This document shows positions 1 to 36,230 of a stretch of DNA of 36,230 nt, one piece after another. Origin of the DNA: a virus. The translations under genes were made by a program, and so were the position numbers. The DNA is taken from positions 1 to 36,230 of the IMG/VR virus record IMGVR_UViG_3300031787_000406; one strand, given 5' to 3'. Below the pieces are notes generated by a model. That model was not told where the DNA came from and made no database searches. It saw only the letters and a list, made by a program, of their open reading frames with translations. Each line of letters begins with the position of its first letter. Positions within the stretch are counted from its first letter, which is position 1.

Positions 1-41
1 TGTGATGCTTCATAAACCATTAACAAAGAACAATGGATTGT

Positions 42-108
42 GTCGAGAGGTGTCATTCATGTAGTGTGCGTTTATTCCCCGAAGGTATTGTATTCACGCA
101 CTCTCGAC
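42..108. repeat. Inverted repeat at left edge
   Basis: GTCGAGAG at 42-49 is matched by CTCTCGAC at 101-108, with an inner GTGCG/CGCAC pair, so the stretch could fold as a long stem-loop. It lies downstream of the leftmost minus-strand gene (116-391) and may end that transcript, but there is no U-tract. No convincing gene is seen in 1-115. Confidence 0.4.
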
Positions 109-115
109 GTTGCAA

Positions 116-391
116 TCACCTGGAGCAGGCGGAAAGAATCCACTTGCCGGTTGGCTGAAACTTGCGGCCAAGTTCTGGCTCAAGCGTCATGTCGGGAACT
201 GTGATGTATTGAAGCCTCGTGGCCGAGCCGAACTGCTCGATAAAATTAAATGCATCCTCAATTTTATTGAGGTGCATGTACCCAAAGGACTGCTTGTGTC
301 CTGAGCCGTGGTGAAGTGACTTGGCGAACTTGCGCAGTTTCTTCTTCGAGGACGAAACGTAAAGCGTCCAACCGGAAAGAAGCCAGTACAT
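116..391 (-). CDS. Hypothetical small protein (91 aa)
   Basis: Unrecognised protein starting MYWLLSGWTLY, basic in its N-terminal third (SSSKKKLRKFAK) and ending GKWILSACSR. The start at 391 is chosen over an upstream in-frame ATG at 475 because it is preceded by the start region shared by many genes here (ACGGAGAACACAATG) and because 475 lies upstream of the TATAAT at 459-464. It is the only gene seen downstream of promoter P1. The first residues could form a short hydrophobic segment, but no clear signal peptide is visible. Confidence 0.7.
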   Translation of the reverse strand: MYWLLSGWTLYVSSSKKKLRKFAKSLHHGSGHKQSFGYMHLNKIEDAFNFIEQFGSATRLQYITVPDMTLEPELGRKFQPTGKWILSACSR

Positions 392-458
392 TGTGTTCTC
401 CGTGGTTGTGATGTGACTTGCACCGTGATTAAGGCCATGGCCTCCCCGGTACATACCA

Positions 459-510
459 ATTATACCACGCTGCAATTAAGACCGCGAGCCGGAATTAACA
501 AACGCTAACA
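459..510 (-). promoter_or_regulatory. Promoter P1 with tandem TGTTAA boxes
   Basis: On the minus strand a perfect TATAAT lies at 464-459. The -35 position reads TCGCGG, far from consensus. Upstream, TGTTAG (510-505) and TGTTAA (500-495) are direct repeats exactly 10 bp apart, and the block TTAATTCCGGCTCGCGG follows. The same block recurs at P2 and P3, so it is probably a regulated promoter for the gene at 116-391. Confidence 0.7.
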
Positions 511-539
511 CGTAACTAACGCCGACTCGCCGCCGTTTT

Positions 540-710
540 CTAGCAGCCAGACTCAAGTCTTTCTTGCACCTCCTCTGTAATGTGCATTGCCACTCCAATG
601 AGAGCAATGGCATCAATGTAATCAGGATCGTTCATCATAAGTTGTTCGACCTGATTCAATAACAGCCAAATGTCTTGTGATTTGGCGTGCGGATCCTTGT
701 TTTGCGCCAT
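540..710 (-). CDS. Hypothetical small protein (56 aa)
   Basis: A 56-residue frame starting MAQNKDPHAK and ending RLESGC, predicted to be mostly helical and acidic (NDPDYIDAIALIG, ITEEVQERLE). It follows the gene at 716-907 by five bases on the same strand and is the last gene of the P2 unit. The ATG is preceded by GATTGATCGCA with no strong Shine-Dalgarno, so it may depend on coupling. Function unknown. Confidence 0.6.
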   Translation of the reverse strand: MAQNKDPHAKSQDIWLLLNQVEQLMMNDPDYIDAIALIGVAMHITEEVQERLESGC

Positions 711-715
711 TGCGA

Positions 716-907
716 TCAATCAGCCGACTCCTCGTAAACCACTCGCGCTGTATTGAGAACATCCGGGTTCAGAATGCGACCGCTGCGGCGCATGATGCGT
801 TGTGCTTGCTCAATGGCAAGCGACTCGCTGTTATCGACTTCTGTAACAACAATCTCGGGACCGCCATCGAAACGAACGGTGTAGTTCGTGAAGTAGGTTG
901 CTGACAT
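716..907 (-). CDS. Hypothetical small protein (63 aa)
   Basis: Starts MSATYFTNYTVRFDGGPEIV and ends VYEESAD. The frame is open upstream to 1030, but the start at 907 has the recurrent region ACGGAGAATCACAATG and a 26-bp gap after the stop of the previous gene. A beta-rich N-terminus is followed by a helical stretch with RIMRRSGRI. It is the third of four genes in the P2 unit. Not recognised. Confidence 0.7.
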   Translation of the reverse strand: MSATYFTNYTVRFDGGPEIVVTEVDNSESLAIEQAQRIMRRSGRILNPDVLNTARVVYEESAD

Positions 908-933
908 TGTGATTCTCCGTGGTTGTGTTGTAA

Positions 934-1161
934 TCAGTTCGGCAATGCACGCAATGCCTTCAATGTAGGCTTGCCCTTGCAACCAATCTTGCGCCAGGCA
1001 GACGTAACTGCATCGCCATCGTAATTCCAAGTCGATGTCGTTGTAGTAATCGTTGTCTCGACACTCGACATGAACCGATCGAGCTTCGTGTTATCACCAG
1101 CCCAATCGTAACGAACTTCAAGCTCTGACCGGTAGGCTTGAAGAAAAGCGGTTTTCGTCAT
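934..1161 (-). CDS. Hypothetical small protein (75 aa)
   Basis: Starts MTKTAFLQAYRSEL and contains a run of threonines (TTITTTTSTWNYDGD) mid-protein. The ATG is preceded by AATCACA, the end of the shared start region, but the GGAG is degenerate. It sits 25 bp after the gene at 1187-1489 in the P2 unit. Function not recognised. Confidence 0.65.
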   Translation of the reverse strand: MTKTAFLQAYRSELEVRYDWAGDNTKLDRFMSSVETTITTTTSTWNYDGDAVTSAWRKIGCKGKPTLKALRALPN

Positions 1162-1186
1162 TGTGATTTGATTCGTTGGAATGTAA

Positions 1187-1489
1187 TCAGCTCATCTCGG
1201 CAACGACCTTCCACTTACCGTTGACGATGTGAACGATCTGCTCGCCGTACAGATCCCAGAGACCTGTATTGTCACCAAACTTCTTGGCAAACTTCTTGGG
1301 GTTTGTAATCCACTTGGCCTTTGCGATGAACGATTCACCACAGATGTATTGACCGGGGCGACGCTTCGTGATGCCTTCCACGAAGTCTTGAATCTCGTCT
1401 TCGCACCCATAGATGATGTACTTACTGCCATCTTCCACTGAGATGATCTGGCAGAAGTGCATCGCGAATTGTGTGAGGTCGCTTGTCAT
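1187..1489 (-). CDS. Hypothetical protein (100 aa), first gene of P2 unit
   Basis: Starts MTSDLTQFAMHF; the C-terminus reads GEQIVHIVNGKWKVVAEM. The start is supported by GGAGAATCGC directly before the ATG and by its position 65 bp downstream of the P2 TATAAT. Short beta strands alternate with a lysine-rich stretch (AKAKWITNPKKFAKKFG). It looks like a soluble cytoplasmic protein of unknown role and leads four same-strand genes. Confidence 0.7.
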   Translation of the reverse strand: MTSDLTQFAMHFCQIISVEDGSKYIIYGCEDEIQDFVEGITKRRPGQYICGESFIAKAKWITNPKKFAKKFGDNTGLWDLYGEQIVHIVNGKWKVVAEMS

Positions 1490-1529
1490 GCGATTCTCCG
1501 TTGTGTTGTGATCTGGAGCTTGTAACCTG

Positions 1530-1604
1530 GCAGGGCCTCCCCTGCTTACACCTATTATAGCGTGTAGGATTCTGCACCGTGGGCCGGATTAACAAACGCT
1601 AACA
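1530..1604 (-). promoter_or_regulatory. Promoter P2 with tandem boxes and leader hairpin
   Basis: TATAAT lies at 1559-1554 on the minus strand. TGTTAG (1604-1599) and TGTTAA (1594-1589) are 10 bp apart and followed by TTAATCCGGCC, as in P1. The -35 position is CCACGG, not consensus. Just downstream of the expected transcript start, GCAGGG-GAGG-CCCTGC (1545-1530) forms a perfect 6-bp leader hairpin. Confidence 0.7.
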
Positions 1605-1641
1605 CGTAATTAGCCCGGCACCACGGCGGTTTCCACCACGT

Positions 1642-1827
1642 TCAATACATTGGAATGATGTCCATCATCGTATTGTCATACTCGCCGGACTCGTCGTATT
1701 CATCGAAAGCTAAATCAGCTTCCGAATAACTGGAGAACTCTTGTAATGTCCTCCAGTTACCAGTGTCATCCATCCAAGCCAGCTTGTAACCAACCGGCTC
1801 CTGCTGTTGAATGTCAGTGTCGTGCAT
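1642..1827 (-). CDS. Hypothetical acidic small protein (61 aa)
   Basis: Starts MHDTDIQQQEPVGYK and is strongly acidic toward the C-terminus (DEYDESGEYDNTMMD). The ATG at 1827 is preferred to one 9 bp upstream because it follows ACGGAGTTTGATCACA. The segment GYKLAWMDDTGNW is repeated in degenerate form at 2353-2390. It is the last gene of the P3 unit. Unknown function; the acidity would suit a DNA-mimic or protein-binding role, which is speculation. Confidence 0.7.
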   Translation of the reverse strand: MHDTDIQQQEPVGYKLAWMDDTGNWRTLQEFSSYSEADLAFDEYDESGEYDNTMMDIIPMY

Positions 1828-1832
1828 TGTGA

Positions 1833-2324
1833 TCAAACTCCGTTGAGATGACGGGCGAACTCGTATGCTTTGTCTTTCGCTTCCTCCAATGTCATTCCAC
1901 CGCCAGTGAAATTGTAATCAATGACAGTGCGACACCAAGGGGCACCAAACATCGAATACGCAGTCATGCTGTAATGTGACTCGCAGTTGTGATTACGACC
2001 GATCGTTGCAATCAGCTGGCCATCGCAACGTGCAACCCACCAATCCATGAACGGAATCCCTGGATTGTTTTCTTGCGAGAACTCCACAACCGGCAATGGC
2101 TTCTGCATTGCGTTGTAAACCGAAACTCCATTGAGCAGGGCGGACTCTGGAACGTAGCACCTGTAAATGAAATCCGCAAACTCTTTATTGTCGTCTTCAT
2201 CGTCGGTGATGGATCGCATGTAGTCAATCGCCTCATGCGATGTAAGCGCCTTGACGTAAATCGTTTCACGATCTCGCCAGTCAATGTGACGAGTGACCGC
2301 GAACTCAAAGTGATTGGGTTCCAT
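1833..2324 (-). CDS. Hypothetical protein (163 aa)
   Basis: Starts MEPNHFEFAVTRHIDW. The frame opens at 2369, but that earlier ATG lies in the degenerate duplicate that overlaps the upstream gene; the ATG at 2324 is preceded by ACCGAGAGCCACA. Visible features are an acidic helix (ITDDEDDNKEFADF), two Trp-rich patches (FMDWWVARCDG, FGAPWCRTVID), and a C-terminal GGMTLEEAKDKAYEFARHL helix. No family recognised. Confidence 0.7.
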   Translation of the reverse strand: MEPNHFEFAVTRHIDWRDRETIYVKALTSHEAIDYMRSITDDEDDNKEFADFIYRCYVPESALLNGVSVYNAMQKPLPVVEFSQENNPGIPFMDWWVARCDGQLIATIGRNHNCESHYSMTAYSMFGAPWCRTVIDYNFTGGGMTLEEAKDKAYEFARHLNGV

Positions 2325-2352
2325 TGTGGCTCTCGGTTGTGATGTGTTCAGG

Positions 2353-2390
2353 TTGCCAGTGTCATCCATTCAAGCCAGCTTGTGACCAAC
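2353..2390 (-). repeat. Degenerate duplicate of part of gene 1642-1827
   Basis: 35 of 38 bases match 1757-1794. Read in the original frame it encodes GHKLA, stop, MDDTGN against GYKLAWMDDTGN in the intact gene, so the Trp codon became TGA. It forms the 3' end of the gene at 2362-2616 in another frame. Confidence 0.75.
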
Positions 2391-2616
2391 GTTTAATCTC
2401 CCGCTCGTGCAACGCATGAAATAACGCCGACTTGACGTAACCAAGAACCACCGGAAAGCGTGGCGCATTATCTTCATCTTCTGACCAACTTTCGTAATGA
2501 AACAACTGCTCAAGAATCGTATTGAGCTGTTCATCGGTGTCGTCACCGAGAATGTCAACCAGGAACCCTGCAATCTCACCTGCGTTGCGGATCGTGATGG
2601 AAAGCTCGGTTGCCAT
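2362..2616 (-). CDS. Hypothetical protein (84 aa), first gene of P3 unit
   Basis: Starts MATELSITIRNAGEIAGF and contains an acidic helix (DILGDDTDEQLNTILEQLF). Its last codons (SQAGLNG, stop) are read out of frame through the degenerate duplicate at 2353-2390, so the natural C-terminus may have been replaced by the duplication. The start at 2616 has a good Shine-Dalgarno (AAGGAGAATTACATG) and follows the P3 promoter. Function unknown. Confidence 0.7.
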   Translation of the reverse strand: MATELSITIRNAGEIAGFLVDILGDDTDEQLNTILEQLFHYESWSEDEDNAPRFPVVLGYVKSALFHALHEREIKRWSQAGLNG

Positions 2617-2650
2617 GTAATTCTCCTTGTAATGTGGGGTTGGAATCAGC

Positions 2651-2726
2651 GCAGGGCCTCCCCCGCACTTCTACATTATAGCAGATGCTTTATAGAACCG
2701 CGAGCCCGAATTAACAGTCATTAACA
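2651..2726 (-). promoter_or_regulatory. Promoter P3 with tandem boxes and leader hairpin
   Basis: TATAAT lies at 2680-2675. Two identical TGTTAA boxes (2726-2721 and 2716-2711) are 10 bp apart, followed by TTAATTCGGGCTCGCGG; the -35 position is TCGCGG as in P1. The leader hairpin GCGGGG-GAGG-CCCTGC lies at 2666-2651 and is almost the same as in P2. Confidence 0.72.
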
Positions 2727-2736
2727 CTGTTTTATG

Positions 2737-2762
2737 GGATGAGCCAGTGGAATGGCCCATCC
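2737..2762 (-). terminator. Terminator-like hairpin without U-tract
   Basis: A 10-bp stem (2737-2746 with 2753-2762, one G-T pair) lies between the stop of the gene at 2777-2989 and promoter P3. The downstream minus-strand sequence CATAAAAC has no T-run, so factor-independent termination is uncertain. Confidence 0.45.
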
Positions 2763-2776
2763 AATGCGATGTATTA

Positions 2777-2989
2777 TCAAGAGCAGTCGGCAACCTGCTG
2801 TGATCTAACGTAACTGCAGATTCCAAAGAACCTGCCGTCTTGTTTCATTTCTTCGGCTGCTTGAATTGCATCCTCCATCGTATCGAACCATTCCAGGACT
2901 GGACGAGTTCCGATGTCCGTAATGAAGCGTTCAACCCAAATGCTGTAACGTCGTCCGGTTGAAGGATTGTTGCGAAATTGGTACTGCAT
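2777..2989 (-). CDS. Hypothetical small protein (70 aa)
   Basis: Starts MQYQFRNNPSTGRRYSIW and has a central helix EDAIQAAEEMKQDG, giving a beta-helix-beta look (WFDTMEDAIQAAEEM). The ATG follows TTAAATACA and lies 5 bp after the stop of the gene at 2995-3204, so translation may be coupled. It is the last gene of the P4 unit. Not recognised. Confidence 0.65.
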   Translation of the reverse strand: MQYQFRNNPSTGRRYSIWVERFITDIGTRPVLEWFDTMEDAIQAAEEMKQDGRFFGICSYVRSQQVADCS

Positions 2990-2994
2990 TGTAT

Positions 2995-3204
2995 TTAAGA
3001 ATTGGGTTTAATCAACCTGAAGCTTGTAACGTCGTAATAAGCCTTCGTATCATCACTCATAGCGCGAAGTGACTTAATTTCATTCATCGCCCCCTTGTAA
3101 CTTTTGAAAAACTTGTGGCTCCAGCGACCGCGTGATTGAACTGCGACGCAGTGGGTTGCATCCTTCTCGACAATGCGACCCGTTGGCAATGTAAATTGAT
3201 TCAT
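2995..3204 (-). CDS. Hypothetical small basic protein (69 aa)
   Basis: Starts MNQFTLPTGRIVEKDATHCV. The frame is open to 3276, but the earlier part overlaps the upstream gene and the ATG at 3204 is preceded by GATTACAACACGGCC. The protein is basic in its middle (RGRWSHKFFKSYKGAMNEIKSL), which would allow nucleic-acid binding. Second gene of the P4 unit. Unknown function. Confidence 0.6.
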   Translation of the reverse strand: MNQFTLPTGRIVEKDATHCVAVQSRGRWSHKFFKSYKGAMNEIKSLRAMSDDTKAYYDVTSFRLIKPNS

Positions 3205-3217
3205 GGCCGTGTTGTAA

Positions 3218-3613
3218 TCAGGAGTTGGAACGACCATCGGCATCAACGCCGATGTAAATGCCATTGAGCCACCCACTGATGTAAGTGGGAACCTCGAATG
3301 TCATCAGCATGTCGCCATCATTCACGAAGATCATGGTTGTGTTGTACTTCATGTCTTCGATGTATCGACGGAACGGAATGTCCATGGCGCCCTCCCGATA
3401 CAACGCCTCAGTTGCCAGGAACTTAAACTGGGCGTCTGTCATGTAATCCGGGTTCGCCGCAACGCAATACGGATTGAAGTCGTCTTGAATCCTGAACCGC
3501 CACGTCATTTCATCGCAGCGATACCACGAATTGTGACCCAGCCTGGAGATCAGCTTGTAAATCGCCGGCTCCTGTTCCTTGAGTTCTGATAGCGAAGCAA
3601 ACGTGGTTTGCAT
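3218..3613 (-). CDS. Hypothetical protein (131 aa), first gene of P4 unit
   Basis: Starts MQTTFASLSELKEQEPAIY. The ATG carries the full shared start region (ACGGAGAATCACAATG). The sequence has a Trp/Arg-rich part (WYRCDEMTWRFRIQDD) and a C-terminal beta-rich part (YISGWLNGIYIGVDADG). It follows promoter P4 by about 60 bp. No family assigned. Confidence 0.7.
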   Translation of the reverse strand: MQTTFASLSELKEQEPAIYKLISRLGHNSWYRCDEMTWRFRIQDDFNPYCVAANPDYMTDAQFKFLATEALYREGAMDIPFRRYIEDMKYNTTMIFVNDGDMLMTFEVPTYISGWLNGIYIGVDADGRSNS

Positions 3614-3648
3614 TGTGATTCTCCGTTGTGATGTAGAACTTGTAACTA

Positions 3649-3716
3649 GCCGGGCTCTCCCCCGGCTTATACCTATTATACCATGCTGGAGTCTACATGG
3701 TAGGCCTGAATTAAAG
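3649..3716 (-). promoter_or_regulatory. Promoter P4 with leader hairpin
   Basis: TATAAT lies at 3680-3675 on the minus strand. The element TTTAATTCAGGCC occurs at the same distance from the -10 as in P1-P3, but the second TGTTAA box is degenerate. The -35 position is CTACCA. The leader hairpin GCCGGG-GGAGAG-CCCGGC (3666-3649) is a perfect 6-bp stem. Confidence 0.6.
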
Positions 3717-3742
3717 GACTTCCATTAGTGTTTTTTATACAT

Positions 3743-3777
3743 GGCAAAAAGGGGCTGACTGCAATGCAATCAACCCC
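3743..3777 (-). terminator. Intrinsic terminator of the P5 unit
   Basis: On the minus strand GGGGTTGA (3777-3770) pairs with TCAGCCCC (3758-3751, one G-T pair) and is followed directly by TTTTT (3750-3746). It lies 14 bp past the stop of the gene at 3791-3982 and just upstream of promoter P4, cleanly separating two transcription units. Confidence 0.8.
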
Positions 3778-3790
3778 GAAATGAAATGTA

Positions 3791-3982
3791 TTATTTGACG
3801 AAGTGAGTGTGATCTGTTCCGCCCTGATGCCAAAATAAAGTAATGCCGATGACTTCTCCCCTTCTATTCTTGTAAACAGTTCGATTGGCGAATTGTTCTG
3901 TGTTCGCCCAACCCAATTCTTTCAGCCGGCGAGACATTGCAACCTCGCCCTTAACGATTGTCATTTCGCTGATGTCGTGCAT
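3791..3982 (-). CDS. Hypothetical small protein (63 aa)
   Basis: Starts MHDISEMTIVKGEVAMSRRL and ends WHQGGTDHTHFVK. The start at 3982 has GAGGAGTG before it and its ATG overlaps the stop of the upstream gene. The middle reads ELGWANTEQFANRTVYKNRRGEVIG, plausibly a small alpha-beta fold. Last gene before the terminator at 3743-3777. Not recognised. Confidence 0.65.
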   Translation of the reverse strand: MHDISEMTIVKGEVAMSRRLKELGWANTEQFANRTVYKNRRGEVIGITLFWHQGGTDHTHFVK

Positions 3983-4386
3983 CACTCCTCCTCGTCAGAA
4001 TCTGGCTTCAGGGCTTCGTAAAAATCACCCCAGGAGTTGATTGTAAACACGCCGCGACGTGTATCGTAAATCACGGTTGGAATGTAAGTATCACCAAAGT
4101 TGACATAAGTGCCAACGATGTTACCGTGATAACGGTCTACCCAAATGTCTTCATGCTCAACGGCTTCTACACCACAGCCACACAACAACTCATTCAACGC
4201 CTCCATCTTGAGTTCAACAGTATGTGGTCGGTGGCATCTGTAACACTGTTGCACCCACTGTTGCGTCTTAGGGAACCGATCGTCATTCAGCGGGTCAATG
4301 TTACCCCGAACAATCGCAATGACATCTGCGGCTTCCTCGTCTGAAATACCAAGACGATCCTTGAGATGTGAAACAGTCCAGGTCAT
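3982..4386 (-). CDS. Conserved phage protein with CYRCH and NFGDTY motifs (134 aa)
   Basis: The N-terminal 25 residues look like a helical pair (LGISDEEAADVIAIVR). CYRCH at about residue 48 and CGCGVEAVE at about 71 could bind zinc. The C-terminal part (ALNELLCGCGVEAVE, then YVNFGDTYIPTVIYDTRRG and SWGDFYE) resembles a small domain often seen in phage and plasmid hypothetical proteins, usually as NALLGxHGVE...YLNTGDTYxxTLIYD. That resemblance is from memory of the family; the role is unknown. Start supported by CAGAGAACTCAC before the ATG. Confidence 0.75.
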   Translation of the reverse strand: MTWTVSHLKDRLGISDEEAADVIAIVRGNIDPLNDDRFPKTQQWVQQCYRCHRPHTVELKMEALNELLCGCGVEAVEHEDIWVDRYHGNIVGTYVNFGDTYIPTVIYDTRRGVFTINSWGDFYEALKPDSDEEE

Positions 4387-4420
4387 GTGAGTTCTCTGTT
4401 GTAATTTGGACTAGCAGCAA

Positions 4421-4546
4421 TCAATCAACGCATGCAGGACCGTTGTATTGAAGATCCCGCATGAAACTGATTGTAAGCGTTGATGCAGACGCAGCAAAAA
4501 GCGCCGCAATCAAAAGAACCCAGGCAGCGGAATAAAGCTTAGGCAT
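4421..4546 (-). CDS. Small membrane protein (41 aa)
   Basis: A 41-residue frame starting MPKLYSAAW with one hydrophobic stretch (WVLLIAALFAASASTLTI, residues 9-26) and a short polar tail ending NGPACVD. This is a single-pass or signal-anchor topology with a possible lipobox-like or cleavage region (AASAS). It sits between two same-strand genes in the P5 unit. The start is preceded by CCACAAAACAATC with no clear Shine-Dalgarno. Could act at the host membrane; no family known. Confidence 0.5.
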   Translation of the reverse strand: MPKLYSAAWVLLIAALFAASASTLTISFMRDLQYNGPACVD

Positions 4547-4588
4547 GATTGTTTTGTGGGGTGAGGGGAAAAGAAATGAACTGGATTG

Positions 4589-4858
4589 CTAGTTGTAAGC
4601 ATCCAACGCAAACACAAAGTAATGATGCTTGTGATCGTAACCACATGCACCGACCGAACCCTTTGCATTCAGCGGCCAGCGCTGAATCAAGTTCTCGGCC
4701 GCAGCGCGATGATTCTCGTCCTGGCTGAGATTGTGATCGTACACGTGAATTGCACGCCACAGCGTTTCACTGTCACGCCGATGCGATGCAATAATGATGG
4801 CGTCACGAATGTTAGTTGGGCCGCTGTAAGTCGTCTTGATGACAGGACCGGTTTGCAT
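4589..4858 (-). CDS. Conserved phage protein of the TYSGPTN type (89 aa)
   Basis: Contains IKTTYSGPTNIRDAIIIA, VYDHNLSQDENHRAAAENLI and a C-terminal YFVFALD. This order (YxGPTNxRGxRI, YDHxLSxxENHxxAA, GYVFxF) matches a small protein widespread in phages and mobile elements, whose function I do not know. First gene of the P5 unit; the ATG follows ACGGAGAACACA, the shared start region. Confidence 0.8.
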   Translation of the reverse strand: MQTGPVIKTTYSGPTNIRDAIIIASHRRDSETLWRAIHVYDHNLSQDENHRAAAENLIQRWPLNAKGSVGACGYDHKHHYFVFALDAYN

Positions 4859-4895
4859 TGTGTTCTCCGTTGCAACGTAATGTGGAGTGTCGATT

Positions 4896-4985
4896 GAGGA
4901 AGCTCCTCCCCCGACTTAAGCTCATTATACTAGATACTTTCTAGTACGTCAAGCCGCAAACTAGCAGTGTTAGCAAAGTTTAACA
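4896..4985 (-). promoter_or_regulatory. Promoter P5 with consensus -35 and shifted boxes
   Basis: TTGACG (4952-4947), 17-bp spacer, TATAAT (4929-4924) is a strong sigma-70-type promoter. TGTTAA (4985-4980) and TGCTAA (4975-4970) are again 10 bp apart but lie one helical turn further upstream than in P1-P3. The leader has a GAGGA/TCCTC hairpin (4896-4908). Confidence 0.75.
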
Positions 4986-5013
4986 CGCAAATCTGCCGTA
5001 ATTCAGCCGCAGA

Positions 5014-5532
5014 TCAGAGGATTGTAATTAGCTGATCCAGTGTCATGTCATTAAGAATGATCTGTCCTGCAACAAGGACATCTTCTATGAACTTTCGTCT
5101 GAGTGGATTCTTTAACGTTGAAGGGGATTGACAAAAGTCAACCACCTGCATTGAACCCCTCCCCATCGGCATTCCAATCAAAACAGTTTGCTTGCAAAGA
5201 TCCAGCACCTGCTTTGCTTTTAGATGCCTTGCAACGTAACTACGCACCCACGCTGAAAGCTTGTCCTGGGCGTGTGATTGCATTTCCAGTTTCTTTCTGC
5301 TGGGTGCATTCTTTTCCATCCATCCGTCTTCAAGCTCAACCGGTCCCGTATTGTCCAGTCCGAGTGAAGCGCCATAAAACTCAAGAACATCAACCATTGC
5401 ATTGTGATTAGTCCATTCAAAGATGTCATCAGGAGCAACGTAGGCAACTTTCTTGCCGTTTGCGGTCAGGCTGCAACTGTGACCACCAGGGCACGGCTTG
5501 ATGTTTTTAACCTCCAGGATAAAGTTTTTCAC
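5014..5532 (-). CDS. Hypothetical protein (172 aa)
   Basis: The N-terminus reads MKNFILEVKNIKPCPGGHSC, then NGKKVAYVAPDD, a layout seen in other phage hypothetical proteins where a short domain precedes an acidic helix. A basic middle (RKKLEMQSHAQDKLSAWVRSYVARHLKAKQ) is followed by a hydrophobic C-terminus. The ATG overlaps the stop of the upstream gene by 4 bp. Last gene of the P6 unit. Function not known. Confidence 0.72.
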   Translation of the reverse strand: MKNFILEVKNIKPCPGGHSCSLTANGKKVAYVAPDDIFEWTNHNAMVDVLEFYGASLGLDNTGPVELEDGWMEKNAPSRKKLEMQSHAQDKLSAWVRSYVARHLKAKQVLDLCKQTVLIGMPMGRGSMQVVDFCQSPSTLKNPLRRKFIEDVLVAGQIILNDMTLDQLITIL

Positions 5533-6002
5533 AGCAGATCAGAATAAAAAGGAAGCTTCTCAACTTTGATTTCCGCTTCTTTGCGATTGTTCCATGCAAT
5601 CACTGGAGCGTGATGCCACGTACCGAGCCAACATGCAGCATGTTTTGTGATGAGATCGCTGTTCGGCCTGTGGAATACCATTGGAACAACAAGGCCAACA
5701 TCACGTGATTGATCCTTAGCACGACAGAACGTGAATGGATCAGTAGCAAACTTGTAATTCGGAATGTCAGAAGCAAACACGTAGTCAACAATCACGCCAA
5801 ATACAGCGTCTTGCAAAAGCGAATGATCGAGTCTTTCTTTTGTAAGGAAAGCGTCGATGCTTTCTGAGTCGTAATCCAATGCAATGCAATCATTGCTATG
5901 GATCAACCGAACGCGATCGTTCGTTGCGATGTAGTCTTTAGCGACCTTGAGACGTTGATTCATCTCTTTGATCGTGAAGACTCGGGGATTGCGTTTTGGC
6001 AT
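5529..6002 (-). CDS. Hypothetical protein (157 aa)
   Basis: Starts MPKRNPRVFTIKEMNQRLKVA. The C-terminal segment CWLGTWHHAPVIAWNN resembles IWIGTRHDFPLIYINN in the gene at 10975-11514, so the two may share a domain. TTTGCA precedes the ATG with no Shine-Dalgarno visible. It sits in the P6 unit between a 39-aa gene and the gene at 5014-5532. Not assigned. Confidence 0.7.
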   Translation of the reverse strand: MPKRNPRVFTIKEMNQRLKVAKDYIATNDRVRLIHSNDCIALDYDSESIDAFLTKERLDHSLLQDAVFGVIVDYVFASDIPNYKFATDPFTFCRAKDQSRDVGLVVPMVFHRPNSDLITKHAACWLGTWHHAPVIAWNNRKEAEIKVEKLPFYSDLL

Positions 6003-6032
6003 TGCAAATAAAACAACAACAGGACGTGAAGT

Positions 6033-6152
6033 TCAGTCAACTCGGTAGAAGTACGCCCAGCAACGACCATGCTGTAACCTAACGCAGCGAGAATTTGAAA
6101 ATCCACCAAGAGCGTAAAATTCTTTTTTGGTGATTTGTGTGTATCCAATCAT
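6033..6152 (-). CDS. Very small conserved phage protein (39 aa)
   Basis: The frame starts MIGYTQITKKEFYALGGFSN and ends WAYFYRVD. The pattern KKEFYxLGGFSNSxxxR...WAYF is one I associate with short conserved phage proteins of unknown function. The ATG at 6152 is preceded by CTAGGCAA. The longer open frame reaching 6242 would overlap the upstream gene and is not needed. Confidence 0.65.
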   Translation of the reverse strand: MIGYTQITKKEFYALGGFSNSRCVRLQHGRCWAYFYRVD

Positions 6153-6174
6153 TTGCCTAGAATGCAAAACAAAA

Positions 6175-6672
6175 TCAGCGGTTAAAATCGTAAACGTTTC
6201 GGAAATCAACCATTGCGGAACGAATGTTGCTAATCTGCTCACGCAATTTTTTCATCTCTTCAATGTTGTGAATTACCTCCTCAACGGTGTAATCAGTCCT
6301 GGGTTGAATCGTGTCGTCTGTCAGGTCAACCAGAATGTCACCATCAATGGTGCAAATTGCAATGTCACGTTTGACGTATTCACAGCCGCATTTGCCAGGA
6401 ACGTCATAAGTGCAATCAACCGTGATCCAAACAAGGGAAAGGCTGATGTCATAAACAAGTCGGAACTTGTCTTCAGCAAGTCGCAACTGCTTTTCAACCT
6501 CGTTGAGCTTTGTCTTGACGGCAACCGTCCATGTCTTGTAGGGATTGTATTTAATTACCTTCTTGCCAATAAATGGCTTGAGTGCTTCTTGCAATGCAAT
6601 CCGACATTCGATTGCTTTCTGATTAACTCGGTTGCGTGTTGCAACCTCCAGTTCCAATTGATTGATTTGCAT
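6175..6672 (-). CDS. Hypothetical protein with coiled-coil-like helices (165 aa)
   Basis: Starts MQINQLELEVATRNRVNQKA. Helical heptad-like stretches (KTKLNEVEKQLRLAEDKF; IHNIEEMKKLREQISNIRSAM) flank a central beta-rich part with a CGC motif (VPGKCGCEYVKRDIAICTIDGD). The start at 6672 is chosen because promoter P6 lies at 6725-6753 and the region before the ATG (CATCACAAAGCC) resembles other starts here. First gene of the P6 unit. Confidence 0.7.
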   Translation of the reverse strand: MQINQLELEVATRNRVNQKAIECRIALQEALKPFIGKKVIKYNPYKTWTVAVKTKLNEVEKQLRLAEDKFRLVYDISLSLVWITVDCTYDVPGKCGCEYVKRDIAICTIDGDILVDLTDDTIQPRTDYTVEEVIHNIEEMKKLREQISNIRSAMVDFRNVYDFNR

Positions 6673-6724
6673 GGCTTTGTGATGTGGTGAAACAATCAGA
6701 CAGGCCATCCCATCCGATAAGTAC

Positions 6725-6771
6725 ATTATACCAGAAGCAATAAGCGCTGTCAAGCCTGCATTCTAGCAGGC
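6725..6771 (-). promoter_or_regulatory. Promoter P6 with upstream inverted repeat
   Basis: TTGACA (6753-6748), 17-bp spacer, TATAAT (6730-6725): a consensus promoter with both elements. The palindrome GCCTGC-N6-GCAGGC (6771-6754) abuts and overlaps the edge of the -35, so it could be an operator or an upstream terminator stem. No TGTTAA boxes are present here. Confidence 0.8.
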
Positions 6772-6958
6772 ATGGCAGAACTTTACAGGCAATACAGCAA
6801 AAATGTATTACAGATTGCCGTGATGTGTTCTGGTGGGCGGTGTCCACAGGAGCCCCAGGAAGGCGGTTGTGACCCGTCCGGCGCCAATGTGACGACAGGC
6901 AGGACGCAGCGTGGTTCCCGAGGCGCCTGGACATCGATCCGAGGCCGATGGGATGCGA
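6772..6958. other. GC-rich intergenic stretch
   Basis: 187 bp between the stop of the gene at 6959-7360 and promoter P6. It holds a run GGCGCCTGG-C-TCGATCCG-GGCC (about 6920-6944) that is similar to one in the 29.8 kb control region. A plus-strand frame across it has low-complexity composition and no ribosome site, so I do not call it a gene. Confidence 0.5.
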
Positions 6959-7360
6959 TCAGTCGGCGGATGCGCCGAGATCCTCCCCGGCTCGCAATCT
7001 ATGTGCAATCTCTCTCACAACCGTATCGTGCATTTGATTTGCTTTGTCATCAGCATCCATCTCTGCAATCTGCCATTGTGATTCAAATCGAACCTGCCTA
7101 CTGACGTCTGCATCGTAGTAACGAGTATCGTTTTGATCAGCATGAAATGCCATTGTTTCAAAAAAGCGGTTGTGACCGATTTCTTCAAAACCATGTGGAA
7201 TAGTTTGCGATTGCATTAGCCCAACCGTGCTAACAACAATGGCGTAATCGTTATACCTTATCAAGGTATTGCGATGAAATAAGCATTTTCTGGCAAGAAT
7301 GAAATGTCCAGGCCAGCCACGTTCTTCAATTGTCAGACCATCTTTTAGTCGAATCCTCAT
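6959..7360 (-). CDS. Conserved phage/plasmid protein with RGWPGHF and IVVSTVG motifs (133 aa)
   Basis: The order RGWPGHFILARKCLFHRNTL, YAIVVSTVG, EEIGHNRFFETMAF, DADVS, FESQW and NQMHDTVV is characteristic of a domain shared by many phage and plasmid hypothetical proteins. I recognise the pattern but not a demonstrated function. Length fits the family. The ATG overlaps the stop of the 47-aa gene upstream. The 3' end carries a perfect TCGGCG-CATC-CGCCGA stem (6963-6978). Confidence 0.8.
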   Translation of the reverse strand: MRIRLKDGLTIEERGWPGHFILARKCLFHRNTLIRYNDYAIVVSTVGLMQSQTIPHGFEEIGHNRFFETMAFHADQNDTRYYDADVSRQVRFESQWQIAEMDADDKANQMHDTVVREIAHRLRAGEDLGASAD

Positions 7361-7500
7361 CGTGAAAACTCCTTGATTTGTTGAATTGCATCGTTGGCCT
7401 GCAGGATCATTTTCCTGCTGTTACATGAAATGCTGCTGCCTTTGTACTTAAGCCACCAGCATTCACGTTCAAACTCTTGCTCAATCTTCGTTTTCGTCAT
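7357..7500 (-). CDS. Hypothetical small protein (47 aa)
   Basis: A 47-residue frame starting MTKTKIEQEFERECWWLK and ending AIQQIKEFSR. Its stop overlaps the ATG of the next gene in an ATGA-like arrangement, and its start lies within the last 20 bp of the preceding gene, both signs of a real coupled gene. AAATTACA precedes the ATG. Mostly helical; function unknown. Confidence 0.6.
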   Translation of the reverse strand: MTKTKIEQEFERECWWLKYKGSSISCNSRKMILQANDAIQQIKEFSR

Positions 7501-7741
7501 TGTAATTTACTGAGTGAAATTGAAACGGCGCTCCGGCCAGGGCTGAATCAGAAATCCTCCTGCGATTGAAACGATCTTCGTGAATGCGATACCTTCCTGG
7601 TTTTGTAAATTCCCACAAAAAGCCTTCTGTGCATCTCGCAACGTTTGCAACATGCGCAAGGCCGTTGTAACCATCGGGAGCAGCAATTGCACCAATCCAT
7701 TCCCATCCATCGGGAAGAATGTGAGGATGATACTCAGTCAT
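7481..7741 (-). CDS. Hypothetical protein (86 aa)
   Basis: Starts MTEYHPHILPDGWEWIGAIA. The LPDGWEW motif and a C-terminal basic patch (RFNRRRISDSA) are visible. Its start overlaps the end of the gene at 7734-8108 by 8 bp and its 3' end overlaps the 47-aa gene by 20 bp, so all four genes here look like one compact operon from the promoter at 8481-8509. Confidence 0.68.
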   Translation of the reverse strand: MTEYHPHILPDGWEWIGAIAAPDGYNGLAHVANVARCTEGFLWEFTKPGRYRIHEDRFNRRRISDSALAGAPFQFHSVNYNDENED

Positions 7742-8108
7742 TGTTTTGACGATTGAGGAAGAAGTAGTAATTGCATTGAGTATGCCTTAGCCAATCAAGA
7801 ACAGAGGCAGGTGAAATTGTTCCACCGCCATTCTTGTAAAGCCATTTGGCATCGTCGTCTGGCATACGCATCGTAAATTCATCTAGCCTTTCAACGCAAT
7901 TATCAGCAATTTCTTCAAGCTGGCTATCCGTCAATTCAGCAAGATCATCTTGCATTGTGGTTAGCCACTCGTAATCTGGATGCTCGTAATAGCGCTTGAA
8001 CACCTCAGGATAAAAATCATTCTCGTGGCAAACTTGCAATGCGTTGCTCAGATCCTCGATGAATCGTTTACGAGATTCTTGCAAATGCTTCGCTCTATCG
8101 TATGTCAT
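7734..8108 (-). CDS. Hypothetical acidic protein (124 aa)
   Basis: Starts MTYDRAKHLQESRKRF; the ATG at 8108 has a strong Shine-Dalgarno (GGGAGGAGTGAG) and lies just after the upstream stop. Long helices (RKRFIEDLSNALQVCHEND; DDLAELTDSQLEEIADNCVERLDEF) dominate, with a Trp/Tyr-rich end (DWLRHTQCNYYFFL). No family recognised. Confidence 0.7.
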   Translation of the reverse strand: MTYDRAKHLQESRKRFIEDLSNALQVCHENDFYPEVFKRYYEHPDYEWLTTMQDDLAELTDSQLEEIADNCVERLDEFTMRMPDDDAKWLYKNGGGTISPASVLDWLRHTQCNYYFFLNRQNND

Positions 8109-8109
8109 C

Positions 8110-8442
8110 TCACTCCTCCCACGGCAGATTCTCCATCTGCTCGCAAATGTCATTAGCAAGCTCGTTGCAATTAGAGCGCTTCATGACGGTTGTAGTTGCC
8201 CAGTGCGCGAAACTGTAAGCAGCCCCCATGCAACTATTGTCGCCAGTCTGGTAGTTCCATTCCAGCTCGTCAGATTCTTTGTCGTATCGAAATCCGATTG
8301 TAACTTCGATGCCGGGCTTTTCACCGTCGCCCGTCTCAACAAGTGTATCGCTTCCGATTTGCTTCTTGATTGCTTTGAAAAAATCCACAAAGGATTGTTT
8401 TTCACGCTGAATTGCATTCTTGGTGACTGTGTTGTTTTTCAT
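8110..8442 (-). CDS. Hypothetical protein (110 aa)
   Basis: Starts MKNNTVTKNAIQREKQ. An in-frame ATG at 8490 is rejected because it overlaps the -10 element. The C-terminal half (AYSFAHWATTTVMKRSNCNELANDICEQM) resembles the end of other phage hypothetical proteins with a conserved HWA motif. First gene of the unit from the promoter at 8481-8509. Confidence 0.65.
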   Translation of the reverse strand: MKNNTVTKNAIQREKQSFVDFFKAIKKQIGSDTLVETGDGEKPGIEVTIGFRYDKESDELEWNYQTGDNSCMGAAYSFAHWATTTVMKRSNCNELANDICEQMENLPWEE

Positions 8443-8480
8443 GGGAGTAATTTGATGGTCCGGCTGCTGCCGGTTTTTAC

Positions 8481-8520
8481 AGGATAGCATGGTGCCGAAA
8501 GCCTGTCAACCTCCGGCACC
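8481..8520 (-). promoter_or_regulatory. Promoter whose -35 sits in a hairpin loop
   Basis: TTGACA (8509-8504), 17-bp spacer, TATCCT (8486-8481). The -35 lies inside the loop of a perfect 7-bp inverted repeat GGTGCCG (8520-8514) / CGGCACC (8497-8491). Read-through RNA from the gene at 8538-9242 could fold the hairpin, while RNA starting at this promoter would not contain it. Confidence 0.72.
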
Positions 8521-8537
8521 TAGAAGATTTCTAAGTA

Positions 8538-9242
8538 TTAAGCTGCCGTAACTTGCTCCTCGACTTGAACGTATTCCATCAGCTTTGGCTTGACTTTACG
8601 GAAATACGAATTGAGAACATCGCGCAAGGAAGATGTATTCTGCTTTTTCAGATCGTTTGCAATAATGTGATGCCAGAACATCGTGCGACCAGAACCACGC
8701 AGAGCTGTATTGATAAACGATCCGAAGTAGTATTCTTCTTCGATGTGCGACCAAACGTGATCCAGGCTGCTGTCATTGAAACGACAGGAAAAACAATCAC
8801 CTGCCTCCGGTTCGATACCGTTTTTCAGCGCCCACTTGATGTAACCATCAACAAACTTTTTAACCTTTTTGTCGAGAAGTTTCTTGCGGGCCACGATGTC
8901 ATCTGTTTTATTGATTGCATCAACCGGCTGGCCAGATGAATCAATCTTGATGCCATCGTAAAATGGAATCCTATCGCTGTATCCGACACTGTAAAGATAC
9001 CAGATACCACGCTCCTGTGAAATACGGGCGGGTGTAAATTCTTTGAGCCTGGCTTTCGTAGTAACGGTTTGCCAGCCGCCAGTGTTCAGCTCAAATGTAT
9101 TGTCGTTGAAAACTTTTATGATGTCCGTATTGTGAAGCTTGACCAGGAAAACATCATCCTCCTTGCGAAGGTATGTATTATTTGCAAGCTTTTTCGTTTC
9201 TCGCTTGCCAAGTGCATAGATGCACTTATCGTAAGTAAGCAT
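8538..9242 (-). CDS. Conserved phage protein with GGWQTVTTKARL motif (234 aa)
   Basis: The N-terminal half has LHNTDIIKVFNDNTFELNTG, GGWQTVTTKARLKEF and ERGIWYLYSV, a pattern (T-x-x-I-x-x, GGWxTxTTKxRI, WYL) found in phage proteins of unknown function across hosts. A lysine-rich linker (RKKLLDKKVKKF) leads to a C-terminal part with a CFSCRF motif and FWHHIIANDLKK. It is the only gene between the 9.3 kb promoter and the 8.5 kb hairpin. Cytoplasmic, role unknown. Confidence 0.78.
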   Translation of the reverse strand: MLTYDKCIYALGKRETKKLANNTYLRKEDDVFLVKLHNTDIIKVFNDNTFELNTGGWQTVTTKARLKEFTPARISQERGIWYLYSVGYSDRIPFYDGIKIDSSGQPVDAINKTDDIVARKKLLDKKVKKFVDGYIKWALKNGIEPEAGDCFSCRFNDSSLDHVWSHIEEEYYFGSFINTALRGSGRTMFWHHIIANDLKKQNTSSLRDVLNSYFRKVKPKLMEYVQVEEQVTAA

Positions 9243-9263
9243 GGTTTTGTAATTTGAGAAAGG

Positions 9264-9317
9264 GATAAAAAGAAAGCCCCCGCCTCAGCCCCTATTAAAG
9301 GGCAAGGACGGGAGCCT
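9264..9317 (-). terminator. Intrinsic terminator overlapping a promoter
   Basis: On the minus strand GGCTCCCGTCCTTGCCC folds back on GGGGCTGAGGCGGGGGCT with a few mismatches, followed by TTTCTTTTT (9275-9267). It should end transcripts from the unit 10904-9351. The promoter at 9294-9322 is built from the same bases. Confidence 0.75.
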
Positions 9318-9322
9318 GTCAA
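9294..9322 (-). promoter_or_regulatory. Promoter inside the terminator stem
   Basis: TTGACA (9322-9317), 17-bp spacer, TTTAAT (9299-9294). The predicted start near 9287 is inside the 3' arm of the terminator, so transcripts made here lack the 5' arm and escape termination. Drives the gene at 8538-9242. Confidence 0.7.
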
Positions 9323-9350
9323 GTAGCAGAAGCTACAAGGTAGCTAAAGT

Positions 9351-9539
9351 TTACAGAGGCATTACAGGGATCGCACTGCCGCAATTATGGCAGGTCAAGT
9401 AAATGTTTTTTCTGTTGATGACATCTGTTTTGATTCTCCATAGTGGATCCAATGCAAAGCGACTGCGTTTTGTTTTGCAGCACTTGTGGCATATCTTAAA
9501 GAACCCCTCTGTAAATACATATCTGTAGGGTTGATTCAT
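9351..9539 (-). CDS. Putative zinc-ribbon protein (62 aa)
   Basis: Starts MNQPYRYVFTEGFFKICHKC. Two CxxC pairs (CHKC near residue 17 and CHNC near 53) with basic residues between them (KTKRSRFALDPLWRIK) fit a small zinc ribbon, perhaps nucleic-acid binding. The start at 9539, 14 bp after the upstream stop, is preferred; the frame is open further to 9590 but would overlap the neighbour. Ends before the terminator at 9264-9317. Confidence 0.6.
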   Translation of the reverse strand: MNQPYRYVFTEGFFKICHKCCKTKRSRFALDPLWRIKTDVINRKNIYLTCHNCGSAIPVMPL

Positions 9540-9552
9540 GCCGGCAACAATG

Positions 9553-9765
9553 TCAGCCAGCCTCAGACTCGTTGATCTGCTCGTCATCAATACTTTCCTT
9601 GACTTGTTTGTAGAGTTTTTTGATTATCTCTCTGCACTTTTGCCATGATTCTTGCTTAAGTGGTTCTTTTCCATCGCCAAGCATTTCGACAAATGTATTG
9701 CCGGAATGATACATGAAGCGCAATGAAACCATGATCACACGCTTTTCGGTATTGCTCAGAGCCAT
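9553..9765 (-). CDS. Hypothetical small protein (70 aa)
   Basis: Starts MALSNTEKRVIMVSLRFMYH and is helical and lysine-rich in its second half (KCREIIKKLYKQVKESIDDEQ). Its start overlaps the end of the upstream gene by 10 bp. Part of a five-to-six-gene overlapping run from the promoter at 10927-10955. Not recognised. Confidence 0.65.
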   Translation of the reverse strand: MALSNTEKRVIMVSLRFMYHSGNTFVEMLGDGKEPLKQESWQKCREIIKKLYKQVKESIDDEQINESEAG

Positions 9766-9953
9766 TGAATTACAGCTCCGTCGATTTGCCAGGTCTTTTC
9801 GCCAATCTTGTCATCAAGAAAATGGAACCTCAATCCATTTTCAAGCGTGATGTACTGACCAGTGCGGCCAATGACTTGTGTTTTCTCCAGGGGCTGCCCA
9901 GGAAAGAGAACGGCCATTGAATGGCCGCTCTCCGGTTTCTGAACTTCAATCAT
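9756..9953 (-). CDS. Hypothetical small beta-rich protein (65 aa)
   Basis: Starts MIEVQKPESGHSMAVLF; the body (VIGRTGQYITLENGLRFHFL, KTWQIDGAVIQWL) alternates beta strands and turns, as in a small barrel. Its ATG overlaps the stop of the upstream gene by 4 bp. Function unknown. Confidence 0.65.
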   Translation of the reverse strand: MIEVQKPESGHSMAVLFPGQPLEKTQVIGRTGQYITLENGLRFHFLDDKIGEKTWQIDGAVIQWL

Positions 9954-10132
9954 TGCGATGAATTGGTTTCGCCAAACGTAGAATACTTGGCAACGATGTC
10001 AGGGAATGCGTCGCAGATGCGTTGATAGTTCTGCGGATCTGCTGCAATCATGGCATCCGCCAAACGCGAAACAAAATTGCCGCCGTGTTGACGCATGTTT
10101 TCGACGAGTTGAAACTTGGTGTCTTGGTTCAT
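9950..10132 (-). CDS. Small conserved phage protein with GGNFVSRLADAM motif (60 aa)
   Basis: Reads MRQHGGNFVSRLADAMIAAD, then NYQRICDAFPDIVAKY. The pattern M-x-x-x-GGxFVxxLAxA...ADPxNxxxIxxAFP...Y is recurrent in short phage proteins of unknown role. ATGA-type overlap with the upstream gene; helical throughout. Confidence 0.7.
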   Translation of the reverse strand: MNQDTKFQLVENMRQHGGNFVSRLADAMIAADPQNYQRICDAFPDIVAKYSTFGETNSSQ

Positions 10133-10434
10133 TTCTGGGAAGAATTGTTGGAAATCATTTCACGGAAAGTAATTTTCTTTCCGTCATCATCGAATCCAGT
10201 GGATTCCATGAGCTTGTCCTTAAGCTGTTTAGCCTGTTCCATTTGATTTGCAAGCAACTGCATTTTGATGCCTGCAATCATTAAGTGCTCGTTAATACCA
10301 AATGGCCAAAAGCGCTTGCGACGCATCACACCGCGATGAACTTTGGCAGCCTCTTTTTCAATGTCGCTTGCATATGAATGCAGCAACGAATGAATTACGG
10401 CGATCTCGTAGGTGTAAAGCTCGGGAACTTTCAT
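10129..10434 (-). CDS. Hypothetical helical protein (101 aa)
   Basis: Starts MKVPELYTYEIAVIHSLL with an ATGA overlap with the upstream stop. A basic segment (HRGVMRRKRFWPFGINEHL) separates two helical parts; the second is rich in Gln/Lys (LANQMEQAKQLKDKLME). Could bind nucleic acid, but no family is recognised. Confidence 0.66.
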   Translation of the reverse strand: MKVPELYTYEIAVIHSLLHSYASDIEKEAAKVHRGVMRRKRFWPFGINEHLMIAGIKMQLLANQMEQAKQLKDKLMESTGFDDDGKKITFREMISNNSSQK

Positions 10435-10904
10435 TTCAGGTACTGCTTGTAATTGCCAAGGAGACAAAGATCCATGAGATCATTAAACTCAACGGAATCA
10501 ATACTGCCGCCGCCGTAATCATCAGTTTTGCAAATGAGAAAACATTTCTGATGATACGGACCAACATTGTGCAGATAACCTTTGTTTTCTGCAAGTGGAT
10601 TGTCTTTGTTAAGCCATCGCATACAAAGGATCTGAATAGGAGCCATTGGGCTTCGCTCCCATTTATCCCTTGCTGCAATGTCGCAATACAGCGGCGTGAA
10701 GTAACTACCAAGCTCTCCGACGATCCATGCGTAGTAATGACCCACGGGAGCATCGTTAAGCTTTCGCCTGTCATGAATGGCGATGTCAGACCAGTTGTGC
10801 CGAACGTAATGCTCGGCTTCCATAATCATCCTGTCATGTAACGACCCATACGGAAGCTTGGGCCGGATTTTTTCAAGTTGCTGGGTGGAGACGAGGACAG
10901 ACAT
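10431..10904 (-). CDS. Hypothetical protein (157 aa), first gene of its unit
   Basis: Starts MSVLVSTQQLEKIRPKLPYG. The ATG at 10904 has CAAGGATCT before it and lies just after the predicted transcript start; the alternative ATG at 10928 falls in the -10. Features are HDRMIMEAEHYV, an aromatic stretch (GHYYAWIVGELGSYFTPLYCD) and a Cys/His-containing region (HNVGPYHQKCFLICKTDD). No function assigned. Confidence 0.68.
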   Translation of the reverse strand: MSVLVSTQQLEKIRPKLPYGSLHDRMIMEAEHYVRHNWSDIAIHDRRKLNDAPVGHYYAWIVGELGSYFTPLYCDIAARDKWERSPMAPIQILCMRWLNKDNPLAENKGYLHNVGPYHQKCFLICKTDDYGGGSIDSVEFNDLMDLCLLGNYKQYLK

Positions 10905-10926
10905 AGATCCTTGCGAGGACTCTGGC

Positions 10927-10955
10927 ATCCTACCACGTCCAAATCCCTATGGCAA
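10927..10955 (-). promoter_or_regulatory. Promoter for the 10904-9351 unit
   Basis: TTGCCA (10955-10950), 17-bp spacer, TAGGAT (10932-10927). It lies in the short gap between the gene at 10975-11514 and the gene at 10431-10904. Confidence 0.6.
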
Positions 10956-10974
10956 GGGCGAGCGTCACAGAGAT

Positions 10975-11514
10975 TTACGCAGGCAATGGCTGCAACCTGA
11001 GCGACGGAAACAGCTTGCGATTTGAAAGGCGATGCCAGTTTTGTACGACCTGTGGCAATGTATCAAAAGGTTCGGTCATAACGTTTCCCGATTTCGTGTA
11101 GGGACATATCCAGTCAGCAACCGTATTGTTAATATAGATCAACGGAAAGTCATGCCTTGTGCCAATCCAAATTGCACCAGTATCAATCGGCTTGTTTCCT
11201 GAACAACGAACAAAAGGATAGAAGCCGCCTTCTATTGCCTGTTCGATCTGACAATAAATACCACCCCATCCAAATTGATTGATCTCCTCCAGGATTTCAG
11301 TGAACTCCTGCCGTGATGTAGTCCGAAGCTTTGCGTGTTTCTGGATGTCAAGCTCTGTATTGTACCAGCGCTTAAACCTTATGACATACTTTCTACCCTG
11401 GCAAATTGCCTGCTTGCATAGTGCCAGTCTGTTGTCGGTCTGGGCTTTTGAAAAAACAGGCCAACCGTACTTATTTAATTGTTCGTAATGTTTTTTGCTC
11501 TGGTAGTTTGCCAA
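10975..11514 (-). CDS. Hypothetical protein (179 aa)
   Basis: Starts MANYQSKKHYEQLNKYGW. N-terminal basic helices (CKQAICQGRKYVIRFKRWY; RTTSRQEFTEILEEI) precede a mixed region with FVRCSGNKPIDTGAIW and IGTRHDFPLIYINN. The latter resembles GTWHHAPVIAWNN in the gene at 5529-6002. Overlaps the upstream gene by 40 bp. Function unknown. Confidence 0.66.
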   Translation of the reverse strand: MANYQSKKHYEQLNKYGWPVFSKAQTDNRLALCKQAICQGRKYVIRFKRWYNTELDIQKHAKLRTTSRQEFTEILEEINQFGWGGIYCQIEQAIEGGFYPFVRCSGNKPIDTGAIWIGTRHDFPLIYINNTVADWICPYTKSGNVMTEPFDTLPQVVQNWHRLSNRKLFPSLRLQPLPA

Positions 11515-12017
11515 GGTCTTGACGCAATGAATGGCGTTTTTTTCTCATAGGCTTTTACCTCTCTCAAGATTGGATCTTTGACAACCAGGAGAGAAAGCAA
11601 AAATGAATGAGTCTTAGCATTGTAGCGATTGACCTCAACGCCATCAAGCCATAATAAAATCTCTTGCGACTTTCTGGCGCAGTCAATCCAATACTTCCTG
11701 TGTGAAATAGCTTCCTGTTGCTGAATTGTCTTGGCAACCATGCCAGATACAGGACAGATAAATTCAAGTCTTCCAGGTGCCCCATAGCCACGAACTGTAT
11801 AGAACTTATACCAGATGAATGCAGCTCTGCGTTTTGCCTTTTCAAGTTGAAACCAGAATTTCATTCTGATTGTATGCAATGCCCTGTGCCTCCATTGATT
11901 TGTGCCAATCCATGGTTTCTTTTCTTGTTTAACTCGCTCTCTTGAAATTAGCGTGATCTTATACGGGAATGACTTGGCCCCTGGTCTCTTCCTGGCCACT
12001 TGCCCCAAACACCACAT
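11475..12017 (-). CDS. Hypothetical basic protein (180 aa)
   Basis: Starts MWCLGQVARKRPGAKSFPYK at 12017; the frame stays open upstream to 12167, but that part is proline/alanine-rich with no ribosome site and I take it as non-coding. The protein is strongly basic with aromatic clusters (MKFWFQLEKAKRRAAFIWYK) and an Ile/Leu-rich segment (QEILLWLDGVEVN). No Shine-Dalgarno is visible. Not recognised. Confidence 0.55.
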   Translation of the reverse strand: MWCLGQVARKRPGAKSFPYKITLISRERVKQEKKPWIGTNQWRHRALHTIRMKFWFQLEKAKRRAAFIWYKFYTVRGYGAPGRLEFICPVSGMVAKTIQQQEAISHRKYWIDCARKSQEILLWLDGVEVNRYNAKTHSFLLSLLVVKDPILREVKAYEKKTPFIASRPWQTTRAKNITNN

Positions 12018-12188
12018 AGATCTAGGATACAGCAATGGAATCCTCGTATCACTACCTGATTCACCGGCCGGGCAAGCCTCCAATCTGGGGGCTGCTGCGC
12101 CGGTGGAACTGGGGGGCGGGATCCCCACTGGATCACCTTGCAAGGCTGTATCCAGACTCAACAACAATCACAATCACAAAAATCAACA

Positions 12189-12476
12189 ATGTTCCCACTT
12201 ACGGATCAAGAGAAAGAAGAAACGCAACGCGATCTGGTGGCACTACTGGAATCGCTGAACAGCTCGGCCGAACTGCTGTCAGAATTTATTGAAGCCCTCC
12301 GCAATCGCGCAATTGGACTTGACAAGGAAACAGAGCAAGCACTGCGTAAGCCAATTAACAGAATTGGTTCCCTTGGCTTTCAATTAAACCTAACCCAGTA
12401 CAAGGCACGAAACTTCAAGGAACGGCAATTCACAATGGAAGTCCAGGGGATCGAACCCTGCTCAGGCGAATTATGA
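12189..12476 (+). CDS. Hypothetical helical protein overlapping a tRNA (95 aa)
   Basis: Plus-strand frame starting MFPLTDQEKEETQRDLVALL, with helical heptad-like repeats (LLESLNSSAELLSEFIEAL) and a Lys/Arg-rich end. Its last 13 codons run antisense through the tRNA at 12436-12508, so the C-terminus MEVQGIEPCSGEL is tRNA-derived. Either the tRNA was inserted into the gene end or the frame is partly spurious. Divergent from the gene at 11475-12017 and 171 bp away. No Shine-Dalgarno seen. Confidence 0.5.
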   Translation: MFPLTDQEKEETQRDLVALLESLNSSAELLSEFIEALRNRAIGLDKETEQALRKPINRIGSLGFQLNLTQYKARNFKERQFTMEVQGIEPCSGEL

Positions 12477-12508
12477 GTTCGCTGCATTCACCAGATTGCT
12501 AGACTTCC
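12436..12508 (-). tRNA. tRNA-Met or tRNA-Ile2 (anticodon CAT)
   Basis: A full 73-nt cloverleaf reads on the minus strand: acceptor GGAAGTC/GACTTCC, D-arm with GG in the loop, anticodon arm GCGAA-CTCATAA-TTCGC (anticodon CAT), variable CTGAG, T-arm CAGGG-TTCGATC-CCCTG, discriminator A. CCA is not encoded. The anticodon fits methionine or, if C34 is modified to lysidine, isoleucine AUA. Likely compensates codon supply during infection. Confidence 0.92.
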
Positions 12509-12529
12509 GCAAATCAACCATAGCAGATC

Positions 12530-12760
12530 ATGAAACTTGTCCGCTGTGAACGTTGTGGAGCCAAGTGGATCAACGATCTGCACTACTGGGCAACCGGCAA
12601 GCCAGGATCAGAACTGGATCTCGCTGGCCTGGTTTGCAATCGGGTGAATGACGATCGCTGCCCCAATCCCATGAAAGGCCAGACCGGTGGGGACACCTGG
12701 GAAGCCCGAGCTGCGCGGATGGTTTCGCTGGCGCCCCCTGACAGCCCTGAGGGGGCCTAG
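12530..12760 (+). CDS. Conserved cyanophage-type zinc-binding protein (76 aa)
   Basis: Starts MKLVRCERCGAKWINDLHYW. Cysteines at CERC, LVCN and DRCPNP make a plausible zinc site. The order RCxxC, WATGKPGSELDLAGLVCN and CPNP-KGQTGGDTWE looks like a family I have seen in picocyanobacterial phages, function unknown. Converges with the minus-strand gene at 12757-12951, whose stop overlaps by 4 bp. Second gene of a short plus-strand block. Confidence 0.72.
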   Translation: MKLVRCERCGAKWINDLHYWATGKPGSELDLAGLVCNRVNDDRCPNPMKGQTGGDTWEARAARMVSLAPPDSPEGA

Positions 12761-12951
12761 TGGTCTGGTAGGCCATCGAGCCAGTCAGCAACGCCACTGG
12801 AGCCGCCGTAGCGCTCCCTCAGCACCGTGGCCAGCTCAGCCCCAACGGCCAGGGCCTGGCGCCTGCAGTCCAAACAAGCCACACGACATTGCATTACATC
12901 GCTGCCAGAAAGCTTGCAGGCAGCAAATGCCAATCTGTCAGAAAGCTTCAT
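12757..12951 (-). CDS. Hypothetical Cys-containing small protein (64 aa)
   Basis: Starts MKLSDRLAFAACKLSGSDVM, with Cys at CRVACLDCRRQ and a C-terminal GVADWLDGLPDH. The ATG at 12951 has AGGAG eight bases upstream. A leaky terminator-like hairpin (12978-12997) lies upstream of it. Short, alanine/arginine-rich, role unknown. Confidence 0.62.
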   Translation of the reverse strand: MKLSDRLAFAACKLSGSDVMQCRVACLDCRRQALAVGAELATVLRERYGGSSGVADWLDGLPDH

Positions 12952-12970
12952 AATTCAACTCCTGCAAACA

Positions 12971-12997
12971 GCGCAAAGCCCCCGGTTTCCCGAGGGC
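12971..12997 (-). terminator. Weak terminator-like hairpin
   Basis: An 8-bp stem with one mismatch (12978-12985 with 12990-12997, loop GAAA on the minus strand) is followed by TTTGC only. It would lie at the end of the unit from the 19 kb promoter, but the U-tract is poor. Confidence 0.4.
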
Positions 12998-13234
12998 CTT
13001 GGCAGGGCTTCATGCAGCGTTAACACACCTGATTGGCTCCATTCAGCCCAGGCTCACCGCTGCAGATGCTGGAGCAGTGTAGCAGAAAAGAGATGGCCCA
13101 GGCGTGAAGACTGTGGGGGGGCAGCAATCTTCAGGGGTCTGGGCTCTATCCCCACGCTTGCCGTAATGGGTCGAGGGCGTGGTATGACCGACCGGAAGCA
13201 AGCCGGAGTCATCACGAGATCATACACCACCTGA
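12998..13234. other. Gap without a recognised gene
   Basis: Stretch between the membrane-protein gene (13235-13453) and the terminator-like hairpin. On the minus strand TGCTACACT near 13070 is a possible extended -10 for the gene at 12757-12951, but no matching -35 is visible. No conserved frame or RNA seen. Confidence 0.4.
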
Positions 13235-13453
13235 CTACTGGTTGGCAGATTTACGCATGACCTCAAGACGCTTTTCCGTAAGATAAATCTGATAAATAGT
13301 ATCACATTTATCTGGTTTTGTGCGACAATCTATCATGCCCTTCACGTATAGCCTCGTCTGGTCAGGAGCAAATGAACTGAGCAAAATCAAAAGAATAGCG
13401 GAAAGAAATACACCAAAAAGCATTCCCGCAGTAAAAGATCCTGAGTTTTTCAT
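13235..13453 (-). CDS. Small single-pass membrane protein (72 aa)
   Basis: Starts MKNSGSFTAGMLFGVFLSAI. One transmembrane helix (MLFGVFLSAILLILLSSF, residues 11-28) is followed by a polar domain with two cysteines (DCRTKPDKC) and a basic end. Topology suggests N-in with the tail outside. Could be a holin-adjacent or spanin-like protein by topology alone, but there is no lipobox and no lysis gene next to it. Role unknown. Confidence 0.68.
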   Translation of the reverse strand: MKNSGSFTAGMLFGVFLSAILLILLSSFAPDQTRLYVKGMIDCRTKPDKCDTIYQIYLTEKRLEVMRKSANQ

Positions 13454-13563
13454 TGAAGTAAAAGTTTGAATTGTTTGCCCCGATTGACCTTACGGGGACT
13501 TGTTGCCTGGGGATCCTCCCTACCCGATGGTCAAGGGGCATGGGCCAGGGTGTCAATCATACA

Positions 13564-13746
13564 TCACTCAACCCTTGATAGCTGCGACATCTCGAAAAGC
13601 GCCGTTGCATTGGCCCCAGGCCCATACGCATTATAGACATATACCGTTACTATATCTTTTTCAATTTGCTTGATGACACCACAAGCGGGAATTCCATGTC
13701 GATTTTTCCACGGTGTAACAACCATGTCGTTGATTGAAAAGTTCAT
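13564..13746 (-). CDS. Hypothetical small beta-barrel-like protein (60 aa)
   Basis: Starts MNFSINDMVVTPWKNRHG; pattern VVTPWKNRHGIPACGVIKQI and VYVYNAYG looks like a small SH3/KOW-like barrel (NDMV-P...G-V). The ATG at 13746 overlaps the upstream stop by 4 bp and has CAGGAA before it. Function not known. Confidence 0.62.
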   Translation of the reverse strand: MNFSINDMVVTPWKNRHGIPACGVIKQIEKDIVTVYVYNAYGPGANATALFEMSQLSRVE

Positions 13747-13973
13747 TTCCTGAAAGTAAAACGAGTTGAAGGGCCTCGTCCGGTTACGGCATCCCACCAG
13801 GCGATGACCGAAATCCGCATCCTGCAATGGTTCCTTCTCCTGTTGTAGGGACCGGGATCATACAAGGTTTCTGCGCCGACGTGGCCCCTATGACGATCGA
13901 GCCAGCGCAAGCAACCACGACGCTCGGGGCATTTATCATCAAAGCATCTTGTCCAGTCCCTCGGAAGATTCAT
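13743..13973 (-). CDS. Cys/His-rich small protein (76 aa)
   Basis: Starts MNLPRDWTRCFDDKCPERRG; RC-x4-CPERRGCLRWLDRH, then HVGAETLYDPG and CRMRI make a likely zinc-binding protein of a type common in phages of picocyanobacteria. The start at 13973 gives a 35-bp overlap with the gene at 13939-14556, in another frame. The role is unknown; nucleic-acid binding is an inference from the Arg-rich composition. Confidence 0.65.
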   Translation of the reverse strand: MNLPRDWTRCFDDKCPERRGCLRWLDRHRGHVGAETLYDPGPYNRRRNHCRMRISVIAWWDAVTGRGPSTRFTFRK

Positions 13974-14556
13974 GGACTGCCTCGCAACTTGATTGCATAA
14001 TAGCGGAATCCGTTTTGGGTTTGTGCTGTTTTTGTGAAGCATAATGCCTCTCGATTAGTTTTACAAGCGTGTCTGCATTAAACTCCGTGACCCATCCACA
14101 ACGAATCAGTTTTTCTCTTAGGGTTTCACTTAACTGTGCGGGCGGATTTCGGTAAGCCTTGGGGACTTCACGCATCCCTGTATAACAGGCCCAAAACTCA
14201 AGCGCAGTCCAGACCGGACAATCTTCATCGCCAATCGGCTTTGCATTTGCAAGCCTTTCCCTGATGGTCTGACTTTTTACATTGCCCCAATCAGCCTCAT
14301 CAATGCGACGATTCATTTCAGCGAGCTGAAAGAATGCTTTTTGCCGCAGTTCACCAGCTTTGCCATTTTCGATAACAGACAGATTGCCATAAGAGATTGC
14401 CTGAAATCCAGCTTCCGATGCCCAGTTGCACCACGTATATTGCGTCCAGCCAATATGTAGACGCCAGTTCTTCATCATGTTGCCAAACGCAACACGATTA
14501 TCAGCCGGCTCCCATGATTCTGGTGCCGGTGATTGCTTGCTGCCAGAGTTGTTCAT
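13939..14556 (-). CDS. XRE-like helix-turn-helix protein (205 aa)
   Basis: Residues about 24-80 (FGNMMKNWRLHIGWTQYTWC, then AISYGNLSVIENGKAGELR and FFQLAEMNRRI) have the look of a Cro/C1-type HTH: Trp-Thr-Gln start of helix 2, a LSxIENG turn and a hydrophobic last helix. The remainder (residues 90-205) has a second domain with ALEFWACYTGMREVPKAY and a polar tail. Such proteins bind operator DNA as repressors or Cro-like regulators; the binding site is not identified. Its start overlaps the end of the upstream gene by 56 bp. Confidence 0.6.
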   Translation of the reverse strand: MNNSGSKQSPAPESWEPADNRVAFGNMMKNWRLHIGWTQYTWCNWASEAGFQAISYGNLSVIENGKAGELRQKAFFQLAEMNRRIDEADWGNVKSQTIRERLANAKPIGDEDCPVWTALEFWACYTGMREVPKAYRNPPAQLSETLREKLIRCGWVTEFNADTLVKLIERHYASQKQHKPKTDSAIMQSSCEAVHESSEGLDKML

Positions 14557-14878
14557 TTTGGTTTTTGAGAGATTGCTTGAGTTGATTGATTTTTGGTTCT
14601 ACAAGGTGGTGGCTAGAAACAGTTCCAGTAATACCTTGAACAGAAATACGAACTGATCCACATGGAAGGGTTTCAGTGGTAACAGACATCCACTGCTTCC
14701 ATTCGTCTTCAGAAACTGGCTTAACCCCCTGAAAAACAAAATGACCACCACCACTTCCATTAACGCATCCAAGGCAAGCACAAGCCTGGGACTTGCACCA
14801 CCTTTTGCGCCAGGCGGAAGGAATCATCTGCATTGCTGCATTGACTTCTGCCTGGCTCCTCATTTGATCGTTACTCAT
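14501..14878 (-). CDS. Hypothetical Cys-containing protein (125 aa)
   Basis: Starts MSNDQMRSQAEVNAAM at 14878. N-terminal WRKRWCKSQACACLGCVNGSGGGHF has four cysteines and a glycine-rich turn, a possible metal site. The C-terminal half reads VSEDEWKQWM and VRISVQGITGTVSSHHL. The start overlaps the upstream gene by 8 bp and has GGAGACGACA. Function not recognised. Confidence 0.64.
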   Translation of the reverse strand: MSNDQMRSQAEVNAAMQMIPSAWRKRWCKSQACACLGCVNGSGGGHFVFQGVKPVSEDEWKQWMSVTTETLPCGSVRISVQGITGTVSSHHLVEPKINQLKQSLKNQNEQLWQQAITGTRIMGAG

Positions 14879-15152
14879 TGTCGTCTCCTGGAAATGGAAC
14901 AGACGGATCAAGTATAGTCACCTTGTACCTTGCGTGATTCCTCGTGAACCTAAAGTGACTCCATCCAAACTTTTCTCCAAGCTGAATCCAGCCAAGTAAA
15001 CCCCACCAGCCAGGTTGGCAAGTATTACTGTTTGTCCAGCAGATGCAACCAATGGATCCACCATGGCTATCAATGTGCAATGGATAGCCAAGCCTTCTAA
15101 CTGGCACAAATGCAATGAAGCCGGTGCTGGGCGTGAATGTAAAGTCGCTCAT
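14871..15152 (-). CDS. Hypothetical Trp-rich protein (93 aa)
   Basis: Starts MSDFTFTPSTGFIAFVPV with an ATGA overlap with the DUF551 gene. Dense in Trp/Gly (CICWTNSNTCQPGWWGLLGW, EKFGWSHFRF), suggesting a compact beta-rich fold; two Cys could form a pair. Unknown function. Confidence 0.65.
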   Translation of the reverse strand: MSDFTFTPSTGFIAFVPVRRLGYPLHIDSHGGSIGCICWTNSNTCQPGWWGLLGWIQLGEKFGWSHFRFTRNHARYKVTILDPSVPFPGDDNE

Positions 15153-16261
15153 CCCCCCACCTCCGGCAGCGGCAGGGCGGGGGCGGAGAGCCAGTGGGTG
15201 TAGAACCTTGCATTCAGCCCACTGGTGCGATCTTCCAGATTCCAACGGCCATCGGCATTGAGGCAGCTGCTAAACCAGCACCGCCCCTCCGCATCGCAGT
15301 CCTCCGGCCCCGGCAGGCGCTCTGAAACAGGGATCGGCTGCGGGGCGGGGCGGCCCCAGTGCTGCAGGAGCGCATCTATCGCCGCATCCGCAATTTCGTC
15401 AAGCCGTAAATCGCTGTCAACGATGGGATCAAAGTCATCTTGATCCATCGTTCCGACACTCCACGCCTCCCATACACGAGTGCAGTCGTATGTGCTTGTA
15501 CCAATCGCGCAAGCCACTGCGTCTTTAACCATTGTGCGGAGGCGCTCGGCCACCGGGATCGGCTGCGGGGCGTGGTGGCCGAAGTTGCGGCCAGCGTTGA
15601 ATACAGCTCTTAGGCACTTGGCACGGTGCTCTTTTTCTGCTTCTGGGTTCTCTTCAAGCCATTCGTAGTAGGCGCTGGTAAATAAGAACTGAAGATCTTT
15701 TTCGCCATCATCATTGGCTAGTTCTTCTTGAGTTGGCAAATGCCCCGTTGAGTAGATTTCGTCCAGCTCCTCATCCGTCGGCCCCGCCGGCTGCTCGGCC
15801 AGGGCGGCGCGACACCCCATCAAAGCGTCGACCTGGCGGATCACATCATCGAGGGATGCACTCCAGTAGTCCTTGTGCATGGTTCTGGCTCTGGCGGCAG
15901 AATCCGGCGTGTCGGCCATAGCGACAACGCCGCAGGCAGCCAGTCGCAAACGCTCGCGCTCCAGTTCCGCCTGAAGCGCGGCTATGCGATCTTCCGCCGG
16001 CTGCTCGGCCAGGGCGGCGGCATTGAGCGCGGCAATCACGTCCTCAATGGGCTGCATTACGCCGTCTCTCAGGATGGCCGCACCGTCCTCGCAGATGCCT
16101 TCGGTCCAGATAGGGCGCTCCACCGGCTCGGGCTCGGCCAGGGCGGCGCGGGCGCGGTCTACCAGCAAATATGCGTCGGCGATGTCGGCCTCATCGCCGT
16201 AAGCAATCCAGTCTTCAAGCTCGTCAAGCAGCTCAGCGCATAGGGCACGAAAGTCGGTCAT
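15149..16261 (-). CDS. Modular protein with C-terminal DUF551 domain (370 aa)
   Basis: The C-terminal segment (PQPIPVSERLPGPEDCDAEG, then WNLEDRTSGLNARFYTHWLS) matches DUF551, a domain of unknown function common in phages (SERLP...W). The N-terminal part carries repeated modules: AALAEPEP, AALAEQPAED and AALAEQPAGPTDEE, and APQPIPVAERLR repeats the DUF551 lead-in. Alternating helical and acidic spacers suggest growth by module duplication. The ATG lies in the 24-bp junction repeat that also ends the upstream gene. Confidence 0.78.
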   Translation of the reverse strand: MTDFRALCAELLDELEDWIAYGDEADIADAYLLVDRARAALAEPEPVERPIWTEGICEDGAAILRDGVMQPIEDVIAALNAAALAEQPAEDRIAALQAELERERLRLAACGVVAMADTPDSAARARTMHKDYWSASLDDVIRQVDALMGCRAALAEQPAGPTDEELDEIYSTGHLPTQEELANDDGEKDLQFLFTSAYYEWLEENPEAEKEHRAKCLRAVFNAGRNFGHHAPQPIPVAERLRTMVKDAVACAIGTSTYDCTRVWEAWSVGTMDQDDFDPIVDSDLRLDEIADAAIDALLQHWGRPAPQPIPVSERLPGPEDCDAEGRCWFSSCLNADGRWNLEDRTSGLNARFYTHWLSAPALPLPEVGG

Positions 16262-16281
16262 GGCGTGTCGGGGGTGGTGGG
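16258..16281 (-). repeat. Junction repeat, copy 1
   Basis: 24 bp identical to 16473-16496. On the minus strand it encodes the last residues PTTPDTP, stop, of one gene and the overlapping ATGA start of the next, so it is a repeated stop/start junction. Confidence 0.8.
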
Positions 16282-16476
16282 CATCAGGCTCAGGAAATCA
16301 TCCTTGAAAGCAGGCCTAACCTGGCTCTCGATAAAAATCTTGTCGCCGAGCTGATGCGTGAATACTGGGTATCCAAGTCGCTTTTCGATTTCTTTGTGCA
16401 TAGCGGAAAAGGGGCAGATCAGAACCCCTGTGTAAGCGCTGATCACAATTGCTTGGTCTAGATCAAGTGGTTTCAT
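16258..16476 (-). CDS. DUF7736-like small protein (72 aa)
   Basis: Starts MKPLDLDQAIVISAYTGVLI; the pattern QAIVISAYTGVL-C-F, MHKEIEKRLGYPVFTHQL and DFLSL fits the small family I know as DUF7736, of unknown function, in phages and plasmids. Ends PTTPDTP from junction repeat copy 1, and its ATG sits in copy 2. Cytoplasmic. Confidence 0.72.
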   Translation of the reverse strand: MKPLDLDQAIVISAYTGVLICPFSAMHKEIEKRLGYPVFTHQLGDKIFIESQVRPAFKDDFLSLMPTTPDTP

Positions 16477-16496
16477 GGCGTGTCGGGGGTGGTGGG
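16473..16496 (-). repeat. Junction repeat, copy 2
   Basis: Identical to 16258-16281. It ends the 23-aa frame at 16473-16544 with TTPDTP and contains the ATG of the DUF7736-like gene. Confidence 0.8.
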
Positions 16497-16544
16497 TTCA
16501 TGCTCGGCCAACAGGCGGCGGAGCAGGGTGGAGGCGGATGTCAT
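16473..16544 (-). CDS. Very short frame with strong ribosome site (23 aa)
   Basis: Starts MTSASTLLRRLLAEHE and ends TTPDTP. AGGAGGGTGGC before the ATG is among the best Shine-Dalgarno sites in the window, and its stop overlaps the next ATG. It may be a leader peptide or the remnant of a longer gene whose 3' end survives in the junction repeat. It also overlaps the end of the Gly-X gene by 4 bp. Confidence 0.5.
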   Translation of the reverse strand: MTSASTLLRRLLAEHEPTTPDTP

Positions 16545-16780
16545 GCCACCCTCCTGCCGCGATAAGGGCTGCAAGTGCCGTAGCCGTAGCCGTAGCCGTT
16601 GCCGTTGCCGTAGCCGTAGCCGTGGCCGTTGCCGTAGCCGGAGCCGTAGCCGTTGCCGTTGCCGTTGCCGTAGCTGTAGCCGTCGCCGTAGCCGGAGCCG
16701 CTGCCGTAGCCGGAGCCGTAGCCGTAGCCGTGGCCGTTGCCGGAGCCGTAGCCGTGGCCGTCGCCGATTGGCCCAAACAT
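16541..16780 (-). CDS. Gly-X dipeptide-repeat protein (79 aa)
   Basis: Starts MFGPIGDGHGYGSG and continues as about 31 Gly-X dipeptides with X = Tyr, Asn, His, Ser or Asp, then ends TCSPYRGRRVA. The third bases are all C (GGCNNC), with variation confined to the first two bases of the X codon. The frame is chosen because its ATG overlaps the upstream stop (TGATG) and because the other frames give improbable Ala-Thr or Arg-Leu repeats. Likely disordered or beta-loop; could be a surface or condensate-forming protein. No function known. Confidence 0.6.
   Translation of the reverse strand: MFGPIGDGHGYGSGNGHGYGYGSGYGSGSGYGDGYSYGNGNGNGYGSGYGNGHGYGYGNGNGYGYGYGTCSPYRGRRVA
16577..16765 (-). repeat. 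GGCNNC hexanucleotide repeat tract
   Basis: About 31 consecutive 6-bp units GGC(TAC/AAC/CAC/TCC/AGC/GAC) encode the Gly-X repeat. One unit is altered (GGC to AGC), giving SYG. This is a coding minisatellite likely to vary in copy number by slippage. Confidence 0.9.
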
Positions 16781-17091
16781 CAGTCCAGCCCCCAGCCATC
16801 ACCCACGGGCACAGAGAAAATTTCGGCGCCAGCAGGAATTTCAACATCAGACATCGGGCGGATGTCTGCATTACTGGGGTCTTCGATTACCTTCGCGAAG
16901 CCGCAGGATTCCCAGCGGAATACCCAAACAGCGCGAGATAGGCGAATACGACCATTTTCACGAGTGACGTCACCCGCAAAGATCCAGCCGCGATCAACAA
17001 CCACAACAGCACGGTTGCCGTTGGGCTGCAGAGCGGGAACGGAATCGGCGCGAACGTAGTCAACGCCGTTGATGGTGATGGTTTCAGTCAT
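16780..17091 (-). CDS. DUF6948-like protein (103 aa)
   Basis: Starts MTETITINGVDYVRADSV. The body AVVVVDRGWIFAGDVTREN, RIRLSRAVWVFRW and GFAKVIED follows the pattern (VVxTxRGxxFAGxL...LxxARxIWxW) of a small beta-rich phage family I remember as DUF6948. Function unknown. The start at 17091 is used because the frame before it reads proline/histidine-rich junk. Its stop overlaps the ATG of the Gly-X gene. Confidence 0.72.
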   Translation of the reverse strand: MTETITINGVDYVRADSVPALQPNGNRAVVVVDRGWIFAGDVTRENGRIRLSRAVWVFRWESCGFAKVIEDPSNADIRPMSDVEIPAGAEIFSVPVGDGWGLD

Positions 17092-17131
17092 TTGGTTAGT
17101 GTGTTGTTGGTGATTGTGGAGAAGGGTGGGG

Positions 17132-17344
17132 TCAGCCATCGGCCTGCTTCAGCTCGGCGGCGATGGCGAGGAGGTCAGCGCGGATTTCATTGTTCCGGCG
17201 TGATCCATTTGCCGGCACCACCTGATCCGCAGCGGCGTGGAGGGCGGCAGCGATGCGCTCACGACATACGCGGTCCCTCTGGATCACCTCATTGCTCGTG
17301 AACGCAGCCATGACTGCCTGCGCTGCGGGGGAGAGGTCAGCCAT
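17132..17344 (-). CDS. Conserved cyanophage-type small protein (70 aa)
   Basis: Starts MADLSPAAQAVMAAF; contains RERIAAALHAAADQVVP and ends IRADLLAIAAELKQADG. The pattern LSPAAQAV...F, RxxIAAALRAAADQVVP...AIAAELE recurs in small proteins I associate with picocyanobacterial phages. All-helical, role unknown. The ATG overlaps the end of the 33-aa upstream frame. Confidence 0.72.
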   Translation of the reverse strand: MADLSPAAQAVMAAFTSNEVIQRDRVCRERIAAALHAAADQVVPANGSRRNNEIRADLLAIAAELKQADG

Positions 17345-17438
17345 GGCGCTCCACCTCCTCACGGATGATGTCGGCCCAGCCAATAGCTGCGGGGTTGCGT
17401 TGCTTAGACGTGGTACGGTGTTGTGATTGGTTTTCCAT
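17337..17438 (-). CDS. Very short coupled frame (33 aa)
   Basis: Starts MENQSQHRTTSKQRNPA and ends IIREEVERHG. Its ATG overlaps the upstream stop (TGATG) and its own end overlaps the next start, with GAGGAGGTGGAGCGCC acting as the ribosome site for the next gene. Coupling on both sides argues for translation, but the product may only serve coupling. Confidence 0.45.
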   Translation of the reverse strand: MENQSQHRTTSKQRNPAAIGWADIIREEVERHG

Positions 17439-17782
17439 CAGAATCCAAGGTTGTGTGCAATTCGACCAAAGAACCTGCGGAGCCTTGTAAATGCGGGACG
17501 TGGAACCCAGCCACTCAAATTGGCATCGCACGGATACTTGGGGAAACTGCGCTGAATAACGCAATAACGGCCAGTCAACATACACTTATATGTGCGTGGA
17601 TCGTCAAAGCTCTCACGAATGCAGTGGCCGCAACTATGGCAGTTCCTGATTACCTGAGAGGCTGCCGGCCTGAACTTTTCTTCAATGAAGACGACATTGC
17701 TGTTTTGTTCTGCCATTGCGTATGGAATGTAAAGGTTTGGACCTTGATTGGGCTTCAGAAGGTTGCTAATGGTTTTAATCAT
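17438..17782 (-). CDS. Cys-rich putative zinc-binding protein (114 aa)
   Basis: Starts MIKTISNLLKPNQGPNLY with an ATGA overlap with thyX. The core CHSCGHCIRES, YKCMLTGRYC and YPCD gives seven Cys in about 40 residues, a likely one- or two-zinc domain. The C-terminal WVPRPAFTRLRRFFGRI is basic. Function unknown; it is translated with thyX. Confidence 0.68.
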   Translation of the reverse strand: MIKTISNLLKPNQGPNLYIPYAMAEQNSNVVFIEEKFRPAASQVIRNCHSCGHCIRESFDDPRTYKCMLTGRYCVIQRSFPKYPCDANLSGWVPRPAFTRLRRFFGRIAHNLGF

Positions 17783-18411
17783 GTTTCGGTAGTAAAAGCT
17801 GCTTCGCCAATCTCAGGGAATGTATCACGGAAAATATCCCTGCATTCTTTGGCGATTTCCCTGTGCTCAAGCTGTGTGCCTGGATCGGTCCTGAGTTGAA
17901 TGTAATGAATCCAGCTCCTGAGCGTACCGTGCATATACAGCGTTGTTGGAGTAGCCAGCGGAAGAATGCGGCGAGCACATTCTTTTGCAATACCAGCTTC
18001 CAGCATTCCCTCGTACAACCTGTAGGATTCAGTAAATAAACCCCCTATTGCATCCGAGAAAAGCTCATGAAGCTCGATTGGAATATCGTCAATACTATTT
18101 TGACGATTCTTCAAATCTTGACGACGCAAGCTCAATGAAGAAGCCTGCTGAGTTACTGCATAACGTGTTGAAAACTCCTGAAACGAAAATGAACGGTGTC
18201 GGAGGATTTGCGCAGCAATATCGCGCTCTGTTTCGATCTTGACGCACAGGCTTGCCATTTCAAATGGACTCCAGTGCTTATGAGCAATCAGGTAGCGCAG
18301 CAGCCTAGGGGCTGTATCGTAATTTCCCTGATTGGATGGATTGCTGACACGAGCCATGTCAACAATCAAGCGCTCTGCATTTGGTGTGCAGTGAACAAAA
18401 GAAACCTGCAT
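17779..18411 (-). CDS. thyX: Flavin-dependent thymidylate synthase ThyX (210 aa)
   Basis: Makes dTMP from dUMP using methylenetetrahydrofolate, FAD and NADPH. The signature RHRSFSFQEFSTRY is the ThyX motif RHRxxSxxxxSxRY, followed downstream by ARRILPLATPTTLYMHGT, the substrate-binding region with RxxLPxxxxT. Length fits the family (about 200-250). The start at 18411 has TGAGAAC upstream and removes a 15-residue spurious extension. Works with the dCTP deaminase and dNMP kinase here in supplying dTTP. ThyX is the usual form in marine and freshwater picocyanobacteria and their phages. Confidence 0.95.
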   Translation of the reverse strand: MQVSFVHCTPNAERLIVDMARVSNPSNQGNYDTAPRLLRYLIAHKHWSPFEMASLCVKIETERDIAAQILRHRSFSFQEFSTRYAVTQQASSLSLRRQDLKNRQNSIDDIPIELHELFSDAIGGLFTESYRLYEGMLEAGIAKECARRILPLATPTTLYMHGTLRSWIHYIQLRTDPGTQLEHREIAKECRDIFRDTFPEIGEAAFTTET

Positions 18412-18415
18412 GTTC

Positions 18416-18595
18416 TCAGAGTCCGAGTGTTTTTGCTTGCTCCCAAGGCATTCCAAGCATGATGGAAATTGCCTCTTGCTGACGCCAATAACGCTTTCGT
18501 GCTTCGGCGTAAGTAGGATGATCTTCCACTACGGCGCCATCAAACATTGCACGGCGCAGGGCGCAATCAATCGGGTTCTTGTGGATTGGGTTCAT
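18416..18595 (-). CDS. Hypothetical small protein (59 aa)
   Basis: Starts MNPIHKNPIDCALRRAMF at 18595, overlapping the upstream gene by 29 bp; an earlier ATG at 18625 is possible. Reads AEARKRYWRQQEAISIMLG and ends EQAKTLGL, a basic helical protein. Lies 4 bp before thyX. Not recognised. Confidence 0.58.
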   Translation of the reverse strand: MNPIHKNPIDCALRRAMFDGAVVEDHPTYAEARKRYWRQQEAISIMLGMPWEQAKTLGL

Positions 18596-18806
18596 CGTTG
18601 ATGTCAGGATCAGGTTGAAAGCCATAGCCTAGCATTCGATCTACAACACTATTCAGCCATTCCGTAAATTGCGCTTCAACGCGTGCCATTGAGGCATCAT
18701 TGATATTGTTCGGATGCCGAAGCATATAGATCGCCAGGCCAAGCGCATTGCCCAGCCTATCCTCAAGCAATGCCTGTTTGAACGGGCCGGGCTGATCTTT
18801 TTTCAC
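18567..18806 (-). CDS. Hypothetical protein (79 aa)
   Basis: Starts MKKDQPGPFKQALLEDRL, then helical NALGLAIYMLRHPN and EAQFTEWLNSVVDRMLGY, with a proline/acidic tail (PDPDINDEPNPQEPD). Its ATG overlaps the stop of the upstream gene. Unknown function. Confidence 0.65.
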   Translation of the reverse strand: MKKDQPGPFKQALLEDRLGNALGLAIYMLRHPNNINDASMARVEAQFTEWLNSVVDRMLGYGFQPDPDINDEPNPQEPD

Positions 18807-19171
18807 TTGGCTGCCTCACGCTCAGCCCTGCGCTGTGCGATGTATTCATCGACCCGACGCTTTTGCTCCAGTCGAGCCTGACGCTTGGGATAGGGATTGC
18901 AGTCGGATGAATTATTGGCAAAAAACCAAGCCACGTACTCGATTTCGTTTTCGGGGAAGGGGCGACCCATTTCTTCCCAGTCATTCTCATGGATGCCATC
19001 AGGCGAATAAGAGCCGCCTTCATCGCCATCCCAGCCTGCGTCATAGCGAGCGGTGCTGATGCGATCTTCCTCAGCCATGGCAGCTTCGACCTTGGGAAGA
19101 TGGTCGTACCAGTTGGGATGAATCTGCAGCATGTGCAGATTGTGCTCAACAGTCGGAGAAACTTGAGTCAT
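18803..19171 (-). CDS. Hypothetical protein, first gene of the thyX operon (122 aa)
   Basis: Starts MTQVSPTVEHNLHMLQIHPN. An acidic middle (DAGWDGDEGGSYSPDGIHEN) precedes a helical C-terminus rich in Arg (KRQARLEQKRRVDEYIAQRR). The ATG lies 72 bp downstream of the -10 at 19243-19248. No Shine-Dalgarno is obvious (ACAAATCGCATG). Not recognised. Confidence 0.66.
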   Translation of the reverse strand: MTQVSPTVEHNLHMLQIHPNWYDHLPKVEAAMAEEDRISTARYDAGWDGDEGGSYSPDGIHENDWEEMGRPFPENEIEYVAWFFANNSSDCNPYPKRQARLEQKRRVDEYIAQRRAEREAAK

Positions 19172-19242
19172 GCGATTTGTAATGCTGTAGTGTTTTTTAC
19201 CAGTTGGCGGCGGCTAGGGCTGCAACCCTCGCCTTCCCCAGA

Positions 19243-19271
19243 ATCATACCATCAATCCTGCGTGCAAGCAA
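19243..19271 (-). promoter_or_regulatory. Promoter for the thyX operon
   Basis: TTGCTT (19271-19266), 17-bp spacer, TATGAT (19248-19243). The leader then holds GGGTTGCAGCCC, again a GC-rich hairpin near the transcript 5' end, as in P2-P4. Confidence 0.62.
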
Positions 19272-19285
19272 CCCATTGACAAGGA

Positions 19286-19534
19286 TCACGAGCATCCCTG
19301 CCAGTGGGAGCCACCAGCTCGCTCACCAGTCTTCATGGCCTCATGGATCCGACGCCTGGAGACGTAGTGCCTGCGGGCAGCGGCTGCAACGGATTCATAG
19401 ATCAGACCACCCTCAACGCATCGGACCCTGCGCTTTTTCGGTTTTCTATTTGTGTAATTATTCGCAATAAAAGCGGCAAGCTCCTCGTCTTCAAGCAAGA
19501 TGACAAGATCCTGGTGCTTCCTGCCAGCAATCAT
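19286..19534 (-). CDS. NUMOD-like DNA-binding protein (82 aa)
   Basis: Residues 38-80 (RCVEGGLIYESVAAAARRHY, VSRRRIHEAMKTGERAGG) match the short helix-turn-helix repeat of NUMOD1-type domains (YxSxxxAAxxxxxSxxxIxxxLKxG), which often sit in phage-borne homing nucleases. Here no nuclease motif (GIY-YIG or HNH) is present, so it is a stand-alone DNA-binding element, possibly the remnant of a homing endonuclease. Start at 19534; the frame is open for a few codons further without a start codon. Confidence 0.55.
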   Translation of the reverse strand: MIAGRKHQDLVILLEDEELAAFIANNYTNRKPKKRRVRCVEGGLIYESVAAAARRHYVSRRRIHEAMKTGERAGGSHWQGCS

Positions 19535-19560
19535 TTCTGGATGCTCCCTGGCAAACTTGA

Positions 19561-19890
19561 CTATATCCTTCGCTTAACGTAGTACCAGTGATTTCTTGTA
19601 TCACCAACCCTGACAACCGGCAGAAGCCCAGCATCCGACCACTTGATCAGAGTTTGCTTTGAAATATCTAAAAGTCTTCTGACATCTGTTGACCTAATCC
19701 ATTGGCCAACTGCAATGCGACTAAGACCAAGCCTGCTGATCTTGTCTTGAAGTGAGCCGCGACTTCTCAGGGGAAACCCATTTTTGCCGGCCCACGAATT
19801 GTAGTTATGACAAATAAGCTGAAAGGGAACATCACCCAGAATCTTTTCCAGGTGATCCACCTCTTCCTGGCTCCAGCGAGACAGTGGCAT
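19561..19890 (-). CDS. Two-domain helix-turn-helix protein (109 aa)
   Basis: N-terminal WSQEEVDHLEKILGDVPFQL, then HNYNSWAGKNGFPLRSRG resembles a Myb/SANT-like fold. C-terminal WIRSTDVRRLLDISKQTLIK and WSDAGLLPVVRVGDTRNHW has the winged helix of MerR/excisionase-type proteins (STxxVxxLLxxSxxTLxxWxxxGLLPxxR). Directionality factor or transcription regulator are both possible; no integrase is in the window. It is adjacent to the NUMOD-like gene. Confidence 0.65.
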   Translation of the reverse strand: MPLSRWSQEEVDHLEKILGDVPFQLICHNYNSWAGKNGFPLRSRGSLQDKISRLGLSRIAVGQWIRSTDVRRLLDISKQTLIKWSDAGLLPVVRVGDTRNHWYYVKRRI

Positions 19891-19895
19891 TGTTA

Positions 19896-20153
19896 TTATT
19901 TCAATCCAAGTGCAATAGCCTGTTCGCCCTCAATAACATGAGTTCGATCGGGATCTGCGTTTGGATAACGCTTGATCGCAAAGCGTTTAGCCTCTGCCCT
20001 TGATGCTGCTCTGATTGTTTCGTACATTGGGCGCTCGCCACTCGTGAAAACAACGCGAACAGGAAATAGCTTTGTCCCTGGTTTCGTGTTCCTAATCACT
20101 CCCTCCCACTGCCTGCTATCAGTGGTGTCGCCTCGCGTCGGTGACAGATTCAA
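19896..20153 (-). CDS. Hypothetical protein with TTG start (85 aa)
   Basis: Starts with TTG at 20153 (MNLSPTRGDTTDS), preceded by GGAGG five bases upstream, the best ribosome site nearby. The core KLFPVRVVFTSGERPMYETI, RAASRAEAKRFAIKRYPNAD shows a beta-beta-helix layout with a conserved AxSRAEAxRxAxxRYP pattern seen in phage hypotheticals. Function unknown. The internal promoter at 20266-20293 could express it separately. Confidence 0.65.
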   Translation of the reverse strand: MNLSPTRGDTTDSRQWEGVIRNTKPGTKLFPVRVVFTSGERPMYETIRAASRAEAKRFAIKRYPNADPDRTHVIEGEQAIALGLK

Positions 20154-20333
20154 TCAATCCTCCTCCGTGTTATCGGAATAAATGACTCTCCCTTTGTAGC
20201 GCGCAATCTCCTTCAGGTCAACCCAGAAGGGAGCTTCCTGATTGGGAAGATCGAGAAGCCCCTGCTTTATACCATCTTTTGTGCGCGTGTCAAGGACCCT
20301 GCAAATTCCCCAACCAGGAATCTTAAGTGTCAT
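20154..20333 (-). CDS. Hypothetical small protein (59 aa)
   Basis: A 59-residue frame starting MTLKIPGWGICRVLDTRTKD, ending IYSDNTEED. The ATG has AGGAA directly before it and its TGA abuts the next gene's TTG, so a coupled pair is likely. The sequence mixes beta strands (WGICRVLD, RVIYSD) with a hydrophobic turn (EAPFWVDLKEIARY). Not recognised. Confidence 0.6.
   Translation of the reverse strand: MTLKIPGWGICRVLDTRTKDGIKQGLLDLPNQEAPFWVDLKEIARYKGRVIYSDNTEED
20266..20293 (-). promoter_or_regulatory. Internal promoter
   Basis: TTGACA (20293-20288), 16-bp spacer, TATAAA (20271-20266) lies inside the 59-aa gene, and would give a transcript for 20153 and the two genes after it. Coding constraint makes a chance match possible. 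Confidence 0.5.
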
Positions 20334-20361
20334 TTCCTAACATGCGACGCAGGTAAGTCTA

Positions 20362-20796
20362 TCAAGCAATGTCAGACAGATCGGGTGGCTGATAATTTGG
20401 GCCTTTCATGACCTTGCCCTTCTCGTTATAGATCGGCTTCCCATTTTCGTCAAGCTTGCTCATATTTGACGTGAACACTCGATCCATCGCTTCGTCAAGA
20501 TTCATGCCAAGATAGGCAGCAAGCTGGTAAATGACAAAAACACTATCTGCCATCTCCTTCAATAGCTCTTGCCTTGCTTTCTTGATCTCCTCAACCGTTG
20601 CATTGTCGTAATCAGTATGCTGAACGATTGTTTCAATTAGATCCCAGGCAGCACCATGTAACTCGCCAAACTCCTCGTCAATCAATGAAAGTTGAAATTC
20701 AACCTTTGGGCAATTCGGGATTTGTTCACGAGATTCGGATACCGGATGACCAAATGCAATGCGCCAATCAATCGCTTGCTGAATAAGACGTGACAT
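20362..20796 (-). CDS. mazG: MazG-like NTP pyrophosphohydrolase (144 aa)
   Basis: Alpha-helical all-alpha NTP pyrophosphatase of the MazG family: DEEFGELHGA (about residue 40) and LLKEMADSVFVIYQLAAY (about 80-97) supply the ExxE and ExxD metal-binding pairs, followed by the phage-type tail SNMSKLDENGKPIYNEKGK and GPNYQPPDLSD. Phage MazG may hydrolyse dNTPs or lower ppGpp; the true substrate is not shown by the sequence. It lies after the terminator at 20801-20830. Confidence 0.9.
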   Translation of the reverse strand: MSRLIQQAIDWRIAFGHPVSESREQIPNCPKVEFQLSLIDEEFGELHGAAWDLIETIVQHTDYDNATVEEIKKARQELLKEMADSVFVIYQLAAYLGMNLDEAMDRVFTSNMSKLDENGKPIYNEKGKVMKGPNYQPPDLSDIA

Positions 20797-20800
20797 CGTA

Positions 20801-20830
20801 GATAAAAGAAAAGCCCCGTTTTACCGGGGC
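20801..20830 (-). terminator. Intrinsic terminator after the cyAbrB-like gene
   Basis: GCCCCG (20830-20825 on minus) pairs with CGGGGC (20818-20813), loop GTAAAA, followed by TTTTCTTTT. It separates the regulator gene from mazG. Confidence 0.88.
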
Positions 20831-20851
20831 GGTTGAAGTTGTGATGATGGA

Positions 20852-21397
20852 TCAAAGATCCAGGTCGTCCTGCTCGGCGTCCTCTTCACCTTCGGCGGGG
20901 ACGTAAGCGATGATGGTGATCTTGCCTTCAACAGCATCGACACGCACCTTGCTGCCAGGGGCAAAGGCAGCAACAGAGCTGTAGCGGTTGCCGACCACAA
21001 TGTTGCCGTTGCCGCCAACAGTCACCACGGGAGCGCGGTTGGTGCGACGGGAGTAGGCGCGGGTCGGGGGCGCAAACTCAACGCCCGACTGAGCCTTGAG
21101 CATGGCAGCCATGAAGTCACTGGTCAGGGTGACGGTGCGGCTTTCACCAGTTTCACGATTGGTGGTTTCGCGCCAGTAACCACATTCCTTGGCAACCTCG
21201 TCAATGGGCTTGCCGGCCATGGAAGCGCTCTTTTCGAGCAGTGCCTTGCCTTGAAGTTGCTCGCCCTTGACGATGATGTTCTTGGTTTCCTTGGTTTCGG
21301 GGGCGGCGGGAGCTTGAGTCACGGTTTCGGTTTCGGTTTGGGATGGGACTTGGACTTGAGACTCGCTGGGCGAGGTCTCGGTTCTACGTCGTGGCAC
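20852..21397 (-). CDS. cyAbrB-like transcription regulator (about 181 aa)
   Basis: The second half follows the cyanobacterial AbrB layout: LQGKALLEKSASMAGKPIDE, AKECGYWRETTN, LTSDFMAAMLKAQSGVEF, RRTNRAPVVTVGGNGNIVVG and APGSKVRVDAVEGKI. This has the GKxLLEKxxEL...CGY...FYxALLEA...NGNxVIG...GD-F order known from cyAbrB proteins, where the last part is the AbrB-type DNA-binding region. Residues 1-55 are a Ser/Thr/Glu-rich unique extension; the tail is acidic (EGEEDAEQDDLDL). The GTG at 21397 is chosen because it follows the promoter at 21424-21452. In hosts these proteins control carbon/nitrogen genes. Function in the phage is inference. Confidence 0.72.
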   Translation of the reverse strand: MPRRRTETSPSESQVQVPSQTETETVTQAPAAPETKETKNIIVKGEQLQGKALLEKSASMAGKPIDEVAKECGYWRETTNRETGESRTVTLTSDFMAAMLKAQSGVEFAPPTRAYSRRTNRAPVVTVGGNGNIVVGNRYSSVAAFAPGSKVRVDAVEGKITIIAYVPAEGEEDAEQDDLDL

Positions 21398-21423
21398 CTT
21401 GCGGTTCGCGTATCGACCAGCCA

Positions 21424-21452
21424 ATGGTAGCACCACGATCGGGAACGTGCAA
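21424..21452 (-). promoter_or_regulatory. Promoter for the cyAbrB-like gene
   Basis: TTGCAC (21452-21447), 17-bp spacer ending TGC, TACCAT (21429-21424). The TGCTACCAT extended -10 is the same as in the promoter at 25392-25420. Lies between RusA and the regulator. Confidence 0.6.
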
Positions 21453-21465
21453 GCATCCGAACGGA

Positions 21466-21885
21466 CTATTTCTGTGGTGGCCACCAGGGACGCAGATAAA
21501 GGAATGTCACAGGCTCTGGAGACGGCTGCCAGTAGCTGATGTGCAGGGGCAGGCGCGAGCAACGGTCATCGCGCATCACGCCAGCTTTCACGGCAGCGTC
21601 AAGCACAGCACCTTCCAGGTTGTCAACGTCTGATCTTGCATGTCCGTGGAACTCGATCGAGAACAAGGCGTGTTCCAGGGGCTCCCTGCCTCCCCACTGG
21701 TCCGCCAGAGACTCCCTGGCGTCACTCAGCCACTGGCGGTAGCGAGGAGAGGTGAAGCTCCTCCCACGACCCTGCCTGGGCCTCTCCTTCGGCTGCAGTG
21801 GAAGCCCAAGGCGCAAGGTCTCCCAGCTCGTCGTCCCATTCGGCCCCGGCTGATTCAGGATCCAGATCAGATACTCCGGCCCCAT
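21466..21885 (-). CDS. rusA: RusA-like Holliday-junction resolvase
   Basis: LPLQPKERPRQGRGRSFTS and SPRYRQWLSDARESL give the RPR-containing lead strand of RusA, then HARSDVDNLEGAVLDAAVKA contains the catalytic aspartates (D-x-D-N) and GVMRDD the third metal ligand. RusA dimers cut Holliday junctions. The start is unclear: 21885, 21924 or a TTG at 21816 (with GGGAG three bases before) are possible, all overlapping the preceding gene by about 95-200 bp. Acts with ERF and the nuclease in recombination. Confidence 0.78.
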   Translation of the reverse strand: MGPEYLIWILNQPGPNGTTSWETLRLGLPLQPKERPRQGRGRSFTSPRYRQWLSDARESLADQWGGREPLEHALFSIEFHGHARSDVDNLEGAVLDAAVKAGVMRDDRCSRLPLHISYWQPSPEPVTFLYLRPWWPPQK

Positions 21886-22594
21886 CCCGCCCGGTATCAA
21901 GGGACGCATTCTTGCAGCATTCAAGCAATCTATAGATTAGCACCCTCGTCTTGCCTTTCCCCAGTCTTTCAAATAAAATATCCGCCATCTCATGTACTTG
22001 ATGGTTGGTTGGATTGCGAAATATCTTAATTGGTTTCAGGACTCGCTTCTTTTCTGCAAACCCTTCCTCAAAGTAGCATTGCTCTATATTTGCATACTTT
22101 CTGCCAGCACCAATTTGCTGCAGCAGCTCTGGATGATTCTGATAAATAAACCTTGCAACACCAAATAGCCACATTTTTTTGCGGCTATTGATGTTTCTTT
22201 TTTTTGCGATTGACTTGGCAAGTCGTCTGTATTGAAATAATTCTTCCGGGAACTCAAAGCAAGGATCTTGCGTCCTTAGCCAATCAATAAATTGATAGCC
22301 ATACCGATTGCTATTGTTTTCCTTGTATGCTGCTTGTGAAACTGCACAAAGAAAAGTGCTAAGATCCTTGACGCCAAGACCGTAATGAACATTGTGTATA
22401 AAATCTTTAATGCCGCGTAGTTTGGCTGGTTTGTTCTTTAGCGTCTTGTATCCAAGGTGAACCTCGGCCTCTGCAATGCGCAGCATGTCAGAGAAAAAAA
22501 TCTCTGAAGCCTGGCCAGCCATGACAGTTCCAAGGTGCAACCTTGCGCTTTCTACAAGCATTGCACCGTAAAACGGGTCGTCCTTACTTATCAT
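21722..22594 (-). CDS. Hypothetical protein (290 aa)
   Basis: Starts MISKDDPFYGAMLVESARLH and is helical through about 230 residues (GKTRVLIYRLLECCKNASL), then becomes acidic and alanine/proline-rich (AEWDDELGDLAPWASTAAEG). The first part contains HLGYKTLKNKPAKLRGIKDF, NVHYGLGVKDL and basic clusters (KSIAKKRNINSRKKMWLF), suggestive of nucleic-acid binding. Its ATG overlaps the dNMP kinase stop. The C-terminus overlaps RusA by up to 200 bp. Not assigned to a family. Confidence 0.7.
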   Translation of the reverse strand: MISKDDPFYGAMLVESARLHLGTVMAGQASEIFFSDMLRIAEAEVHLGYKTLKNKPAKLRGIKDFIHNVHYGLGVKDLSTFLCAVSQAAYKENNSNRYGYQFIDWLRTQDPCFEFPEELFQYRRLAKSIAKKRNINSRKKMWLFGVARFIYQNHPELLQQIGAGRKYANIEQCYFEEGFAEKKRVLKPIKIFRNPTNHQVHEMADILFERLGKGKTRVLIYRLLECCKNASLDTGRDGAGVSDLDPESAGAEWDDELGDLAPWASTAAEGEAQAGSWEELHLSSLPPVAE

Positions 22595-23156
22595 TAAACG
22601 ATTTTACAACAGCAAGAATAGTTGCGCGAAGATCCTCAAGGCTTCCGTCATTTGCGATCTCGACATCAAACATGACATCTTCAAGACCGCCTTCGCTTTC
22701 ATGATCACAATCTGCCGTTTTCTTTGCTGATTTTCTTGTGACTCGCCAAAGCTGACCACCAATTGATCGAATTAGCTCAGCCTCATTTGCGATCCTTACA
22801 TCATCGACAATCACGCAAAATGTCTTACCAAATTCAGTGTACTCACGCTTCCATGCCTTCAGCCAAATATCTCTATCAATCATGTTTCTCGCAAAATCTG
22901 TTCCCATCTTTTGCATAATACCTCTTCCTGTAACGCCTTTGGCCATGCCAGGAATTTGAACATTTTTCCTTGTATAGAAGTATTGCTTAGCCGACGACTC
23001 GTTCATTCCTGTAACGGCACAGACAAACTTGACGCAAACCTCTTTCAGCGGCTTTGCGAATGGATGAATAATATAGCCGTGCTCACAAAGAATTTTTGCG
23101 GTCTCTGATTTACCGGATTGCGGAACAGGCGAATAGAGACCAATCAGTTGAACCAT
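22584..23156 (-). CDS. Deoxynucleoside monophosphate kinase-like protein (190 aa)
   Basis: P-loop at residues 6-20 (GLYSPVPQSGKSETAKIL), then HPFAKPLKEVC, IMQKMGTDFARNMIDRDIW, and a DDVRIANEAELIRSIGGQLW stretch. This order is that of T4 gp1-like dNMP kinases, which phosphorylate dGMP, dTMP and hydroxymethyl-dCMP. Substrate range here is not shown. It lies upstream of the 290-aa gene in the recombination module, and follows a 185-bp spacer with a perfect 11-bp inverted repeat. Confidence 0.85.
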   Translation of the reverse strand: MVQLIGLYSPVPQSGKSETAKILCEHGYIIHPFAKPLKEVCVKFVCAVTGMNESSAKQYFYTRKNVQIPGMAKGVTGRGIMQKMGTDFARNMIDRDIWLKAWKREYTEFGKTFCVIVDDVRIANEAELIRSIGGQLWRVTRKSAKKTADCDHESEGGLEDVMFDVEIANDGSLEDLRATILAVVKSFNDK

Positions 23157-23260
23157 GGTTTGTGAAAGGGGGCCGGGGCTTACAGACTAGAACCTTAGCA
23201 TTGCCTGAAGGGTCCACATGCTGACCTGGAACCACAATGCTCCGCTAACAGACCCCAAGC

Positions 23261-23315
23261 TTGCATTGAATTGCAACAGCGCACCGCACGGCCCGAGCAG
23301 TGGTATTCAATGCAA
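23261..23315. repeat. Perfect 11-bp inverted repeat between ssb and the kinase
   Basis: TTGCATTGAAT (23261-23271) and ATTCAATGCAA (23305-23315) are perfect inverted repeats, with a nested CACTGC/GCGGTG pair (one G-T) on the minus strand inside. It sits in the 185-bp non-coding gap 23157-23341, unusual in such a compact operon, and could be a replication or single-strand initiation site, an operator, or an RNA-processing hairpin. Confidence 0.65.
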
Positions 23316-23341
23316 AGGGAGGAACAGTCATGCCCGGTTAA

Positions 23342-23710
23342 TCAAAAGGGAACTTCCTCTTCCTCGGATTGGCTGGATCTACGGCTGCCAGGAGATGAAG
23401 TACCACCACCAGCGGAAGGCTTGGCAGGAATCGAGAACTCTGCACAATCCATGTAGATTTGGCAGTAGTCGGTTCCGTCCTTGCGCTGCTTACTCATGAT
23501 TGCGCTAACGGCACCAGAGATTGTGACCTGATCTCCATCATGAATGTAGTTGCACACTACATCAATCTTTTTGCCGTAGACCTTCGCATTGGCGTAATGA
23601 GTCTGTTTGCCATTGGAAGTTTTCCAACGAAGGGAAATTTCGGTGTAACGACCGTAATCGCCCTCTTTTGCGACGGGATCGCCGCTGACGTAACCAGTGA
23701 CCGTGAGCAT
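23342..23710 (-). CDS. ssb: Single-stranded DNA-binding protein (122 aa)
   Basis: An OB-fold-like beta core (MLTVTGYVSGDPVAKEGDYG, then KVYGKKIDVVCNYI and GDQVTISGAVSAI) precedes a Ser/Gly-rich linker (SAGGGTSSPGSRRSS) and the acidic tip EEEEVPF, which is the typical protein-interaction tail of SSB (DDDIPF in bacteria). Short for bacterial SSB (about 170) but normal for phages. It should bind ssDNA during replication and recombination, next to the nuclease and ERF genes. Confidence 0.88.
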   Translation of the reverse strand: MLTVTGYVSGDPVAKEGDYGRYTEISLRWKTSNGKQTHYANAKVYGKKIDVVCNYIHDGDQVTISGAVSAIMSKQRKDGTDYCQIYMDCAEFSIPAKPSAGGGTSSPGSRRSSQSEEEEVPF

Positions 23711-24525
23711 CAGAGTTTAATAGGGAACCTGGATTCTACAAGATATTGGAAGACCTTGTAGCGTTGGACAAAGGCATTGGCTGCCTTTTTGAGTTCAGCC
23801 CTGTTCAGGACATGAACATGCGGCTCTCTCCAATCGTAGCAGATGCAGATGACCCCCTGAGTAATGGGAGTCATAAAAGGATTCTGCTTTGCAAGAATGT
23901 TGTGAGCCAGGGCATAAGCGCCAATCTGGACAAAAGCCTCAGCGTAGTAACGCATTGACTTTTCTTTTTTCTGTACTCCCTCCTCTTTATGAGAGCGTAC
24001 AGACTTCCAGTCCCAAATGGTGTAATGACTATCCCACCAAAGTCTTACATCCGGTGTTCCGGCCCAACCATGAGGACAGAAGATTGGCTTTTCGATTAGC
24101 AGCATGTTGTCAAGGTTGCTGCATTGCTGGGATCCTGTTTCCATGCAATCCCCGCCAACAGCAAGCTCGTCAGCACTGCAAAGAGATGAACAAGGATTTT
24201 GCTTCTTCATCTCCAGCAGCAGCGGCTGAAGATATGTCATATAACCATGGATGTTATACGACATCATCTCTTCGTAGGATGGCCTGTCCTTTACGTGGAC
24301 TCGATTTGCGCCAGTAAGAGCAAGCTCGACCTCAGCGTGAATAAAGGTTCCACGCTGTTGACCACGTTCAAGAATCTCAACAGCATCTGGTTCATTGTTT
24401 TGCCACCATTCAAGGCTGCTGACCTTTGATGGATTGAACAATGGCAGAGTCCTGCCAAGAACATTACTTACCGCAATGTAGCCGATGCCATCCTTTCTAT
24501 AGATGCCATCATCTGGGTGCGACAT
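23710..24525 (-). CDS. PD-(D/E)XK exonuclease of the RecB/Cas4 type (271 aa)
   Basis: GTFIHAEVEL (about residue 59) is the GxxxHxxxE helix, IEKPIFCPHGWAGTPDVRLW (about 143-162) the E and GxPD part, TIWDWKSVRS the DxK, and YYAEAFVQIGAYALAHN the QxxxY motif IV. These are the conserved motifs of RecB-type nucleases, here likely an exonuclease that prepares single-strand ends. It lies between ssb and the ERF annealing gene, the usual pairing of nuclease and annealase. Confidence 0.88.
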   Translation of the reverse strand: MSHPDDGIYRKDGIGYIAVSNVLGRTLPLFNPSKVSSLEWWQNNEPDAVEILERGQQRGTFIHAEVELALTGANRVHVKDRPSYEEMMSYNIHGYMTYLQPLLLEMKKQNPCSSLCSADELAVGGDCMETGSQQCSNLDNMLLIEKPIFCPHGWAGTPDVRLWWDSHYTIWDWKSVRSHKEEGVQKKEKSMRYYAEAFVQIGAYALAHNILAKQNPFMTPITQGVICICYDWREPHVHVLNRAELKKAANAFVQRYKVFQYLVESRFPIKL

Positions 24526-25361
24526 CAGAACAGCTCGTCAGCTTCCTTCTCAAGCTCGTCAAGCGAAGGCGCATCATTGTCTTCATCCGGAAGATCAATA
24601 ACTTGCTCACCCTTGCTGTTCTTGCCGACGTTCAGGAGCTTGGCATAGTCAGGCGTCATCATCTTTAGCACCTTTGCACGAAGCTTTTCGGGGATCTCGG
24701 CAATTTCAGCAACCTTGACAACGGCAAGCAATGTCTTAATGCCGATCGAATTCAGACCAGCTGCAGACATCGCTTCATACATTTCACTGACGAACGAATT
24801 GGTGTCATCGTCGCTGACAGTGGGCTGCTCCTGGGTGGCTGGCTCGGAAGCCTGCTGGGCGGGCTGCTGCTTGACCGGAGCGGCCTGCGCGGGGGCCTGC
24901 TTGGCATTGCGGGGCTGCCGGCCCTTGGCCTGGCCTTCGCTGCCCATGATGGCGTCCAGGGCATCGTGCTCGACGATCTCCATTGCCGTCACCCACAGGT
25001 AGCGGCGCAGGTACGTTTGCACGGCGCCAAGATTCTGAATGTCGTGCGCTCCCTTCAGGCTTGCAGTTGCCATAGGGGATGTGATTTCCAGAATCCCACC
25101 ACCCTCGGTATCAACAATGGTAAGAGTTGCGTAATCAGGCGTAAATGCAATGTAACCGCAAAGCCCAAGATTCAGAAAAATTTCCTGGACGGAGGGGAGA
25201 AAGTCACCAAGCTCAAAGTAGTGGTAGCCGGCAAACTTGTTGTGTCCAGACTTGGAAAGCTTTTTGCCCTGCAGCGCAACACGCGCCTGCATGAGCTTGT
25301 AATAAACGGCGCAGCCGGTGTCGGTTGCATGGGTTTGTTCGGTCATTGGTTCGGTGGTCAT
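24525..25361 (-). CDS. erf: ERF-family single-strand annealing protein (278 aa)
   Basis: The N-terminal region KFAGYHYFELGDFLPSVQEI, then LGLCGYIAF, TPDYATLTIVD, MATASLKGAHDIQNLGAVQT and YLRRYLWVTAMEIVEHD-LDA is typical of ERF proteins. A Gln/Ala/Pro-rich linker (about 160-190) separates it from a C-terminal helical part. It anneals complementary DNA in phage recombination. The start at 25361 is used; the ATG at 25346 is also possible. The promoter at 25392-25420 lies just upstream. Confidence 0.87.
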   Translation of the reverse strand: MTTEPMTEQTHATDTGCAVYYKLMQARVALQGKKLSKSGHNKFAGYHYFELGDFLPSVQEIFLNLGLCGYIAFTPDYATLTIVDTEGGGILEITSPMATASLKGAHDIQNLGAVQTYLRRYLWVTAMEIVEHDALDAIMGSEGQAKGRQPRNAKQAPAQAAPVKQQPAQQASEPATQEQPTVSDDDTNSFVSEMYEAMSAAGLNSIGIKTLLAVVKVAEIAEIPEKLRAKVLKMMTPDYAKLLNVGKNSKGEQVIDLPDEDNDAPSLDELEKEADELF

Positions 25362-25391
25362 TGGTGGCTCGTTAGGTGTCAGCCAGTTTTT

Positions 25392-25420
25392 ATGGTAGCA
25401 GGAGTGGGCGCGGCTGTCAA
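25392..25420 (-). promoter_or_regulatory. Promoter for the recombination operon
   Basis: TTGACA (25420-25415), 17-bp spacer ending TGC, TACCAT (25397-25392). The -35 overlaps the stop of the upstream gene. The run from ERF to RusA is probably transcribed from here. Confidence 0.75.
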
Positions 25421-25773
25421 ACATCCCTCTCTTCCATTTCCCGGTGCAAGGCTTTCAGTAGCTGCTCGGTGCCAACACCGGTCGGAATTCGCAGCATTCG
25501 CCTGAAGTCATCGACTGTTGCATAGCGGGTGTCACCAGTCAGTGTGATAACCGCTTTGCCAGGCTCAACCTGAACATGCTTGACTCTGTAATTCTTGATA
25601 AGAGTGCCAAAAGCTGCATGAGCTGGAACTTGGAATTTTGTTTTCAACCCATGAAATTGCTCAAGCCAGTGAACACGCTCACCAAGCAAAACTGCGACAT
25701 CGCCGCAATCTGCCACAAGCATTCCGCGATGCGGATCCCTTCCAAAAAGGGTGTCTTCAGAAAACTCAGGCAT
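25417..25773 (-). CDS. Hypothetical protein (118 aa)
   Basis: Starts MPEFSEDTLFGRDPHRGMLV, with GDVAVLLGERVHWLEQF and a C-terminal TVDDFRRMLRIPTGVGTEQL that looks like a helical nucleic-acid or protein-binding element. It overlaps the upstream gene by 8 bp. Unrecognised. Confidence 0.68.
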   Translation of the reverse strand: MPEFSEDTLFGRDPHRGMLVADCGDVAVLLGERVHWLEQFHGLKTKFQVPAHAAFGTLIKNYRVKHVQVEPGKAVITLTGDTRYATVDDFRRMLRIPTGVGTEQLLKALHREMEERDV

Positions 25774-26119
25774 CTCGGCTCTCCATGTTTTCGTAGATTT
25801 TTTTCATTAGAGCTTGGTTTGAGGTGTCAATGCCTCCCAGCAAGAGTGATTCGATTTGAGATTTACGCCCTGGTGAAGAAGAATCTGCGTACCTGTCAAT
25901 TACTGGATCAAAAATACGCAAGTGCAGCTCTAGTTCTGTAACCTCTCGTTCACAGAAATATCTACGATAGCCACCGGGAATAGAAAAATCTTGATAAGGA
26001 GTTTCGACGCTGATAGTGCTTGAAACAATCATAAAATTGCCACTAAACACCATGCAACCGTCGTCCAATATAAACTTTTCTCCATTTGCGTAAAGCTTTT
26101 TGTCATAGTAGTCTGCCAT
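25766..26119 (-). CDS. Hypothetical protein (117 aa)
   Basis: Starts MADYYDKKLYANGEKFIL; beta-rich first half (DDGCMVFSGNFMIVSSTISV) and helical second half (REVTELELHLRIFDPVIDRY). It lies after the terminator at 26131-26161 with no obvious promoter between, so its transcription is unclear. Function not recognised. Confidence 0.64.
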   Translation of the reverse strand: MADYYDKKLYANGEKFILDDGCMVFSGNFMIVSSTISVETPYQDFSIPGGYRRYFCEREVTELELHLRIFDPVIDRYADSSSPGRKSQIESLLLGGIDTSNQALMKKIYENMESRDA

Positions 26120-26130
26120 GGTTTTTCACT

Positions 26131-26161
26131 AGAGAAAAATAAAAGCCCGGAAAGCCGGGCT
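26131..26161 (-). terminator. Intrinsic terminator
   Basis: AGCCCGG (26161-26155 on minus) pairs with CCGGGCT (26150-26144), loop CTTT, followed by TTTATTTTT. It ends the single-gene unit 26176-26436. Confidence 0.88.
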
Positions 26162-26175
26162 AGTTGAATCAGTTA

Positions 26176-26436
26176 TCAGAACAGAGCAATCTCGTTCGGA
26201 TCCTTTTCCAGCAGTTTTTGCAGGTCTGCTTTTGCCTTGGCCAGCAACTTTTCCAGTCGCTTGATCTCAAGAACACGCTCCTTGATAACAGCTTTTGCTG
26301 CATCGCGGCTGCCAGTGTTCACCTCGTCCAGAACTTCTTCAAACAGGCTCCGAGTCGAGTCCGTTGCAAGAACTTCCGTCGTAGTGGAAGGAAGCGGCGA
26401 AAGGCCGCACTGCTCGTTGGTGGTCTCTTCAGTCAT
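26176..26436 (-). CDS. Hypothetical coiled-coil protein (86 aa)
   Basis: Starts MTEETTNEQCGLSPLPSTTT and forms a long C-terminal helix (KERVLEIKRLEKLLAKAKAD, LQKLLEKDP) with heptad leucines, typical of a dimeric coiled coil. A longer frame to 26487 is open but its start would overlap the promoter. Single-gene unit between the promoter at 26469-26497 and the terminator. Could be a chaperone-like or scaffold protein; unknown. Confidence 0.68.
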   Translation of the reverse strand: MTEETTNEQCGLSPLPSTTTEVLATDSTRSLFEEVLDEVNTGSRDAAKAVIKERVLEIKRLEKLLAKAKADLQKLLEKDPNEIALF

Positions 26437-26468
26437 TGGGTGGTTGCCCAAGTGGCGTACGTCATCTG

Positions 26469-26497
26469 TTCTAGCATGGCCGAACACCGACCGTCAA
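26469..26497 (-). promoter_or_regulatory. Putative promoter for 26176-26436
   Basis: TTGACG (26497-26492), 17-bp spacer, CTAGAA (26474-26469). The -10 is weak. It overlaps the start of the divergent plus-strand gene at 26476, so the two could compete. Confidence 0.5.
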
Positions 26498-26802
26498 GCA
26501 TGGCAACCATCGCAAGCACCAATCTTAATAGGCTTCTAAGACTGACGGCAAACCTGCTTTTCGAGAAAAAAGAAGATCCAAAAAACGTCGCAAGATTGAT
26601 GGAAGGATTCGTAACAAACGCCATGATCAATACATGGTACGAGCAATACTGCAAGACAAACGGTATCAGCACAGATACAAACCTCACATCACATAAACGC
26701 AGATTGCCAATGCCGCCGATCGACTGGCAAGCAGTTGACGTGAAAACAATTGACCAGATGCTTAACAGCGAACCAGATAACGATGACGAACCGGACTGGT
26801 AG
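26476..26802 (+). CDS. Hypothetical plus-strand protein (108 aa)
   Basis: Starts MAEHRPSSMATIASTNLNRL (or at the Met eight codons on), with a helical body (LLRLTANLLFEKKEDPKNVA; LMEGFVTNAMINTWYEQYC) and an acidic tail (SEPDNDDEPDW). It is the first of two plus-strand genes in an otherwise minus-strand block, divergent from the coiled-coil gene. No promoter, terminator or family was recognised with certainty. Confidence 0.6.
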   Translation: MAEHRPSSMATIASTNLNRLLRLTANLLFEKKEDPKNVARLMEGFVTNAMINTWYEQYCKTNGISTDTNLTSHKRRLPMPPIDWQAVDVKTIDQMLNSEPDNDDEPDW

Positions 26803-26880
26803 TTGCGGGCGCCAGGCCAAGCCGCTACCCTGAGAGTCCGGCGGGCGCCGGTAGTAAAGAATTCTCAGCACTTTTCGGCA

Positions 26881-27072
26881 ATGAACAAAGCAATCGGGGC
26901 AGAAGCTGAATCAGGTTTCAACGGAAAAATGCCAGACGTGATTCATGCCCTGCTTGCCGATATTGCCGAGATTCGCAACATCATCCTGCTCAATGCCCCT
27001 AGCTGCCTGCCGCAGGTAGCTCCGGCACTGATTGACGCCGAAGATCAGGTCAAGATCCTTTGGCAGAACTAG
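26881..27072 (+). CDS. Hypothetical plus-strand small protein (63 aa)
   Basis: Starts MNKAIGAEAESGFNGKMPDV and is helical (VIHALLADIAEIRNIILLNA). It follows a 78-bp gap with a CCGGCG-GG-CGCCGG palindrome. Its end overlaps the 3' end of the minus-strand gene at 27050-27274 by 23 bp. The frame extends upstream to 26803, but the extra part is Arg/Ala-rich with no ribosome site. Not recognised. Confidence 0.5.
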   Translation: MNKAIGAEAESGFNGKMPDVIHALLADIAEIRNIILLNAPSCLPQVAPALIDAEDQVKILWQN

Positions 27073-27274
27073 ACTTTCTGCTGTTCCGAGACTTGTTGCG
27101 GTAGCTGACTTTTTCCTTGTTGATTTCCTGCATCAGAGCCCTGAGTCGATCCGCTTCGTACTCCCCCCTGCGCTCTGCAATTTCAGCAAGAGTTTCTTTG
27201 TAGCCAGGTGGCTCAAGGTCTGGGCGACGAAGGAATATCTGAGTCCAGTTTGGTGTTGGGTGTTGATCCGACAT
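27050..27274 (-). CDS. Hypothetical basic protein (74 aa)
   Basis: Starts MSDQHPTPNWTQIFLRRPDL, PPGYKETLAEIAERRGEYEA, ending with a Lys/Arg/Ser-rich tail (RNKSRNSRKSSSAKGS). The PNWTQIFLRRPDLEPPGY block looks like a short conserved motif. Its ATG overlaps the DnaB stop (TGATG), so it is translationally coupled to the helicase and could be a helicase-associated factor. Unassigned. Confidence 0.68.
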   Translation of the reverse strand: MSDQHPTPNWTQIFLRRPDLEPPGYKETLAEIAERRGEYEADRLRALMQEINKEKVSYRNKSRNSRKSSSAKGS

Positions 27275-28722
27275 CAGAGGCGATCAAATACAACAGATGA
27301 CGCAAGATCAATCTTGCATTGAAGTGTTCCAGTGATGCCACCTCGATTTTTGGCAACCGAAATCGCAAGCTCGTAGGGATCGGCCTCAGTGTCGTAATAA
27401 CCAGGACGAAACAGAAACATCACAATATCTGCATCTTCCTCAATCCGACCAGATGCACGTAGGTCTGACAACGTTGGCATCTTGTCGTTTCGCTGCTCAA
27501 CACCACGATTGACCTGACTCATTAAGATAATATCAATTCCAAGTTCAACAGCAAGACGCTTCAATGTTTTTGTGGCAACACCAATTGCAGTTGCGTCATT
27601 TGCTGTTCCAGTGCATCCATCTATCAACTGCAAATAGTCAATGAAAATACCACGAAGGTTGGGGCGCGTTCTTGCAAGCATTCTCACAGTTGCAGCAACG
27701 GAAGCAACATCCTGGCTTTTATCAAAAACATCAAAAGCCTTAACAAAGGAAGAAGTATTAAGCTCTTTGATTCTCTGCCTTTGTGCTGGGCTGTAACTAC
27801 GATTCTGTAAATTGCCCATCCTGATTGGATCAACAATTCTACCAGCTTCTTTCATTCGCAAGAAATCAAGACAGGAAACTGCCTTATATTCGATCTGACG
27901 CCTTGGCATTTCAAGACTGAAAAAAGCAACGTTGTTGCCAGTATTAGCCAGGTGTGTTGCAAGTGTTACGGCAGCCGTTGTCTTGCCCATTGCTGGCCGT
28001 GCAGCAATTACAATCAATCGACCACCGTAAGCTGAATCGGGTCCGGCAATACCACCTTGAATAGTATTATCAAGAATTGTAATACCAGTGCTGACAGTAT
28101 TGTTCTCTGGCAGTGGTTGAAGCAACTCTGTAATTGTGCTATCCCATCCCTTATCTCCCTGTTCATCTTCTGATAGTGAATTCCATATAGTTTGCTGTCT
28201 TTCAATCAGAGACGGAATCTTTTCTGCAAGTAGCTCATGGCTTGGGCTTTCATCAAGTGCGTCAACAAGAAGTTCAGCCGAATTGCGAAGGTAGCGCCTT
28301 GCAAGCTTGAGACGCCAAAGCGGAATAACAGAATCAGAGAGAACAGAGAAAGAATATACACCAGCAAATAACGGACTTGCTGATCTTGCGTTTTCCACGA
28401 TCTGTTCGCCACTTTCTTCAGACTTGAGTATTCCGCTCATAATCATTGCATTCAATCTCAATGCAATGGATCCGGGCATAATAAATCCATCTTTGCCAAC
28501 CTCTAACATTGCCTTGCTAATTGCAATATACGCGGCACGCATCTTTCTATCGCTAAACCAAGAATCATTAACAGAGGAGACAACTTCGTACATCTTGCTG
28601 GATCTGTAGTCACCAGACTCAATCGCATCAACACAAAAAGCAACAAATGCTTCTTCCATTTCAGTTGTATCCCATGACCGCATGAAAGGGATCAGGGATT
28701 CAGCCTTCTCGATCTTCTTCAT
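27274..28722 (-). CDS. dnaB: Replicative DNA helicase, DnaB-like (482 aa)
   Basis: A helical N-terminal domain leads to a RecA-like motor: Walker A ARPAMGKTTAAVT (about residue 243), FFSLEMP, Walker B GIFIDYLQLIDG (about 360), and then MSQVNRGVEQR, DLRASGRIEEDADIVMFLFR and LAISVAKNRGGITG. These are the classical DnaB motifs H1-H4. It unwinds the fork as a hexamer. ATGA overlap with the upstream replication protein, and the basic 74-aa gene follows. Confidence 0.97.
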   Translation of the reverse strand: MKKIEKAESLIPFMRSWDTTEMEEAFVAFCVDAIESGDYRSSKMYEVVSSVNDSWFSDRKMRAAYIAISKAMLEVGKDGFIMPGSIALRLNAMIMSGILKSEESGEQIVENARSASPLFAGVYSFSVLSDSVIPLWRLKLARRYLRNSAELLVDALDESPSHELLAEKIPSLIERQQTIWNSLSEDEQGDKGWDSTITELLQPLPENNTVSTGITILDNTIQGGIAGPDSAYGGRLIVIAARPAMGKTTAAVTLATHLANTGNNVAFFSLEMPRRQIEYKAVSCLDFLRMKEAGRIVDPIRMGNLQNRSYSPAQRQRIKELNTSSFVKAFDVFDKSQDVASVAATVRMLARTRPNLRGIFIDYLQLIDGCTGTANDATAIGVATKTLKRLAVELGIDIILMSQVNRGVEQRNDKMPTLSDLRASGRIEEDADIVMFLFRPGYYDTEADPYELAISVAKNRGGITGTLQCKIDLASSVVFDRL

Positions 28723-29528
28723 GAAAGTGTGTAGTTGACTTTGTTTGTAGTTGGATTTGCAGGAACTTGCTTACCGCATTCCTTCGTGATCTTGCAAATA
28801 ACGTCCTTGTATCCTATAAAGCCAAGTGACTGCCAGTTTCTCTCGGAAGCGTACTCACAGTATTCTGCAAGGACTCCAAGCTGCTTTGCATACAACAAGC
28901 CATTCAGCGTGGATTTTGTAAGTCCTGGTGCAACGCGAGGATGTGCCTTGCGGCGGTTGGCCTGCCACTGCTCCAGGTGCTCCCGGTAGGGCTCCAGCCA
29001 GTCGGGCAGCTCCAGCGATCGAGGGCTGGCCGCTGAGCGTCGAGGGGTCGGCGGTTGGGGGCTATGGGGGTTTTCTTGGTTTATTGGTTTTCTTTCTATT
29101 GGTTTTCTCTGGTGGACTGAAAATCCGTCCGCTGGTTTTCCGTCCGCCGGTAGGCCGGTGGACTGATTTTCAGTCCACCGGTCATCGGCCACCGCTGGCG
29201 ACGGCTGCTCGACCGGTTCTGGCGGAACTGCCTGGTCGGTGAACTTGTAAATTTCACCAGTAACACGACCATCCGCATTCCTGGTTTTCACGTTCTGCAG
29301 GTAGCCATATTCCCTAAGCTCGCGCAGCGCAACTTTTATGGCATCTCTCCCCTCGGTCCCATGAGAGATAATCCAGTCCCTTGTGAAAACAAAGTTCTCA
29401 GCGTGTGAAAGACATCCAGCGAGAATACCCTTTGCACGCCAGCTAATCCTGCTATCTCGTATAGCCTCATTAAGAATGATGGTAAAGTTTTTACCAGCAG
29501 GAGTCGATGTAAAACGCAAGTCGCTCAT
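28719..29528 (-). CDS. Phage replication protein with winged helix (269 aa)
   Basis: Residues about 16-85 (FTIILNEAIRDSRISWRAKG, GCLSHAENFVFTRDWI, EGRDAIKVALRELREYGYL) form a winged-helix DNA-binding domain of the kind found in phage replication initiation proteins. A Pro/Ser-rich linker (about 105-170) separates it from a C-terminal domain (LKxxYAKQLGVLAEYCEYAS, GFIGYKDVI). In similar phages this is an origin-binding or DnaB-loading protein, which fits its place just before dnaB. Helicase loading is inferred. Confidence 0.8.
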   Translation of the reverse strand: MSDLRFTSTPAGKNFTIILNEAIRDSRISWRAKGILAGCLSHAENFVFTRDWIISHGTEGRDAIKVALRELREYGYLQNVKTRNADGRVTGEIYKFTDQAVPPEPVEQPSPAVADDRWTENQSTGLPADGKPADGFSVHQRKPIERKPINQENPHSPQPPTPRRSAASPRSLELPDWLEPYREHLEQWQANRRKAHPRVAPGLTKSTLNGLLYAKQLGVLAEYCEYASERNWQSLGFIGYKDVICKITKECGKQVPANPTTNKVNYTLS

Positions 29529-29704
29529 TTTCCACCATTGGCAAGGTCTGCAAAGACTTGAGCAGCGTTCTTTTCTTGTTCCTCAATTTCAAGTGCCTTG
29601 TAGATCAGGCCACGGATATGAGTTGAGAGTCCGAGGTACTTCGGCTTCTTCAACTTCAACTCGTTAATCAGTTCGTCTGGAAGTGAGACACAGATGCGTG
29701 CCAT
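29525..29704 (-). CDS. Small ribbon-helix-helix-like DNA-binding protein (59 aa)
   Basis: Starts MARICVSLPDELINELKLKK. The strand (ARICVSLP), helix (DELINELKLK) and second helix (LSTHIRGLIYKALEIEEQE) fit a CopG/Arc-like RHH fold, which binds operators as a dimer. The ATG at 29704 is the only one downstream of the promoter. First gene of the replication operon, so autoregulation is likely. Stop overlaps the next ATG by 4 bp. Confidence 0.66.
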   Translation of the reverse strand: MARICVSLPDELINELKLKKPKYLGLSTHIRGLIYKALEIEEQEKNAAQVFADLANGGK

Positions 29705-29733
29705 GTGCTGATTCGATGTGAGTGGACTCAAAA

Positions 29734-29762
29734 AGCATACACATCTGCAGCGCCCCCGTCAA
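29734..29762 (-). promoter_or_regulatory. Promoter for the replication operon
   Basis: TTGACG (29762-29757), 17-bp spacer, TATGCT (29739-29734). The RNA would start near 29727, a few bases upstream of the RHH gene. Confidence 0.72.
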
Positions 29763-30013
29763 GGCCCCTTCGCTAGCACCTCGGGTATCACCTCACCTGA
29801 AACCGGATTGAGGCACCTTCCTGGGGCGCCTGGGCGTCGATCCGGTGGCCTTGGTGACGAGTGATCCACCCCCGGCTACCTCGGACAGCCCAAAAACAGG
29901 TGGACAGCGATCGAACTGTCACAGATTTACTGTCAACGTTCCGTCGTGTGTCAGGTTTCAATGCACCCACAAGTAACAAGCAAGTGGCTGCTCGAAAACC
30001 AATCAAGAAATCC
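29763..30013. other. Divergent control region
   Basis: 251 bp between the divergent replication and plus-strand operons. It holds a direct repeat ACTGTCA at about 29916 and 29930, a block GGGGCGCCTGG-C-TCGATCCG-GGCC similar to 6920-6944, and a TTGACA-like element on the minus strand. A minor frame is open here but has no ribosome site. It is a candidate operator/origin region. Confidence 0.5.
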
Positions 30014-30235
30014 ATGAAACGACCCTTTGTTCCTGGTGACGAGGTTTACGCAAGGTGGTTTGGCGATGACACGCTGACCATCGTTGATAAAGCCGATGTC
30101 GCAAGTCCCTTTCCGCACTACATCTGCAAGATCAATAGAGCAACGTGGATCATTCCAAAAATTCACCTGTCAAGAAAGAAAATTGCCAGCGAGACTGGTG
30201 ATGGCAATCGCCGCCAGCTCTCTGCTTTTAATTGA
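30014..30235 (+). CDS. Hypothetical small protein (73 aa)
   Basis: Starts MKRPFVPGDEVYARWFGDDT; a KOW/SH3-like beta pattern (GDEVYARWFGDDTLTIVDKA, HYICKINRATWIIPKIHLSR) with a basic tail. The longer frame to 29861 runs through the control region and is not preferred. First gene of the plus-strand unit. Function unknown. Confidence 0.6.
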   Translation: MKRPFVPGDEVYARWFGDDTLTIVDKADVASPFPHYICKINRATWIIPKIHLSRKKIASETGDGNRRQLSAFN

Positions 30236-30460
30236 ATGACACGCCGACTTCCTGTAGCGCAGCTTGTGTTAGACCAGTTGCATGAAGCCAAGATCACCGG
30301 TAGAAAACCGGATCACTGGGAGATAGGAATTGAAAGACTGAAAGAGTTGTTTGCGTCGGGTCTTGTTGAAAGGCTTGATCCAAGTTCTTTTAAGATTGCC
30401 GACCTTCCTGTAAGAGTTAATGATGAAGATTCTGATCACTTTTCACTTCACACTAGCTGA
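30236..30460 (+). CDS. Hypothetical small protein (74 aa)
   Basis: Starts MTRRLPVAQLVLDQLHEAKI; the ATG directly follows the stop of the preceding gene. Helical DHWEIGIERLKELFASGLVE and a C-terminal acidic tail. It looks like a helical small protein with a winged-helix-like spacing, but this is not certain. Confidence 0.62.
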   Translation: MTRRLPVAQLVLDQLHEAKITGRKPDHWEIGIERLKELFASGLVERLDPSSFKIADLPVRVNDEDSDHFSLHTS

Positions 30461-30469
30461 GGAATTGAA

Positions 30470-30721
30470 ATGCTTTCCTTAAACAGTGATGCCAAATTTA
30501 TAGTTGATGAGTGCCGCGAATGGCTTTATTGGTTTGCACTCCTTGGCATACAACCTGGCAAATGGACAATTTCTGAGGAGTTTGTCTGCATTCTAATCAG
30601 AGAAAATAAAATTCTCATAGATGAATTGGGTATTGTAGAGCCGCTTAGCTCTAGCATAACAACACTATATGGTATTCCGGTTGAAATTTGCCAGTCACCA
30701 CTGACCATCAAACTTACCTAA
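30470..30721 (+). CDS. Hypothetical protein (83 aa)
   Basis: Starts MLSLNSDAKFIVDECREWLY; GAGGAATTGAA precedes the ATG. The sequence is Trp/Leu/Ile-rich (YWFALLGIQPGKWTISEEFV, ILIRENKILIDELGI), probably a compact mixed fold. It lies 9 bp before dcd. Not recognised. Confidence 0.62.
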   Translation: MLSLNSDAKFIVDECREWLYWFALLGIQPGKWTISEEFVCILIRENKILIDELGIVEPLSSSITTLYGIPVEICQSPLTIKLT

Positions 30722-30730
30722 ACACTACCA

Positions 30731-31342
30731 ATGCTCAAGAACGACAACTGGATCCGTCACCAGGCTTCAAATGGAATGATCGAGCCGTTTACTGGTTCGC
30801 TTGTTCGTGAACTTGTCTGGACTGACGAGCAGTCACAGTATTTTACAGAAAAGGTGTTGAGTTACGGAACAAGTAGCTATGGCTATGACCTACGGCTTTC
30901 ACCAAAGGAGTTCCTGATTTTCAAGCACGTTCCAGGAACTGTCATGAATCCCAAGCGGTTTAATCCAGCAGCAAATCTTGAGTCCGTTGAACTACAGGAA
31001 GATGAAGATGGTTTGTTTTTCATCCTTCCAGCGCATTCATACGGCTTGGGTGTTGCACTTGAGCGTCTTCGTGTCCCAAGGAACATTACTTGCATCTGTC
31101 TTGGTAAGAGCACTTATGCAAGAATGGGCATTATTGTCAACGCAACTCCAGCGGAAAGCGAATGGGAGGGGCATCTGACACTGGAATTCAGTAATTCAAG
31201 TGGTGCAGATTGCCGCCTTTATGCAAATGAGGGCATCTGTCAGATCCTGTTCTTTGAAGGCGAGGAGTGTTCGACCAGTTACCAAAATCGTTTCGGGAAA
31301 TATCAAGGGCAGCCTGAGCGGGTTGTTCCGGCTCGGATTTAA
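30731..31342 (+). CDS. dcd: dCTP deaminase-like protein (203 aa)
   Basis: The motif GKSTYARMGIIVNATPAE, then WEGHLTLEFSNSSGADCRLY and ANEGICQILFFEGEE, with RFGKYQGQPERV at the end, is that of the dCTP deaminase / dUTPase superfamily (GKSSLARxG...TLEfxN...GxxIxQxxF). It deaminates dCTP to dUTP, the precursor of dUMP for ThyX. The catalytic Glu lies in TLEFSN. Slightly long for the family (usual 170-195) with a unique N-terminal segment. Upstream of the sigma-factor gene in the same orientation. Confidence 0.93.
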   Translation: MLKNDNWIRHQASNGMIEPFTGSLVRELVWTDEQSQYFTEKVLSYGTSSYGYDLRLSPKEFLIFKHVPGTVMNPKRFNPAANLESVELQEDEDGLFFILPAHSYGLGVALERLRVPRNITCICLGKSTYARMGIIVNATPAESEWEGHLTLEFSNSSGADCRLYANEGICQILFFEGEECSTSYQNRFGKYQGQPERVVPARI

Positions 31343-31395
31343 CGACAGCAGTCGCATCGAGTGTTACAACTAGCCGCGAACGAACAAACACAGCC

Positions 31396-32265
31396 ATGAG
31401 CCTCAGTGACTACCTCAATGCCGTGGGCAAAGTCCCACTGCTCACGGCGCAGGAGGAGATCATCCTCGGAACACAGGTCCAACGGATGATGAAGATTCTT
31501 GCAGACAAGCAGGAATCTGAATTAACAGAGGAGGAGAGAAAGCATGTACGAGTTGGCCGCAGGGCCAAGAATCGTATGGTTTCTGCAAACCTGAGGCTTG
31601 TTGTCAATGTGGCCAAGAAATTTAGACCACAGGCTCACATGAAAATGGAAGATATTTTGCAGGAGGGCAGCATTGGGTTGATGCGTGCCGTCGAGAAGTT
31701 TGACCCAGAGCGCGGATACAAGTTTAGTACATACGCTTACTGGTGGATAAGACAGGGAATAACAAGGGCGGGAGAAAATCAAGAAGCAGAAATCAGAGTT
31801 CCAGCTCACCTGCAACGAATCGCCAAGCAAGCGGCAGACGCCAGATCAAAGCTTTTATCCAAAAACGGTAGGCAGCCAACTGTAAAAGAAGTTGCACTTG
31901 CTATCAACGAGCCAGACCCCAAAAAGATTGAGTACGCAATTGCGCATCAGGTTTATACGTTCTCCCTTGACATCTCGCTGCTAGATGGTGACAAGAGTCC
32001 ATTGCTGGACATCATGAACTGTGATGACGAAAGCGAGATAGAGGACAATGAAAACAATAAAATGAAAATGGACTTATTGATGCTGGCAATCAATGCCCTT
32101 GATCCAGTAGACGGAAGCATGATCAAAAAAAGATATGGAGTTAACTGTGAACCCCATACAATCAAGCAACTATCGGCAGAGTTTAATCTTTCGCCTCAGG
32201 CGATCAGGGACAGAATCAACAAAGCGATGAACAGGATCAGGATTGTTGTCAGCCAGTTTGTTTAG
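31396..32265 (+). CDS. Sigma factor, RpoD/group 2-like (289 aa)
   Basis: Region 1.2 (SLSDYLNAVGKVPLLTAQEE), region 2 (MVSANLRLVVNVAKKFRPQA, MEDILQEGSIGLMRAVEKFD, GYKFSTYAYWWIRQGIT), region 3 (VPAHLQRIAKQAADARSKLL) and region 4 (TIKQLSAEFNLSPQAIRDRI, NKAMNRIR) are present in order; region 1.1 is absent. Region 2.4 keeps the YWWIRQ core that reads the -10. In region 4.2 the residues aligned with the sigma-70 -35 readers R584, E585, R588 and Q589 are P, Q, R and D, so -35 recognition is likely altered. It would redirect host RNA polymerase to phage promoters. Stops overlap the convergent peptidase by 4 bp. Confidence 0.93.
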   Translation: MSLSDYLNAVGKVPLLTAQEEIILGTQVQRMMKILADKQESELTEEERKHVRVGRRAKNRMVSANLRLVVNVAKKFRPQAHMKMEDILQEGSIGLMRAVEKFDPERGYKFSTYAYWWIRQGITRAGENQEAEIRVPAHLQRIAKQAADARSKLLSKNGRQPTVKEVALAINEPDPKKIEYAIAHQVYTFSLDISLLDGDKSPLLDIMNCDDESEIEDNENNKMKMDLLMLAINALDPVDGSMIKKRYGVNCEPHTIKQLSAEFNLSPQAIRDRINKAMNRIRIVVSQFV

Positions 32266-32984
32266 GGCATGATTCGGTGAACCCACATGCCATCTTGGCT
32301 GCGATCAACATATCCTTTGTTGTAAACTCGTTCGGCGTCATAGCAGCTTGAGCCAGCAACGCAAGCGGCGTAGATGCAAAGCTCGCTGTAGAAGCCATCA
32401 TAAAACTTTGCGCTGCTGTCATATCTCCATTTCAGAGCATTGAACTCGCTCCACGGATCTTTCACGTTGATCTGATTTCTCGCCTGCGGGCCAGACTTCA
32501 ATCCGTCAAGGCAGATCACATGTCCACTGGGTGTGAACCAACCATGGGTGATAAGAAATTCACCGGCTTTTAGCCATCCAAAAACTTCATTCAGGGAAGC
32601 ATCACCTTCGTACTTGTATTTCACCTTGTACGATTGAATCACCCTGGCCATTGCTGTCGGAGAGCCCGCTGAGAGCCCCGTGGCCAGCAGCTTGCGCCGG
32701 ATGCCCTCCACACTGCGATCACCGACTGCCATGCCGATGCAGGCGCTCTGACAGGTCACTGCGTCGGGCTGGCTGATGTTGATGGCGTTGATCAGCGTCT
32801 TCCACTCGCTCACCGAGACCTTGACAGGTGCTTTTGTCTCCGTCGCAGAACGCCACAGATCATCGAGCGACGATCCATCTTTCAGTGCGCCCGGATCAAC
32901 CTTGTTCAGTCGATCGATGACAGCGTTGAACCAGGCAACATGCAGTGGATTTTTCGGATCAAAACGCTGAAGATAGTCCTTCAT
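32262..32984 (-). CDS. C39-like cysteine peptidase (240 aa)
   Basis: Papain-like C39 catalytic layout: Gln72 and Cys78 in SQPDAVTCQSACIGM, His155 in TPSGHVICLDG and Asp176 in VKDPWSE, by my alignment. Peptidases of this type can act in lysis, as tail-associated peptidoglycan enzymes, or on structural proteins. The tail-gene context suggests a tail- or lysis-related hydrolase. There is no signal peptide; a helical N-terminal region precedes the domain. The catalytic triad is complete. Last gene of the tail block. Confidence 0.72.
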   Translation of the reverse strand: MKDYLQRFDPKNPLHVAWFNAVIDRLNKVDPGALKDGSSLDDLWRSATETKAPVKVSVSEWKTLINAINISQPDAVTCQSACIGMAVGDRSVEGIRRKLLATGLSAGSPTAMARVIQSYKVKYKYEGDASLNEVFGWLKAGEFLITHGWFTPSGHVICLDGLKSGPQARNQINVKDPWSEFNALKWRYDSSAKFYDGFYSELCIYAACVAGSSCYDAERVYNKGYVDRSQDGMWVHRIMP

Positions 32985-32988
32985 GGAA

Positions 32989-33834
32989 TCAGGAAGAAAG
33001 CAGCCGAATCGGCCCGGTTGTCACAAAGCTAGCGGAACCTGTCACGATGTCGCTGTTGTCTACGTCAACTGCACAGGTTGTGATCAGTATTGACGACTGA
33101 AAAAACAAAGAAGAGGTGACGGGGCTACTGTCAGCATCATCAACTTCTACAGTTGCTTGTTTCAGGTAAAACCTTGCATTGCCCGTGGATCCCTGTTCAG
33201 TAAGCTGAACAAGGCGCAGCATTGGGTCAACGTCGTTCTTGTTTGCCGAACTGTAGAGATTAACAATGAAGTCCATTGTTCCAGATCCGGTAACAGTGGC
33301 CTTCACATAGCTGCCAAACCTCTCTCCAATAACCCCGGTGTCAATCTCTGATGCAGTCCTGGCGAGCTGCCAGCGCCTCAGCTCACCCTGGATTTTGAAA
33401 GGGTTTTCGGTTGCCTGCGACTTGAACGAATTACTTGTTGATGGCCATGCACGCAATCGAGTTTCGCTTGAGATGGTTGACAGTGATGTGACAAAAGTGC
33501 TGAGGGTTGTGCGCTGAGTTGAGTTGCTATTGCAAACAAGAACAACAGGCTTTGTGACATTGACAGTCGACAGGGGAATGAGAGTGGCCGAGCTATTTGA
33601 AAGCGCTCCATCAATGTTTTCGTGAAAGTAGATTCTATCGAGGGAATCCCTGTGGATATATCCGTTCAGGGATCCAGCTGCATGAATCAAATAAACATGC
33701 TCAGCAAAAAGCCAGTCATCATAGCCAACAGTGACAAAATTACTGGTTTTGTTTACTGATGAAGCGGGTACAACAATAGGCTCAGGCTGTGTTCGCTGAA
33801 GAGTGACAATTCCGTTGTAGCCGAGGTAAGCCAT
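32989..33834 (-). CDS. Tail-tube-like structural protein (281 aa)
   Basis: Beta-rich throughout, starts MAYLGYNGIVTLQRTQPEPI. The second half (KATVTGSGTMDFIVNLYSSA, RLVQLTEQGSTGNARFYLKQ, GSASFVTTGPIRLLSS) resembles the tail-tube fold with a final SFVTTGPI-type strand. The first half could be an extra Ig-like domain. It begins at the overlapping ATG after the smaller tail-tube gene, so both may form or decorate the tail. Confidence 0.62.
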   Translation of the reverse strand: MAYLGYNGIVTLQRTQPEPIVVPASSVNKTSNFVTVGYDDWLFAEHVYLIHAAGSLNGYIHRDSLDRIYFHENIDGALSNSSATLIPLSTVNVTKPVVLVCNSNSTQRTTLSTFVTSLSTISSETRLRAWPSTSNSFKSQATENPFKIQGELRRWQLARTASEIDTGVIGERFGSYVKATVTGSGTMDFIVNLYSSANKNDVDPMLRLVQLTEQGSTGNARFYLKQATVEVDDADSSPVTSSLFFQSSILITTCAVDVDNSDIVTGSASFVTTGPIRLLSS

Positions 33835-34226
33835 CAGAGCGTCGAGATAGGTTTGCCAGAGATGCGGAACTGAATCTCACAAACCTGTGCAGCTCCGAAT
33901 GATGCTGACATCGAAACGTTTGTGATCACCACTGTAGCGGCAACGCTCTTACCGATGACTGAATCAAACAGCATTTCCATTGGAATCGTGGCTGTGCCAT
34001 CATTGTAAATTTCAGAAATCAACGCTACGGCAGCAGAGTCATCCGGGTCGTAAAACAAGCTGCCGGACGCAGATGACTCACGAAGTCCAGCAATAAAAGT
34101 TTTGTCCCATTTTTCAAGGGTTGTCGTCTCCAGTGCATCTCGTGATGTCTGGAACTGAATGCTACGAACTCGGCCAACCCTCACTCCGTTGTAACGAAGT
34201 TCTGCGTGAACTGATGTTGGGATCAT
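33834..34226 (-). CDS. Phage major tail tube-like protein (130 aa)
   Basis: The order YNGVRVGRVRSIQFQTSRDA, TTLEKWDKTFIAGLRESSAS, GSLFYDPDDSAAVALISEIY, and TVVITNVSMSASFGAAQVCE plus IQFRISGKPISTL is the typical tail tube/major tail protein layout (T-LxDxDxxxIxGLRxxSxSGSLxYDP...TSVSxSxSxGExxxIxIxF-xSGK). Forms the inner tail tube of siphoviruses. Length fits. Confidence 0.82.
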   Translation of the reverse strand: MIPTSVHAELRYNGVRVGRVRSIQFQTSRDALETTTLEKWDKTFIAGLRESSASGSLFYDPDDSAAVALISEIYNDGTATIPMEMLFDSVIGKSVAATVVITNVSMSASFGAAQVCEIQFRISGKPISTL

Positions 34227-34228
34227 GG

Positions 34229-35221
34229 CTAAATGGCCTCAAACCAATAATAGTTGATCTCTGGCTCCTGGGCGGGAATGTAAGCATCTGGGTTGCTCAT
34301 GCCAAGTGGCATACCCGGCCTATAGCCATAAGCGTACTCAAAGTTAAAGAAAGGGCCAATCTTCTGGTTTGTGCCTACTTTCTTAAAGCCAATGGACACA
34401 TTGCTCGGCCGAACCGTTGTTTGTTGTACTATCAGATTTCCGAACTGGTTTGTTGTAATACGCCCAAGCTGCGAGAAAACAAGAATACGTGTTTGATCTT
34501 CCTTGACTCCGTAAACCCGCGTTGTAAAGTCTTCAGCAGAATCACCACCACTGAATTCTGGTGTCCCGCAAATCTTCCCGTGCATCTTAGGCACGACAAC
34601 CTCAAACTCTTTGTAAATTCCGTTTGGATTGCTAATTACAGCCGTAGAAACAGAAGCGCCTGCCAAACTTGTAGAGCCCCCACCACACTGATCGCTTGTG
34701 AGTTGAGCCCCATAGCAAAAACGATTTGTGCATTCTCTCACCTCCCACGAGGTGTAGTTCAGGTAGATTGTATAAGAGCCGGACGAAACAGCGAAGTAGT
34801 TGCTGGACAGCCTTGCTTGATTAACAACCTTGTCTGCGGTTGCAACAAGGTTAACCTGTGCTGTACTGATGCCGGGAATGACGCTGGTGATGGATGGCGC
34901 TTCGGCAAAATGCCAGCTCAATCCCGATGGGCTTAGCATCTTGTTGGCGAGGTTGGCATCAAGAATCCCATCAGCCAGGGCGGCTGGGAGCGCGATCGGC
35001 AGAGCGCCACTCAGTGAGGCGTACCAGCACTGCAGGATCGACGCTGCCGAGGTGTCAGCGATGTTCCTGAACTCAAGGCGCAGCCTGGTGTCTACCGCGT
35101 TGTCAGACCAGGGCCTGGTGTAGCAGGCGGCGTCCTCGCGCCAGGAGGCTTCGGTGACCGGGTAGCGGGCCAGGGTGGCCTCTCGGGAGCTTGGGCGAAG
35201 GGCGGGGAAGGTGATGGTCAT
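34229..35221 (-). CDS. Minor tail protein-like protein (330 aa)
   Basis: The N-terminal part (TFPALRPSSREATLARYPVT, TRLRLEFRNIADTSAASILQ, GALPIALPAALADGI) fits a domain I associate with tail or minor tail proteins of cyanobacterial phages. The middle is beta-rich and contains several Cys (CTNRFCYGAQLTSDQCGGG). AGGAATCAATT precedes the ATG. Located between the LamG protein and the tail tube, consistent with a tail tip role. Confidence 0.65.
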   Translation of the reverse strand: MTITFPALRPSSREATLARYPVTEASWREDAACYTRPWSDNAVDTRLRLEFRNIADTSAASILQCWYASLSGALPIALPAALADGILDANLANKMLSPSGLSWHFAEAPSITSVIPGISTAQVNLVATADKVVNQARLSSNYFAVSSGSYTIYLNYTSWEVRECTNRFCYGAQLTSDQCGGGSTSLAGASVSTAVISNPNGIYKEFEVVVPKMHGKICGTPEFSGGDSAEDFTTRVYGVKEDQTRILVFSQLGRITTNQFGNLIVQQTTVRPSNVSIGFKKVGTNQKIGPFFNFEYAYGYRPGMPLGMSNPDAYIPAQEPEINYYWFEAI

Positions 35222-35249
35222 AATTGATTCCTAGATTGAAATCTCATTA

Positions 35250-36230
35250 CTACTGTGCTGGCCATGCCGCCGTTGGCGACGTGAAATTAGATGTGTAGCG
35301 TGCCACGCCTTTTGTAATACGGAATTCGTCAACCTTACCCTTGAAAGTATAAGCAGTTGTGTAATAGTAGCCTATTTTAGGTGCGTTATCTGTCAGGTTT
35401 GTGCTATTAGTCAGTGTTGCTCCTAGCTGGTTGCCATTGATAAACATTCGCGCACTTGTGCCGCCACGAGTCACTGCAAGATGCTGCCATACTCCTGCAG
35501 TCACCAATCCCATTGAGTTTCCACCCAGCCCAGCAAAAGTCAGATACCAATTGCCATTAAAAATAGAAACAGCAAGGCCGGTAGTGACACCGCCCATGGT
35601 AAATAAGCCAGCGTTGCTGTTGCCAGTGTCTACATAAACCCAGCACTCTACAGTTAAATCACCTGTGCCAAACTGGAACTTACTGCCTGAAGCAACGCTT
35701 AGATAGTCACCTACACCATCAAGAGCCAACGCGCCAGTTCCAAACTTGGGTGCCGTGGTTGTAATGGCTGCATTACCAGAGGCTGTTACTGTTGATGGGC
35801 TGCTACTGCTGTCAATAAATGTCGTAGAGCCATTGGTGCCGTCAAAGCTTAAAAGCAGCGAAACTGAATTAAACTGAGGATCAAAAGCGGCTTGCTGATT
35901 GTAGGTGAATCCAACATTTGCAATAGGGGTAGAAAGCTGAATAGTATTTATTGCTAAGGTACCCATATAAACAATAACAGCCTGCGACGTGATTGCACTT
36001 GCCTGCAGCGTGTCAACCGAGAAAACGTAAGTTCGCCTGAGCGCAATTTCACCAGCGGACTCGGACAAAGCGAGCGTGTTGACAATTACCCGCTTAAGGA
36101 CGAGAGAATCATCAACAAAGACAGTGCCAAAGGTAGGGGCGGTTGATAGCGATTCAATAATGAACGAATATGGGCGCGAGAAGTTCACGTCACTAACACT
36201 CGACGAGAGTGCAAGGTCGTCGATCTCGGT
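35250..36230 (-). CDS. LamG-domain tail fibre-like protein, 5' end beyond the window
   Basis: The reading frame is open to the window edge at 36230 with no start codon needed, so the annotated part is partial; an internal GTG at 36188 is unlikely to be the true start. A repeated module at the start (SLSTAPTFGTVFVDDSLVLK) precedes a concanavalin-like LamG domain (SVSLLLSFDGTNGSTTFIDS, YLSVASGSKFQFGTGDLTVE, CWVYVDTGNSNAGLFTMGG, WQHLAVTRGG, ARMFINGNQLG, GKVDEFRITKGVARY). LamG domains bind glycans, so it is probably a receptor- or host-surface-binding tail protein. Confidence 0.82.
   Translation of the reverse strand, partial: TEIDDLALSSSVSDVNFSRPYSFIIESLSTAPTFGTVFVDDSLVLKRVIVNTLALSESAGEIALRRTYVFSVDTLQASAITSQAVIVYMGTLAINTIQLSTPIANVGFTYNQQAAFDPQFNSVSLLLSFDGTNGSTTFIDSSSSPSTVTASGNAAITTTAPKFGTGALALDGVGDYLSVASGSKFQFGTGDLTVECWVYVDTGNSNAGLFTMGGVTTGLAVSIFNGNWYLTFAGLGGNSMGLVTAGVWQHLAVTRGGTSARMFINGNQLGATLTNSTNLTDNAPKIGYYYTTAYTFKGKVDEFRITKGVARYTSNFTSPTAAWPAQ

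Follow-up and report, generated by a model that had tools for sequence, protein, structure and literature searches.

A phage-specific relative of cyAbrB in the replication module of a probable picocyanobacterial siphophage group

The window analysed here is a 36,230-base virus record, and one gene on its minus strand (Table 1) encodes a relative of the cyanobacterial nucleoid protein cyAbrB. This gene is a fixed member of the phage replication module. Because its product scores below the Pfam cut-off and falls outside the cellular clade, we consider it best labelled as belonging to a phage-specific sister clade of cyAbrB, not as a strict Pfam member. The two-domain homology, the conserved transcription unit, the fixed gene order and the phage-only invariant residues are computed from the sequences. 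Our favoured explanation, which we hold with moderate confidence, is that the protein would act as a phage-specific nucleoid-type DNA binder that orders phage transcription, most likely in picocyanobacteria.

Table 1. Positions in the window of the cyAbrB-type gene, the predicted parts of its product, its putative transcription signals and related genes
Feature	Position	Strand	Details or basis
Phage cyAbrB-type gene	20852..21397	minus	181 aa, GTG start at 21397, stop 20852-20854 included
Short basic start (VPRRR) and Ser/Thr-rich, predicted disordered extension, residues 1-44	21266..21397	minus	pLDDT, composition
cyAbrB-type N-domain, residues 45-110, predicted helix-helix-strand-strand-helix	21068..21265	minus	N-domain profile, hhalign, model
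Cys72 of the CGY motif	21182..21184	minus	same position as C34, the redox cysteine of CyAbrB2
Predicted AbrB-type swapped-hairpin DNA-binding domain, residues 111-165	20903..21067	minus	Foldseek; net charge +6; R113, R118, R121, R138
Acidic tail ending DDLDL, residues 166-181	20855..20902	minus	end motif in phage orthologs
Putative promoter: -35 TTGCAC (21452-21447), 17 nt, -10 TACCAT (21429-21424)	21424..21452	minus	element conserved in orthologs
Putative intrinsic terminator, stem-loop then T tract	20813..20830	minus	GCCCCG-GTAAAA-CGGGGC-TTTTCTTTTA
RusA-like Holliday junction resolvase, directly upstream	21466..21924	minus	PHROG matches
Conserved protein of unknown function, constant upstream neighbour	21722..22594	minus	synteny
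MazG-like nucleotide pyrophosphohydrolase, constant downstream neighbour	20362..20796	minus	match and synteny
Phage sigma-70 factor, possible partner	31396..32265	plus	nearest cyanophages S-CBS3, KBS-S-2A, S-CBS1

Family assignment and predicted fold

A longer ORF of 236 residues was ruled out as the coding sequence: the orthologs start at the position of the GTG codon with M[AP]R[RK]K, a motif kept in the phage orthologs, and we therefore take the GTG to be the right start. The Pfam AbrB-like family (PF14250) matches residues 94-156 of the resulting protein with E = 9.1e-5 and 22.9 bits, below the curated cut-off of 25. A full-length cyAbrB profile built from 50 cellular proteins gives the window protein 65.7 bits, and the same profile matches all 25 non-redundant phage orthologs, among which the window protein scores best. 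Profile-profile comparison of phage and cellular cyAbrB with hhalign returned 99.6% (E 1.2e-24) with both domains covered. The full-length profile and the hhalign result rule out a chance AbrB match and bear out the preliminary description, which had proposed a cyAbrB-type protein with its core kept; the profile search that it had set as its refuting test places the protein among AbrB-like proteins. The likeness also reaches outside the AbrB fold, into an N-domain common to phage and cellular cyAbrB. A profile of the phage N-domain by itself recovered all 121 cyAbrB ORFs among 1,484 ORFs and zero others, and hhalign of this domain gave 98.5%, against at most 1.8% for column-shuffled controls.

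Genome counts agree with the earlier statement that the family is nearly restricted to cyanobacteria. PF14250 was found in 89 of 194 Cyanobacteriota genomes and in 1 of 14 control genomes (Synechococcus elongatus), and all 80 loci kept from a genome search with the window protein and four plasmid cyAbrB proteins, filtered by a pattern that contained the CGY motif, belonged to Cyanobacteriota. In cyanobacterial genomes of about 2.1-3.3 Mb, 4-7 cyAbrB-type genes are often present, against two in most larger ones.

AlphaFold2 gave a model of moderate quality for the single chain (pLDDT 70, pTM 0.42), with both ends disordered. The long Ser/Thr-rich N-terminal extension and the acidic tail noted previously are both evident: serine and threonine make up 27% of residues 1-44, within which residues 6-37 are predicted to be disordered (pLDDT <50), and aspartate and glutamate make up 53% of the last 15 residues. 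When the C-domain model was compared with the PDB by Foldseek, the probabilities were 0.99 and 0.97 for AbrB, 0.96 for SpoVT and 0.69 for MazE, with weak E-values of at least 0.18; the comparison of the window model with the PDB produced zero matches at E ≤0.001. By these probabilities, taken with their weak E-values, the domain matches the beta-beta-alpha-beta-beta half-barrel of the AbrB/SpoVT/MazE swapped-hairpin superfamily. The best viral fold match (BFVD, E 6e-6) is BAQ94494.1, the annotated AbrB regulator of a marine podovirus. The window protein matched no Lsr2 or H-NS fold in Pfam or in Foldseek against the PDB. Membership of the SymE or MazE families was rejected, since neither the SymE toxin (PF08845) nor MazE matched the window protein at E ≤1.

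A separate phage clade in a constant gene neighbourhood

Relatives were reached via the major head protein. Nine of the 43 records obtained in this way had an ortholog, with 36-46% identity, and an alignment of these nine orthologs found at least 80 IMG/VR loci, the window's own phage among them. Viral scans seeded with a single protein or with cyanobacterial sequences recovered only the same phage as the window. INPHARED returned no matches to the window protein and three relatives; searched with a picocyanobacteria-type sequence, it returned the phage MedDCM-OCT-S39-C11 at E 0.09.

In an unrooted tree of 75 rows and 140 columns (25 phage rows and 50 cellular rows, the latter picked by similarity to the window protein), the phage proteins make up one side of a single branch, with support of 100/100; given the few columns and the lack of a root, it is in this limited sense that they fall outside the cellular cyAbrB clade. 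Recent capture of a host gene is rejected on the basis of this separate clade. None of the 386 Cyanobacteriota genomes sampled held a member of the phage clade (the best match reached only E 2.8e-12), which indicates that the protein serves the phage. Its constant position across a whole group of phages makes the gene look like a long-established functional component of the virus, as opposed to a host gene acquired of late.

Several positions set the phage proteins apart. In all 37 phage proteins, positions 113 and 138 are arginine (R113, R138), which is not the commonest residue at these positions in cyanobacteria, while R118 and R121 are common to the phage and cyanobacterial proteins. The C-terminal end [DE][LM]D[LFD], or a close variant, closes all 25 non-redundant phage orthologs (in one case as QMDL) and none of the 50 cellular proteins. 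The cysteine of the CGY motif is replaced by Ala or Thr in 24 of the 37 phage proteins and is retained in the window copy and its nearest phage relatives. It is kept in 28 of 28 cellular rows of one alignment, a count partly selected by the search pattern, and is also present in cellular rows fetched without that pattern. Judged by position only, Cys72 would correspond to residue C34 of CyAbrB2; glutathionylation of C34 disrupts the binding of DNA (PMC13421787). Within the cysteine-keeping subgroup, two successive ORFs match SSB where other members have SSB and a dNMP kinase.

Gene order is constant wherever it is visible among the loci, of which there are at least 80: SSB-(kinase)-conserved gene-(RusA)-cyAbrB-MazG. 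The fuller order runs DnaB, Erf, exonuclease, SSB, dNMP kinase, conserved protein, RusA (in some), cyAbrB and MazG, often followed by ThyX and a sigma factor; the sigma gene adjoins the module only in part of the group and is not adjacent to it in the window. When contigs were fetched by the conserved upstream neighbour, an approach chosen to avoid selecting on the cyAbrB gene itself, the gene was present in all 58 contigs with at least 1.5 kb downstream. Capsid relatives that lack the cyAbrB gene also lack this replication module and have other replication genes instead. The picture is thus not that of a lone auxiliary gene close to a host copy but that of a fixed replication-module gene from a separate, old clade. 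The conserved upstream neighbour itself lies invariably just upstream of the rusA or the cyAbrB gene, and its frame in the window overlaps rusA by about 200 bases; most relatives stop earlier.

The suggestion of a separate promoter and terminator for this gene is strengthened by comparison among orthologs. The window promoter sits inside the 68-base gap that follows rusA, and the element TTGC..-17 nt-TA...T occurs at a constant distance from the start in 21 of the 25 non-redundant orthologs, compared with 0.5% of shuffles and 1.1% of random 90-mers. Inspected by eye, two of the four exceptions carry the same element minus the leading C, and the start codon of the other two is probably mis-set. 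A consensus promoter scan of the window failed to detect this promoter because its sequence departs widely from the E. coli consensus. Of 61 distinct orthologs, all 61 have a terminator after the gene, against 0 of 61 shuffles. We thus read the promoter as a conserved, sigma-70-like element and the gene as a predicted transcription unit of its own. An arrangement with the cyAbrB gene as the tail of a rusA operon was considered and is overturned by the conservation of the promoter.

The phage and its probable host

A second record, IMGVR_UViG_3300042691_019356 (71,317 bases), carries the same gene, and the stretches compared are 99.97-100% identical to the window. A 33-base sequence is common to both ends of this record, and the window reads across the junction (window 1-70 and 38 onward); the genome, of about 71.3 kb, is thus probably either a complete circle or circularly permuted. 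The longer record encodes the large and small terminase, portal, scaffold, major head protein, head-tail adaptor, tape measure and endolysin, a gene set that marks the virus as a long-tailed phage. The 71-kb record yielded neither a tyrosine nor a serine recombinase, and the phage is therefore probably lytic.

Three genes show DNA identity to cyanobacterial genomes of about 1.6-3 Mb, a size in the picocyanobacterial range: the dCTP deaminase gene (30731-31342; 70-74% over about 390-450 bases), the sigma gene (70-72%) and tRNA-Met(cat) (12436-12508; 85-92%). The nearest phage matches of the sigma protein are those of the Synechococcus siphoviruses S-CBS3, KBS-S-2A and S-CBS1. The host markers psbA and nblA were absent from the relatives searched, which leaves gene similarity as the sole basis for assigning the host; on that basis this is most likely a siphophage group infecting picocyanobacteria, small freshwater cyanobacteria. 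The window also contains about 32 tandem copies of the six-base unit GCCGTA (16577-16766), an array that can be read without stops in several frames of either strand. Repeats of this kind give DNA matches in cyanobacterial genomes and were set aside for host inference.

Possible roles and comparison with known systems

Host cyAbrB2 is a nucleoid-associated repressor that covers AT-rich DNA and excludes SigA and SigE (PMC11368403). For the phage protein, we infer DNA binding, oligomerisation, targets, timing, autoregulation and host from the features described above. The C-terminal swapped-hairpin domain would dimerise and bind DNA broadly, and the N-domain would carry higher-order assembly as in host cyAbrB. 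During infection the protein would occupy phage promoters and so determine the sequence in which phage genes are transcribed, with the phage sigma factor as a probable partner and with probable feedback on its own promoter. In support of DNA binding, the C-domain is strongly basic, resembles AbrB, SpoVT and MazE, and has two extra invariant arginines in the phage clade.

The main competing explanation is that the phage protein antagonises host cyAbrB, through mixed oligomers or displacement, and thereby frees the AT-richer phage DNA; we regard this as a tentative possibility. The authors who described the binding of cyAbrB2 to AT-rich DNA and its exclusion of sigma factors proposed it as an H-NS-like defence against foreign DNA, comparable also to Lsr2 (PMC11368403), and the phage DNA has 46-54% G+C, compared with 55-67% at the loci of genomes with a match to its dCTP deaminase. 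The N-domain is retained, CyAbrB1 and CyAbrB2 are known to interact (PMC13421787), and the proteins of the 24 relatives (of 37) that have lost the redox cysteine would no longer respond to a host off-switch. The window copy keeps this cysteine, however, and the DNA-binding domain has been kept and is more basic, whereas a pure antagonist might lose such a domain. It seems rather unlikely to us that this is a widespread freshwater cyanophage lineage with a dedicated cyAbrB-derived counter-silencing nucleoid protein, part of it blind to the host redox switch.

Given its linkage to replication and recombination genes, the role could be architectural instead of transcriptional, in replication, recombination or packaging of phage DNA and with no part in regulation. 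The strict travel of the gene with Erf, exonuclease, SSB, dNMP kinase, RusA and MazG fits this idea, as does the absence of the gene from same-capsid relatives with other replication genes, but its own promoter and terminator set it apart from the operon, and we consider a purely architectural role improbable. A shift of the host's carbon and nitrogen state through host cyAbrB target genes has a precedent in the control of carbon, nitrogen, hydrogenase and atpT genes by host cyAbrB (PMC13421787). Yet no metabolic genes lie nearby, the linkage to replication genes is fixed, and the protein belongs to a separate old phage clade with phage-only residues; such an override is quite improbable, and regulation of phage genes fits the context better. 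That the protein is a SymE- or MazE-like component of a toxin-antitoxin system, built on the shared AbrB fold, is highly improbable. SymE_toxin does match seven of the nine orthologs (best E 1.2e-4) and MazE_antitoxin three, but the window protein itself matches neither, the N-domain is specific to cyAbrB, and the neighbours are RusA and MazG (which is not MazF), with no toxin partner recognised.

Among known proteins, cyAbrB1 and cyAbrB2 (PF14250; for example Sll0359 and Sll0822 of Synechocystis) share with the phage protein the CGY N-domain, the C-terminal AbrB-type domain and an acidic end, and with the window copy also the C34-type cysteine. The phage protein differs in its separate clade, its score below the Pfam cut-off, its fixed place in a phage replication module, its Ser/Thr-rich extension, its invariant R113 and R138 and its D-L-D-L-type end. 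BAQ94494.1, from the uncultured phage MedDCM-OCT-S39-C11 (AP013549.1, Autographiviridae, Krakvirus), is likewise phage-borne and gives a full cyAbrB-type match (40 bits), but it has 118 residues, lacks the extension and the D-L-D-L end, has AGY for CGY and lies among podovirus structural genes. This shorter protein of a marine T7-like phage (AP013549.1, 6878-7234) represents a second phage lineage with a cyAbrB-type protein. Bacillus AbrB and SpoVT, and MazE, have the swapped-hairpin domain in common with the phage protein but lack the cyAbrB N-domain and differ in domain order and context.

Host-type nucleoid proteins are already known from phages, namely Lsr2 in actinophages and H-NS in a few others (PMC8612146, PMC7074111). 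Phage Lsr2/CgpS and H-NS resemble the present case in being host-type nucleoid proteins with group-specific gene order; their folds are unrelated to that of the cyAbrB-type protein, so that the analogy is functional only. Temperate phages are enriched for Lsr2, which clusters inside bacterial clades, whereas the window phage has no recognised integrase and its protein forms a separate clade. Apart from one annotated marine fosmid phage gene, the full-text literature searched contained no account of a cyAbrB clade in phages. The gene offers a marker for an uncultured phage group present in many metagenomes. With a conserved phage clade beside replication genes, both the question of whether cyAbrB chromatin restrains phages and that of how phages answer it become directly testable. 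Should counter-silencing prove true, it would follow that cyanobacterial cyAbrB is a xenogeneic silencer directed at phage DNA.
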